NCBI GenBank assembly: GCA_029251375.1
Contig: JAQXDL010000005.1
Coordinates: 1-49,459, forward strand
Direction of reading: 5' to 3'
Source of the DNA: Pseudomonadales bacterium
GTDB taxonomy: Bacteria > Pseudomonadota > Gammaproteobacteria > Pseudomonadales > Azotimanducaceae
DNA: 49,459 nt
Part shown: positions 1-49,459 of the stretch, one piece after another
Position numbering within the stretch: position 1 is the stretch's first letter
Layout of the letters: each line of letters begins with the position of its first letter
Position numbers and translations under genes: made by a program
The notes under the pieces: model-generated
Seen by the model: only the letters and a program-made list of their open reading frames with translations
Told to the model about the DNA's origin: nothing
Databases searched by the model: none

Positions 1-90
1 AGATTGGGTTTAATATTAAATTTTGATCAGAAGCGCCATGCTGTACGCTTGTCAGCAGTCCATATATCAATAATTTACATCTAAGCGACT

Positions 91-106
91 ATTCCCACTC
101 AATAGT
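91..106 (-). repeat. guaA 3'-end att-like repeat, copy 1 (outermost)
   Basis: On the minus strand this 16-bp sequence plus the next bases reads ACT ATT GAG TGG GAA TAG, which encodes TIEWE-stop, the last residues of GuaA. It lies about 2.2 kb from the real guaA end and has no guaA gene attached. It marks the distal end of the XRE/membrane-protein cassette. Whatever lies to its left continues outside the window. Confidence 0.8.
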
Positions 107-225
107 AGACACTTCTGGAACCCTGACAAAAAAAGGGAGACAGAGGTGTACAAAGTAGTTTGTCATAAGTTTGTCACTATGAATTTAGTCTTTAATCATC
201 GTAAGTGTGTCTCTAAAAAATTTCT

Positions 226-432
226 CTATTCATAAGTAAAAACATCTTCCAAGGGTGTCTTGAAAACATTGGATATTTTAAAAGCAACTTCTAAGGATGG
301 AGAGTATTTATCTTTTTCAATGGCAAATATTGTTTGCCGAGTTACGCCTACTTTGTCTGCTAAAGATTGCTGAGACATTTCGTCTGCCTCAAATCTTAAT
401 TTTCTAATGTTATTACTTATTTTTTTCGACAA
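226..432 (-). CDS. XRE-family HTH regulator, small (68 aa)
   Basis: A small cytoplasmic DNA-binding protein consisting of a single helix-turn-helix of the Cro/C1 (HTH_3) type over residues 7-62. The recognition segment VTRQTIFAIE and the tail SPSLEVAFKI...PLEDVF are typical of stand-alone regulators usually paired with a small membrane protein. The start is a TTG at 432, preceded by the purine-rich AAGGG at the end of the upstream gene. The gap to the membrane-protein stop is one base, so the two genes should be translationally coupled. It probably regulates its own two-gene unit, perhaps through the palindrome at 898-912, but that is inference. The pair sits between two guaA-end repeats and is probably mobile. 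Confidence 0.85.
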   Translation of the reverse strand: MSKKISNNIRKLRFEADEMSQQSLADKVGVTRQTIFAIEKDKYSPSLEVAFKISNVFKTPLEDVFTYE

Positions 433-433
433 C

Positions 434-874
434 CTAAAACCCTTTGCGGTAATAATACAGTTGAGTGCCGAAACGAATTACCTCAGATAAAACAAAGAAC
501 AAGAGTAAAAAATGGAACATGCCATAAGGGCTAGTAAATATAAGGTGATTATCAAACCAAGTATCTAATAAATTCTGCATCATTAAAAACCAAATGCAAA
601 CACACAAGAACCCATAACTGTATCTATATGAAATACTCTCGATAAGTTTGTCTCTTTCATCTTCTAATGATGATTTATTTTTTAATGCTACAAATGACTG
701 AATGATGCCTTCTGAAATAATAACCAAAACAATGAGAATAATGATTGCACCTAATCTAGGTGGTTCTGGGTTTAACGACAGGTTTGAAAAAGCACCATAA
801 AAATACCATCCAAATATCAGTAAGGTAACTCCTAACGAGGCAATCAAACCTTTTTCTTTATATGACAAATCCAT
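434..874 (-). CDS. small four-helix membrane protein (DUF2178-like partner of an XRE regulator)
   Basis: A 146-residue protein with four predicted membrane helices near residues 8-28, 43-64, 86-105 and 117-138. Between helices 2 and 3 is the charged segment LEDERDKLIESISYRYSY. This ERD...I...S.RYSY pattern recalls DUF2178-type membrane proteins encoded next to small XRE regulators; the assignment is from memory of the family and moderate. Start ATG at 874 with AAGGAA eight bases upstream. The regulator gene follows immediately. The two-gene unit, with its own promoter region at 875-1081, forms one cassette between guaA-end repeats. The function of this family is unknown; a role in stress or envelope sensing would be speculation. 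Confidence 0.75.
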   Translation of the reverse strand: MDLSYKEKGLIASLGVTLLIFGWYFYGAFSNLSLNPEPPRLGAIIILIVLVIISEGIIQSFVALKNKSSLEDERDKLIESISYRYSYGFLCVCIWFLMMQNLLDTWFDNHLIFTSPYGMFHFLLLFFVLSEVIRFGTQLYYYRKGF

Positions 875-897
875 AAAATTCCTTATGTATAATTATT

Positions 898-912
898 TTT
901 ACATATTGTAAA
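898..912. promoter_or_regulatory. palindrome and AT-rich promoter region of the XRE cassette
   Basis: TTTACATATTGTAAA is a perfect inverted repeat (six-base arms, three-base centre) lying 23 bp upstream of the membrane-protein start. A related half-site, TTTTACA, follows at about 919. On the minus strand a TTTACA -35-like box and a TATACA -10-like box overlap it. It is a natural candidate operator for the XRE protein of the same cassette; this is inferred from position and symmetry. Confidence 0.45.
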
Positions 913-1081
913 AATTATTTTACACCTTATCAAGATGAAATATCAATTCAACTTATGAGATTTTACAGTAGCAAGAGTTTGCTATATCTTTCTTAGTGCT
1001 CTCAAACCGGCATTCTTTCCTTACTTTGATAAATTGTGCCACATTTAAGTTATTAATTTATATTGCTTTATATTGCTTTTC

Positions 1082-1097
1082 ACTCCCACTCAATCGT
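1082..1097 (-). repeat. guaA 3'-end att-like repeat, copy 2
   Basis: The minus strand reads ACG ATT GAG TGG GAG TGA, again TIEWE-stop, but with a synonymous GAG for GAA. This copy separates the cytochrome b561 cassette from the XRE/membrane-protein cassette. Confidence 0.85.
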
Positions 1098-1149
1098 AGA
1101 CATGAGAAAAACTCCGGTAAACATAAGGGTATGCGACGCCTGTTTTCTT

Positions 1150-1227
1150 AGTGTGTAGTAAAAAGGTTATTTTCAATTTGTACCCTTCCACCATTATCAA
1201 TAACTTACCATGTTCTAACTACACACT
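1150..1227. repeat. inverted repeat between cytochrome b561 and repeat copy 2
   Basis: AGTGTGTAGT (1150-1159) is the exact reverse complement of ACTACACACT (1218-1227). Inside it GTTATT (1166-1171) pairs with AATAAC (1199-1204). The right arm is itself part of a 17-bp palindrome (1218-1234). The structure lies just downstream of the b561 stop, at the distal end of that cassette. It could be a terminator-like fold or a recombination structure; it has no T-tract and does not match canonical attC cores. Confidence 0.5.
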
Positions 1228-1264
1228 GTGTAGTCCATGTGTAACAAAACCTTCTCTTAAAAAT

Positions 1265-1774
1265 TCATTTATCAGGCTCTTCCTTCAGTATGGGAACCAT
1301 GGCACTCCAGACACCATCTCCCTGTAAACGGTGATAAATCGCTCCAGCAATATGTAAACCCATCAGGTTTACGCTTGTCCAAAAAAATATCTCATGTGAT
1401 AAAAGGATACCTTCAAGCACTAAACCGTCCTTTACCCCGAAGTAGTACAACCCTCCAATTATCAATCCGGTTATAGCGATCAATGCGAGACTTACATACA
1501 TACCCAGATGTACAGTTCGAGCTAGCAGAATTAAGCTTTTAGGCATATCGAGCTGTGGCATAGCTGCTCGCGCAGAACGCATATATATAAATCGAAAAAG
1601 CAACAGAGAGAGAAATATAATGGCAAACAACACTTCCTTCATAAGGCGAGTAAAGTGCTCAAGCTCCTCAACTTCATCAACCTGATTTATGACAGCGTAG
1701 GCAAAAACTCCTATAAATACCCAATGCATACTTTTCGCCAGTAAGCTATACGATCTAACCCTTCGCGCGCCCAT
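1265..1774 (-). CDS. cytochrome b561-family membrane protein
   Basis: A four-helix integral membrane cytochrome b of the bacterial CybB/YodB type, expected to bind heme b and pass electrons in the inner membrane. Histidines suited to heme binding occur in helices: H17 (KSMHW), H89 (RTVHL), H127 (LLSHE), H141 and H148 (GLHIAGAIYHRL). The SYSLLAKSMHW opening is typical of the family. In-frame starts exist at 1786 (GTG), 1780 (ATG) and 1774 (ATG). I favour 1774 because GAGTGG lies eight bases upstream, which means the guaA-end repeat itself supplies the ribosome-binding site. The gene is the only one in its cassette and has the same orientation as guaA. Confidence 0.85.
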   Translation of the reverse strand: MGARRVRSYSLLAKSMHWVFIGVFAYAVINQVDEVEELEHFTRLMKEVLFAIIFLSLLLFRFIYMRSARAAMPQLDMPKSLILLARTVHLGMYVSLALIAITGLIIGGLYYFGVKDGLVLEGILLSHEIFFWTSVNLMGLHIAGAIYHRLQGDGVWSAMVPILKEEPDK

Positions 1775-1778
1775 TTTC

Positions 1779-1794
1779 ATTCCCACTCAATAGT
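1779..1794 (-). repeat. guaA 3'-end att-like repeat, copy 3
   Basis: The minus strand reads ACT ATT GAG TGG GAA TGA, TIEWE-stop. It separates the VOC cassette from the cytochrome b561 cassette and overlaps the alternative start codons of the b561 gene. Confidence 0.85.
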
Positions 1795-1889
1795 TACCCA
1801 CTTAAAATATCTATTAATATCAATACTTTAAAGGCTCTATATTTAGACTTTGTAACTTTTTTGTAACTCTTTCAGTCTCACAATCTCAA

Positions 1890-2303
1890 TCAATCCCATG
1901 GGTTATATGTCCCAAAGTTCCATAGATGCCCTTCTAAATCCTTACATGTATATCCTCTTCCCCCATAGTCTTCATCTTTAATATCAAGAACTATTTCTGC
2001 ACCTTTTTCTATAGCTTTTTTGTGATGCGCGTCAGCATCAGCCACAACCATATAAACACTTGCAGTATTCTGTCCTTCTAGTTCTATAGGAGAAGAGTTC
2101 AACTTGCCAAATCCGTCGCCTTCATGCGACGAACCCAACATAATCATACAATCGTTGTAAATTAACTGAGCATGCAGAATCCCACCATTATCGCTAGGGA
2201 CTTTAAGGTATATTTCAAAATCAAAAGCTTCACAGAGCCATTCGACGGCTTTCTCGCAATTCTTATATCTAATAGAAGGTATTATCTTTGCTTTACTTTC
2301 CAT
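1890..2303 (-). CDS. VOC (glyoxalase/bleomycin-resistance fold) family protein, PhnB-like
   Basis: A 137-residue cytoplasmic protein with two beta-alpha-beta-beta-beta modules of the vicinal-oxygen-chelate superfamily. The first module opens with IPSIRYKNCEKAVEWL and the second with TASVYMVVADADAHHKKAIE. Likely metal or substrate ligands are H44 (ILHAQL) and E124 in the C-terminal KDLEGHLW signature. It most resembles PhnB-like members, many of which have no known substrate, so the specific reaction cannot be named. The ATG lies ten bases after the guaA stop and is preceded by GAAGAAGAGA, so it can be transcribed from the guaA promoter. It forms the first cassette of the guaA array. Confidence 0.8.
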   Translation of the reverse strand: MESKAKIIPSIRYKNCEKAVEWLCEAFDFEIYLKVPSDNGGILHAQLIYNDCMIMLGSSHEGDGFGKLNSSPIELEGQNTASVYMVVADADAHHKKAIEKGAEIVLDIKDEDYGGRGYTCKDLEGHLWNFGTYNPWD

Positions 2304-2312
2304 ATCTCTTCT

Positions 2313-3941
2313 TCATTCCCACTCAATCGTTGCCGGCGGCTTGCTAGAGATATCATAGGTCACCCGTGATATGCCACTGATCTCATTGATGATGCGAGTT
2401 GATACACGCTCGAGGAATTCATAGGGTAGGTGCGCCCATCTGGCGGTCATAAAGTCGATGGTTTCAACCGCACGTAGCGCAATCACGTATTCATAACGAC
2501 GCGCGTCGCCCACAACCCCAACGGATTTAACCGGTAGGAATACCGCAAAGGCTTGACTGGTTTTATCGTATAAGTCAGCTGCGCGCAGCTCTTCAATAAA
2601 GATGTGGTCTGCCTGCCTCAATAGGTCAGCATATTGTTTGGAAACTGGACCGAGGATTCGAACACCAAGACCAGGGCCGGGAAACGGATGACGGAAAACT
2701 ATTTCATGGGTCAGGCCAAGCTCAAGGCCAATCTTTCTAACTTCGTCTTTAAACAACTCTCGCAACGGCTCAACTAATTCCAGCTTCATGTAATCCGGCA
2801 ACCCACCAACATTGTGGTGTGACTTAATCACGTGCGCCTTACCGTCTTTGTTACCGGCTGATTCAATTACGTCGGGATAGATAGTGCCCTGCGCAAGAAA
2901 ATCGGCATGTTCGATTTTGGCAGACTCTTCATCGAAGACATCAATGAAAGTGTTACCAATAATTTTGCGTTTCTCTTCAGGGTCGCTAACACCAGCTAAA
3001 CGTGTCAGGAATTTCTCTTCCGCATCTACTGTAATAATTTCAAGGTCGAAGACGTTGCTTGAGCCTTTGCCTAAAAGTTCGATGACCTGATCAGCTTCGT
3101 TCAATCGCAGCAAACCGTTGTTCACAAACACACAGGTCAGCTGATTACCAATCGCACGCGATAACAAGGCCGCGACCACTGACGAATCAACACCACCAGA
3201 AAGACCCAAAATGACACGTTTGTCGCCGACCTGCTGACGCACCTGAGTAATAATATCTTCAACAATATTGGCGGGCGTCCAGAGACATTCGCAACCGCAA
3301 ATGTCCTTTAAAAAGCGCTGCATAATCAGCTCACCCTGCAAGGTGTGATTCACCTCTGGATGAAACTGCACACCGTAAAAGCCTCGTGACTCATCACACA
3401 TGGCGGCGAATTCGGTTGTTTCGGTGCTAGCTAGTTTGGTGAAGCCATCCGGCAGCGCCACAACCTTATCGCCGTGACTCATCCAAACATCGAGATAGCG
3501 ACCTGAAGCATCCTGGCCATCTTCGATATCGGTGAGCAGTTTGCCTTCGGACTGAACGTTAACTCTAGCGTAGCCAAACTCTTGTTCGTCGGAACCTTCA
3601 ACCTTGCCACCCAACTGGATTGCCATGGTTTGCATGCCGTAGCAAATACCTAGGATGGGCACACCAATTTCAAATATATGTTGCGGTGCTCGATGCGTAT
3701 CATCATGAGTAACCGACTCCGGTCCGCCCGAGAGAATAACGCCGTTGGGCGCAAAGTCATCAACCGCCGCTTGCGTCATGTCGTAAGGGCGGATTTCACA
3801 ATAGACACCCGTCTCTCGCACACGTCTCGCGATCAGCTGCGTGTACTGGGAACCAAAGTCGAGAATCAGGATCTTTTCGGCGTGGATATTGTGCGTTGAA
3901 GAGGTTGGATCGTTGGGCGCTTTTACATCTGAATCAGTCAT
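2313..3941 (-). CDS. guaA: GMP synthase (glutamine-hydrolysing)
   Basis: Converts XMP, ATP and glutamine to GMP in purine synthesis. The N-terminal class I glutamine amidotransferase domain has C100 (GICYGMQ) and H194/E196 (FHPEVNHT). The ATP-pyrophosphatase domain carries the P-loop SGGVDSS at 248-254, and the C-terminal dimerisation domain ends in TIEWE. At 542 residues it is slightly longer than usual because about 20 polar residues precede [10 protein letters not shown]; an internal start is possible. guaB is not adjacent; the divergent neighbour is xseA. The 3' end is the apparent attachment site of the cassette array at 91-2330, which has left the GuaA C-terminus intact. Confidence 0.98.
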
Positions 3942-3982
3942 AGATTATCGGCACATCTTTTAGCGATGTCGCAAAGATTCGC

Positions 3983-3988
3983 ATTATA
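3983..3988 (-). promoter_or_regulatory. putative -10 box of guaA
   Basis: A perfect TATAAT on the minus strand, 42 bases upstream of the guaA ATG. The -35 region about 17 bases further up is a poor match, so the promoter may depend on an activator or another -10. Confidence 0.4.
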
Positions 3989-4125
3989 CCTACCCGCCCT
4001 GCAGATGCGACCTTGGGATTTAAAAAGAGCGGTAAAAATGCGCGACAATCAAGCGGGCGATAGACCGGCAGCCTGTCTTATTTAGACATATCGCCGAGTT
4101 ACGCAGCAAAGACTGTTGAGCCGAT

Positions 4126-5670
4126 ATGACAATAGGTATGATGCAACCTATGGATAATAGTATTTCAAATCGTGAGATCCTCTCCGTTGCCGATCTAACC
4201 AAATCTGCTCGGCGACTGCTCGAAGGTGAGTTCCCCAATGTCTTTGTCGAGGGAGAGATATCAAACTTCTCAGTGCCCGCCTCCGGGCATTGGTATTTCA
4301 CTTTAAAAGACCAAAAAGCGCAGCTCAAATGCGCCATGTTTAAAGGCCGCAACCGGCTCATTCGATTTGTGCCAAGAAATGGCATGCAGATTATTCTGCG
4401 CGGCAAGGTCAGTCTGTATGAAGGCCGCGGCGATTTCCAAATGATCGGCGAGTTTATGGAACAAGCCGGTGATGGCGCCTTACGACACGCTTTCGAAAAG
4501 TTGAAGCTACAACTGGCAGCCGAAGGCCTGTTTGAGCCAGAGGCTAAAAAGGCCATACCGGCAATGATCCAACACCTTGGCGTCATTACGTCACCAACCG
4601 GCGCCGCGGTCCGGGATGTTCTGCATGTACTAAAGCGGCGTTTTCCAGCCATGGAAGTCACCATTATTCCTACCGCTGTGCAGGGCGAGGACTCGGTCCG
4701 CCAGATCGTTGAGACCATAGCGTTTGCCAACGATTGGGGTGCTGAAAGGTTTGATGCGTTGCTACTGACACGAGGCGGCGGCTCGCTGGAAGATCTTTGG
4801 TCATTCAATACAGAGCCGGTTGCACGCGCTATTTTTAACAGCCAACTACCGATCGTTGCGGCGGTTGGACATGAAACAGATGTCACCATCGCCGACTTTG
4901 TTGCTGACCTTCGCGCGCCAACCCCCTCTGCCGCAGCTGAAATGATCAGCCCCGACATTGATGCATGGCAGTCAAGGTTAAGCGGACTCGAATCACACTT
5001 GATTCGTATCGGCCGCCAAACTCAATCTGCGTTGGCGCAGCGCATTACACATTTGCAGAAACGCCTGCGGCATCCAGGCCAGCGCCTGCAGGACTGGCAT
5101 CAACGCCTTGATGATTTAGAAGCCAGAATCACCGGCGGTTTACGACAACAGTTTGCCGGCCAGTCTTTTAACGAGACCGCATTAAGGCTCACCGCAGCGA
5201 TGGAGCAAACCTTATCAAAACAGCAAACACGATTCGCTGTTTCGGCGAGTCGATTAAAAAGCCCGTTGAAAGATATACAAATGCAACAAAGCGAACTTGG
5301 CTCGCTACAGCAACGCCTTGAAACGCAGCGATTGAGCTTTTTAAAGAACGCAGCGCAAGAATTCGAGACTGTCACACAACGTCTCGAAGCCGTCAGCCCA
5401 CTAAAAACCCTGCACCGGGGTTATGCGATGGTGCTTGCCAAGGACGATGACGGCAACAGGGTTATTCTGAAAGACAGCACGGACATGAAGGAAGGCGACC
5501 AGGTAGACACGCAACTGGGACTTGGTTCATTTCGCTCAACCGTCACATCGACGTCAACCGATTCCATCGTTGCAGACATTATTCCGACAGCCAAAGCGCC
5601 AATAACCAATGCTCCAACAGCCATCACTCCAACAACCAAAGAAGACAAGAACGGGAACCCAGCCTCATGA
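4126..5670 (+). CDS. xseA: exodeoxyribonuclease VII large subunit
   Basis: The catalytic large subunit of the single-strand-specific exonuclease VII. It has an N-terminal OB-fold (about residues 18-115, VADLTKSARRLLEGEFPNVF, then GEISNF and GHWYFTLKD), a catalytic domain with ITSPTGAAVRD and TRGGGSLEDLWSFN, and GHETDVTIADFVADLRAPTPSAAAE. A long coiled coil (about 280-430) follows, then HRGYAMV near the end. Several ATGs (4126, 4138, 4141, 4150) precede the conserved segment, so the start is uncertain by up to eight residues. The C-terminal 40 residues are low-complexity, rich in T, A and P. The stop overlaps the next gene's start (ATGA). xseB is not in the window. Confidence 0.97.
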   Translation: MTIGMMQPMDNSISNREILSVADLTKSARRLLEGEFPNVFVEGEISNFSVPASGHWYFTLKDQKAQLKCAMFKGRNRLIRFVPRNGMQIILRGKVSLYEGRGDFQMIGEFMEQAGDGALRHAFEKLKLQLAAEGLFEPEAKKAIPAMIQHLGVITSPTGAAVRDVLHVLKRRFPAMEVTIIPTAVQGEDSVRQIVETIAFANDWGAERFDALLLTRGGGSLEDLWSFNTEPVARAIFNSQLPIVAAVGHETDVTIADFVADLRAPTPSAAAEMISPDIDAWQSRLSGLESHLIRIGRQTQSALAQRITHLQKRLRHPGQRLQDWHQRLDDLEARITGGLRQQFAGQSFNETALRLTAAMEQTLSKQQTRFAVSASRLKSPLKDIQMQQSELGSLQQRLETQRLSFLKNAAQEFETVTQRLEAVSPLKTLHRGYAMVLAKDDDGNRVILKDSTDMKEGDQVDTQLGLGSFRSTVTSTSTDSIVADIIPTAKAPITNAPTAITPTTKEDKNGNPAS

Positions 5671-6500
5671 AACACATTATCGCCGGCTTTGTTTCAATGA
5701 CCTTATTTTGTTTTTGCCTCGGCGTTAGTCAAAGCACCTTCGCGCTACCACAACACTCTCCTGTACCCGGCGGGGTCGCTGTCATTGAAATCGATAACAA
5801 TGCAAAAGAGGTTAAATACAACAAACGCCAGGTCATGATCATTGACGCCAATGATCAATCCTATGCGATCGTCGGCATAGCTTTAAGCGCATCCGCCGGC
5901 AGCCACACGTTAAACATTGATGGTGAGCCGCAGTCATTTGATGTTGAAGCCAAGAGTTACAAAGAACAGCGATTAACTATTACTAACAAGCGCCAAGTAA
6001 ACCCCTACGAGAAAGACCTCGACCGTATTGCAGCAGAACGTAAAGAAATGAACGCGGTTTTCCGCTCTTTCGCTCGTACTGAAAAACAAACAGCGGCGAG
6101 CCGCGCAGATTTCGCGCTGCCTGTTACAGGCCCCATCTCTAGCCCATTTGGTTTAAAGCGATTTTTTAACGACCAACCCAGAAATCCTCACAGCGGTTTG
6201 GATATCGCCGCCGATTCGGGCGTCGCCATTGCCGCAGCAGCCCCGGGGCGAGTTGCCGCCACAGGTAGTTATTTCTTCAATGGCAATACGGTATTAATCG
6301 ACCACGGTCAGGGACTTATAACCATGTACTGTCATATGAGCGAAATCGATGTTGCGGTCGGTGATGAACTTCAAGCGGGGGACAAGATTGGCGCAGTGGG
6401 CATGACGGGACGTGTCACGGGTCCTCATCTACATTGGAGTGTTAGCTTAAACAACACGCGTGTTGATCCAAATTTGTTTCTGCCGCAATCGTCTGACTAG
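5667..6500 (+). CDS. exported M23-family (LytM) peptidase
   Basis: A periplasmic metallopeptidase of the LytM type that cuts peptidoglycan cross-links or activates amidases. A signal peptide covers about residues 1-26 (hydrophobic segment then STFA before LPQ). An N-terminal beta-rich region precedes the M23 domain at about 150-273. Zinc ligands and catalytic histidines are all present: H175 and D179 (NPHSGLD), H223 (YCHMS) and H254/H256 (GPHLHW), so the enzyme should be active rather than a degenerate EnvC/NlpD-like regulator. It overlaps xseA by four bases and is likely co-translated with it. The precise bond cleaved cannot be read from the sequence. Confidence 0.92.
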   Translation: MKHIIAGFVSMTLFCFCLGVSQSTFALPQHSPVPGGVAVIEIDNNAKEVKYNKRQVMIIDANDQSYAIVGIALSASAGSHTLNIDGEPQSFDVEAKSYKEQRLTITNKRQVNPYEKDLDRIAAERKEMNAVFRSFARTEKQTAASRADFALPVTGPISSPFGLKRFFNDQPRNPHSGLDIAADSGVAIAAAAPGRVAATGSYFFNGNTVLIDHGQGLITMYCHMSEIDVAVGDELQAGDKIGAVGMTGRVTGPHLHWSVSLNNTRVDPNLFLPQSSD

Positions 6501-6511
6501 ACGGGCAAAAG

Positions 6512-6525
6512 TCGCATAAATGCGA
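6512..6525 (-). terminator. hairpin between convergent M23 peptidase and der
   Basis: TCGCAT-AA-ATGCGA is a perfect six-base stem between two converging genes. On the minus strand it is followed by CTTTT, on the plus strand by an A-rich run. It is a weak rho-independent terminator candidate, mainly for the der end. Confidence 0.45.
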
Positions 6526-6542
6526 GAAAAAAGAAACGGGTT

Positions 6543-7979
6543 CTAACGCTTCTTATTCTTCGGGTTCTTCTTAAGTTTCTTGGTATGACTGCTGACTGTC
6601 GTCTTCTTTCGATTAGCTTGTCTGTCCGTCATCTCGCTTTTCTTGTCCTGAAAAGGATTCTCAGAAGTCTTAAACTGAATGCGAATCGGCGTACCTTCCA
6701 GCTTCAGAACCTTGATAAAACGGTTCTCGAGGAATCGTCGGTAGGAATCAGGAATACCCGCCGTCTGATTGCCGTGGATAACAATGATCGGTGGATTGCT
6801 GCCACCTACGTGCGCATAACGTAACTTAACGCGTCTACCATTGACCATCGGTGGTTGATGTTCTTTGACGGCGTCTATCAAAATGTCATTCACAACGCGG
6901 GTTTGAACTTTACGGTTGGCCGATTCATAAGATTTGTGGATCGACTTATAGATAAGACCCACACCGGAACCGTGCAGCGCAGAGATAAAATGTGTCGAGG
7001 CAAAGTCGATAAAGGTCAATCGTCTTTCCAACTCTCGTTTAACATGATTTTTCTGATCGAGCTCGGTGCCGTCCCACTTATTAACCGCAAAGACTAATGC
7101 TCGACCCGCATCAAGAATGTGACTCAGAATATGCAAATCCTGATCAACAATACCTTCTCGGGCATCGATCATTAGAATCACAACATTTGCGTTTGAGATC
7201 GCATCGAGGGTTTTAATAATCGAAAATTTTTCGACTTTCTCTTTAATTTTACCGCGACGGCGTACACCCGCCGTATCAATAATTGTGTAAGCACGCCCTT
7301 CCCGTTCATAGGGAATATAAATACTATCCCGTGTCGTGCCCGCCTCGTCAAAAACAACCACGCGATCTTCACCTAATAGGCGATTTACTAGGGTCGATTT
7401 ACCGACATTAGGTCGGCCCACAACAGCAATCTTAATACCTGAGTTAGAAGGTGCAGACTCCGCTTCAACCAGAGCAACTTGTTTGATGACAGGATGTTCA
7501 GCAATGACATCATCGATGAGCTGACGCGTACCATTACCATTACTAGCGGAAATAAACAGCGCTTCGCCAAAACCTAACTTTGTAAATTCACCGGCGACAT
7601 AGTCGGGGTTTTTGCCATCAATTTTATTGCCGATTAGCAGAACGTCGCGATTTTGACCGCGCAGCATCTCTGCAATAGCCTCGTCACCGGCAGTGCGACC
7701 ATCTTTGGCATCAACCATAAACAACACGAGGTCGGCCTCTTCAATAGCATACAAAGCCTGATCAGCCATAGGCCCATCGATACCATCTTCGTCACCCGTT
7801 AAACCACCGGTATCGACAACGATATAGTCAAAATCACCCATCGCCCCTTTGCCGTATTGTCGGTCTCGGGTGAGACCAGAAAATTCAGCAACAATAGCGT
7901 CACGGGTATGCGTCAATCGATTAAACAGCGTGGACTTACCAACGTTAGGCCGGCCTACCAGCGCTATGACAGGAATCAT
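6543..7979 (-). CDS. der: ribosome-associated GTPase Der (EngA)
   Basis: An essential double-GTPase needed for 50S subunit maturation. Two G domains are visible with P-loops GRPNVGKS at 9-16 and 188-195, switch motifs DTGG (56-59) and DTAG, and base-recognition motifs NKID and NKWD. A KH-like domain follows. The protein ends in a strongly basic tail (SHTKKLKKNPKNKKR), as in many gammaproteobacterial Der proteins. One base separates it from bamB upstream, the usual arrangement, so it lies at the end of the hisS-yfgM-bamB-der unit. Confidence 0.98.
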   Translation of the reverse strand: MIPVIALVGRPNVGKSTLFNRLTHTRDAIVAEFSGLTRDRQYGKGAMGDFDYIVVDTGGLTGDEDGIDGPMADQALYAIEEADLVLFMVDAKDGRTAGDEAIAEMLRGQNRDVLLIGNKIDGKNPDYVAGEFTKLGFGEALFISASNGNGTRQLIDDVIAEHPVIKQVALVEAESAPSNSGIKIAVVGRPNVGKSTLVNRLLGEDRVVVFDEAGTTRDSIYIPYEREGRAYTIIDTAGVRRRGKIKEKVEKFSIIKTLDAISNANVVILMIDAREGIVDQDLHILSHILDAGRALVFAVNKWDGTELDQKNHVKRELERRLTFIDFASTHFISALHGSGVGLIYKSIHKSYESANRKVQTRVVNDILIDAVKEHQPPMVNGRRVKLRYAHVGGSNPPIIVIHGNQTAGIPDSYRRFLENRFIKVLKLEGTPIRIQFKTSENPFQDKKSEMTDRQANRKKTTVSSHTKKLKKNPKNKKR

Positions 7980-7980
7980 G

Positions 7981-9189
7981 TTATTGCACTATCTCAAACG
8001 CCGATAAGCGCCCGCTATTACCCATAGCGTAAATTCGACTTCCATCAACAACAGCGGGACTATTGAGCCCCTTACTATCAACCTTTGCTCGCGCCACAAA
8101 ACGTCCATCCGACTGAGCAATAATGTGCAGATATCCTTCAAAATCACCGACAGCGACATAACTACTGATCGCGACAGGTGCAGTGATGTCCCGATAAAGC
8201 AGACTATCGTTTGACCAAATTTCTTTACCATTGTCTTCATCGTGTGCAACCAAAACACTGTCTTCACGGGAGACATAGATATTACCGAAGCCAATACCAA
8301 GACCACTGAAGCTCGAAGACTCCTGCGTCCAAACCGGCCGACCTCGACTTGCCAGATCAAGCGCCATGACGTTGCCCTGATAGGCAACAATATAGAGCCT
8401 AGAATTATCGAGTACCATCTCACCGTCAATATCGATGAGCTTCTCAAGGTCTGATTTACCTTGGGCAACCGCGATGCGCTGGTCGATGACCGGCAAGCCT
8501 CGCGTTTTATCAAGAACAACAACGCGTCCATTAGCAAAAGCTGCAACGACAAAATCAGCAATGATTGGCGTACTTGTACCGCGTAATGTCAAACTCGGCT
8601 CGTTGGTGGAATAGAGCCACATTCGCTCGCCATCCAACGCTTCATAACCCGCAACCTTACCGTCTATCGTCTGGGCAACGACAAGCTGATCTCTCGCTTG
8701 AGGTGGCGAAAGCACTTCACTCGTTGTTTTTGCACGCCACGCCAAACTGCCGTCACTTGCATTCATTGCAACAATTTCGCCCGCTGCAGAACCGACAAGC
8801 ACCAGCTCTTCACCAACGCCTACACCACCGGTGATGGTGTCAGTGGAATTTGAGAAGGCAATTTTCCGTTCTTCTTTGGTATAGAACGATTCGATATTCA
8901 GTTTCCAAATCTCTTTGCCTGTTCTGGAATCTAAGGCTTTGACTGTGCCATCTGCAGAGGCCGCAAACACGCGACTACCGGAGAAATCGGGCACAAGCTT
9001 AATCGCGCGATCTTCAGCACCGCGGCCTATGTCAACGCTCCAAAGTTTTTTCAATTGCAGCGATGATTTTATATCCGCAAGCTCGTTTGGCACACGCACT
9101 TCAACTTCATCATCGCCACCGAACCAGCTACAACCAGCTACGAATAGGGTCATTAAGATTAACAGCGCATAATTGCGGAGAAGACTCAT
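7981..9189 (-). CDS. bamB: outer-membrane assembly lipoprotein BamB
   Basis: A lipoprotein subunit of the BAM complex that inserts beta-barrel proteins into the outer membrane. A lipoprotein signal ends in LFVAGC with acylated C20, followed by SWFGGDDE. The rest is an eight-bladed PQQ-type beta-propeller with repeated units such as GTVKALDSRTGKEIWKL, GEIVAMNASDGSLAW and GKVAGYEALDGERMW. At 402 residues the length is normal. The start overlaps the yfgM stop (ATGA), and der follows directly. Confidence 0.96.
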   Translation of the reverse strand: MSLLRNYALLILMTLFVAGCSWFGGDDEVEVRVPNELADIKSSLQLKKLWSVDIGRGAEDRAIKLVPDFSGSRVFAASADGTVKALDSRTGKEIWKLNIESFYTKEERKIAFSNSTDTITGGVGVGEELVLVGSAAGEIVAMNASDGSLAWRAKTTSEVLSPPQARDQLVVAQTIDGKVAGYEALDGERMWLYSTNEPSLTLRGTSTPIIADFVVAAFANGRVVVLDKTRGLPVIDQRIAVAQGKSDLEKLIDIDGEMVLDNSRLYIVAYQGNVMALDLASRGRPVWTQESSSFSGLGIGFGNIYVSREDSVLVAHDEDNGKEIWSNDSLLYRDITAPVAISSYVAVGDFEGYLHIIAQSDGRFVARAKVDSKGLNSPAVVDGSRIYAMGNSGRLSAFEIVQ

Positions 9190-9887
9190 TCAGACTCCTC
9201 AGGAGTCGACGCATCATCACCATCATCTACCGCTATGACTGACTTGGGTGCGACGAGATCGTCTAGCTTCATTTGGGTCATGGGTCGCTTATTTATTTGC
9301 GCATTAACCGCACGTTGATAAGCCTCTCTGGCCTCATCAGGCTTACCCATTGCTAGCAGTACATCGCCGCGCAACTCGTCATATGACGCTTCATGTCCAG
9401 CTGAATTGGTCTTGTCGAGAACCGCTAAGGCATCCTCATCTTTAGCTTGACCATGTAATACTCTGGCAACGCGAATGTTCGCAATCGCCTTAATTTTCTC
9501 ATCAGGGTCATTCGCAAGTACCCACTCGAGTTCTTTTAATGCAGCGTCTAGGTCACCACCTTGGACGTGGATCTTGGCAATATGCATCGCCGCGAAATGT
9601 GCATAGGTCGTGCCGCTGTAATTCTGCTTTAGCTCTTCCGCGATAAACTGACCTGTCGAGAGGTTCTCCTCACTCAGTTCTTCAAGCGGGCTGACCGTTA
9701 CAGCCACAACAAGCTCTTCATATTTGACCGATGCCGCCTCTGCCGCTTCACGAGTTTGTGTTTCCCAGGTTCTATAGCCAAACACTATCGCCAGGACAAC
9801 AACGATACCCACCACAAGGAATGTGCCATTTTCTGAAAACCATCGTTTTATCGCTTCAACTTGTTCTTCTTCTGTTACATCTGCCAC
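9186..9887 (-). CDS. yfgM: YfgM/AncA-type tetratricopeptide inner-membrane protein
   Basis: An inner-membrane protein with a short cytoplasmic N-terminus (TEEEQVEAIKRWFSENG), one membrane helix at about 22-38, and a periplasmic TPR domain. It matches the YfgM family, which associates with the SecYEG/PpiD translocon and periplasmic chaperones in E. coli. The YRTWETQTREAAEAASVKYEEL segment after the helix is characteristic. Its place between hisS and bamB is the conserved one. The 233-residue length is slightly above E. coli YfgM because of an acidic C-terminal tail. Confidence 0.92.
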   Translation of the reverse strand: MADVTEEEQVEAIKRWFSENGTFLVVGIVVVLAIVFGYRTWETQTREAAEAASVKYEELVVAVTVSPLEELSEENLSTGQFIAEELKQNYSGTTYAHFAAMHIAKIHVQGGDLDAALKELEWVLANDPDEKIKAIANIRVARVLHGQAKDEDALAVLDKTNSAGHEASYDELRGDVLLAMGKPDEAREAYQRAVNAQINKRPMTQMKLDDLVAPKSVIAVDDGDDASTPEESE

Positions 9888-9900
9888 CGGGGGTAACTCC

Positions 9901-11184
9901 TTAAAATATTACGTTGCCAAGAAACTTATCTAGGCTATCAGCGGTTATAGATTCCTGTTCTCCGCCTTCATTTAGACGTTTTACAGTAATCGTGTTATTT
10001 GTTGCTTCATCCTCACCAATGATCAGCGCGAGGGTTGCGTTAGACGCATCAGCTTTTTTCAATTGTGCCTTAAACTTACCGTCACCGCAGTGTACTAAGG
10101 TCCGCAGTTGTGGATAAGCGCTGCGCACAGATTCCGCTACAACAAGGGCCATTTGTCTCGCTTCAGCGCCAATCGAAGCAATATAAATATCTGTTTTAGC
10201 CGTCTCTTGCTGGTTAGCTTCAAGCATTAGTGCCAGTCGATCCAAACCCATGGCGAATCCTACACTGGGCGTTGGTTTTCCACCAATTTGCTCAACGAGA
10301 CCATCGAATCTTCCACCACCACAAACAGTGCCTTGCGAGCCTAAGCTATCAGTCACCCATTCAAACACTGTTTTGTTGTAGTAGTCCAAACCACGCACAA
10401 TTGTCGGGTTTATGGTGTATTCGATGCCACAAAGATCAAGCTGCTTACATAGTCCGTCAAAATGCGCTTTCGATTCGTCATCGATATAGTCAGATAGCAC
10501 CGGCGCGCCCTTCAATAAGGTTTGCGTGTGCTCGACTTTACTGTCAAGAATTCGCATCGGATTTGTTGTCAGTCGACGCTGGCTATCTTCATCGAGCTCA
10601 GTTTTGACCGATTCTAAGTGAGCTACGAGGGCTGTTTTAAAAGCCGCTCGCGACTCGCTACTACCGAGGCTATTTAATTCCAACCGAATAGCATCATCGA
10701 CGCCCAGCAACTTCCACAACCGAGCACACATTAGTAAAATTTCTGCATCAATGTCCGGGCCTTCCATGCCAAAACATTCGACACCAATTTGTTCAAAGCC
10801 TCGATAGCGACCTTTTTGAGGACGTTCATAACGAAACATTTGGCCGGAATACCAAAACCGTTGGACCTGGTTGAACAACAAACCATGCTGAAGCGCATAA
10901 CGCACACAGCCGGCTGTGCCTTCGGGGCGCATAGTGACGCTGTCGCCATTACGGTCATCGAAGGTATACATCTCTTTTTCGACCACATCCGTGGCCTCTC
11001 CCACTGCACGTTTAAACAGATGGGTTGACTCTAATATGGGTAAACCAATTTCACGATAGCCATAGCTGCCGAAAACTTCCCGACACTTATCTTCAATCAA
11101 ACGGAACGTTTCTTTTTGCTCCGGCTGCAGATCTTGCATGCCGCGCAGCGCTTGAATCTTTACGTTTTTATCCTGCTTACTCAT
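9901..11184 (-). CDS. hisS: histidyl-tRNA synthetase
   Basis: A class II aminoacyl-tRNA synthetase that charges tRNA-His. Motif 1 lies in the GYREIGLPILE region. The TMRPEGTAGCVR segment and motif 2 (FRYERPQKGRYRGFEQIGVE) are intact. The histidine-specific signatures are GLDYYNKTVFEW (HisA-type) and GGGRFDGL, followed by motif 3 (GFAMGLDRL). The C-terminal anticodon-binding domain starts near residue 330. Length 427, as expected. It lies six bases after ispG and 13 bases before yfgM, so all are probably one transcript. Confidence 0.98.
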   Translation of the reverse strand: MSKQDKNVKIQALRGMQDLQPEQKETFRLIEDKCREVFGSYGYREIGLPILESTHLFKRAVGEATDVVEKEMYTFDDRNGDSVTMRPEGTAGCVRYALQHGLLFNQVQRFWYSGQMFRYERPQKGRYRGFEQIGVECFGMEGPDIDAEILLMCARLWKLLGVDDAIRLELNSLGSSESRAAFKTALVAHLESVKTELDEDSQRRLTTNPMRILDSKVEHTQTLLKGAPVLSDYIDDESKAHFDGLCKQLDLCGIEYTINPTIVRGLDYYNKTVFEWVTDSLGSQGTVCGGGRFDGLVEQIGGKPTPSVGFAMGLDRLALMLEANQQETAKTDIYIASIGAEARQMALVVAESVRSAYPQLRTLVHCGDGKFKAQLKKADASNATLALIIGEDEATNNTITVKRLNEGGEQESITADSLDKFLGNVIF

Positions 11185-11190
11185 CAGGAC

Positions 11191-12318
11191 CTATGCCTCA
11201 CCGACGTTTGACGTTTTCGCTTCAGCAGCTTCAAGCGCCTGTTTATCGGCAACGCGGGTGCGAATCATTTTTTCTAAATGGTCGACGAGATTGTCATTAG
11301 CTATCTTGTGATCAGGCTTCCCTTCGGAATAGATTAGGTTACTGGGGGTTGCACCCGTGAGCCCTATATCGGCTTCTTTCGCTTCACCTGGACCATTAAC
11401 GATGCAACCAATGATGGCAACGTCGAGTGGCGTGGTAATGTCTTCGACGCGTCTTTCAAGTTCATTAATGGTGCTGATCACGTCAAAATTCTGTCTAGAG
11501 CAGCTAGGGCAGGCAACAAAGTTAATACCTTTGCTGCGCAGCCGAAGACTTTTTAGCAGATCAAAACCAACCTTAATCTCTTCGACAGGATCGGCCGCTA
11601 ACGAGATTCGAATGGTGTCACCGATACCTTGCATCAGCAACATTCCAAGACCTGCCGCGGATTTAACCGTACCAGACCGCAAACCACCGGCTTCGGTAAT
11701 GCCTAAATGCAGAGGCTGGTCAATTTGAGAGGCAATACCCTGATAGGCTTCTATCGTCATGAAAATATCTGACGCTTTCATGCTCAGTTTGAAATTATGA
11801 AAGTCTTCCTTGTCTAACAATTCGATATTGCGCATCGCCGATTCAATCATCGCCGTTGCGTTGGGTTCCTTGTACTTACGCAGAAGATCTTTACCTAAGG
11901 AGCCGGCATTGACACCGATACGTATCGGAATGTTCTTATCCTTGGCGGTGCCAACAACGGCTTTGACCCGCTCAGCATTACCGATGTTACCTGGATTGAT
12001 TCGCAGACAATCAACGCCTAACTCAGCAACCTTCAATGCGATTTTATAATCAAAGTGGATGTCCGCTACTAAAGGCACACTAATCTGTTTGCGAATCTCA
12101 CCGAACGCGTCGGCCGCTTCCATGCTAGGCACGGAAACACGAACGATATCAGCGCCAACGTCTTCTAGTCGTTTAATTTGAGCCACGGTAGCTTCGACGT
12201 CACAGGTTTCTGTGTTCGTCATACTTTGAACAGCAATAGGCGCATCGCCACCAACGGGCACATTACCCACCATGACTTGACGCGACACACGACGTTTAAT
12301 TGTTGATTCAGTTTTCAT
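11191..12318 (-). CDS. ispG: 4-hydroxy-3-methylbut-2-enyl diphosphate synthase (flavodoxin/ferredoxin)
   Basis: The penultimate enzyme of the MEP isoprenoid pathway, reducing MEcPP to HMBPP with a [4Fe-4S] cluster. The cluster cysteines C270, C273 and C305 (VACPSCSRQ and [11 protein letters not shown]) fall exactly at E. coli positions. The N-terminal TIM barrel starts with [14 protein letters not shown]. Cluster supply probably comes from the isc operon about 4 kb away. It sits between rodZ and hisS in the conserved order. Length 375 is normal. Confidence 0.98.
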
Positions 12319-12407
12319 GTTGATCTCGTTGTCCGATTTGTGGACCGTACAAATTTTTAGTTTCTAACAGTGCGTGCCATTTTTTAGGGCAGCATTTAGC
12401 TGCTTGG

Positions 12408-13577
12408 CTAGCTCTCTCCAACGCGTAACTTGGCGGTATTGTCAGACTTTGTGCTTTGCGACAAATTCACGCTTTCGCCATTAAACGCCATCGTCACCGC
12501 TGGCGCGTTGCCAAACAAAACATCAAATGGTGCTTTACCCAACACCCTTAAATCATCGCCTTGTCGACCCAGATCGCCAAATATGGCGTCGCCATCAGCA
12601 TCTTCGACCTCAACCCAACATTCGTCAGCGAAGGTGAAATGTAACTCTGCGTCACCACCGGCAGTGACATTGATAAAGCGAGTACCATCAATGGTTTCTC
12701 TGCCAACCGACACCAACTTGCCAGATCCCGATTCAGATTCAGTCCCTACGCGGTTTCGCAATGAGGCCAGCTCCGATGAAAAACTTTGGTCTCTATCGCC
12801 TTCAAAATCTTCGTCTAAATTATCGTTAACAACGCTTTCAATTGCGCTTTCAGCATCCGAAGTCTCTTGCGTCAACGTATCAACTTGCTCTTGCGCTTGA
12901 AGCGCTTTTTGGTTCAGTTGAGATTGCGCGTCTTGCTCCGTCAGGTCAGAATTCGTGTCCCCATAATCCGCAAAAACACTTCGATCGATGTTGTCAGTTC
13001 TGTAGATGGTTCCGCCGTCAGTTTCGTTGTCACTTTGCGCAGTATCGTTAGAAGACATACTTGATTCGAGCGCTTGCCTGCTTCCCGCCATGCTGTTCTG
13101 CGCACTATTATTACTGTCGAAGCTACCTGTTTGCTCCAGCTCAGAAGCGGGTTGAAACTCGGGCTCAGAGTAATACCAAACCGCTAAAATAATTAAAATC
13201 AGTCCTGCTAAACCAATGACACCTGTTTGCAACACTGGCCCAGTAAAAGTGATTGGGCCAACAGGCTCTTCAGTGACGCTGCGCATCGACGGTGGCGCAA
13301 TCGATTTGGTGTCCAGTCGTTCATACATCGCAACAATCTGATCACCATCGAGCTTTACGACCCGTGCATAGGATCGAAGATAGCCTTTCACGAAAGCCTG
13401 CTTAGGAATTTCATGGATGCGATCTTCATCTATTTTTGTAATATAAGAAGGCGTCAAATAAAGCTCTTCAGCAACCTGCAACTGCGACATACCCATCGCC
13501 TCACGAGCATCGCGCAAATATGTCGATGCTGTTGAGATCGAACTCGGGTCGTCCGTTTGGTTAACTGCGTCTGGCAT
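12408..13577 (-). CDS. rodZ: cytoskeletal protein RodZ
   Basis: A bitopic membrane protein that links MreB to the cell-wall elongation machinery. An N-terminal HTH_25-type helix-turn-helix (about residues 20-85, REAMGMSQLQVAEELYLTPSYI) is followed by one transmembrane helix at 117-136. Then comes a long, acidic, S/Q/D-rich periplasmic linker (about 140-290) and a C-terminal DUF4115 beta domain (about 300-380, ECWVEVEDADGDAIFGDL). Length 389. It overlaps the pilF end by 17 bases. An 89-bp gap with no clear site separates it from ispG. Confidence 0.95.
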   Translation of the reverse strand: MPDAVNQTDDPSSISTASTYLRDAREAMGMSQLQVAEELYLTPSYITKIDEDRIHEIPKQAFVKGYLRSYARVVKLDGDQIVAMYERLDTKSIAPPSMRSVTEEPVGPITFTGPVLQTGVIGLAGLILIILAVWYYSEPEFQPASELEQTGSFDSNNSAQNSMAGSRQALESSMSSNDTAQSDNETDGGTIYRTDNIDRSVFADYGDTNSDLTEQDAQSQLNQKALQAQEQVDTLTQETSDAESAIESVVNDNLDEDFEGDRDQSFSSELASLRNRVGTESESGSGKLVSVGRETIDGTRFINVTAGGDAELHFTFADECWVEVEDADGDAIFGDLGRQGDDLRVLGKAPFDVLFGNAPAVTMAFNGESVNLSQSTKSDNTAKLRVGES

Positions 13578-14388
13578 TTTTTGATGCTACCGATTGATAG
13601 AGTTTGTATTCGTCGGATGCCGGGAACACATTTCGCAGAGTAAGTGAGCAACTTGCTTCTTGGTCATCTTCATTAAAGATCCGCGCTAAACGTATGCACA
13701 GCCAAAGGCTACGTGACGAAGGTGCAGCCACTCGAAGACTTTTCTTATAGTAACTGCGCGACTCGACATAGTTGCGTTGTTCAAATCGAATCTCTGCCAA
13801 TTCAAGTAAAGCCCTTACTTGGCTTGGGTTAAGCTGAGTCGCTCGCAAGTATGCCAATTCCGCCTCGCGAGGTTGATTCAGTTTTGTATAGGTCATACCC
13901 AGATATTCAAACACCTGCGCCCTCATCTGATAGAGGCGATCCTCTGCCGCAATGCTAAATTCTTTCTGTGCGTCTTTGTACCGAACTTGGCTGTACAAAA
14001 AGGCGCCGTAAGTCATTCGCGCTCTGGTAAGTTCTGGGTTAGAGGCAAGCGCCTTTTTATAGTGGTCTTCTGCCAGGGCGTATTCACCTTCCAGTTGAAA
14101 CAAATAGCCAAAAGCATTGTGCGCATCGGCAGAATCCGGAGCGATTTCAAGCGCCTTATTTAGATTGTCCTTTGCTCTGGCAAACTCACCGTTTTGAACG
14201 TACCCGACGCCCAAATCGATATAAGCTTTAAGTTGTTTAACAGGATCGGGATCTTGTTGAATAGAACCTGTCGTCTCAGTCACACAAGCAGATAGGCTAA
14301 ACATTAAGACAAGCATCAGCCCAATGATGGATGCAGTTTTCGTAATGTGGGCCATCAGGCCCGCCTGTCTGATTGTAGACATACTCAC
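13561..14388 (-). CDS. pilF: type IV pilus biogenesis lipoprotein PilF (TPR)
   Basis: An outer-membrane TPR lipoprotein that pilots PilQ secretin multimerisation in type IV pili. The lipobox is FSLSAC with C35 when counted from the GTG at 14388. A later ATG at 14355 would give a more typical short signal peptide. TPR units run from about 45 to 250, for example AYIDLGVGYVQNGEFARAKDNL. Placement between rlmN and rodZ is the common gammaproteobacterial order. The GTG overlaps the rlmN stop by one base, so the pair is coupled. No other pilus genes are in the window. Confidence 0.92.
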   Translation of the reverse strand: MSMSTIRQAGLMAHITKTASIIGLMLVLMFSLSACVTETTGSIQQDPDPVKQLKAYIDLGVGYVQNGEFARAKDNLNKALEIAPDSADAHNAFGYLFQLEGEYALAEDHYKKALASNPELTRARMTYGAFLYSQVRYKDAQKEFSIAAEDRLYQMRAQVFEYLGMTYTKLNQPREAELAYLRATQLNPSQVRALLELAEIRFEQRNYVESRSYYKKSLRVAAPSSRSLWLCIRLARIFNEDDQEASCSLTLRNVFPASDEYKLYQSVASKNARRS

Positions 14389-15500
14389 TACGCGACCCCA
14401 GTCTGGATAAGTCGGTACCGTTCCTGACGCCGAGTCTTATCTTCTACTTCGCCAACAAGCTGTCCGCATGCGGCATTGATGTCCTCACCTCGAGTGGTGC
14501 GAACAGTCACATTGTAGCCCGCTTTTACCATTCGTTCTTTAAAAGCCTTCACGGCGATATTGCTGGGTCGTTTAAAGCCAGAACCGGGGAAGGGATTGAA
14601 AGGTATGAGGTTGAGCTTGCAGGGGAAATCCTTTAACAGAGCCGCCAACTCAATGGCATGTTCTTGCTGATCGTTAACCTTGTCCATCAGCGTATATTCA
14701 ACGGTGATTGTGCGTTTTTCACCTAAGTTTTGCGCGTATTCTTTGCAAGCCTGCAGCAGTTCAGCAATCTTGTACTTTCGGTTGATTGGCACCAACGTGT
14801 CACGCAATTCGTCATTTGGGGCATGCAACGATATCGCTAAAGAAGCGTCCGTCGTGTCTTTTAACTTGCGAATAGCCGGCACAACACCCGCAGTCGAGAT
14901 GGTCACCTTACGCTTGGAAATACCATACCCAAGATCATCCATCATGATGCTCACGGCGGCAATAACATTGTCGAAGTTAAGTAGTGGTTCGCCCATACCC
15001 ATTAACACAACATTGGTGACAGCGCGTTTTCTATCAGGATAGGCTTCTTCAAGCACACGGCGCGCAATACGCACCTGACCGACAATCTCGCCAGCGGTTA
15101 GATTGCTGTTAAAACCCTGTTTACCGGTCGAACAAAACTTGCAATCAAGTGCGCAACCAACTTGAGAAGAGACACATAATGTGCCGCGATTACCCTCCGG
15201 TATAAAGACTGTTTCAACCGCACTGCCTGAGCGCGATCGCATCAGCCATTTACGCGTACCATCGGTCGATATCTTCTCGGTGATGATCTCTGGCTCATGG
15301 ATTTCAGTCTTCTCGCTCAATTGCTGACGCAGCTTCAGACTAATGTCCGTCATGCTGTCAAAGTCATCAATAAAACGATGATGAATCCATTTCATCACTT
15401 GTTTAGCGCGATAGGGTTTCTCACCAAGCTCTACGAGCAGCGCTCCAATTTGCTCTTGGGTCATACCCAGCAAATCCAGCTTGGCAAGAGACTCTGTCAT
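14388..15500 (-). CDS. rlmN: dual-specificity 23S rRNA/tRNA adenine-C2 methyltransferase
   Basis: A radical-SAM enzyme making m2A2503 in 23S rRNA and m2A37 in some tRNAs. The SAM-cluster motif is C116-x3-C120-x2-C123. The two catalytic cysteines are C109 (TLCVSS) and C345 (INAACGQL). The frame stays open 52 codons upstream, but that stretch overlaps ndk; the ATG at 15500 gives a 370-residue protein of normal size starting [13 protein letters not shown]. It begins one base after the ndk stop. Confidence 0.97.
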
Positions 15501-15501
15501 A

Positions 15502-15927
15502 TTATCGCTCGCAGATCTGATCAGCGGAAAAGAAGTAAGCGATTTCGCGTGTTGCTGATTCTGGTGCATCTGAACCATGAACAGCGTTCGCATCAATTGA
15601 TTCAGCAAAGTCGGCGCGAATCGTGCCAGCATCAGCTTCTTTAGGGTTAGTTGCACCCATTAATTCACGATTTCTTAAAATAGCATTCTCGCCTTCAAGA
15701 ACTTGAACAACAACAGGACCCGATGTCATGAACTCAACCAGATCATTAAAAAATGGTCGTCCTTCATGTTCTGCGTAAAAGCCCTGTGCCTCTTCTTTGG
15801 ACAAATGAGCCATGCGTGAAGCAACAACTCTTAATCCTGCTTTTTCAAACCGGGCAACGATTTCGCCGATGACGTTCTTGGCAACTGCGTCAGGCTTGAT
15901 AATAGAAAAGGTTTTTTCAACCGCCAT
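15502..15927 (-). CDS. ndk: nucleoside diphosphate kinase
   Basis: Transfers phosphate from ATP to other NDPs through a phosphohistidine. The catalytic H117 sits in NAVHGSDA, and the protein starts [15 protein letters not shown]. The start at 15927 is favoured over an in-frame ATG 16 codons upstream because AGGAGA precedes it and the 141-residue product matches the family length. A perfect TATAAT (15974-15979, minus) lies upstream inside a hairpin, so ndk may have its own promoter at the end of the isc region. Confidence 0.98.
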
Positions 15928-15954
15928 GTGGATATCTCCTAAAAGGTAAAACTC

Positions 15955-15988
15955 TGAAAAAATGAAACCCGGCATTATACTCGGGTTT
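15955..15988 (-). terminator. hairpin-T terminator after iscX, overlapping a -10 box for ndk
   Basis: On the minus strand AAACCCG (15988-15982) pairs with CGGGTTT (15971-15965) around a ten-base loop, followed by CATTTTTT. This is a good rho-independent terminator for the isc operon. Its loop contains a perfect TATAAT, the best -10 candidate for ndk. Confidence 0.65.
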
Positions 15989-16098
15989 AGACACGAAAAT
16001 GACCAATAATTCCCTCTCGGGGGTCATCTGAGGCCGCGGATTCTAGCAGATACCATCAAATTTGCGAGAAAAGCTCGTCGGAATCGGCAAATTGCCGC

Positions 16099-16293
16099 TT
16101 ATTCGGCCTCTTCTATCCATGCAGCCTGTATTGCTTCAAGAATCTTCTCGCCGGATCGGTTCGGATCATCATCGAAGCCTTCGAGCGCAAGCACCCAGGC
16201 ATGTAAATCGGTAAACCGTATTGTCAGTGGATCAATATCCGAATGCGCCTCGTAAAGCTCTATCGCAATATCATTAACATCTGTCCATTTCAT
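16099..16293 (-). CDS. iscX: Fe-S cluster assembly adaptor IscX
   Basis: A 64-residue acidic protein that binds IscS and modulates cluster assembly, possibly as an iron-responsive regulator. MKWTDVNDIAIELYE and the DPLTIRFTDLHAWV segment are the family signature. The length equals the E. coli protein within a few residues. It is the last gene of the isc operon, 15 bases after fdx. Confidence 0.96.
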   Translation of the reverse strand: MKWTDVNDIAIELYEAHSDIDPLTIRFTDLHAWVLALEGFDDDPNRSGEKILEAIQAAWIEEAE

Positions 16294-16308
16294 GCTGAAT
16301 CGCCTCTC

Positions 16309-16647
16309 TTAATGGTTCTCAGACACCTGATTAATGGTGTATTTCGGAATCTCGATGACAAGATCCGTGTCACCAACCTCAACCTGACAGCTCAACCGTG
16401 AATCGGCTTCCAGACCCCAAGCTTTATCCAGCAGGTCATCTTCGAGTTCTTCTGACTCTGCGAGAGAGTCAAAACCTTCGCGTACAACGACATGGCAGGT
16501 TGTGCAGGCACAGGCCATCTCGCAGGCATGCTCAAGTGCAATGCCATTATCCAAAATCAGCTCGATAAGATTATCACCGCTGTTTGCATCAATGACGGCA
16601 CCTTCCGGGCAAATTTCGCCATGGGGCAAAACGATTATCTGTGGCAT
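16309..16647 (-). CDS. fdx: [2Fe-2S] ferredoxin of the ISC system
   Basis: An electron donor for cluster assembly on IscU. Cluster ligands C42, C48, C51 and C87 are in the order expected for the vertebrate-type/ISC ferredoxins, with an additional C46 as in E. coli Fdx. Length 112. It is three bases from hscA and part of the isc transcript. Confidence 0.97.
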   Translation of the reverse strand: MPQIIVLPHGEICPEGAVIDANSGDNLIELILDNGIALEHACEMACACTTCHVVVREGFDSLAESEELEDDLLDKAWGLEADSRLSCQVEVGDTDLVIEIPKYTINQVSENH

Positions 16648-16650
16648 GGA

Positions 16651-18528
16651 CTATTCCTTTTCAATCTCATCTATCGAATGTCCCGCGAGGGCTGATCTTA
16701 CGCTGGCATCCATACGTCTTGCGGCGAAGTCATCTGAGGCTTTGGCTAAAGTGGCTGTTTGCGCAGTTATCAACGCCGCATCCTTTTCATCCAAGACATG
16801 CTCAAGTTGCTTCAGTTCATTTTCTAATGTGGTGATTTCGGCTGCTGACAATAATGCTTCACCATCAATCCTCAGGGCATTGGTGACGGCATCAAGCACT
16901 CTAACCGCGTCAACTCTGGCTTCGGAAATCATTCGTGCGGTGACATCTTCTTTGGCGTGACTAAAAGACGCCTTTAACATGTTGGTGACTTCGATTTCAC
17001 TCAAACCGTAAGAAGGCTTCACCTCGACATGAGCCTGAACACCGGTGCTCATTTCAGTTGCTGATACCGACAACAAACCATCGGCATCGACTTGAAAAAC
17101 CACACCAATCTTAGCCGCGCCTGCCACCATCGGTGGTATGCCGCGCAGCTCGAATCTTGCCAACGAACGACAATCATCTACCAACTCACGCTCACCTTGC
17201 ACCACGTGAATCAGCATCGCCGTTTGGCCATCTTTGTAGGTGGTGAATTCCTGCGCTCTTGAAACGGGGATCGTGGTATTTCGATCAATCACTTTCTCGG
17301 CCAAACCACCCATGGTTTCAAGACCTAATGACAAAGGCAGCACGTCTAACAGCAACATTTCTTCATCGGACTTATTGCCGACCAGCGCATCGGCCTGCAA
17401 TGCAGCACCAATCGCGACAACCCGATCCGGATCAATGTCCGACATCGGCTGCGTACCAAAAAACTCTGCCACGGCTGCGACAACACTTGGTACCCTGGTT
17501 GAGCCGCCAACTAGGACAACGCTATGGATGTCCGGCAGTTTAACGCCCGCATCGCGCACGGCACGACGACAGGCTTTAATTGATTTTTGAATCAGAGGGG
17601 CAGCCAGCTCATTGAATTCAGCAGCCGTTATCACACCCTTAAAAGACAGATCCTCTGACTCGATGACGACAGGTGCTTGCTGCTGTGTTGAAAGGGCTTC
17701 TTTGATTCGGCGCGACTCAATCATCAATGTGCGCTGCTGTGTTTGACTTAAATCGCGATCGTGTCCTGAGGCAGCAACAATCCATTCCGCTAACGCTCGG
17801 TCGAAGTCATCACCACCCAAGGCAGAGTCGCCGCCAGTGGCCATCACTTCAAAGACGCCTTTATTGAGCCTTAACAACGAGATATCGAATGTGCCACCAC
17901 CCAGATCGTAAACAGCAACAACACCTTCGACGCCAGTATCTAATCCGTAAGCGACAGCGGCAGCTGTCGGCTCACTTAAGAGTCGCAGTACATTGAGGTT
18001 TGCCAACTTAGCGGCGTCTTTGGTTGCTTGCCGCTGTGCTTCATCGAAGTAGGCGGGTACGGTAATCACGACACCATCTAATTCGCCACCTAGGGTTTCA
18101 GTGGCCCGCTGCGCCAGCGCATGCAATATGGATGCAGATGTTTCGACCGGACTCACGACACCCGAGACAACCTCCAATAAGGGCATGCCGGAATCGGATG
18201 TTTGAAAGTTGTAAGGCAGACTCGTGCCAAGGCGACTAATATCTTCAGTACCCCGGCCCATCAATCGCTTTACCGAAAGTATGGTGTTGGTGGGATCGGT
18301 TTTAGCTGCTGCCAAAGCGTCGGTGCCGACAACCACGGACTTATCCGCCAGATATCGAACAACAGAGGGCAGCAGATGCACACCGCTTTCGTCGGGCAAG
18401 GTGGCCACGCCCCCTTCCCGCCGACTGGCGATCAACGAATTTGTCGTGCCCAGATCGATCCCCGCGGCGCGCTTACGTTGATGAGGGTCGATTGCCTGAC
18501 CAGGCTCTGTGATTTGTAATAACGCCAT
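16651..18528 (-). CDS. hscA: Fe-S-specific Hsp70 chaperone HscA
   Basis: A specialised Hsp70 that binds the LPPVK motif of IscU and promotes cluster transfer. The ATPase domain begins with [10 protein letters not shown] at 23-32 and includes [12 protein letters not shown] and [10 protein letters not shown]. The substrate-binding domain starts near 400 and the helical lid ends at residue 625. It lies between hscB and fdx as expected. The 89-bp gap to hscB is T-rich and shows no clear regulatory site. Confidence 0.98.
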
Positions 18529-18617
18529 AGTATCGCTTAGAGGTTTCTCAATCGTTTTTTTTTATCTGAAGGTTTTGTTTAACGTGCTTTTACAAGCGTT
18601 CACATCGTCTAAGTTTG

Positions 18618-19142
18618 CTAATAGTCCAGCAACCTTTCTTCAAGCTGATTCGCTTCAGCCAATAGCTTGTGCACAAACTGCATTTTATAGACTGTCTGTT
18701 CCGCTTCAATAATCGAATCATTTATTTGCGCGTCAAAATCACGTTGAAGGTTTTCAAACACCTTATTCACGTCGGCTCTGTATTGGTCCAATTGCGTCAG
18801 GCCAGCATCACCACTCGCCTCAATATCTTCCAACGCTTCACGCAACTCGATTTGCTCCATCAGAAACATCGGGTCCAGCGTCGGGTTGTGCTCAATGTTG
18901 GTATTGCTCATTTCGAGCATATAGATCGCGCGTTTCAAAGGTTCTTTTAGCGTGATATATGCCGCATTGACCTGGGTTGCCCACTGAACTGACAGGCGCT
19001 TTTCCTGATCGCTTGCATCGGCAAACTTGTCGGGATGAACGCTTAGCTGCAGTTCTCGATAGCGATCCGCAAGCAGGTCTGTATCGACTTGATAGGACGC
19101 AAGCATTTGAAAAATTTCAAAATAGTTTTGTTTGAAGTCCAC
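18618..19142 (-). CDS. hscB: J-domain co-chaperone HscB
   Basis: Delivers IscU to HscA and stimulates its ATPase. The J-domain carries HPD at residues 36-38 (LSVHPDKF). The C-terminal three-helix domain that binds IscU begins near 85 (EMSNTNIEHNPTLDPMFLMEQIELREALE). Length 174, as usual. Confidence 0.97.
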   Translation of the reverse strand: MDFKQNYFEIFQMLASYQVDTDLLADRYRELQLSVHPDKFADASDQEKRLSVQWATQVNAAYITLKEPLKRAIYMLEMSNTNIEHNPTLDPMFLMEQIELREALEDIEASGDAGLTQLDQYRADVNKVFENLQRDFDAQINDSIIEAEQTVYKMQFVHKLLAEANQLEERLLDY

Positions 19143-19179
19143 GGTAGGCTGTCTGAATTAGGCTGGTATAGCGTAGGCG

Positions 19180-19503
19180 CTATACTGTGAAGCTTTCGCC
19201 ACAGCCGCATTCAGCTTGAACATTTGGATTTTTGAATTCAAACCCTTCATTGAGACCCTGCTTGACGTAGTCCATTTCGGTACCATCTATATAGATGAGA
19301 CTTTTGGGGTCAACAAATACTTCAATGCCTTGGGTCTCGAACTTAAGATCTTCTTCTAGAGGCGTATCAACAGGCTCGAGCACGTACATGAGTCCTGAAC
19401 AGCCCGTCGTTTTGACTGCAAGACGAATACCCATACCTTTGCCCCGACTCGATAAGTAGTCGTTGATATGTGTGGCGGCTTTCTCTGTCAGGCTAATTCC
19501 CAT
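19180..19503 (-). CDS. iscA: A-type Fe-S carrier IscA
   Basis: A scaffold/carrier that passes [4Fe-4S] clusters to targets. The three invariant cysteines are C35, C99 and C101 (TGCSGL and ECGCGESF), matching E. coli. Length 107. It sits between iscU and hscB. Confidence 0.97.
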
Positions 19504-19606
19504 GTGCTTCTCTTTAAACCGGACTATTCAATCCAAGTTTTTTACCAGTTTTCGTCTATGTTTTTGTTTAGACATCTATTACGCGATAGACGTCTAAACA
19601 GTTATC

Positions 19607-19990
19607 TTAAGCGCTGTGCTTTTCTTTAAAGTCTTTCACCGCGGCTTTAATCGCATCTTCTGCTAATACAGAACAATGGATTTTAACCGGTGGCAAAGCC
19701 AGCTCTTCTGCTATCTCTGTGTTCTTGATTGACGCAGCTTCATCCAGCGTACGCCCCTTTACCCACTCTGTTAGTAGTGAGCTTGACGCGATCGCTGAAC
19801 CACAGCCGTAAGTCTTGAACTTGGCATCTTGAATGACGCCGTCATCGCCAACTTTAATCTGCAAGCGCATTACATCACCACACGCGGGTGCTCCAACCAT
19901 GCCGGTGCCCACTGTATCGTCTTGCGCATCCATCTTGCCGACGTTACGTGGATTTTCGTAATGATCTAGAACCTTATCACTGTATGCCAT
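19607..19990 (-). CDS. iscU: Fe-S scaffold protein IscU
   Basis: The primary scaffold on which [2Fe-2S] clusters are built with sulfur from IscS. Ligand cysteines C37, C63 and C106 and D39 are present. The HscA recognition motif LPPVK occupies 99-103. Length 127. It follows iscS by 64 bases. Confidence 0.98.
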   Translation of the reverse strand: MAYSDKVLDHYENPRNVGKMDAQDDTVGTGMVGAPACGDVMRLQIKVGDDGVIQDAKFKTYGCGSAIASSSLLTEWVKGRTLDEAASIKNTEIAEELALPPVKIHCSVLAEDAIKAAVKDFKEKHSA

Positions 19991-20054
19991 TAGACTTTCC
20001 TCAACTTTCTTAAACTTTCTTCAATCAACCGCCGTAAGACGGTTCCAATAAATT

Positions 20055-21269
20055 TTAATGCGCTGCCCATTCGATACTATCGAGATCAACACCGTCTTTG
20101 TACATATCCCACAAGGGCGACAATTCTCTCAACTTCTCTACTGCTGCCCTAATCTTACCAATCGCAAAATCAACATTTTCTTCCGTTGTGAAACGACCAA
20201 TCGAAAAGCGCAGAGAGCTATGAGCCATCTCGTCATTCAAACCTAACGCGCGCAGCACGTAAGAGGGCTCAAGACTTGCCGATGTACAAGCTGAACCCGA
20301 GGATACAGCCAAATCGTTCAAAGACATGATTAATGACTCGCCTTCAACAAAGTTAAAGCTAACGTTTAAATTGCCTGGTACACGTTGCTCAGGGCTACCG
20401 TTGATAAAGACTTCTTCCATATCACTGAGGCCATCCCAGAGGCGTTGCTTCAGCGCCATTATACGGTCATTTTCCGCGTGCATTTCTTCTTTTGCAATGC
20501 GAAATGCTTCACCCATGCCGACAATCTGATGCGTCGCCAGTGTACCTGAACGCATGCCGCGTTCATGACCACCGCCGTGCATTTGTGCTTCAAGGCGAAC
20601 CCGCGGCTTACGACTAACATAAAGAATACCGATGCCTTTGGGGCCATAGATTTTGTGTGCACAAGATGACAGCAAATCGATTTTCATTGCAGCCACATCG
20701 ATATCGACTTTTCCGACACTTTGCGCAGCATCAACATGGAAAAACACTTTCTTGGATCTGCAAAGCTCACCAATCGCGCCGATATCTGTGATAACACCAA
20801 TCTCGTTATTCACGTGCATCAGTGACACGAGAATTGTATCTTCTCGAATCGCCTCATTGACGACTTCAGGCGAAATAATACCTTTACTGTCTGGCTCTAA
20901 ATACGTGACTTCAAAACCTTCTCGTTCGAGCTGTCGACAAGAATCCAACACCGCTTTGTGCTCAATCTTCGACGTAATAATGTGCTTACCGCGACTTTGA
21001 TAAAAGTGGGCGATACCCTTTATGGCTAAGTTGTCAGATTCCGTTGCGCCGGAAGTCCAGACAATTTCCCGTGGATCAGCGTTAATTAGATCGGCGACTT
21101 GCCGACGTGCGATTTCAATCGCCTCTTCTGCCTCCCAACCGAATTTATGTGACCGACTTGCGGAATTACCAAAATTACCTTCTGCAAGTAAGCAGTCGCT
21201 CATCTTTTGGGCGACACGTGGGTCTACGGGTGTTGTTGCTGCGTAATCGAAATAAATTGGTGAACTCAT
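20055..21269 (-). CDS. iscS: cysteine desulfurase IscS
   Basis: A PLP enzyme that supplies persulfide sulfur for Fe-S clusters and tRNA thiolation. The PLP lysine K206 (SSCAHKIYG) and sulfur-carrying C328 (GSACTS) have E. coli numbering. The frame is open 14 codons further upstream, but the ATG at 21269 gives [17 protein letters not shown] and exactly 404 residues. That ATG overlaps the iscR stop (ATGA), so translation is coupled to the regulator. Confidence 0.98.
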
Positions 21270-21745
21270 GCTTCTAATTCCTGTGCTGGCAAACGAACTA
21301 GTTCGTCGCATCTTGCCTCTTGTCTCGCTGCTATTTCTTGAATCTCGCGCTTCTCAATAAGACTAGCGAGATCAATATTGCTTAAAAATTGGTGTATCTG
21401 CTGGCTTAAGTCTGTCCACAATTCGTGCGTTAGACAGGTTTCACCGCCCTGACAATCTGCGCGTCCAGCACATTTCGTCGCATCGACGTTTTCATCGACG
21501 GAGTCCACAATCTGGGCAACAAATATTTCATTGGCTTGCCGGCTCAGCTGATAGCCACCACCAGGGCCTCGAACACTCTTCACTAATTCCTGGCGCCGCA
21601 GTTTAGCAAAAAGTTGCTCTAGGTAAGAGAGGGAAATGCCCTGTCTTTCAGAAATATCTGCCAAACTGACGGGTCCGACATCTTTGCGGACCGCTAAATC
21701 AAGCATCGCCGTGACTGCGTAGCGTCCTTTTGCTGTGAGTCTCAT
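21266..21745 (-). CDS. iscR: Fe-S-responsive transcription regulator IscR
   Basis: A Rrf2-family repressor that senses the cell's Fe-S status through a [2Fe-2S] cluster and represses its own operon. The winged helix spans residues 1-75 ([18 protein letters not shown]). The cluster ligands C92, C98, C104 and H107 are all present. It is the first gene of the isc operon and is preceded by two matching binding sites (21828-21877), so autoregulation is well supported. Confidence 0.98.
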
Positions 21746-21819
21746 AATTTTTACCTACTAAGATTAGGGCACTTTTTGTAACGTACCATCTCCGATTAGG
21801 TCACTTTAGAAGGGGCTGC

Positions 21820-21877
21820 ACTATGCAATAACCCACTATTCTAGTCAACCTTTTAACCAACCATTCTAGTCAAGTAC
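21820..21877 (-). promoter_or_regulatory. isc operon promoter with two adjacent type 1 IscR boxes
   Basis: The minus strand has TTGACT (21848-21843), a 17-bp spacer and CATAGT (21825-21820). A type 1 IscR box at 21828-21852 overlaps the -35 and spacer. A second copy at 21853-21877 abuts it with the same spacing of 25 bp. Both contain GACTAGAAT and a GGTTA-like end and fit most positions of the known consensus ATAsyyGACTrwwwyAGTC. The downstream box is the better match. Confidence 0.8.
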
Positions 21878-22022
21878 TTACCGTTTGGAAGTCCTTGCTT
21901 AGATAATTATGTTACGACGTTAGTAGGCGATTAGACCAATATAAAAATGTATTGATACAAGGGGTATAGCGGGGCTATCGAGCAAGCAAATGTCGCCCTG
22001 AAAAGACACATAAGTTATTGTT

Positions 22023-22787
22023 TTATTTGTATTTTTTGTTAATAGCCGTCAAAAATCCGCGCATGATACTCACTTCCATCTTATCCAGCCGAATGCGGTT
22101 GAACATGCGCCTTAATCGGGTCATCAATTGCCGCGGGTTTTCAGGATCGTGAAAGCCAATCTGCACGAGGGTTTTCTCGAGATGACCAAAGTAATGCTCA
22201 ACTTCATCGGCACTTGCCGGACCCACATCCCACTGTTCACTCGGTTGCACACCATTGAGACTTGCTTGCAGCACTTCGTAGGCCAACACCTGCACCGCCA
22301 TACCCAAATTTAGCGAGGAATAGGCTTTGCCCGTGGGGATATTGACGTGAAAATGGCACTTTTGAAGCTCTTCGTTCTTCAGTCCATGTGCTTCTCGACC
22401 AAACACCAAGGCTACTTCAGCGCCTTGAGCCTGTTCCGAGAAGACTTTCTCGCCACATTCTTTTGGACCTAACATCGGCCAGGGAATGCGTCTATCTCGC
22501 GCGGATGTACCAATAACAAGCTGACAGCCCTCTAAGGCCTCGTCGAGCGAATCGACCACGACCGCATTTCGAACCACGTCATCAGCACTCGCGGAACGCC
22601 AAATAGCCTTATCATGGGGAAATTGGACAGGCGTAACCAAATAAAGGTTACAAATACCCATGTTTTTCATCGCACGCGCAGCCGCGCCGATGTTACCGGG
22701 ATGGGATGTTTCCACCAAAACCACTCGGACTTTGGGGAACAGATTATCCTCTGGGGATAAATTCGTTGGGGATCGCGCTGAAGACAT
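22023..22787 (-). CDS. trmJ: tRNA (cytidine/uridine-2'-O-)-methyltransferase TrmJ
   Basis: A SPOUT methyltransferase that 2'-O-methylates position 32 of several tRNAs using SAM. The conserved N-terminus VRVVLVETSHPGNIGAAARAMKNMGI and the knot motifs LVFGREAHGLKNEEL and PTGKAYSSLNLGMAVQVLAYE are clear. The frame is open up to 22859, two bases from suhB. The ATG at 22787 gives 254 residues, close to the family length, and leaves room for promoters. The position beside iscR and divergence from suhB match E. coli. Confidence 0.94.
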   Translation of the reverse strand: MSSARSPTNLSPEDNLFPKVRVVLVETSHPGNIGAAARAMKNMGICNLYLVTPVQFPHDKAIWRSASADDVVRNAVVVDSLDEALEGCQLVIGTSARDRRIPWPMLGPKECGEKVFSEQAQGAEVALVFGREAHGLKNEELQKCHFHVNIPTGKAYSSLNLGMAVQVLAYEVLQASLNGVQPSEQWDVGPASADEVEHYFGHLEKTLVQIGFHDPENPRQLMTRLRRMFNRIRLDKMEVSIMRGFLTAINKKYK

Positions 22788-22861
22788 ATCTAATTCTACA
22801 CTAGAACTGTTAGAATGCGCGGCCTTAAATACTCGCTCTTTATAAAATTCGGACTTCATTT

Positions 22862-23659
22862 ATGGAACCCATGGCCCGCATGGCACTTCGAGCCGCCCGA
22901 ACCGCCGGAAAACACATCGTCCGCGCCTTCGACCGTCCCGACCTTATCAAGATTTCCCAAAAGGGACCGAACGACTATGTCACTGACACTGACAAAGAAG
23001 TCGAGCGGATCATTATCGAAGAACTGAAGTCCGTTTATCCTGACCACAATTTTGTGGGCGAGGAGAATGTCTTTGAGCCAGAAAACCCTAATGCTGAATA
23101 TCAGTGGGTGATCGATCCCATCGACGGTACAACAAACTTTACCCACAATCTGCCGCATTTCTGTATCTCCATTGCCTGCATGTACAAGGGTAAAGTCGAA
23201 CACGGCGTTATCCTTGACCCCTTGCGAGAAGAAGAATTCGTCACCAGCCGCGGCAAAGGCGTTGCAATGAATGGACACCGGCTGCGTGTGCGCGACACCA
23301 ACGATCTGAAAGGCGCAATGATTTCAACCGGCGGTCGCGAAGACGGCGACATCGCTGTGGCTCAAGGCAATATCTATTCTGACCTCATCAGCCAAGGTGC
23401 CATCATGCGACAGGGCGGCAGCGCTGCGCTGGACCTTGCATACATTGCAGCAGGTCGTCTCGACGCGATGTGGATGCGCAATCTAAACCTTTGGGACATC
23501 GCCGCAGGCACGCTCATGGTTCAGGAAGCCGGTGGTCGGCTGGGTGATTTTTCTGGCGGCGCTAGCCACATGCGAACAGGCAACGTGATCGCAGCCGGAC
23601 CAAAAGTATTCCGCGCGTTAACCCCCGTGGTTAAGCAGCATTTGGGACATTTGATTTAA
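22862..23659 (+). CDS. suhB: inositol-1-monophosphatase family protein SuhB
   Basis: A Mg-dependent phosphatase that hydrolyses myo-inositol phosphates in vitro; in E. coli it also acts as a NusA-binding rRNA antitermination factor. Metal-binding residues E67/E68 (GEEN) and D85/D88 (DPIDGTTNF) and the WDIAAGTLMVQEAGG motif are present. The start MEPMARMALRAARTAG aligns with the family. It is divergent from trmJ, and promoter elements must overlap the trmJ 5' end; a TAGAAT at 22811-22816 is a possible -10. Confidence 0.95.
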   Translation: MEPMARMALRAARTAGKHIVRAFDRPDLIKISQKGPNDYVTDTDKEVERIIIEELKSVYPDHNFVGEENVFEPENPNAEYQWVIDPIDGTTNFTHNLPHFCISIACMYKGKVEHGVILDPLREEEFVTSRGKGVAMNGHRLRVRDTNDLKGAMISTGGREDGDIAVAQGNIYSDLISQGAIMRQGGSAALDLAYIAAGRLDAMWMRNLNLWDIAAGTLMVQEAGGRLGDFSGGASHMRTGNVIAAGPKVFRALTPVVKQHLGHLI

Positions 23660-23717
23660 GCCCTAGCGTTTAACGCTTAGATTTAAGAACAAAAGCAGAA
23701 CGGTTCTGTGGTGCAGC

Positions 23718-23844
23718 AAGCCGGAGACCTTCTGACGAAATGACTCGCGGCCCTTAGGGCTTCCCTCCTTCCGCCGCGAGCCTCTTTGAGTCTCACTCCC
23801 CCACTCAGCACTGCGTTTTACTTTCGCCAGAAGGTCTCCGGCTT
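23718..23844. repeat. long imperfect inverted repeat (structured element 1)
   Basis: The arms 23718-23740 and 23822-23844 are reverse complements over 23 bp with one mismatch. An inner pair CTCGCGG (23744-23750) and CCGCGAG (23774-23780) adds a second stem. No protein-coding sense is evident. It could be a non-autonomous palindromic element (MITE-like) or a structured RNA in the suhB 3' region. Confidence 0.6.
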
Positions 23845-23915
23845 TCCTGTTGGCGACAGATTCAATTTGCACATCAACTCACGAAAATTAAAAGCACAAA
23901 CAAACACTAATCTAA

Positions 23916-23994
23916 AAACCGGTTTATCTGCAGTGGAACTCAAGCGCAGCAACCCGCAGGGTTGCGAGCCATTTCACGGAAGATAAATCGGTTT
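23916..23994. repeat. second inverted repeat (structured element 2)
   Basis: The arms 23916-23929 and 23981-23994 are 14-bp reverse complements with one mismatch. An inner hairpin GCAACCC-GCA-GGGTTGC lies at 23949-23965. It sits 71 bp after element 1 in the same gap between suhB and secF. No gene is visible here. Confidence 0.55.
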
Positions 23995-24035
23995 CGTCCG
24001 AAGCCAACCAAACAAGCATTCAATTATCAGCAGGC

Positions 24036-24066
24036 AAAAAAAAGAGCCTCAATAGAGACTCTTTTT
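24036..24066 (-). terminator. rho-independent terminator of the secDF unit
   Basis: On the minus strand AGAGTCTC-TATT-GAGGCTCT forms an eight-base stem with one G-T pair and is followed by a T-tract, 19 bases after the secF stop. The plus-strand sequence is also flanked by T's, so it may work in both directions. Confidence 0.85.
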
Positions 24067-24084
24067 AGCAAGTACTTATGCGAA

Positions 24085-25041
24085 CTAGCGTTCAGGCATT
24101 TCCATCATATCCGGATCGTCCAGACCTTCCTTGACGGGAATCGCCAAATCTTCCTTAGTGATACCCATTGCTAATAATACGTTCGCTGCAATGTAGATGG
24201 ACGAATAGGTACCGATAACTACACCAATAGTTAAACCAATCGCGAAGCCTCGAATTTGCTCGCCACCCATGAGAAGCAGCGCCACCAACACCAACAAGGT
24301 GGTAAACGAGGTAACCAATGTACGGCCTAGCGTCTGGTTCAACGACGTATTAATAATCGCCACGGGGGTACTCTTTCGAATTTTGCGGAAGTTCTCCCGC
24401 ACCCTGTCCGAGACCACAATCGTGTCATTTAGGGAGTAACCAATAACGGCGAGCAAAGCGGCCACCACTGTCAGATCAAAATCCCAGCCTACAATCGAAA
24501 ATGCACCTAAGGTGATAATCACATCGTGGAACAAAGCCGATACCGCACCAATGGCAAACTTAAGTTGAAATCGAAACGCAATGTAAACCATCACACTGCC
24601 AAGCGCCGCCAGCAAACCTAGGCCGCCTTGGTTAGTCAGTTCTTCACCAACCGCCGGCCCAACGAATTCAGAACGTCGCAAATCGACGCCTTCGCCGCCT
24701 TCTTTCAGCACTGCGGTAATGCGATCACCAAGCCGAGCGTTCTCTTTATCCGTCAGATTTTTCTGAGGCGGAATACGCACCAAAATATCGGTATCTGAAC
24801 CGAAAAACTGCACCACATGACCTTCAAAGCCTGCAGCGTCTAACTGCAGACGAATTGCATTTGGATCAGCGGAATTTTCATATTCCACTTCAACCAATGA
24901 ACCACCGGTAAAGTCTAAACCCCAGTTAAGCTGATTAATCGCTAACGAAGCGAGTGAGGCGACAACAAGCACCAACGATATCATCGTCGCGATCTTTCTG
25001 AAGCCCATAAAATCAATTTTAAATTCTTTCATACTCGTCAA
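24085..25041 (-). CDS. secF: protein translocase subunit SecF
   Basis: With SecD it uses the proton gradient to complete protein export through SecYEG. It has six membrane helices: helix 1 at about 14-34, then the periplasmic P1-like domain to about 130, then five helices. The signature ALLAVIGYSLNDTIVVSDRVREN is intact. Length 318. It starts three bases after the secD stop. Confidence 0.97.
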   Translation of the reverse strand: MTSMKEFKIDFMGFRKIATMISLVLVVASLASLAINQLNWGLDFTGGSLVEVEYENSADPNAIRLQLDAAGFEGHVVQFFGSDTDILVRIPPQKNLTDKENARLGDRITAVLKEGGEGVDLRRSEFVGPAVGEELTNQGGLGLLAALGSVMVYIAFRFQLKFAIGAVSALFHDVIITLGAFSIVGWDFDLTVVAALLAVIGYSLNDTIVVSDRVRENFRKIRKSTPVAIINTSLNQTLGRTLVTSFTTLLVLVALLLMGGEQIRGFAIGLTIGVVIGTYSSIYIAANVLLAMGITKEDLAIPVKEGLDDPDMMEMPER

Positions 25042-25044
25042 CTC

Positions 25045-26898
25045 CTATATCGACAGCGACTTGATGTTACGGCCACCGTAAATGAGATTGACGATCGCTC
25101 GCGTACACAACAATGCCGTAAACATTGAAGTGAGAATGCCGATCGATAACGTAATAGCAAAACCTTTCACCGGGCCTGTGCCAATGCTGTAGAGAATCAC
25201 AGCAACGATCAGGGTGGTCAGGTTGGCATCTAAAATAGTAGTAAAAGCCCGCTCGAAACCGGCATTAATGGCCGACTGGGGTGACAAGCCATTTTTCAAT
25301 TCCTCCCGAATCCGCGAGAAAATCAGCACGTTTGCGTCAACCGCCATACCAACGGTTAAAACGATACCGGCAATACCTGGCAGGGTCAGTGTTGCACCGA
25401 TGCTCGACATGATGGCGACCAACAGCGTTAAGTTAATAACCAACGCCAAGTTTGCCGCAAAGCCAAACACGCGGTAGTAAACCAACATAAACAGCAGCAC
25501 AAGCGACAGACCAATGGTGACCGACATAGCGCCCTGATCCACGTTCTCTTGACCCATGCTGGCGCCAACGGTTCGCTCTTCGACAATATACATATCGGCT
25601 GCGAGTGCGCCGGCTCTTAATAGTAGTGACAGCTCGCGCGCTTCGCCTGCGCCTAAGCCTGTGATTCTAAACTGACGTGGCAAGGCGGCTTGCACGGTTG
25701 CCAGACTGACAACGCGCTTAACGACATAAGGCTCAGATTTTCTGACCTCAACGCCGTCAACCATCTCGTAGCTGTCACGGGTTTTGGTTTCAATAAACAC
25801 CGTACCCATACGGCGACCAATATTGTTTCGGGTCGAGCGGTGCATTAAGTTACCGCCCTCGCTATCCAAGGTAATATTGACCTGCGGTAAACCTGAATCG
25901 GGATCGAAACCGACCTGCGCATCAACGACACGATCGCCGCGTAAAATGATGTTCTTCTCAAGAGATGCTTCCCGACCTTCGTAATCAAACTTCATGGTCG
26001 TTGAACGCGGTGCATCGGGCTTAGCTTCAAAGCGAAATTCTAAAGTCGCAACCTTACCCAAAATACGCTTGGCCTCAGCTGTGTCCTGCACGCCAGGCAA
26101 ATCGACAACAATGCGATTACGACCCAGGCGCTGTACCAAAGGCTCAGCAACACCCAGTTCATTAACGCGATTACGAATGGTTTGCAGGTTCTGGGAAATG
26201 GCAAAGTCTTCCATCTCATCGATGGCATTCTGTGTGATGGTCAGGGCGAGGTAGGGTAACTCGTCATCGCCGTTGGAGAATGTAAATTCTCGATACTGAG
26301 TTTCTAGCTCGCTACGTGCTGCACTGCGCACATCTTCATCGCGGAATGACACATGCAAAACACCACGCCGCGGCGATTGTACCGACTTATAGCGAATCTT
26401 CTGTTCACGCAGTTTGCGCTTCACATCGGTTTCTAAACTATCAATACGATTGGTGACAACCGATTCAGTATCCACTTCCATTAAGAAGTGCACACCACCA
26501 CGAAGATCCAAACCGTACTTCATCGGTTCAGCCCGCAAATCTTTTAACCATTGTGGTGTTGAAGCGGCAGCATTCAATGCCACCACATATTCACCGGGGG
26601 CATCAAACATGGCGCGCTGAATAATTGCCTTCGCTTGCCGTTGCTCAGTATCCGTCTTAAAGCGGATGATAATATTGCCAGCGGGCGTGATCATCGGCGC
26701 AAAGTAGTCAAAGCCGGCCTCTTCAACCGCAGCAACCGCGGCATCTAAAGCCTCGGTTGTGACGCTCTCGCCGTTGTTTTCCGACGACACCTGGACAGCG
26801 AAGTCTGGCGGATAAATGTTTGGCAGTGAAAATATCACGCCCAATATTACCGCCGTCAGGACGAGTAGGTTCTTCCACAAAGGATATTTATTTAACAT
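25045..26898 (-). CDS. secD: protein translocase subunit SecD
   Basis: The large RND-like subunit of the SecDF complex. Helix 1 is at about 8-25. A large periplasmic region carries the P1 domain (GLDLRGGVHFLMEVD). Five C-terminal helices from about 450 include the motif GIVLTVGMAVDANVLIFSRIREE. Length 617, normal for the gammaproteobacterial form. The order yajC-secD-secF is the standard operon. Confidence 0.98.
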   Translation of the reverse strand: MLNKYPLWKNLLVLTAVILGVIFSLPNIYPPDFAVQVSSENNGESVTTEALDAAVAAVEEAGFDYFAPMITPAGNIIIRFKTDTEQRQAKAIIQRAMFDAPGEYVVALNAAASTPQWLKDLRAEPMKYGLDLRGGVHFLMEVDTESVVTNRIDSLETDVKRKLREQKIRYKSVQSPRRGVLHVSFRDEDVRSAARSELETQYREFTFSNGDDELPYLALTITQNAIDEMEDFAISQNLQTIRNRVNELGVAEPLVQRLGRNRIVVDLPGVQDTAEAKRILGKVATLEFRFEAKPDAPRSTTMKFDYEGREASLEKNIILRGDRVVDAQVGFDPDSGLPQVNITLDSEGGNLMHRSTRNNIGRRMGTVFIETKTRDSYEMVDGVEVRKSEPYVVKRVVSLATVQAALPRQFRITGLGAGEARELSLLLRAGALAADMYIVEERTVGASMGQENVDQGAMSVTIGLSLVLLFMLVYYRVFGFAANLALVINLTLLVAIMSSIGATLTLPGIAGIVLTVGMAVDANVLIFSRIREELKNGLSPQSAINAGFERAFTTILDANLTTLIVAVILYSIGTGPVKGFAITLSIGILTSMFTALLCTRAIVNLIYGGRNIKSLSI

Positions 26899-26956
26899 TT
26901 GGTTTGGCTTCTTAGTGGTTCAGCTTAATTAAGCGCTTGCTTCGAACTGCGACGCG

Positions 26957-27298
26957 TTAGATCTTCTTGATCGTACCTTTAGGTAGCGCTGCAGCAATGG
27001 CATGTTTTTGAAGCTTCAGCTCAACGCCTTCCGCAACTTCTATAACCAGATACTGCTCTTCAACCTTTTGCACCTTGCCAAGCAGACCACCGTTGGTGAC
27101 GATCTCGTCGCCTTTGCCAATACCGCCAACCAAATCTTTATGCTCTTTGGCGCGCTTGCTTTGGGGGCGCCAGATGATGAAATAGAACACAAAACCGAAG
27201 GCTAGAATAATGAAAAGGTCTGGCCCTAGAAATGAACCAGCGCCGCCTGCGCCTGCCTCGGCAGCCATCGCAGCGGGAATAAGGAAATCAATAATCAT
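26957..27298 (-). CDS. yajC: preprotein translocase accessory subunit YajC
   Basis: A small inner-membrane partner of SecDF. One membrane helix at about 28-45 (PDLFIILAFGFVFYFIIWRPQ) is followed by a cytoplasmic domain with RAKEHKDLVGGIGKGDEIVTNGGLLGKV, the family signature. Length 113. The extra hydrophobic N-terminus (FLIPAAMAAEAGAG) is common in this family. Confidence 0.96.
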   Translation of the reverse strand: MIIDFLIPAAMAAEAGAGGAGSFLGPDLFIILAFGFVFYFIIWRPQSKRAKEHKDLVGGIGKGDEIVTNGGLLGKVQKVEEQYLVIEVAEGVELKLQKHAIAAALPKGTIKKI

Positions 27299-27347
27299 AA
27301 TTAGAAACTCTTAGCCAAAAGGCCGTGTTGAAACGTTAATATTAGTG

Positions 27348-27383
27348 TTCTTGTTAACATTCTTGTTGAAATTCTTGTTCATG
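27348..27383. repeat. three tandem degenerate 12-bp repeats
   Basis: TTCTTGTTAACA, TTCTTGTTGAAA and TTCTTGTTCATG follow one another at exact 12-bp spacing in the 295-bp gap between yajC and tgt. Their meaning is unclear; it may be a small slippage array. Nothing else was seen in that gap. Confidence 0.5.
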
Positions 27384-27593
27384 TGCTTAAAACAAGCAAC
27401 GACAAACTTGCGCCGATGCATATCGTTCTAAATTCGTTCTCGAAAATAAACGCGGTCCAATGCTAGAACAAGTCAGTAACACCTTCAAACCTGCGCTAAC
27501 CCCTTATTCTATCTCTTACCGCTAAAAAGTGCCGTATTCTCCCGAATCACCGGCACTAAATCAAACGCGCTTGCTTGCTATAACAAACCGTCG

Positions 27594-28766
<1,173 letters not shown>

Positions 28767-28870
28767 TTATGCACTGTGGTGGGCTTTTTAGTGAGCTTTT
28801 GGCCTGTATCGGCATGCTTGTCCGCAGGTAATCGATCGCCAAGGCGCATTAGCGCGCAAAGACGCGTCGA

Positions 28871-29893
28871 CTACTTCGTAATTAGCATGGCATCGCCATA
28901 ACTGAAAAATCGATATTCCTCTTCGATCGCCACCTGATAAGCCCGCTTAATATTCTCGACCCCGGCGAACGCGCTGACCAGCATCATCAAGGTAGACCCC
29001 GATAAATGAAAGTTGGTCACCATGGCATCAACCGAGCGAAATTCGTAACCCGGATAGATAAAGATATCGGTATCACCTTCAAAGGGTTCGATTGAGCCAC
29101 TTTTTGATGCTGACTCTAAAGATCTGACTGACGTTGTACCAACCGCAACAACGCGGCCGCGCCGTTTTCGACAAGCATTCACCGCGTCACAAACAGACGG
29201 CGGCACCATAATTTGTTCAGAATGCATCTTGTGCTCTTCAACCTTATCAACACGTACAGGTTGAAACGTGCCAGCGCCAACATGCAAGGTAAGGCGCGCT
29301 GATTCAACACCCTTGTCGCTAATTGCTTTTAGCAGCGCATCATCAAAATGCAACCCAGCGGTCGGCGCCGCAACCGCACCAGGTTGATCCGCATAGACCG
29401 TTTGATAACGCGACTGATCTGTCAACTCATCAGCGCGATCGATATAGGGCGGCAATGGCATGTGCCCAAGCGCATCAGCAATGGCTAAAACACCCGGATC
29501 ACCGAATCGCACGTGATAAAAACCAGCCTGTTTTTCCACAACTTCCGCCGTATAGTCAGAATCATCTAATTTGATTATTGCGCCGGGTTTTAAGGGTTTA
29601 CTGCTGCGCATTTGCACGATGGCAAGGTGTGTATCCAGCACACGCTCTAGCAATACCTCCACCTTGCCGCCGGTTTCCTTTGCGCCGTACATGCGCGCCG
29701 GAATCACTTTGGTATCGTTAAACACCATCACGTCTTCGGGCGCAAGCAAACCGAGTAATTCGCTAAACTTATAATGGGTGATGTCGCCGGTGGTGGCGTT
29801 TAGGTGTAGCAGCCGACTGGAGGTACGATCTTGCGCAGGATATTTGGCAATAAGATGCGGCGGCAACTCGAAGGTAAAGTCGCTTACGTCCAT
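28871..29893 (-). CDS. queA: S-adenosylmethionine:tRNA ribosyltransferase-isomerase
   Basis: Adds the ribosyl part of SAM to preQ1-tRNA, making epoxyqueuosine. It starts [29 protein letters not shown], and [20 protein letters not shown] and [19 protein letters not shown] are family motifs. Length 340. It is upstream of tgt in the same direction. Confidence 0.98.
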
Positions 29894-29969
29894 AGGGAAT
29901 ACTCTGACATAGGTAATGTTCTATCAAAAAACGAGGGGTGTTAAAAATAATCGCGAACTATCTTGCGAG

Positions 29970-30290
29970 TTAAAAATCCAATTGAAACATCTTCGCCCAA
30001 GCACCAATATCTTGGCTTTCTTTGTTGATCAGCAGGCCCAGTGTGTTCTCGCCGTTCTCCTGGCTCCAGCGCACTTCTGTCTCTAGCCGATATAGTTGCG
30101 TTGGCAAATCTAACCTTAGCGCCACAATGGTATTGACGGGAATAACCATGCCTGACGACATTTTCATACCCTGCTCTGATACATCCATTGTACGGCTGGC
30201 AAGAGAAGTATCATTCAAGTCTGGCTGGCTTAAGCAATTGATCACATCAACTAACACTTCTTCTTCACGTTCAATTCGATCTAAGCGCAC
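29970..30290 (-). CDS. PilZ-domain protein
   Basis: A 106-residue single-domain protein, probably a c-di-GMP receptor. The usual arginine motif may be represented by R2-R5-R8 (MRLDRIER) near the start, and the second motif by DVSEQGMKM (D/NxSxxG). The following beta strands (IPVNTIVALRLDLP, ETEVRWSQ, TLGLLI) fit a PilZ barrel. The start is a GTG; stop codons seven codons upstream exclude a much longer protein. The arginine motif is abutting the N-terminus, so c-di-GMP binding is likely but not certain. It is 76 bp from queA. Confidence 0.8.
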   Translation of the reverse strand: MRLDRIEREEEVLVDVINCLSQPDLNDTSLASRTMDVSEQGMKMSSGMVIPVNTIVALRLDLPTQLYRLETEVRWSQENGENTLGLLINKESQDIGAWAKMFQLDF

Positions 30291-30587
30291 ATAAATGGCC
30301 TTGGTAGTCCCTTATTATTTCGCCTGAACGTCATTCCATGAGTTATCAGCGCGAGTTTCTTATTTCTACGCGCCGAATTCTACCAAACTCTGAACGGGCA
30401 ACAACCTTTAAACCTAATAAAATCAAGTATTAAGCGAAATATACGCAAGATCCGTCTGGATACTACCCACCACTTTGCAATGGCCATTGAACAGAAGCCA
30501 TTAAGAGCCTAAATGAATGCCAAAGGCCTATTCCAAACAAGACGATTCGATTTCAAACAAATTTATCCGCCAGATCCCACACAACAG
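30291..30587. other. intergenic region without a visible gene
   Basis: About 300 bp between the PilZ gene and the tRNA promoter. I see no convincing open frame, strong hairpin or repeat here. Confidence 0.6.
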
Positions 30588-30616
30588 TTCACATCAACAT
30601 AAGACATGGCTATAAT
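30588..30616 (+). promoter_or_regulatory. promoter of tRNA-Leu
   Basis: TTCACA (30588-30593), a 17-bp spacer and a perfect TATAAT (30611-30616), about 50 bp before the tRNA. The GC-rich segment TCGCGCCCTC just after the -10 resembles a stringent discriminator, as expected for stable RNA. Confidence 0.8.
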
Positions 30617-30667
30617 CGCGCCCTCTCGATTGCTGACCAATCGCAGAGTTACGTTTTCTATAGGTGT

Positions 30668-30754
30668 GCCGGGGTGGCGGAACTGGTAGACGCGCCGGAT
30701 TCAAAATCCGGTATCTTCACGGATGTGCCGGTTCGATTCCGGCCCTCGGTACCA
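30668..30754 (+). tRNA. tRNA-Leu (anticodon CAA)
   Basis: An 87-nt class II tRNA starting GCCGGGGTGGCGGAACTGG and ending with encoded CCA. The anticodon stem is CCGGA/TCCGG with loop TTCAAAA, giving anticodon CAA (reads UUG). A long variable arm, the T-loop GTTCGATTCC and an acceptor stem with G-T wobbles complete the fold. The CAA leucine tRNA gene is a frequent island attachment site in enterobacteria, and accessory genes follow here, but no repeat of its 3' end was found. Confidence 0.97.
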
Positions 30755-30811
30755 CATCTATAGACTCTCAAGTAATTTCCGGCGCAGCAACTATTGCCTA
30801 ATCCGCTTCAC

Positions 30812-33800
30812 CTAACGAAACAAATCAAATAGTTCTTCACTCAGTGGCCGATCAAGAAGCCACTTCACACTCATTGGCTTTTCTCCCTCATGGGTCTGAT
30901 AGCTGACATTGCCACAATAATAAAATGGTGCGCCTTTACCTCGCTCTAGCTTATTCTTGCGCACGAACAAAAACACTCTCCCATCATTCTTCACATGATT
31001 AACGATCCGCTTACCTTTTGCCCCCTTTGGCGTGGTGCTATTTTGACTTTGCCAGTGGAAGGTTTGTCGATCTATAAAATAATCATGATAGCGGTGATCA
31101 ACAGCATGGCTTTGCTTATTGAGAGTGACGAACAAATATTGGTCTGGGTGTCCTTTAGGACACACATGACCGGACTGCCAAAGACCTGTATTGAATTCAA
31201 GACCGAACAAAGCAGGTATCTCTTCTCGCATGAAAGAGTTATGCAGATACAAGTCGGTAGGATCAACAATCGTGCGTAATCGCGCAATTGTATTCATAGC
31301 ATCGTTATGAGGAATAGTTTCATAGTCTGGATTATTGGCGACCAGGTCATAATGACCATCCCGCGATTTAACAACCCGCCGCAGCAAATACTGGTCATCA
31401 CCGGAAACATCCTGCTGCTCAATCGCAACGGTTGAACCATTTAGACTACCCGCACTATCGCTTGTAATCAGCTCTAGCAATAGAAAGTCGCCGTCAACAA
31501 TTGCTGACTTACCACCATTCATGGAGTTACCTTTGGCACGCGCAATAAAATGTCGAGCTGGGTCCAACGTTCCATAGGATAACGGCAGCGGCACATGCAC
31601 CAAATTCTCATCATCGTGCTCGCTACTACCAAAATGTCCACACGCAATACGAAGATCGGTAAAATACGGGACTTCTTGATTCTTAACAGGCGCGATCGTT
31701 GGCAACGCCTCTGGCGCTGCATCACTACTGAGTGCTAGCCTCGCTTCGTATTGCAGAAACCGATAGTTAACAATCTCTGTTACAAAACGCACAAAATCTT
31801 CGTATGTTTCAGGCTCAATGACCTGGTTAAAGCGAAACAGGTTCCCAGCCAGATTGAAAAATGTGTCAGCCTTCTTCTTAATACTTACCCACGCATCAAC
31901 CGGGTTCCTTCGCCAGTAGCTAACCCACGTATCGTCATCTTCGACATGGTCACTATCGCGAAAGTTTTCCGGCAGGTCGCGTAACAGTGTGCGTCGCCGT
32001 TGAAGTACATCGAAGCTTTTTTCTGCCAGCAGCGTTATCGCTGGTGAATTCTGAAAACCATCTAGCTCTAGTAATGCTTCGATCAAAACCAACTTGAAGC
32101 TTTTCGTTAAGTTAGTTTTTTCCAACTCCTCAAAGAATGTTTGGTGTACTGCAAGGCAGCTACTTTCTTGCGGCGACAAGTCCTTGTTTTGTTCGACAAA
32201 CGCCAGCCATTGACCCACTGCACTTCGCACTGTCGAAACATTTCCACCAGCGCGATAAAACTCTGACAATGTGGGCCTGCGCCCAAAAGATTGTTTCAAT
32301 GCAGAATAAACTTCTTGCTGACTATCAACGCGTGTAGCCGTTAGCTGTTTCATAAAATCTATTGATTCAAGATCGTAGTTAACGAAGCAGCCTTGCGGCA
32401 GCGCAAGCGTATCTTCAGCTATCTTTGCTAGAAATTCCTGTCTGGCATTATTCGTGACACCAATTTTAAACATCGCTTCGGGTTTACGGAAAAAGCTAAT
32501 GTGATTACCAATAAAGTCCAACACTAGGAGCTTTTTCTTTCCTGTTTCTTCACAGGTACGCAGCCCACGGCCTAATTGCTGAAGAAACACGATCTTAGAT
32601 TCAGTCGGCCTCAACATAAGGACTGTATCTATCGAAGGAAGATCGACACCTTCATTAAACAGGTCGACGGAGAAAATGATCTCGATAGTCCCTGCGGCAA
32701 GTTCAAAAAGCGCCTCACCTCGCTGCTTATCCGACTCTGAGTGAACAGAAACGGCTTTGACACCTTGGCGCAAGAAGTAGGCGGCCATAAAATCAGCATG
32801 CTTGCGCGACACGCAGAAGGCTAACGTACGCGTCTGCTTATGTTTCTGCCAATGCACAAAATTGTGTTTAGCACGAGCTTGCGTCGCAAGCTGATTGACT
32901 AATGCGGTTGGGTCAAACTTACCATTACGCCAGCTGATCTCGGCATAATCGACAACATCAGCGATACCATAATAGTGAAACGGACAAAGCAACTGTGCAT
33001 CGATACCCGAAAAAAGATCTTTGTTAAAAACCAGATTGTCATCACAAAAACTTAGAATATCGGACTGATCAGTTCGCTCTGGTGTTGCGGTAAGCCCCAA
33101 CAAGAATCTTGGACTAAAATGTTGGAGCAAACTCTGATATGTCGCGGCTGCGGTGTGATGGAATTCATCAACGACAATATAATCGAAGTAGTCTTTTGGA
33201 AACCGATCGAGATGGCGAGACTGCCCTAGCGTTTGTACTGACGCGAAAAGCATATCGACATTCAGTTCATGTTCTTTACCATTGTAACTGCCGACTTTTG
33301 CTTCAGGGCATATTCTAATAAATGTTGATTCAGCTTGCGTGAGTATCTCTTCACGGTGCGCAACAAAAAGTATTCGCTTGGCATCGGCTTGTTGGGCGTC
33401 AAATGCAGCTAACCAGGTTTTGCCGAGACCAGTCGCCATGACAACCAAACCTCGTCTGTAGCCATCCAAACGAGTCGTCGCCAGCGCAGCGAGCGCTTCT
33501 GCTTGGATCAGATTTGGAACTGGTGCTAGCTCCAACTCATCGGCGCCGGCTTCTGGCCGCTCTGTTTCAGTAATTTCGGATCGTCGCAGTGCATAACGAT
33601 CAATCCATTGGTGGGTAAGGGGTTTGCTAGCACTATCTTTGTACAATTGATCATATTCTTGTTGTATAAGACTAAACCGGGCTTCGTTTTCCGATTTATC
33701 AACTTTCAAGTTCCACTCTAAACCAGTCTCTAGTGCTATTGAGGTAATATTACTCGAACCGACAAACGCACACCCCTCTTGTAAGCCAGCGTTATCGCTA

Positions 33801-34120
33801 GTGAACAGGTATGCTTTCATGTGAAAGCTGCGTGACCCTGAACTCTCAAAAACCCTGATCTCAGCACCTTTTTCCTGCATCAGCATTAGATTACGCAGCG
33901 CTGCGGGATCGGTGAAACCAAGGTAATCGCCCGTTAAAACTCTGACCCGGGAACGCCTAGCGAGCGCGTCAAAGATTGCTTGCTCGATTAACCTAAGACC
34001 CGTTAAACGGACAAAGCCAACAGCAATACTTATGTCTGTCGCGTGATTAATAGCAGACAATAAACTGGGAATGAACGGATTTTCACCGCCGGTTGTAAGA
34101 TCACTTATTGGAAAAGGCAT
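30812..34120 (-). CDS. PLD nuclease-SF2 helicase-S24-like-DUF3427 fusion protein
   Basis: A 1102-residue multidomain protein, probably a DNA-processing or defence factor. In order: a phospholipase D-type nuclease domain (about 1-165) with H100-x-K102 and GSSN at 121-124; an SF2 helicase with Walker A ATGLGKT (229-235), DEFH (318-321), TATPERT (344-350) and motif VI QQLGRGLR (514-521); a helical linker (about 560-800); an S24/LexA-like domain (about 850-935) with S866 in GNSMNGG; and a C-terminal DUF3427-like domain (about 965-1100). In the S24 domain the usual catalytic lysine position appears to be arginine (LLRRVV, 912-917). No partner gene is adjacent. It ends 58 bp from the tRNA, facing it. 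No LexA-type operator was recognised upstream. Confidence 0.88.
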   Translation of the reverse strand: MPFPISDLTTGGENPFIPSLLSAINHATDISIAVGFVRLTGLRLIEQAIFDALARRSRVRVLTGDYLGFTDPAALRNLMLMQEKGAEIRVFESSGSRSFHMKAYLFTSDNAGLQEGCAFVGSSNITSIALETGLEWNLKVDKSENEARFSLIQQEYDQLYKDSASKPLTHQWIDRYALRRSEITETERPEAGADELELAPVPNLIQAEALAALATTRLDGYRRGLVVMATGLGKTWLAAFDAQQADAKRILFVAHREEILTQAESTFIRICPEAKVGSYNGKEHELNVDMLFASVQTLGQSRHLDRFPKDYFDYIVVDEFHHTAAATYQSLLQHFSPRFLLGLTATPERTDQSDILSFCDDNLVFNKDLFSGIDAQLLCPFHYYGIADVVDYAEISWRNGKFDPTALVNQLATQARAKHNFVHWQKHKQTRTLAFCVSRKHADFMAAYFLRQGVKAVSVHSESDKQRGEALFELAAGTIEIIFSVDLFNEGVDLPSIDTVLMLRPTESKIVFLQQLGRGLRTCEETGKKKLLVLDFIGNHISFFRKPEAMFKIGVTNNARQEFLAKIAEDTLALPQGCFVNYDLESIDFMKQLTATRVDSQQEVYSALKQSFGRRPTLSEFYRAGGNVSTVRSAVGQWLAFVEQNKDLSPQESSCLAVHQTFFEELEKTNLTKSFKLVLIEALLELDGFQNSPAITLLAEKSFDVLQRRRTLLRDLPENFRDSDHVEDDDTWVSYWRRNPVDAWVSIKKKADTFFNLAGNLFRFNQVIEPETYEDFVRFVTEIVNYRFLQYEARLALSSDAAPEALPTIAPVKNQEVPYFTDLRIACGHFGSSEHDDENLVHVPLPLSYGTLDPARHFIARAKGNSMNGGKSAIVDGDFLLLELITSDSAGSLNGSTVAIEQQDVSGDDQYLLRRVVKSRDGHYDLVANNPDYETIPHNDAMNTIARLRTIVDPTDLYLHNSFMREEIPALFGLEFNTGLWQSGHVCPKGHPDQYLFVTLNKQSHAVDHRYHDYFIDRQTFHWQSQNSTTPKGAKGKRIVNHVKNDGRVFLFVRKNKLERGKGAPFYYCGNVSYQTHEGEKPMSVKWLLDRPLSEELFDLFR

Positions 34121-34322
34121 TTCGCTCGAGTGTTTCCTTTTGTGTAAAACGACAAGGACATTATCACGTCAATAGTGAATAAACATCGTCCTTCTAAGGA
34201 GCCTACTAATAAAAAATAGCGCGAAGAACTTGACCTCAGCTGAAGGGAAGAAAGGGGGCAACATAAACGGCCAGAGTAAACTTATTACGTAAGATCTGTG
34301 CCTAAAATTCTTGAGCCTAACC

Positions 34323-34538
34323 TTAGCCCCAACCCCAAATCAGCGCCTTTAGATTAAGTAATTTTTCCAAGGGCGACAACCCCAACACTTCTCTAAAGGA
34401 TTTGTGAAAATGGTGCGGTGGCGGCTCGTTTCCGCCGAAGATAACATGATCTAACACGCCGTTTTGAGCGATTTTCTGTTGCAGCTCACCCATTAAATAG
34501 CCTTTCCGCTCAATTGTGCTGGTAACGACTTCGAACAA
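34323..34538 (-). pseudogene. 3' fragment of a Rieske oxygenase gene
   Basis: The 71-codon frame matches the C-terminal end of the intact Rieske oxygenase at 40326-41567: 44 of 58 aligned residues are identical, up to REVLGLSPLEK. The fragment lacks the Rieske and catalytic segments and replaces the E-D that supplies the third iron ligand by K-G, so it cannot be an enzyme. The match stops abruptly near 34535, next to AATTGGGGTCAGAATAAAAT. It is in the same orientation as the intact gene and marks the left side of the exported-protein locus. Confidence 0.85.
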
Positions 34539-34801
34539 TTGGGGTCAGAATAAAATTTTCATTTATCGATCTGCTAACGGTCAGTTCACCGTGTTGCCAA
34601 CGCAGCGAAGCCTATAACATCACCGCGACAAACCTTCACCGATGTCGATAACATCAAATCTCATAGAACTATTAATTTCGCACCGACCACATTTATTAGG
34701 CATCAAGATTTAGGCAAGTAAGTGTGTGTCGCAATAGGTTCTTTTTGAAAACTGCGCAAGTGAGTAACGTTTATCTTCTAGCGAGTTAAAAACCAGGGGC
34801 A
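34539..34801. other. intergenic region after the Rieske fragment
   Basis: About 260 bp without a convincing gene. Its right-hand end runs into the terminator at 34802. The left end carries the motif GGGGTCAGAATAAAA, which resembles sequences seen at the ends of REP-associated transposon remnants; that resemblance is from memory and weak. Confidence 0.4.
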
Positions 34802-34829
34802 GAAAAAAAACCGACCACAGGGCCGGTTT
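34802..34829 (-). terminator. rho-independent terminator of the left exported-protein unit
   Basis: On the minus strand AAACCGGCC-CTGT-GGTCGGTTT forms a nine-base stem with one G-T pair, followed by T's. It lies 23 bases after the stop at 34852. Confidence 0.88.
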
Positions 34830-34851
34830 AATTCTCGCCTTACTTCGAACT

Positions 34852-35592
34852 TTACTGTCCTTGATGGACCATCAAATGTGACATATGCAAGTCGTTGACG
34901 CAGGTCGCTGCAGGCTGAAAGTCTGCTTTCGCCAATGCTGTTGCCAACGAACGATCTCTGACACTATCCATCAGCGTGGCCATGTCCTTAATCTCGCCAT
35001 AGAACGTGGCAACGTAATCAAAGCCAGTGATTCCAAAAGCTGGCGTTAATATGCTCCCGCCAACATTGGCATCGGTACTTTCGTTCATCAAGCCGATCAA
35101 CTGTGACGATGCCATCATTGCATCTTGCATCGATTTACCTTCGTTGAGGTTGCAGACAGAACCAACAAACGGCTTCTGCTGGGCAACGACCAGGTCACTC
35201 ATAAGGTTTTGAGCTGCCATTATTACCGGCTTTTCACATGATAATAGTTCGTTGAATTTACTGACTAAATTGCTGCCTTTATTGGCAAAGACTGCACCCG
35301 TTGCATAGTAATCTGTCCATGTAGGGTAGTAATTAACCCATCGAACGTCGGCTTCATTATAAGGCTCATTTACGGCAACGGCCTCCCATAGGTAGCTGTT
35401 CATTGCGAGTTCGTTTTTGGACGCGAATTTTTTCACTGCACCACTGCCAAATGCAACAACATCGTCAACCGAAACTCCCTCATTTAGCGTGCATTCATAT
35501 ATTGCAGAGATAATCGGTTCAACTGGCACATGATCGTCCGCTACAACGCTAATAGGCAACAGGCACGCTAGTATCAATAATAATTTTTTCAT
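34852..35592 (-). CDS. exported protein with two repeated domains (unknown family, member A)
   Basis: A 246-residue protein with signal peptide 1-18 (LLILACLLPISVVA, then DDH). The mature part contains two copies of a domain of about 90 residues. Each starts with a C-x-L-N-E-G-x-S motif (ECTLNEGVSVDD and VCNLNEGKSMQD) and ends with a cysteine (LLSCEKP and AATCVND), suggesting one disulfide per domain. The same pattern occurs in the proteins at 38449-39306 and 39481-40248. The domain length and spacing suggest a dimeric alpha-beta-barrel-like fold, but this is a guess. It is the second gene of a minus-strand unit, 94 bp after the gene at 35687-36388, with AAGGAA before the ATG. I do not recognise a function. 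Confidence 0.75.
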   Translation of the reverse strand: MKKLLLILACLLPISVVADDHVPVEPIISAIYECTLNEGVSVDDVVAFGSGAVKKFASKNELAMNSYLWEAVAVNEPYNEADVRWVNYYPTWTDYYATGAVFANKGSNLVSKFNELLSCEKPVIMAAQNLMSDLVVAQQKPFVGSVCNLNEGKSMQDAMMASSQLIGLMNESTDANVGGSILTPAFGITGFDYVATFYGEIKDMATLMDSVRDRSLATALAKADFQPAATCVNDLHMSHLMVHQGQ

Positions 35593-35686
35593 TAATCATT
35601 TCCTTATTTCAAGTTAGACAAAGCGGCCCAGGAAATCTGGGACGCCTCCTTTTTAAAAAAATTTTAGACCACTTGTTCCCGGCTAA

Positions 35687-36388
35687 TCATAGATCGGCAA
35701 GTACAGTGTTAATGTTTTGCGTGTGCACAGTGCGAATGCCTGCTACCTCTTTCTGGAAAGCCAAAAATGCCTTGGAAGGATTACTCGTTGCAAGCAGCTC
35801 TTCCATATTTGCTGCGCCGGCGTAAGCTATATGTGTAACGTCACTCGTCGCGCCGCCCTGAACTCTCCACAGACCCCAAGCACCATTTACGAGGCCATTC
35901 TTGGTTTGTGCAGCCATGAGTTTTTTGTAAGCTTTTACGTACGCTGCCTCATCTGACACATTAGTCTGCCAAACGATGTAAGCGGTATCCTTTGTATAGT
36001 CCCCGCCCGCTGCCAAAGTGCGCAGTAGTTGCTGCGATTGCCATTCAACATTTTTAGATACAGTGTTAAATGTGTCAGCCCAGGCGCGACACTCTCTTAG
36101 TGCACCAAATGTTGACGACATCGCTGAGGTGTCAGTAAAATTCCAGATAACCGAGTGCGTTGTTTTGTCTGTGCCGTTATAATTTTCGTTCATAATACGT
36201 ATCGCGGTGGGTAACTTTTTCCTGCAATCAGACAGAGAAAATTGGGTAAATGCTGCAGCCACACTGGCCTGGTCAGAAGTAGAAAGTTGAAACATCGTTG
36301 CGAACTCAGGAACTGGCGTTTCTTCAGCCATTGCTGCGCTAACGTTTATACCGGTAAAGACCAAGAGGCACAAAAATATCCTTTTCAT
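35687..36388 (-). CDS. exported protein of unknown function (member B, divergent)
   Basis: A 233-residue protein with a signal peptide at 1-21 (FLCLLVFTGINVSAAMA, then EE). The frame is open further upstream, but the ATG at 36388 follows AAGGA and begins the signal peptide. The mature protein has two similar halves, each with a hydrophobic strand followed by a W-rich strand (HSVIWNFTD; TAYIVWQTNVSDEAAYVKAYKKL). It looks like a divergent relative of its neighbours but lacks the clear C-x-L-N motif. Its promoter at 36431-36484 is nearly identical to the one before the gene at 38449. No function is recognised. Confidence 0.72.
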   Translation of the reverse strand: MKRIFLCLLVFTGINVSAAMAEETPVPEFATMFQLSTSDQASVAAAFTQFSLSDCRKKLPTAIRIMNENYNGTDKTTHSVIWNFTDTSAMSSTFGALRECRAWADTFNTVSKNVEWQSQQLLRTLAAGGDYTKDTAYIVWQTNVSDEAAYVKAYKKLMAAQTKNGLVNGAWGLWRVQGGATSDVTHIAYAGAANMEELLATSNPSKAFLAFQKEVAGIRTVHTQNINTVLADL

Positions 36389-36430
36389 TTTTTTTATCCT
36401 TTTTATAGTTGAACTCATAAAAGTAAGTAA

Positions 36431-36484
36431 AAAAACTATAGGCATATTTTCGTTCGGTTTAAACGATAGTTCGGTTTTGGTTTT
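36431..36484 (-). promoter_or_regulatory. promoter A of the exported-protein locus (inverted twin of 38369-38422)
   Basis: On the minus strand TTTAAA (36463-36458), 17 bp, and TATAGT (36440-36435). Two blocks, 36456-36484 (29 bp) and 36431-36450 (20 bp), are identical to blocks before the divergent gene at 38449; only the five bases between them differ. The upstream block contains GTTCGGTTT twice, 17 bp apart (plus strand 36452-36460 and 36469-36477), a plausible activator or repressor site. Confidence 0.75.
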
Positions 36485-36525
36485 GGTCATAACATATCCG
36501 CTGAGGCGCACGCCCTTAAATAACT

Positions 36526-36540
36526 GTTAATCAAATTAAC
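36526..36540. promoter_or_regulatory. palindrome upstream of promoter A
   Basis: GTTAAT-CAA-ATTAAC is a perfect six-base inverted repeat about 45 bp upstream of the shared promoter block. It may be an additional operator, but nothing similar was found near promoter B. Confidence 0.3.
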
Positions 36541-36549
36541 CCCGCGACC

Positions 36550-36904
36550 CTAATTATTTTCTAGATAACGGCATTTATAAGCCGCGCCTTCAAACACAGC
36601 GCTCATATTCCTTGCATATTGAACGCTCAGCGAGCATGCAGCTAAAACAGCGTCCGTCGTATTGGTTGCAGAGATCAAAGAGCCGTCACAGCCAGAGACT
36701 TAAGTAAAGACAAGTTCTGCATCAGGCATCAATGTGAATGTTATTGTTTGATTTGTAGCGACGGTCGCGCTTGAAGGCGTGATTGCCCCATTGAGTCCTG
36801 CGACTGCAGTAACGATAGAGCTTGAAGGCGGCGTTTTTACTGGCGCAGAGGATGCACCCTTCCCTGCAAGATGACAGCAGAATGCGGGCAGAAACAGACA
36901 TCAA
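36550..36904 (-). pseudogene. decayed lipoprotein with a cysteine-containing beta-repeat
   Basis: The first frame gives SVSARILLSSC, like the end of a lipoprotein signal. After a frameshift the next frame reads PPSSSIVTAVAGLNGAITPS, then SATVATNQTITFTLMPDAEL, an in-frame TAA, and VSGCDGSLISATNTTDAVLA ending near CSLSVQY. The pattern G-x-ITPSS-x-TV...TFT...PD...SGC-x-GSL resembles repeat domains of secreted surface proteins. A frameshift and an internal stop indicate a dead gene. It fills most of the gap between the promoter A unit and the regulator. Confidence 0.5.
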
Positions 36905-37181
36905 AAATTCAAATTTGCATTCATCAGGATGATTACATTTTTTCTAAAAGCCTTTTTATAGCACGCTAATTCTGGCCTCGTACTTGGGTTCATAAACCCC
37001 TTTTACCTTTTGAAAATCAATGCGACGTAAATTTCACATTTATCCATCACGCTAAGGTCAGCCTTTCGTATTGCTTACGCAGCTGTAGCGGCAAAGTGAA
37101 AATTATAGCCAGCATAGAGGAGCCTTGACATTATCGAAAAATATAGAGGCATCTTGAGCAGGACGAGACTGCATGGGTTGT

Positions 37182-37210
37182 TTGACACTTAAGTTTACAA
37201 AACGTAACAA
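37182..37210 (+). promoter_or_regulatory. putative promoter of the winged-helix regulator
   Basis: A perfect TTGACA (37182-37187) is followed after 17 bp by TAACAA (37205-37210), about 68 bp before the start codon. The -10 is weak. The shared 29-bp block of promoters A and B is not present here, so the regulator may be controlled separately. Confidence 0.45.
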
Positions 37211-37277
37211 AGACTTGCCTACAAGTCGTTGAACTCTATATGTTATTTTTGAGCCGAATAGCTACGAATAGGTGACA

Positions 37278-38039
37278 ATGCGTAAACTATTGAACTTAAG
37301 CACCAAACCGTGTGACAAAAAACTGAAACATTCTGGGCTGATGACAACGACAAACAATTTCGATTTTACACAGCTTTATCAATTTCTAAACGTTGTTACC
37401 ATAGCCTTTAATGCTCAGCAAATTAGTAAAAGCAGCCGCCGATACAGCGTGCTTAAATCGCTAACTCACGATTATTGGTTTCGCCTTAACCAACCGGTTA
37501 GCGTTACTATATTGGTGGCGGAGACGAGCGAGCCAAGTGACTTTGTCCTTAGACTCCTGCGCAAAGGCGCTGAGAAAGGTCTATATTTAAAAAGAGGGAC
37601 TGAGTATCTGCCATCATTCAAGTTAGCCTCTGCTATGGCAAATTACTTTCAACAAGGCGCCGCACCTTTCACCCTCCAACCCAATCGGTTCCTGATCAAA
37701 ACAAATTCGCGAACCTGGCGTTTCATAGCGGACTTCATGTCATTGGTGGGCAATTATTGCCCTGCCGAAAATGCAACCCACAGCGCGGTGATTATTTGGC
37801 TGATGATGCTTGAAATGACACATGACGATCCATTGACAGCAACGCTCTTGACTGAGAAAGCAGGCTTTAGCAAGAGTACACTTAGCAACATTGTGGACCA
37901 TCTACACAGCGTCGGATATATAGATCGCCAGCACGACCCTTTTGATGAACGTAATCATATACTGTCGCTAACTCTGCCAGATGATTTTAGAGCGGCCGTT
38001 CATAATTTATTTTCACGGTATTCGTCCACCTGCGATTAA
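37278..38039 (+). CDS. winged-helix (MarR-like) transcription regulator
   Basis: A protein of about 253 residues, larger than a simple MarR protein. The C-terminal part (about 165-240 counting from the GTG at 37272) is a winged helix: helices around LTEKAGFSKSTLSNIVDHLHS and the wing IDRQHDPFDERNHILSLTL. An N-terminal segment (about 75-125, FVLRLLRKGAEKGLYLKRGT) may be a second winged helix. The start is uncertain: GTG 37272, ATG 37278, or a later ATG at codon 24. It sits between two outward-facing units that share a duplicated promoter, so it is the obvious candidate to bind the shared block. Confidence 0.75.
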   Translation: MRKLLNLSTKPCDKKLKHSGLMTTTNNFDFTQLYQFLNVVTIAFNAQQISKSSRRYSVLKSLTHDYWFRLNQPVSVTILVAETSEPSDFVLRLLRKGAEKGLYLKRGTEYLPSFKLASAMANYFQQGAAPFTLQPNRFLIKTNSRTWRFIADFMSLVGNYCPAENATHSAVIIWLMMLEMTHDDPLTATLLTEKAGFSKSTLSNIVDHLHSVGYIDRQHDPFDERNHILSLTLPDDFRAAVHNLFSRYSSTCD

Positions 38040-38138
38040 CGCGCCTAAGCAATAGTATCTCACTGCGCAGCAGCAAACCGGCGCCACTTCGGGCCTTCCA
38101 TATGGTTTCAGCCTACCCTTCTCCGAACCAGCAATACT

Positions 38139-38235
38139 TAAGTAGTGCAAGCGTATGACGGCGACGTGCAAATAAATTGCGCCGCCTCAACGGCCTGCTC
38201 GGCAGTGCACTGCAGAGGCAATCTTGCACTACTTA
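38139..38235. repeat. 97-bp inverted-repeat element
   Basis: The arms TAAGTAGTGCAAG (38139-38151) and CTTGCACTACTTA (38223-38235) are perfect reverse complements. Inside are GCCTC/GAGGC (38184-38188 and 38215-38219) and the perfect palindrome GCAGTGCACTGC (38202-38213). No T-tract follows. The size fits a MITE or an RNA-level structure between the regulator and promoter B. An open frame across it gives no credible protein. Confidence 0.6.
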
Positions 38236-38293
38236 CCGGGTGCGCTCGCATTTTTGACCCAGCAGCACCTTTGGCTTCACAGAGAAGAATTTC

Positions 38294-38319
38294 TAAACCA
38301 GTTAGGCGTGACTGGTTTA
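38294..38319. repeat. nine-base hairpin upstream of promoter B
   Basis: TAAACCAGT and ACTGGTTTA form a perfect nine-base stem with an eight-base loop. It lies 50 bp upstream of the shared promoter block and could be an operator or the end of the regulator transcript. Confidence 0.4.
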
Positions 38320-38368
38320 CAGGAGCGATTATGTGAGGAAGTGCGCACGAGCAACGATATTGATAACT

Positions 38369-38422
38369 AAAACCAAAACCGAACTATCGTTTAAACCTCA
38401 CTAAAATATGCCTATAGTTTTT
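38369..38422 (+). promoter_or_regulatory. promoter B of the exported-protein locus (inverted twin of 36431-36484)
   Basis: TTTAAA (38390-38395), a 17-bp spacer and TATAGT (38413-38418). The 29-bp block 38369-38397 and the 20-bp block 38403-38422 are identical to promoter A on the opposite strand, and homology continues weakly to TTATG-GGTTCAAC before the start codon. The identity of both upstream and core elements indicates co-regulation. Confidence 0.78.
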
Positions 38423-38448
38423 GTCCACCTACTCTTATGGGTTCAACA

Positions 38449-39306
38449 ATGAAAGCATTTTATGTCTTAATGATATCACTTTTACTTATTACGGGTTGCT
38501 CGCAACCTACCAACGAAACCGCTGAACAACAGCAAGTACTGGCAGCAGCCGATGCTGCGACTACTATTCAGCCTTCTGGCTACTACGAATACTTGTGGTG
38601 CCAAAATGGTGAAAATTGGTCCAATGAAGCAATGACCACTTTGGTTGCAGATTGGAATGCCGAAATAGACGAACTTGGTGCCAAGCCTACAGCTGCATTT
38701 GGATATGTTCCCCGGGGTTGGGAAGATGATAATTTTGATGCGTTGTGGGTAATTAACTGGCCTAGTAAAGAGGTGATGGCTGCGGGTTGGGCGGAGTATG
38801 CTGCGAACGACGTACAGACTAAGGTCGACCGCAAAAACCCTGGCGTCATATCTTGTGGCGCGCAAACCGGTGTTGACCGCTTTCCTGAAATATCCTACAC
38901 ACCAAAAGCTATACCAGCGAGTTTTGATTCTTCGCAATCACCCTACTACATCACGAATCAGCTGTGCTCTTTTAACCCGGGCAAGTCTGCCGATGATGTC
39001 CGCGATATAATAAGAGGCCAGTTTTTGCCTGCCGTAGAAGCAGTTGACATGGCTAACCCCGAATCTACCTATTGGTTTCGAATTGGCCGCCCTGATTACA
39101 CGCCGCTTACCGAATACCGCCATGATTTTAACTGGGTAAATATCTGGCAAAACGCCGAAGAGGGTGAAGCATCCAACGCTGCCTTTGCAGCATCGGACGC
39201 CGGTAAATCTGTGCAAGCGGCTTTCAATGAAGTGGCAACTTGTGTGCCCGAAGTGGCACAAGCTTGGGACGGTTGGTTCATTAGAACTGGCGCGCCTCGC
39301 AGCTAA
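38449..39306 (+). CDS. lipoprotein with two repeated domains (unknown family, member C)
   Basis: A 285-residue lipoprotein: signal segment AFYVLMISLLLITGC with acylated Cys 17, followed by SQPTNETAEQQQ. An in-frame ATG at 38437 would add four residues. The mature part has two domains of about 100 residues. The first runs from YLWCQNGENWSNE to VISCGAQ, the second from QLCSFNPGKSADDV to VATCVPE. A W-rich strand is conserved in both (DNFDALWVINW and HDFNWVNIW). The C-x-F-N-P-G-K-S motif ties it to the proteins at 34852 and 39481. It is the first gene downstream of promoter B. The export route is clear, the function is not. Confidence 0.75.
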   Translation: MKAFYVLMISLLLITGCSQPTNETAEQQQVLAAADAATTIQPSGYYEYLWCQNGENWSNEAMTTLVADWNAEIDELGAKPTAAFGYVPRGWEDDNFDALWVINWPSKEVMAAGWAEYAANDVQTKVDRKNPGVISCGAQTGVDRFPEISYTPKAIPASFDSSQSPYYITNQLCSFNPGKSADDVRDIIRGQFLPAVEAVDMANPESTYWFRIGRPDYTPLTEYRHDFNWVNIWQNAEEGEASNAAFAASDAGKSVQAAFNEVATCVPEVAQAWDGWFIRTGAPRS

Positions 39307-39480
39307 ACCCCCTAATAAAACTGGAATAGGGAGAGACTCTGTTCCAGCAATCAGCTTGTCGTTTTATTCGGCCGAGCAACGCGGAGTTGATGCTAGACCC
39401 TGCTCAGTGTGTGAGATCGAAATATTGAGACACCGGTCATTGTAGACGGCGGTAACTACTAATAAAGAGAGGTAATAAAA

Positions 39481-40248
39481 ATGAAAAGTTACAAACTTTT
39501 ATCAATCGTACTGAGTCTGTTGCTAACCGGCACGGTATTTGCCGAGCAAGCAGAAGATCCGGATAGATTTCAAATTGAAACAATTCAATTGAAGTTTAAA
39601 CCCGGCAAGGGTTTAAACGACATAATGGATCTAAGAGAGAAATTCGCGGACTTTGCGAAATCAGGAGATCTGAAATATAGTTCGCGCATATTGATACCCT
39701 GGGCGGTTAACAACGCGGCGCTGCCTAGTAGTCGAGATTGGGATGCGCTTTGGGTGGGCTTTTCTCTAAACACAAAAGAATACGCCAACACTTTAAGTTA
39801 CTACTTAAAAAATGGCGATGCATTTAATGCAGATTTTGATGCCGTGAGAACTAATGTAGGTACTAATCTCTCGCATGGGGAAACCATTTTTAGTGGCGAG
39901 CTGGCACCTATGGGCGAAACTGGCGTCGTACTGTTCAGAACCTGTAAATTGAACGATAAACAAACGATGGATAATGCTAAAAAAGCGATGCTGGCTATGT
40001 CAGAAAAATTGAAAGCTGGTGGATCTAAGGGCGGAACTTACTTTTGGAATCCTGGGCCTGGCGCCGCACCTTCCATGGAAGATTCATTCCTAATAACTCG
40101 ATGGTTCCCAAGCGTTGAAGCTTGGGGCGATTCTGCAATGGCGTACGAGAATGGTGACATGGCAAAGGTAGAGGCCGGTGTCAGCCGCGTGATGGATTGT
40201 TCAGCGTTTCGATTGTACTTAGATTATCCTTATTACTGGGAAGGATAG
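39481..40248 (+). CDS. exported protein with two repeated domains (unknown family, member D)
   Basis: A 255-residue protein with signal peptide 1-21 (LLSIVLSLLLTGTVFA, then EQ). Domain 1 starts at about residue 31 with ETIQLKFKPGKGLNDIMDLR and contains the RDWDALWVGF strand. Domain 2 starts with FRTCKLNDKQTMDNAKKAM and ends in VMDCSAF. The motifs align with members A and C. The ATG follows AGAGAGG. A 174-bp gap separates it from the lipoprotein gene, so the two are probably one unit. A strong terminator follows at 40260. Confidence 0.75.
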   Translation: MKSYKLLSIVLSLLLTGTVFAEQAEDPDRFQIETIQLKFKPGKGLNDIMDLREKFADFAKSGDLKYSSRILIPWAVNNAALPSSRDWDALWVGFSLNTKEYANTLSYYLKNGDAFNADFDAVRTNVGTNLSHGETIFSGELAPMGETGVVLFRTCKLNDKQTMDNAKKAMLAMSEKLKAGGSKGGTYFWNPGPGAAPSMEDSFLITRWFPSVEAWGDSAMAYENGDMAKVEAGVSRVMDCSAFRLYLDYPYYWEG

Positions 40249-40259
40249 AAAAAGTTAGG

Positions 40260-40286
40260 TTTAGGGGGATCTTATATCCCCCTAAA
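40260..40286. terminator. bidirectional terminator between member D and the Rieske gene
   Basis: TTTAGGGGGAT-CTTAT-ATCCCCCTAAA is a perfect 11-base stem flanked by T-rich sequence on the plus strand (TTTATT). It lies between two convergent genes. Confidence 0.85.
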
Positions 40287-40325
40287 TTTATTGATCACAT
40301 TTCACTTTTTTTCGCGTCTTATTGA

Positions 40326-41567
40326 TTACGTTATTTTTTCTAGAGGCGACAGCCCTAACACTTCTCTAAAGGTCTTGTGGAAATGGTGCAGTGGCGGCTC
40401 ATTTCGTCCAAAGGTCACAAACTCTAACAAACCGTTTTGAGCCGTTTTCTGTTGGAACTCACCCATCAAATAGTCCTCCTGCTCAATTGTACTGGTAAAA
40501 ACTTCCATGGTTGCTGCCAGCGTAGGTATCGATCTGTTATCAGGGTCATAGGCTGTATCCGCATTGACCTCTTGCAACGTGCCCGCCTCTCTCGCCGCCT
40601 TTTCCATATCTATAATTTCTTGAGAGTAATAAGCAAAAACCTGTGATGTCGAACGGCCGGCATTGTCTGGGTCCGGGTACATTTTGACGATGGTGCAATT
40701 ATCTTTTCCTGCAATCAATGTGATATTGGGGAATAGATAATACAGAATGAAGGCTGAGCCGACATGGATATCCCATTCATCCTCTGGCACCTGTTTATAA
40801 TCTTGCAGGCTTGCCGCAGCGGTAACAAAACGGTGATGCCGACCAAACTCTTCCAGATGTAATGTATTGCCTGGGATAATTTTCGCCAACGTGTTTTTAT
40901 GAAGTTTGGCAAAGTGATAGGTTTCACCAAAGGTATCGTTCGCCAATTTCCAATTGAGATTCATGTTGATGGTCTTAACCCCGCCATGAGCCAAATCGCC
41001 AAGATTGTAGGAGGCGAGCTCCTTCGCAAGTGTTTCACCAAGTAATTCGTCAATGTCTAAACGTCCGTCTGGCTGCGGATGAACCCAGAGTAGGCCATCG
41101 CGCTCGACCGCGGGTAACTCAATCAAACCATTACAACTTTTGTCGACCGGGCCAAAATGATCTTCATCGGGTATAGCGACCAGATCGCCTTTGTTCGAAT
41201 AACTCCAGGCATGGAATGGACAAGTAAAAACGTTTTTACGGCCTCGGGTATCCTGTGCAACACGCACACCGCGATGTCGACAAGCATTCAAGAAAGCATG
41301 AAAAACACCGTCCCTATCACGCGTCGCTAATACAGGTGTACCAAAGTCATCGATCGTCAGGAAGCTGCCGGGTTCGGCGAGGTCGCCGGATAAGCCAATG
41401 AGCTGAGGATGATTCTGAAATAACAGATCCCATTCTTTCGCGGCAATTTCTGGGCAAGCATAGGCGGAGGTTGGCATTTTGTATTGCACCCCAGCATCAA
41501 TGTTTTTGCCTTCATCGACTTGTCGCATCAACTCTTTCAGAATCTCTACTTGCTTCTCTTGCTTCAT
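40326..41567 (-). CDS. Rieske non-heme iron oxygenase, alpha-subunit type
   Basis: A 413-residue ring-hydroxylase-type oxygenase. The Rieske [2Fe-2S] ligands are C96, H98, C116 and H119 (ACRHRG and CPFHAWSY). The catalytic domain has D211, H218 and H223 (DTFGETYHFAKLH), with D365 as a probable third mononuclear-iron ligand (QEDYLMGE). The substrate cannot be predicted; the family includes aromatic, steroid and quaternary-amine oxygenases. No ferredoxin or reductase gene is adjacent, so electron transfer partners must be elsewhere. A fragment of a paralogue lies at 34323-34538 in the same orientation. Confidence 0.92.
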   Translation of the reverse strand: MKQEKQVEILKELMRQVDEGKNIDAGVQYKMPTSAYACPEIAAKEWDLLFQNHPQLIGLSGDLAEPGSFLTIDDFGTPVLATRDRDGVFHAFLNACRHRGVRVAQDTRGRKNVFTCPFHAWSYSNKGDLVAIPDEDHFGPVDKSCNGLIELPAVERDGLLWVHPQPDGRLDIDELLGETLAKELASYNLGDLAHGGVKTINMNLNWKLANDTFGETYHFAKLHKNTLAKIIPGNTLHLEEFGRHHRFVTAAASLQDYKQVPEDEWDIHVGSAFILYYLFPNITLIAGKDNCTIVKMYPDPDNAGRSTSQVFAYYSQEIIDMEKAAREAGTLQEVNADTAYDPDNRSIPTLAATMEVFTSTIEQEDYLMGEFQQKTAQNGLLEFVTFGRNEPPLHHFHKTFREVLGLSPLEKIT

Positions 41568-41770
41568 ACCAGCCTACCTAATTCAAATAAGGGTTAATTG
41601 AATCGCTACGCCTGCAATGTCAAACACAGGATGGTCAAAATACTATAACGAGTAGACCTATTCGTCGAGAACGAATTTTCTTGGCCGCATCCAACTATTT
41701 TGGAGAATGAAGGGGAGGAGGCAGCCAGCATTCCGACATATAAATGGCCAGAGCCCCTTGAATTACTGAC

Positions 41771-43738
41771 TTACGACGCCGGCGCTTTGGTTTTCTTCTT
41801 GACCGCGGGCTTCTTTTTCTTAGCTGATTTCTTAAAAGCGGGTTTTGTCGACTGAACATCCTTCAGACCTGTTGGCAGCTTTACTTGGCTCTGGGTGATG
41901 AGGTCACGCAACGTTGCTTCCAACGGCGTCATAAAGGCCTGATAACTGGCTTCTTTTAGGCTCATCGCGCTTAGCAGCGTTTCCCACTGCGCGGTCATGT
42001 CCGGTGTCGTCGCCATTACCGGCAAACTATTGATTAAGCCCTTGCCGGCTGGTGTTGACCGAATCGTTTTACCTTGCCGTTGCAGAAACCCGCGGGTGAA
42101 CAACAACTCGATAATGCTGGCCCGCGTTGCTTCCGTGCCAAGGCCATCTGTTTCTTTGAGTATCTTTCGAATCTCCGCGTCTTTGACGTAGCGGGCGATG
42201 CCGGTCATGGCTGCCAGCAGGCTGGCATCGTCAAAGGGTTTGGGTGGTGAGGTTTCTTTCGATAGAATCTCGGCGGCTTCACTGCTGCAAATATCACCCT
42301 TTTTCAACACCGGCAGATGACTGTTTAGCGCCGCGTCTTGCTGGGAGTTCTTGTTCGAGCTCTTGCCTGTATTCTTTGTGGGAAACAATTGTTTCCAACC
42401 TAGCTTCAGCGATTCGCTGGCTTTAGCGATAAAGAGACCACCGGCGATGGTCAATTCAATCTGACTCTCTTGCGTCTCATGATGCGGATAGAACTGAATC
42501 AGATATTGTCGTGCCGCTAACTCGTAAACGTTGCGCTCGGCTTGGTTGAGTTTGCTGATATCCATTTTTCGCGCGGTTGGAATGATGGCGTGGTGGGCTT
42601 GAACTTTTTTGTCATTCCAAGCTTTGCTGACCAGACTCGTGTCGGCATCGGACACGGGGCTCGCCAGCGCGGTGCTGTTATTTTTAATCGCCGCTAACAC
42701 GGCACTACTTTCTTTGAGATGTTCGACCGGTAAATAACGCGAGTCAGAGCGCGGATAGGTCAGCAATTTGTGCCGCTCGTAAAGGCTTTGGCAGGTATCC
42801 AATACCGCCTTGGCACTCATACCAAATCGTTTCGCCGCATCAATCTGCAAGCTACTTAGGTTGTAAGGCAGGGGTGGCGCTTGCAGTCGTTTCTTAACCT
42901 TACTGCTGGTCACCGTGGCCGGTTGATTGGTGATGCGCGCGGTGACGTTTTCGACCAGCGACCGTGATAGCACCCTGCCCTCCTCATCTTGCCAAGGCAG
43001 ACATTCTTCGCTGGGTTGCCAGCGTGCCTTAAATCGGTCGCCGTCTTTTGTCAGCAGATTAGCGATGACCTGGAAAAAAGGTTTCGAGACAAAGTTTTCG
43101 ATCTCGGCATCGCGATTCACGACCAGACCTAACAACGGCGTTTGGACGCGGCCGACAGACAGCACACCCTGATAGCCAACTTTGCGACCCTGCAGCGTAA
43201 AAGCCCGGGTCATGTTAATGCCATACAGCCAGTCGGCTCTTGATCGCGCCAATGCCGATGTGGACAACGGAATAAATTCCCGATTATCCCGCAACTGGGC
43301 CAGCGCGCGGGTAACCGCTATTGGGTTCAAATCACTGATCAGGCAGCGTTGTATGGTGTTGCGCTTCGCGCCGTTGACGCCAAGATAGTTGATGACTTGG
43401 TCAACCAATAGCTGGCCTTCTCTATCCGGGTCACCGGCGTGCACTAGTTCGTCAGCTTCCTTTACCAGACGCTTTAGCACCGCCAGTTGCTTGCTGCTGG
43501 TCGGTTTGGGTTTAAGTTGCCATATATCAGGCACGATGGGCAGGTGTTCCAACTGCCATTTTTTGAATTTGGCATCATAGGCATCAGGTTCAGCCTGCTC
43601 GAGTAAATGCCCGACACACCAGCTGACACAATCGCCGTTGCCCACGGTGATAAACCCATCACCTTTCTTGTGTGGCTTTGGCAAAACCTCCGCGATGGCA
43701 CGTCCAAGACTGGGTTTTTCAGCAATATAGAGCTTCAT
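41771..43738 (-). CDS. topB: DNA topoisomerase III
   Basis: A type IA topoisomerase that decatenates DNA by cutting one strand. A Toprim domain starts [20 protein letters not shown], with the acidic DPDREGQ at 103-109. The catalytic tyrosine is Y328 in [13 protein letters not shown]. The protein has 655 residues, close to E. coli TopB, and ends in a lysine-rich tail ([16 protein letters not shown]) without zinc fingers. It is a single gene with no close partner. Confidence 0.96.
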
Positions 43739-43911
43739 CGGCTGTTACGTGCAGGGGTAGCTGAACATCCAATGATAATACTGTATCCAGTAACGGCTTA
43801 AAAGAGAGTGCACGCCAGACAGCGCCGCAGACGGTTAGACAATACAACACTGCATCAGAGGTTCTGACCTCAATTGCTGAGCAAATTAAGATCAGAAAAA
43901 CACAACAAATG

Positions 43912-45801
43912 TTACGAGCCGATGGGATCACCATTTAACTGTCGAATTGCAAGCACGCTTGGACGCGGCGGCATCGTAGGCTGAAAATCTGGCCAGCGAG
44001 TCAATGGATTTTCAAAGCTTGCACCCGGACCGTCACCCGGATGCTGAACGGACAAAAACAACGTTTTACTGTCCGCAGAAAACTGTGGGCCGCAGACTTC
44101 AGCACCAATCGGCGCACGGAAGAAGCTGCTACCCATGCCTTTTCTAGCGCCGCTCGTCTCCACCGCCCATATACCGTCGGCGGCGCCGGTTGTATGGTTA
44201 CCATCGGTTGCAACCCATAGGCGACCAGCCCCATCCAAAGCTGCATTATCAGGACTACCAAACCATCCGTCGTCTGAGGTTGCGATATTCCATGTTGCCT
44301 CGACTGTATCGTCATTCGGGTCACCGCACTTAACCAGAATTTCCCAACGCGAACGCGTCGACCCAAAATTTCCCGCCGGCTCAACAATTTCGATGATGTG
44401 GCCATTGTTGTTATTGGCTCTGGGGTTAGCCGCGTTGACTTGCTCCGCCGATCGCTGGTGGTTGTTTGTCAGCATGATCCAGACACGACCTGTTTTTTGA
44501 TCGGGTTGCACATCCTCGGGACGATCCATTGGTGTTGCACCTAATAAATCGGCCGCGCGGCGAGCCTCAATCAGTACATCGGCTTGAGAATTAAAACCAT
44601 TTGTCTCATTCAGTGGCCCTTCGCCGAAACGCAGCGCTAACCAATCGACAACGCCATCGTAAGCAAACTTAGCAACAAAGAGGGTACCGTCGTCTAACAG
44701 ATCGGGATCAGGTTGATCTTTGCGCAAGGCATTTTTAGTCACAAATTTATAAACATAGTCAAATCGTTGGTCGTCACCCATATAAACAACCACCCTACCG
44801 TCTGGCGCGATGACAGTTTCTGCCCCTTCATGTTTGAAACGCCCTAGCGCTGATCGCTTTTTCGGCGTCGATGTCGGATCGCGCGGGTCAACCTCGACAA
44901 TCCAGCCAAAACGATTAGGCTCAGTCGGCTCCCGCTCGACATTAAATCGGTCGAAAAACTTACCCCATGAAAAGAGCGAATAACTTAAACCATATCTTGC
45001 ATGGTTTGCCGCTTCCGCATGATCGTCATCGAGCTTGCCAGTGAAGTACAAGTTAAAGTTTTCTTCTGCCATCAACCAGGTTCCCCAAGGTGTTATACCG
45101 CCGGCACAATTGTTCATTGTACCGGCGACCAGGCGTCCAGTCGGATCGCTCGACGTCTTGAGTCGATCGTGACCGGCGACTGGCCCGGACATCTGCATCG
45201 GTGATTTATGCGCTGTAATACGACGATTAAAAGGCGATCCCTGGATTGGCTGCCAGCGACCACCCTGCAATCGCAGCTCAACAATAGAGCCACCGTGCGC
45301 GGCCATTTCGGTCAGCACGTGGTCTTGCGTCATGGACTTCGGAAAATCTTTAGCGACATTGGGGAACATCAATGGCGCCGAGGTGTATTCGTGATTCACA
45401 CACAGCAATCCTCTGCTTGGATCATCATTAAGTGAAACAAAACCAATGTAGTCGTTGTTATAGCCGAATCGCGCCAACTGATCAGCTTCGCTCTGTCGAT
45501 ACGGATCGAAATCGGGCGCGCTAGCATCGAACAGATGGTCACCCCATTTGATCAATACATCGGCAGTGTATCCTGGCGGGACATGATGATTATCATCCAT
45601 ACCGCGCCCCACTTCCTGGAACGAAAAGGTGCTTTTCTTTGCAACCGGCTCAATAGTGCAGCCAGTGACGAGCGCACCTGCGCCAGCTAACAAGCCGCCA
45701 AGCACTGTTCGCCTGCTGAGGCGTGCTTGTATGATCTCGCCAATCAATGGCGCGCCCGCACCGATGGTTGGGTTTGAAGTATGGTCTTCTGGGTCAAACA
45801 T
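43912..45801 (-). CDS. PhoX-family phosphatase, Tat-exported lipoprotein
   Basis: A 629-residue member of the PhoX (DUF839) alkaline-phosphatase family, which uses calcium and iron. A Tat signal (SRRTVLGGLLAGAGALVTGC) ends in a lipobox, giving acylated Cys 48. Conserved motifs include LLCVNHEYTSAP (C134 likely an iron ligand), NNCAGGITPWGTWLMAEEN and WIVEVDPRDP. An in-frame TTG is four codons upstream, but the ATG at 45801 has AGGAG at a suitable distance. No Pho box was recognised upstream, so phosphate regulation is unproven. Confidence 0.88.
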   Translation of the reverse strand: MFDPEDHTSNPTIGAGAPLIGEIIQARLSRRTVLGGLLAGAGALVTGCTIEPVAKKSTFSFQEVGRGMDDNHHVPPGYTADVLIKWGDHLFDASAPDFDPYRQSEADQLARFGYNNDYIGFVSLNDDPSRGLLCVNHEYTSAPLMFPNVAKDFPKSMTQDHVLTEMAAHGGSIVELRLQGGRWQPIQGSPFNRRITAHKSPMQMSGPVAGHDRLKTSSDPTGRLVAGTMNNCAGGITPWGTWLMAEENFNLYFTGKLDDDHAEAANHARYGLSYSLFSWGKFFDRFNVEREPTEPNRFGWIVEVDPRDPTSTPKKRSALGRFKHEGAETVIAPDGRVVVYMGDDQRFDYVYKFVTKNALRKDQPDPDLLDDGTLFVAKFAYDGVVDWLALRFGEGPLNETNGFNSQADVLIEARRAADLLGATPMDRPEDVQPDQKTGRVWIMLTNNHQRSAEQVNAANPRANNNNGHIIEIVEPAGNFGSTRSRWEILVKCGDPNDDTVEATWNIATSDDGWFGSPDNAALDGAGRLWVATDGNHTTGAADGIWAVETSGARKGMGSSFFRAPIGAEVCGPQFSADSKTLFLSVQHPGDGPGASFENPLTRWPDFQPTMPPRPSVLAIRQLNGDPIGS

Positions 45802-45917
45802 TAGAACGGGCAACTCCTAGGGTAAAATCTAAACTAAGACGCGACGGGCAACATGGCACATCACGCGAGGTTTCAGCCGTTTTTTGAGAGATGACGACCC
45901 ACCGCGCAACAACTGTT

Positions 45918-46796
45918 TTAATCAACGACTTCAGCCTGCAGCAGCTGATAAATCACACCACTGTCACTGTTTTCCAACAATGCCAACTGACCTTCAAGTT
46001 GTATTGGATCCCACGACGTTTCAATGGCTTGTTCCGAAAATATTTCAATCACACCAGCCGGCCCACCGGGTATATGAAAAAAACAGTGCGCCGGACTGGG
46101 CGTCAACAAAAAATGTTGCTGGCCGAGCCCAGCTTCCAACGGCATCATGAAACCGGAAACTTTCACCATGTCACCGGCTTGCTGTTCGATCATCGCTGGA
46201 AAACTCACCTGCACCGCGTCGTCTGTGAAGCGCACTTTTGCCTGGGTCAAGTCAGACCAATCCAAGCCGCCTTCCAAGGGTGGTACTGACGCATAATTCA
46301 AGACACTGATACTGATGATATTAAGAAACACCGTCGCCGTATTGTCGCCATAGGAAAGCGTTACGCGATCAAGACCTTTTTCGCCGGCTTTAACGGAAAA
46401 TTCCAGGATGCCACTTTCGTCGGTGCTGCTAAACGGCGCCGCCTCATCGAGCGGTTGTAACGAACTGGTGCCCTCTAACTCGAAGTAGGGCTGCAATCCG
46501 ATGACTGGGTTGCCAGCTTGGGTATCCACCATTAGGGCGAAATTGACACTGTAGCCTTCCAATACATCAACTATCTGTCGGCCGCGTTCATCGCCATAAC
46601 CGGATGCTGAGAACACCTCAAAACGATAGATCTCGTCATCGCTGACCGGCACCGGCACACCTAGCTGACTTGCTACGTCGCTTGCGACAACATGCGGCGC
46701 CGACAGCAAAACAAAGGTTAGTAACGCGAAGGTTTTTAAAGAAAAGGTTTTCAAAGATAAGGTTAGAAAACGCGCGTTAAGTAAAAATTGTCTCAT
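45918..46796 (-). CDS. exported DUF3299-type protein of a metal ABC cluster
   Basis: A 292-residue protein with a signal peptide (hydrophobic to about 38, VVAS before DVAS). The central part is a beta-rich domain (about 55-155, with FEVFSASGYGDERGRQIVDV). The C-terminal part (about 175-290) resembles DUF3299, where VSGFMMPLEAG precedes FLLTPSPAHCFFHIPGGPAG. In other bacteria DUF3299 proteins are encoded with an ATPase and FtsX-like permease in zinc-responsive clusters, which matches its neighbours. Its direct role in transport is not known. It follows the permease by three bases. Confidence 0.72.
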   Translation of the reverse strand: MRQFLLNARFLTLSLKTFSLKTFALLTFVLLSAPHVVASDVASQLGVPVPVSDDEIYRFEVFSASGYGDERGRQIVDVLEGYSVNFALMVDTQAGNPVIGLQPYFELEGTSSLQPLDEAAPFSSTDESGILEFSVKAGEKGLDRVTLSYGDNTATVFLNIISISVLNYASVPPLEGGLDWSDLTQAKVRFTDDAVQVSFPAMIEQQAGDMVKVSGFMMPLEAGLGQQHFLLTPSPAHCFFHIPGGPAGVIEIFSEQAIETSWDPIQLEGQLALLENSDSGVIYQLLQAEVVD

Positions 46797-46799
46797 CTA

Positions 46800-48254
46800 C
46801 TACTCCTGACCACTGGCAAGTGTCGCGGGCACGTTCGTTCTATAAGCCTGCATCGCCGGCAGCGAAGCAGTAAAGGCGCCCACTAAAAGCATCCCCAATA
46901 CAAGCGCGAACTCGCCATTCACCCAAGTCCAGCCGCTGAATGCGAGCCCTTGCCCAGCGCCTAACACAATGCCGAGCAGGCCCATGCCGCCGTGCGCAAG
47001 TACAAGACCCAAAAAAGTCCCTGCAATGGTCAATAGCATGCCTTCGATATAAAGCAGATAAAAAAGTTCCCAACGGCTAGCGCCAAGACAGCGCAACACC
47101 GCCAACCCTTTTCTTCTCGCCCGCAGTGACGCGTATAGCGCAGCCAGTATCGACAAGGCTGCGCTTAGCACCAATATTGCGGCAAAGGCATTGAGCCAGT
47201 TCAAACCAACACCCACAACCTGGACCAGCCGAGCAATTTCTAACGCGGGTGCTGCCGCCTGCAGCGCACTCGTTTCGTTTACCTCTCTGGGTAGCGTCAA
47301 CATGCCAAGCGGTGATGAAAACTTAACCAATATCATGGTAATTTCACGATCGTCTTCGTGGTTTGAAAGAACTGTTGCTGCCTGTTGCCGAGATTCAGCT
47401 GTCGTATGCTCTACTGCATTGTGGGCATGTTTTGGTGGGTGTTGTCGTGGCTGCTCTAAAAAATGTTCTCGTGGATGTTCAATTTCATGCGCATGCTCTG
47501 GTTTCTCGCCCTGTCCATACTTGTCTTGAAGATTGTCTTGAAGCTCGACTTGAGGCTCGACTTGAGGCTCGTCGTGAAGTTCGTCTTGACGATCGCCTGT
47601 CTGGGCATTGTCGTCGGTCGACGCATGGTCTTGAGAGTGATCACCGTGCATCTGCCAAACACTTTCTAGCGACGTGAAAATCAATCTATCCAATACCGAG
47701 CCTGTCGCCTTCAACTGCCCCACGACCTGATAGCTGGACTGTTCGTGCCGATCGCCGCCATCCGTTAAACCATGAACACCTTCGAATCGCGAGTCGATCG
47801 ACAGATTTGTCGTTGCCGCGACCTGTGAACCAATAACCGCTTGAAACGGGGCGTGCCAGTATTCACCCGTTGCAAGTTGGGTATCGTAAAGCGCCGCAAA
47901 TTCCGTTGTTGTACCGACAATACGATAGCCGTTATAACTGTCCCCTATCGACAGCGGCACAGCCATTTTCACCATAGGATGAAGCTGCCAACGATCTATC
48001 TCAGCGAGCGGTATATTGCCGGGCGGCACATCCGCGTGGTAGACACCAGCCAGCACCAACTGAAGCGGACTGCCCTTCGCACCAATTACCATATCGATAC
48101 CGGCGGCATTGCGCGTCAGGGTCGAAGATAACTGCGCGCTGGCCAACAGCAACGTTGCGATACTGGCGGTACCCAGTGCAAGCAAGATGATATTCATCAA
48201 CGATGACAACCGCGAAAGGTTTAGATTGGCCAGCGCAAGTCGAAAAAGACTCAT
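46800..48254 (-). CDS. FtsX/MacB-like ABC permease with a histidine-rich loop
   Basis: A 484-residue permease: one membrane helix near the N-terminus (about 20-42), a periplasmic domain, and three C-terminal helices (about 345-470). Between residues 200 and 285 is a loop with 12 histidines (QMHGDHSQDH; EHAHEIEHPREH; RQHPPKHAH), rich in D, E and Q, which looks like a metal-binding spacer. Helix placement fits the MacB/LolC fold. It overlaps the ATPase gene by four bases. With the Zur box at 49081 a zinc-related role is likely, but transport direction is inferred. Confidence 0.85.
   Translation of the reverse strand: MSLFRLALANLNLSRLSSLMNIILLALGTASIATLLLASAQLSSTLTRNAAGIDMVIGAKGSPLQLVLAGVYHADVPPGNIPLAEIDRWQLHPMVKMAVPLSIGDSYNGYRIVGTTTEFAALYDTQLATGEYWHAPFQAVIGSQVAATTNLSIDSRFEGVHGLTDGGDRHEQSSYQVVGQLKATGSVLDRLIFTSLESVWQMHGDHSQDHASTDDNAQTGDRQDELHDEPQVEPQVELQDNLQDKYGQGEKPEHAHEIEHPREHFLEQPRQHPPKHAHNAVEHTTAESRQQAATVLSNHEDDREITMILVKFSSPLGMLTLPREVNETSALQAAAPALEIARLVQVVGVGLNWLNAFAAILVLSAALSILAALYASLRARRKGLAVLRCLGASRWELFYLLYIEGMLLTIAGTFLGLVLAHGGMGLLGIVLGAGQGLAFSGWTWVNGEFALVLGMLLVGAFTASLPAMQAYRTNVPATLASGQE
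47522..47585. repeat. short coding repeats in the His-rich loop gene
   Basis: On the plus strand units of the type GACTTGAGGCTC recur about every 12 bp. They encode the alternating EPQVEPQVELQDNLQD stretch of the permease loop. This may be a slippage-prone segment in which the length of the loop varies between strains. Confidence 0.5.
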
Positions 48255-48907
48255 GCCGTCGTCCCTAAATCGAACACCCGATCAGTGCAGCCGCGAACAC
48301 GATCATCATGCGTCACAATGATCAACGCGGCGGCGTTATTGTTGGTCATTTCGTGCAACACACCCAGCGCATCCTCGGCGTTGGCACGATCTAATGCCGA
48401 AGTTGGTTCATCGGCAATCAGCAGTGATGGGCGGTGCGCGACAGCGCGCGCGATGGCAACACGTTGCGATTCGCCTTGACTTAATCTACCTGGCATTTGG
48501 TCAATCAAATGGGCGATACCCAGTTGCGCCAGCAGCTCCATCGCAAACAAGCGGTCGATTGGCACCCTGGCTAATCTTTGCCCAAGCAATAAATTATCCA
48601 TCACACTGATCGATGCTACGAGATGCAATTGCTGAAAGACAATGCCGATGTTTTGGCCCCGAACGCGATCAACAGCCGCCTCGCTCAATAGGCAAATGTC
48701 AGAGCCATTGATTTTTACGCTGCCTTTTTGAGGTCGCAACAGACCGGCAATCAAATGCATGAATGTGGTTTTACCGCAACCCGACGGCCCAAGCACTGCG
48801 ATGCTTTCGCGCAGCGCTACGGCAAAGTGATCGATGCGCAAGATCGGCTGGTCATAGCTAAACTCAAGCTTGTTCAGCTCGACAACGGGCGTGTCTTTAT
48901 CAGGCAT
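48251..48907 (-). CDS. ABC transporter ATP-binding protein (LolD/MacB-like)
   Basis: A 218-residue ATPase: Walker A GPSGCGKTT, Q-loop region FQQLHLVASISVMDN, signature LSQGESQRVAIARA, Walker B LLIADEPTSAL and a switch histidine in VTHDD. It is short, as in LolD-type partners of FtsX-like permeases. The ATG at 48907 is preferred to an adjacent in-frame TTG. The ribosome-binding site is poor. It is the first gene of a three-gene unit under a putative Zur-controlled promoter. Confidence 0.9.
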   Translation of the reverse strand: MPDKDTPVVELNKLEFSYDQPILRIDHFAVALRESIAVLGPSGCGKTTFMHLIAGLLRPQKGSVKINGSDICLLSEAAVDRVRGQNIGIVFQQLHLVASISVMDNLLLGQRLARVPIDRLFAMELLAQLGIAHLIDQMPGRLSQGESQRVAIARAVAHRPSLLIADEPTSALDRANAEDALGVLHEMTNNNAAALIIVTHDDRVRGCTDRVFDLGTTA

Positions 48908-49080
48908 CAAATGTCGCCATGGGTTTGAACCTTACTGATTGATCCCTAAAAAATACGTGTCGTTAACTTAGAGGCCTTGGTGCGACTACTGACGCTAAAT
49001 GTTTTGCTGCAACCTGTTTATATAACGCTGTCGAATGTCGAGTCTCTTGCGCCTGTTTGTTGGGCCATCCAGCCAAGAAA

Positions 49081-49098
49081 GATATGTTATAACATTGC
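49081..49098. promoter_or_regulatory. near-perfect Zur box with overlapping minus-strand promoter
   Basis: GATATGTTATAACATTGC contains the palindrome ATGTTATAACAT (49084-49095), the core of the gammaproteobacterial Zur operator. On the minus strand it sits between TTGCAA and TATCTT (17-bp spacing), so zinc-loaded Zur would block a promoter driving the ABC unit 174 bp away. It might also control a plus-strand gene beyond the window. Confidence 0.8.
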
Positions 49099-49175
49099 TA
49101 ATTGCAATACCTCATAAACGGGTTTTGACTTAAACAGCTATCGAGCGATGGCAACCAAGGAGAGAGGACGTGCTA

Positions 49176-49196
49176 ATGAAACCGAAAACTGCCTAA
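49176..49196 (+). CDS. possible six-residue leader peptide
   Basis: ATG AAA CCG AAA ACT GCC TAA encodes MKPKTA and is preceded by AAGGAGAGAGG nine bases upstream, a much stronger site than most genes here have. It lies between the Zur box and a terminator-like hairpin. It could be a short leader that influences an off-window gene, or chance. Confidence 0.3.
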   Translation: MKPKTA

Positions 49197-49218
49197 GACA
49201 AACAAACAAAAATGAAAC

Positions 49219-49259
49219 CCGCAGCGGAACAAACACAACTGCGCTAGCGGCTTTTGTTT
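49219..49259 (+). terminator. terminator-like hairpin downstream of the Zur box
   Basis: CCGCAGCG pairs with CGCT-A-GCGG (49219-49226 and 49242-49250) as an eight-base stem with one bulged A and a 15-base loop, followed by CTTTTGTTT. It suggests plus-strand transcription from the Zur region ends or is attenuated here. The remaining 200 bp to the window end shows only short AACTAAAGG-like repeats (about 49277-49310) and no gene. Confidence 0.55.
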
Positions 49260-49459
49260 CAACAGGAAAAAACAAAAAACTAAAGGAAACTAAAGAGAAC
49301 TAAAGGGAACAACAGACAACTAGACGACGTAGAACCAGCAACTGATTTTAACCTAAAGGCATCGCGCCCGGTCGCAGCAATGTGCCGAGCTCGCAATAGA
49401 CTTGTTTATCTTAGCCAAGTTATTTATCGGTCATCGCCGACAGAAGCTGCGATTCAAAC

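Follow-up and report, generated by a model that had tools for sequence, protein, structure and literature searches.

Integrons are the textbook case of single-gene cassette collection by bacteria, with a cassette site of conserved fold, an attI anchor and a Pc promoter. The units behind guaA described here resemble integron cassettes and CALINs in being single genes with a 3′ recombination site, arranged in a serial array, shared between lineages and often without a nearby integrase. They differ in that a core with direct repeats resembling integrase arms takes the place of the conserved fold, the array is anchored at the end of a housekeeping gene and not at attI, and the genes would be read from the guaA message and not from Pc.

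The closest precedent is GIsul2, whose integrase excises and inserts a CR2-sul2 unit between guaA cores (PMC9376610). The likeness covers an integrase, the guaA 3′-end target, the core GAGTGGGA and a core-bounded unit lacking an integrase, whereas the present units have no CR element, lie several in series and possess a conserved one-armed 3′ site. An element-encoded tyrosine integrase, as in guaA-targeting islands of the GIsul2 type, was found neither in the array nor in the genome; such integrases are present in three relatives (G122, G128 and G166). CIMEs and modular islands such as PAISt (PMC4057263) are also att-bounded, devoid of their own recombinase and stacked at one site, but the units here are gene-sized, recurrent, one-armed and spread over many genera. 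The pdif modules of Acinetobacter (PMC12907356) are likewise small units that have recombinase sites on either side and are mobilised in trans; they use XerCD sites, whereas the guaA tail forms the core of the present units. Both XerC and XerD are present in the genome. No single-gene cassette array at guaA was described in the titles and abstract beginnings of the open-licence articles searched.

The window analysed is a whole contig (C2) of 49,459 nucleotides from a Pseudomonadales bacterium of the Azotimanducaceae, and its left edge is therefore a contig end. The insertion core corresponds to the last guaA codons (TIEWE*). Four exact matches to ACNATHGARTGGGART, all on the minus strand, were found at 91-106, 1082-1097, 1779-1794 and 2315-2330, with spacings of 991, 697 and 536 bp, exactly as the preliminary description had listed them. 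Allowing up to two mismatches gave five matches in the window, the fifth (at 34057) having two; dinucleotide shuffles gave a mean of 0.74 and reached five in 0/100. Since the guaA ORF spans 2313-3941 on the minus strand, only the copy at 2315-2330 is a genuine guaA end. As in guaA-type islands, the insertions are placed at the guaA 3′ end and its tail forms the direct repeat. The features are listed in Table 1.

Table 1. Features of the guaA-anchored array and the evidence for each.
Feature	Position	Strand	Evidence
guaA (GMP synthase, 542 aa)	2313..3941	-	ORF; 97.2% identity to G004 GuaA; host gene
Core copy 1, real guaA 3′ end, target site	2315..2330	-	ORF and exact match
Cassette gene 1, VOC/glyoxalase-fold protein, 137 aa	1890..2303	-	PF00903 1.2e-10; 83% identical copy in G134, genus g30
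Cassette 1 3′ site	1777..1874	-	TTACAAA direct repeats 1849-1866, inverted repeat, core copy 2 at 1779-1794; in alignment A2; arm pair present; R1 60.9 bits, but training-set member
Cassette gene 2, cytochrome b561-like	1265..1780	-	PF01292 1.6e-13; 92% in G150, 79% in G176, 75% in G126
Cassette 2 3′ site, core copy 3 (1082-1097)	1080..1177	-	R1 47.0 bits, but training-set member; no arm word at -70/-59 by word search, arm repeats being unrecognisable in that way
Cassette 3 first gene, 146-aa protein, membrane-like by eye	434..874	-	77% in G173, 72% in G169, genus g35; no Pfam family matched
Cassette 3 second gene, 68-aa Cro/C1-type HTH regulator	226..432	-	PF01381 2.1e-14
Cassette 3 3′ site	89..186	-	TGACAAA repeats at -70/-59 (about 159-176), core copy 4 at 91-106; in alignment A2; arm pair; R1 64.6 bits, but training-set member
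Stretch past core copy 4 to contig end	1..88	-	P′-arm-like relative to integrase-type flank of G120

The window units are 0.5-1 kb long and hold one or two ordinary genes each. One transcription unit per interval, in the guaA direction, had been proposed; the direction holds throughout and the first two intervals contain a single gene, but the third contains two. A Pfam scan of the four ORFs identified no recombinase and no integrase or transfer-gene remnant, so that, as judged from cores, sites and these ORFs, the units are att-bounded and without a recombinase, as in the definition of CIMEs. The repeat at 1779 had been taken as the ribosome-binding site of the b561-like gene, yet it can provide more than that, namely the start codon itself (GGGAATGA, ATG at 1780); the gene likely starts at this ATG, within core copy 2 and overlapping the TGA of the tail. 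The suggestion that every copy once served as a working guaA end is unnecessary, since a core and a 3′ arm seem to come with each cassette.

Most of the aligned 3′ ends share a composite site of ~98 bp, and the 16-bp repeat is the core of this longer conserved site. In order, the site contains a pair of GTTACAAA-like direct repeats at -70/-59 (spacing 11 bp), in many cases an inverted repeat, and then the core ACTATTGAGTGGGAA. An arm word was found in the interval -74 to -55 of 11/19 sites (shuffle mean 0.54; 11 reached in 0/5000). Such a word accompanies 12 of the 23 non-guaA core copies, as against none of 65 real guaA ends. The other 11 copies (window 1082, L137:3979, L138:5728, L163:6352, L142, L155, L175, L153, L125, L082 and L041) have none of the word set used at -74 to -56, the arm pair of L163:6352 being displaced to -92/-81. 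Some of these 11 are probably chance matches or other elements; those of L125 and L153 were rejected as sites, as probably due to chance. Among 41 distinct held-out sites, the arm word occurs in 32 and the 11-bp pair in 17, counts that are not independent since the sites were picked by the model. This set came from 42 hand-picked model matches (one a duplicate) of ~25 bits or more that reached, or nearly reached, the core end; core-only matches and weaker or partial ones (for example L100:9849, L247:3668, L273:5739, L266:5121 and L248:5333) were left out. The site model matched in 39/206 genomes of the family, in some of them through the core alone, and in 15/390 genomes of the order.

The position and direction of the genes are less regular. 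ORFs of at least 60 aa starting within 40 nt of the core follow 20/49 non-guaA cores and 19/64 real guaA ends, with no clear excess. A gene start falls inside the core in 6/49 non-guaA cores, and the notion that cassettes in general start there was dropped after this count. One cassette gene in G001 opposes the direction of the site, as do the ORFs lying between adjacent sites in G400.

Gain or loss at the repeats, which the preliminary description had proposed to look for downstream of guaA in related strains, is supported. G004, with a GuaA 97% identical, has an empty site with no units behind guaA, and the flanking chromosome, which matches contig C15 of our assembly from base 1474, adjoins directly. 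G001, of the same genus, has different cassettes: a kinase lies behind guaA on one contig, and a 111-aa protein, an amidase-like gene and a GNAT lie on another, where the units end just before the gene that directly follows guaA in G002 and G003. Other genera carry the same cassette genes, in some cases better conserved than GuaA: cross-genus identity reaches 95.6% for the HTH regulator (in G173, whose GuaA is 72% identical), 92% for the b561-like protein and 83% for the VOC protein. As the same compact gene occurs in several genera, it seems to be the compact form as such that spreads.

The absence of any recombinase near guaA in the lineage had been named as an argument against mobile cassettes; full-length tyrosine recombinase ORFs lie next to or behind guaA in the three relatives named above. 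Tyrosine-recombinase islands at guaA in other genera end in the same composite site, with right-end scores of 49.7 bits in G122 (training set) and 46.9 bits in G180 (held out; integrase in two pieces). The guaA-type integrase was found in 9/206 family genomes and in none of five genomes of the genus (profile A1, E<=1e-10). Within the assembly, PF00589 matched only XerD, XerC and an integron integrase, the cognate enzyme being absent. The guaA-type integrase of the relatives had no tblastn match at 1e-5 in the plasmid collection, none of 56 pattern matches in viral contigs was confirmed, and the integrase profile had no match at 0.01 among PDB sequences.

We consider it quite probable that the units are integrase-less cassettes in a guaA-anchored array, inserted in trans by guaA-specific tyrosine recombinases. 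Points against this reading are that no cognate integrase was found in the assembly, that 11 of the non-guaA copies have no arm word in place, that gene starts and gene direction relative to the core vary, and that P′ words are seen in only part of the integrase-type flanks. A cassette would consist of one or two genes and a ~98-bp one-armed attachment site. The tyrosine recombinase of a guaA-targeting island would act in trans on a circular cassette, recombining its core with that at the guaA 3′ end, so that the last five GuaA residues are kept and the new gene is put directly behind guaA. Repeated capture may then build the order guaA-core-gene-arm-core-gene-arm-core. Where a captured gene begins inside the core or shortly behind it, as some do, it could be expressed with the guaA message by readthrough or translational coupling.

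Alternatively, the units could be CIME-like remnants, autonomous guaA islands stripped of integrase and most cargo by deletion, and not dedicated cassettes. Decay does happen, since integrases that are fragmentary or split are located behind guaA in G085, G120, G180 and G492, with fragments at other places in the genomes of G130, G179 and G547; islands and cassettes also have the same 3′ sites. However, the second (P′) arm, whose words occur in 5/16 integrase-type flanks and in 3/7 of those with an identified integrase or fragment, is missing from the cassette starts. The recurrence of the same compact gene in several genera also speaks against decay, as does G572, of another family, where guaA is followed by exactly one 162-aa gene and a full site; we regard this origin as unlikely. 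Duplication of guaA 3′ ends by homologous recombination, with no site-specific step, seems hardly credible: longer duplications do exist (L141 and L156, set apart as a different phenomenon), but the identity of the array to guaA ends at the core, and the preceding arm site differs from guaA while being common to unrelated cassettes. An assembly artefact at the repeat is just as improbable. The contig does stop within the array, and two different sequences follow one of the cores, but the contig itself runs unbroken through three units, the order guaA-unit-core is continuous in G081, G169 and G572, and G001 has a three-core array.

A true integron integrase gene (intI, TIGR02249, 413 bits) is present on contig C33, away from guaA, and could in principle move the units as an integron-type array at a secondary site. 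This seems very improbable, since RNAalifold gave no consensus structure for 16 sites and, in relatives, the tyrosine recombinases next to guaA are of a non-integron type and occur with the same site. Folding of single sites (-50 to -5) placed 1/19 beyond z=-3, the hairpins being weak except in L160, and identity of the site with attC was rejected on these folds. The attC words are absent from window 1-2400, but also from the C33 end, in a search lacking a working positive control. The integron-like appearance noted earlier thus stands for the serial, repeat-bounded array and its behaviour and fails for membership: the units are best read as working like integron cassettes without belonging to integrons.

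In the wider form of our reading, a second natural cassette-capture system would exist beside integrons in several families of one order (judged gammaproteobacterial from GuaA similarity), with the invariant guaA end as dock, a one-armed attP-like tag, helper guaA-island integrases acting in trans, expression coupled through start and stop codons, and a common pool of small adaptive genes; we hold this to be an evenly balanced proposition. If true, such a system, parallel to integrons but differing in site and recombinase and bringing its own means of expression, would mean that the capture of cassettes has evolved repeatedly. It would account for lone foreign genes behind guaA, give a search model for cassettes outside the scope of integron finders, and yield the testable prediction of helper integrases acting in trans.

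The array goes on in C15, whose bases 1-60 are the reverse complement of window 90-149 and which carries a fifth exact core copy (G000:C15:44-59), then a fourth unit with an AstE/AspA-like gene and a degenerate last core. Core copy 4 has two continuations, this unit and window ~1-89. The latter, which has no second copy elsewhere in the genome, matches the G120 flank in register at 17/20 positions (0/5000 shuffles), while 16 cassette starts reach at most 12. Its gapped alignment to other core-downstream sequences was unconvincing: the best hit was another part of the window itself, and its score of 39.0 lay just above the 99% level of the shuffles (38.5) and below their maximum (43.0). The idea that the outermost core is always degenerate was dropped after nine outermost cores before chromosomal genes, some of these neighbours named by eye, were counted: the core is degenerate in G000, G001 and G130, differs at its first base in G039, and is a strict match in G081, G154, G038, G052 and G572.

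A pattern match bore out the four guaA-tail copies that the preliminary description had claimed in the window, which is contig C2 (49,459 bases) of a genome of 51 contigs and 4.16 Mb (G000). The GuaA encoded here is 68-76% identical to the 80 relatives listed, which are mostly gammaproteobacterial by title. Read along guaA, the locus runs as follows: guaA, core (the 16-bp tail encoding TIEWE-stop), a VOC/glyoxalase protein, core, a b561 protein, core, a 146-aa protein (membrane-like, judged by eye) with a 68-aa HTH regulator, and core. Beyond a short overlap with the window, contig C15 carries an AstE/AspA-like gene (PF24827), followed by a degenerate last core, ACTTTTGAGCGAGAGC, and ordinary chromosome.

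Coordinates of the features in the window and in other contigs and fetched loci (L)
Feature	Sequence	Positions	Strand or remark
guaA	window	2313-3941	minus
First core	window	2315-2330	minus
Second core	window	1779-1794	minus
Third core	window	1082-1097	minus
Fourth core	window	91-106	minus
Overlap with C15	window	90-149	reverse complement equals first 60 bases of C15, 60 identical
Second continuation of fourth core	window	88-1	
Integron integrase	G000, C33 (L011)	562-1575	TIGR02249, 413 bits
Transposase-like ORF pair, G001 array	L100	7081-8250	IS3-like, by eye
Similar ORF pair	L253	2109-3265	
b561 cassette	L250	4269-5031	
Site clusters of G400	L264	7057-9218	
	L265	5753-16918	
Second guaA tails (G087, G144)	L141	4886-6164	
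	L156	5633-6108	
Acyltransferase-type gene	L137	1900-3795	PF01757
	L268	6702-8573	by eye
Segment between two guaA tails	L082	11591-20881	

Gain or loss at the guaA repeats, also proposed earlier, is supported by comparison with relatives. GuaA of G004 is 97.2% identical to the window GuaA, and behind its guaA tail lies the sequence of C15 from base 1474 onward (87.6% over 1,886 bases); the four units are therefore absent from G004. The boundary cannot be placed to the base from this comparison, because C15 has about 220 bp beside its last core, and G004 about 60 bp behind its tail, without a match in the other genome. G001, of the same genus, has different units. One contig carries a kinase unit behind guaA; a second carries genes for a 111-aa protein, an amidase-like protein and a GNAT, and there the array closes with a degenerate core, ACTATTGAGAGGGAAC. 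The gene just after this core is one we take to be gcvR-like, and a similar gene lies directly behind guaA in G002 and G003. The outermost core is often intact in other genomes (6 of the 9 examined, including one whose first base differs), and the direction of growth therefore does not follow from core decay alone. In some arrays (G001, G400) the genes differ in orientation. Most relatives are draft genomes whose contigs often break at cores. Cassette counts per genome are lower bounds, and no cassette movement was observed in these sequence comparisons. In the G001 array, two adjoining transposase-like ORFs were found between a cassette gene and a 3' site; a pair resembling them lies near another 3' site.

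The consensus of 16 aligned 3' sites is AAAAAGTTACAAAnnAGTTACAAACT, then a stretch often containing AAACCCTTGnTTTATAAGGGTTT, then the core ACTATTGAGTGGGAA. Within -74 to -55, 11 of 19 sites carried the arm word T[TG][AG][CT]AAA (5,000 shuffles: mean 0.54, maximum 4). A looser word set, leaving out six copies with short upstream sequence, was found in 12/23 non-guaA copies versus 0/65 real guaA ends. The same 3' site is present at the right end of the integrase island in G122, which belongs to the training set, and in G180, which was held out. The exact tail pattern occurs at least twice in 26/206 family genomes, some of them duplications or chance, versus 4 reversed-pattern matches across all 206 (our own count). 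A sequence-only site model matched 39/206 family genomes (12/37 genera) at E<=0.01, in some cases only the core at guaA, and 15/390 genomes of the order including the family (10/142 genera, 6 families) at E<=1e-4. Among 41 distinct held-out sites, the arm word was present in 32 and the 11-bp pair in 17; as these sites were picked by the model, the counts show precision, not independence. The second guaA tails of G087 and G144 differ from the cassettes: the former follows some 60 bp that are almost the same as in guaA, the latter guaA-like coding sequence, through duplication or an assembly effect.

Several cassette genes are common to several genera. The HTH regulator is 95.6% identical in G173, where GuaA is 72% and the partner gene 77% identical. 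The b561 gene is 92, 79 and 75% identical in G150, G176 and G126, respectively, and the VOC gene 83% in G134; the G001 kinase is 72, 71 and 68% identical in G110, G095 and G134, and a methyltransferase 81% between G173 and G080. In G150, G176, G134 and G126, the retrieved stretch that carries the copy lacks guaA; these copies may therefore lie at secondary sites or on broken contigs. No second copy of the AstE/AspA-like or amidase-like gene was found among the loci compared. One b561 cassette (L250), on a stretch without guaA, lies between two model sites behind an SDR-like gene (by eye), possibly a secondary insertion site. Five sites were found in G400, of family f41, grouped in two clusters that some 40 kb separate; guaA is absent from the fetched stretches, and ORFs between the closest neighbouring sites are oriented against the site.

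In G122, guaA is followed, when ORFs shorter than 110 aa are disregarded, by the gene of a 448-aa tyrosine recombinase (PF00589, 8.5e-9). It opens a 16.5-kb stretch in which type-I-restriction-like genes were recognised by eye; after the next core comes a related integrase with an internal stop. A profile search with an alignment of three guaA-adjacent integrases detected such proteins in 9/206 family genomes (4/128 good ones) and in 0/5 genomes of the window genus. No cognate integrase was identified among the PF00589 matches of G000, which were only XerD, XerC and the integron integrase on C33. The latter is a true integron integrase near the contig end, which may have cut off its cassette array. 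In two families, a broken integrase is followed by an acyltransferase-type gene, very similar in both; this may be an element in the course of reduction from island to cassette. In a MAG titled Porticoccaceae NAT127, two guaA tails enclose a 9.3-kb segment, in which three guaA integrases used as tblastn queries had no match.

The closest system is GIsul2. Its integrase moves CR2-sul2, a unit lacking an integrase of its own, between guaA cores (PMC9376610). The arrays described here are distinguished from it by their size, number, cargo and one-armed site. The integron-like reading of the preliminary description holds for behaviour, in which integrons are closest, but not for the site: the defining integron site is lacking, and RNAalifold gave no common fold of the 3' site. 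With GIsul2 closest and integron behaviour lacking an integron site, we call the arrays putative non-autonomous guaA-targeted elements working like an integron cassette array.

The fourth core has two continuations, the AstE/AspA-like unit on C15 or the window's own end. The latter agrees in register at 17/20 positions with a G120 flank holding an integrase fragment (shuffle maximum 15; 0/5,000 reach 17); 16 control cassette starts, unlike integrase-type flanks, reach at most 12/20. Among 16 flanks examined, the same two arm words occur at +41 and +52 beyond the core in 5; an identified integrase or fragment is present in 7, of which 3 have both words. A gapped search of the window's end gave no convincing match. 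The simplest reading of these sequences is that a fraction of the population that was sequenced carries an integrase-type element at the fourth core; this element was not found in the G000 assembly, and assembly would likewise break there if a cassette arm recurred within a single linear order.

The start codon of an ORF of at least 60 aa lies inside the core (GGGAATGA) in 6/49 non-guaA cores versus 6/64 real guaA ends (0.8% with shuffled downstream sequence), and within 40 nt in 20/49 versus 19/64. The b561 gene probably starts inside the core, and the VOC gene starts 27 nt from the core start. Such starts are seen in some cassettes only, so translational coupling to guaA is possible for some, not all. 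The 146-aa/HTH pair is preceded by a leader longer than 200 nt and probably has its own promoter.
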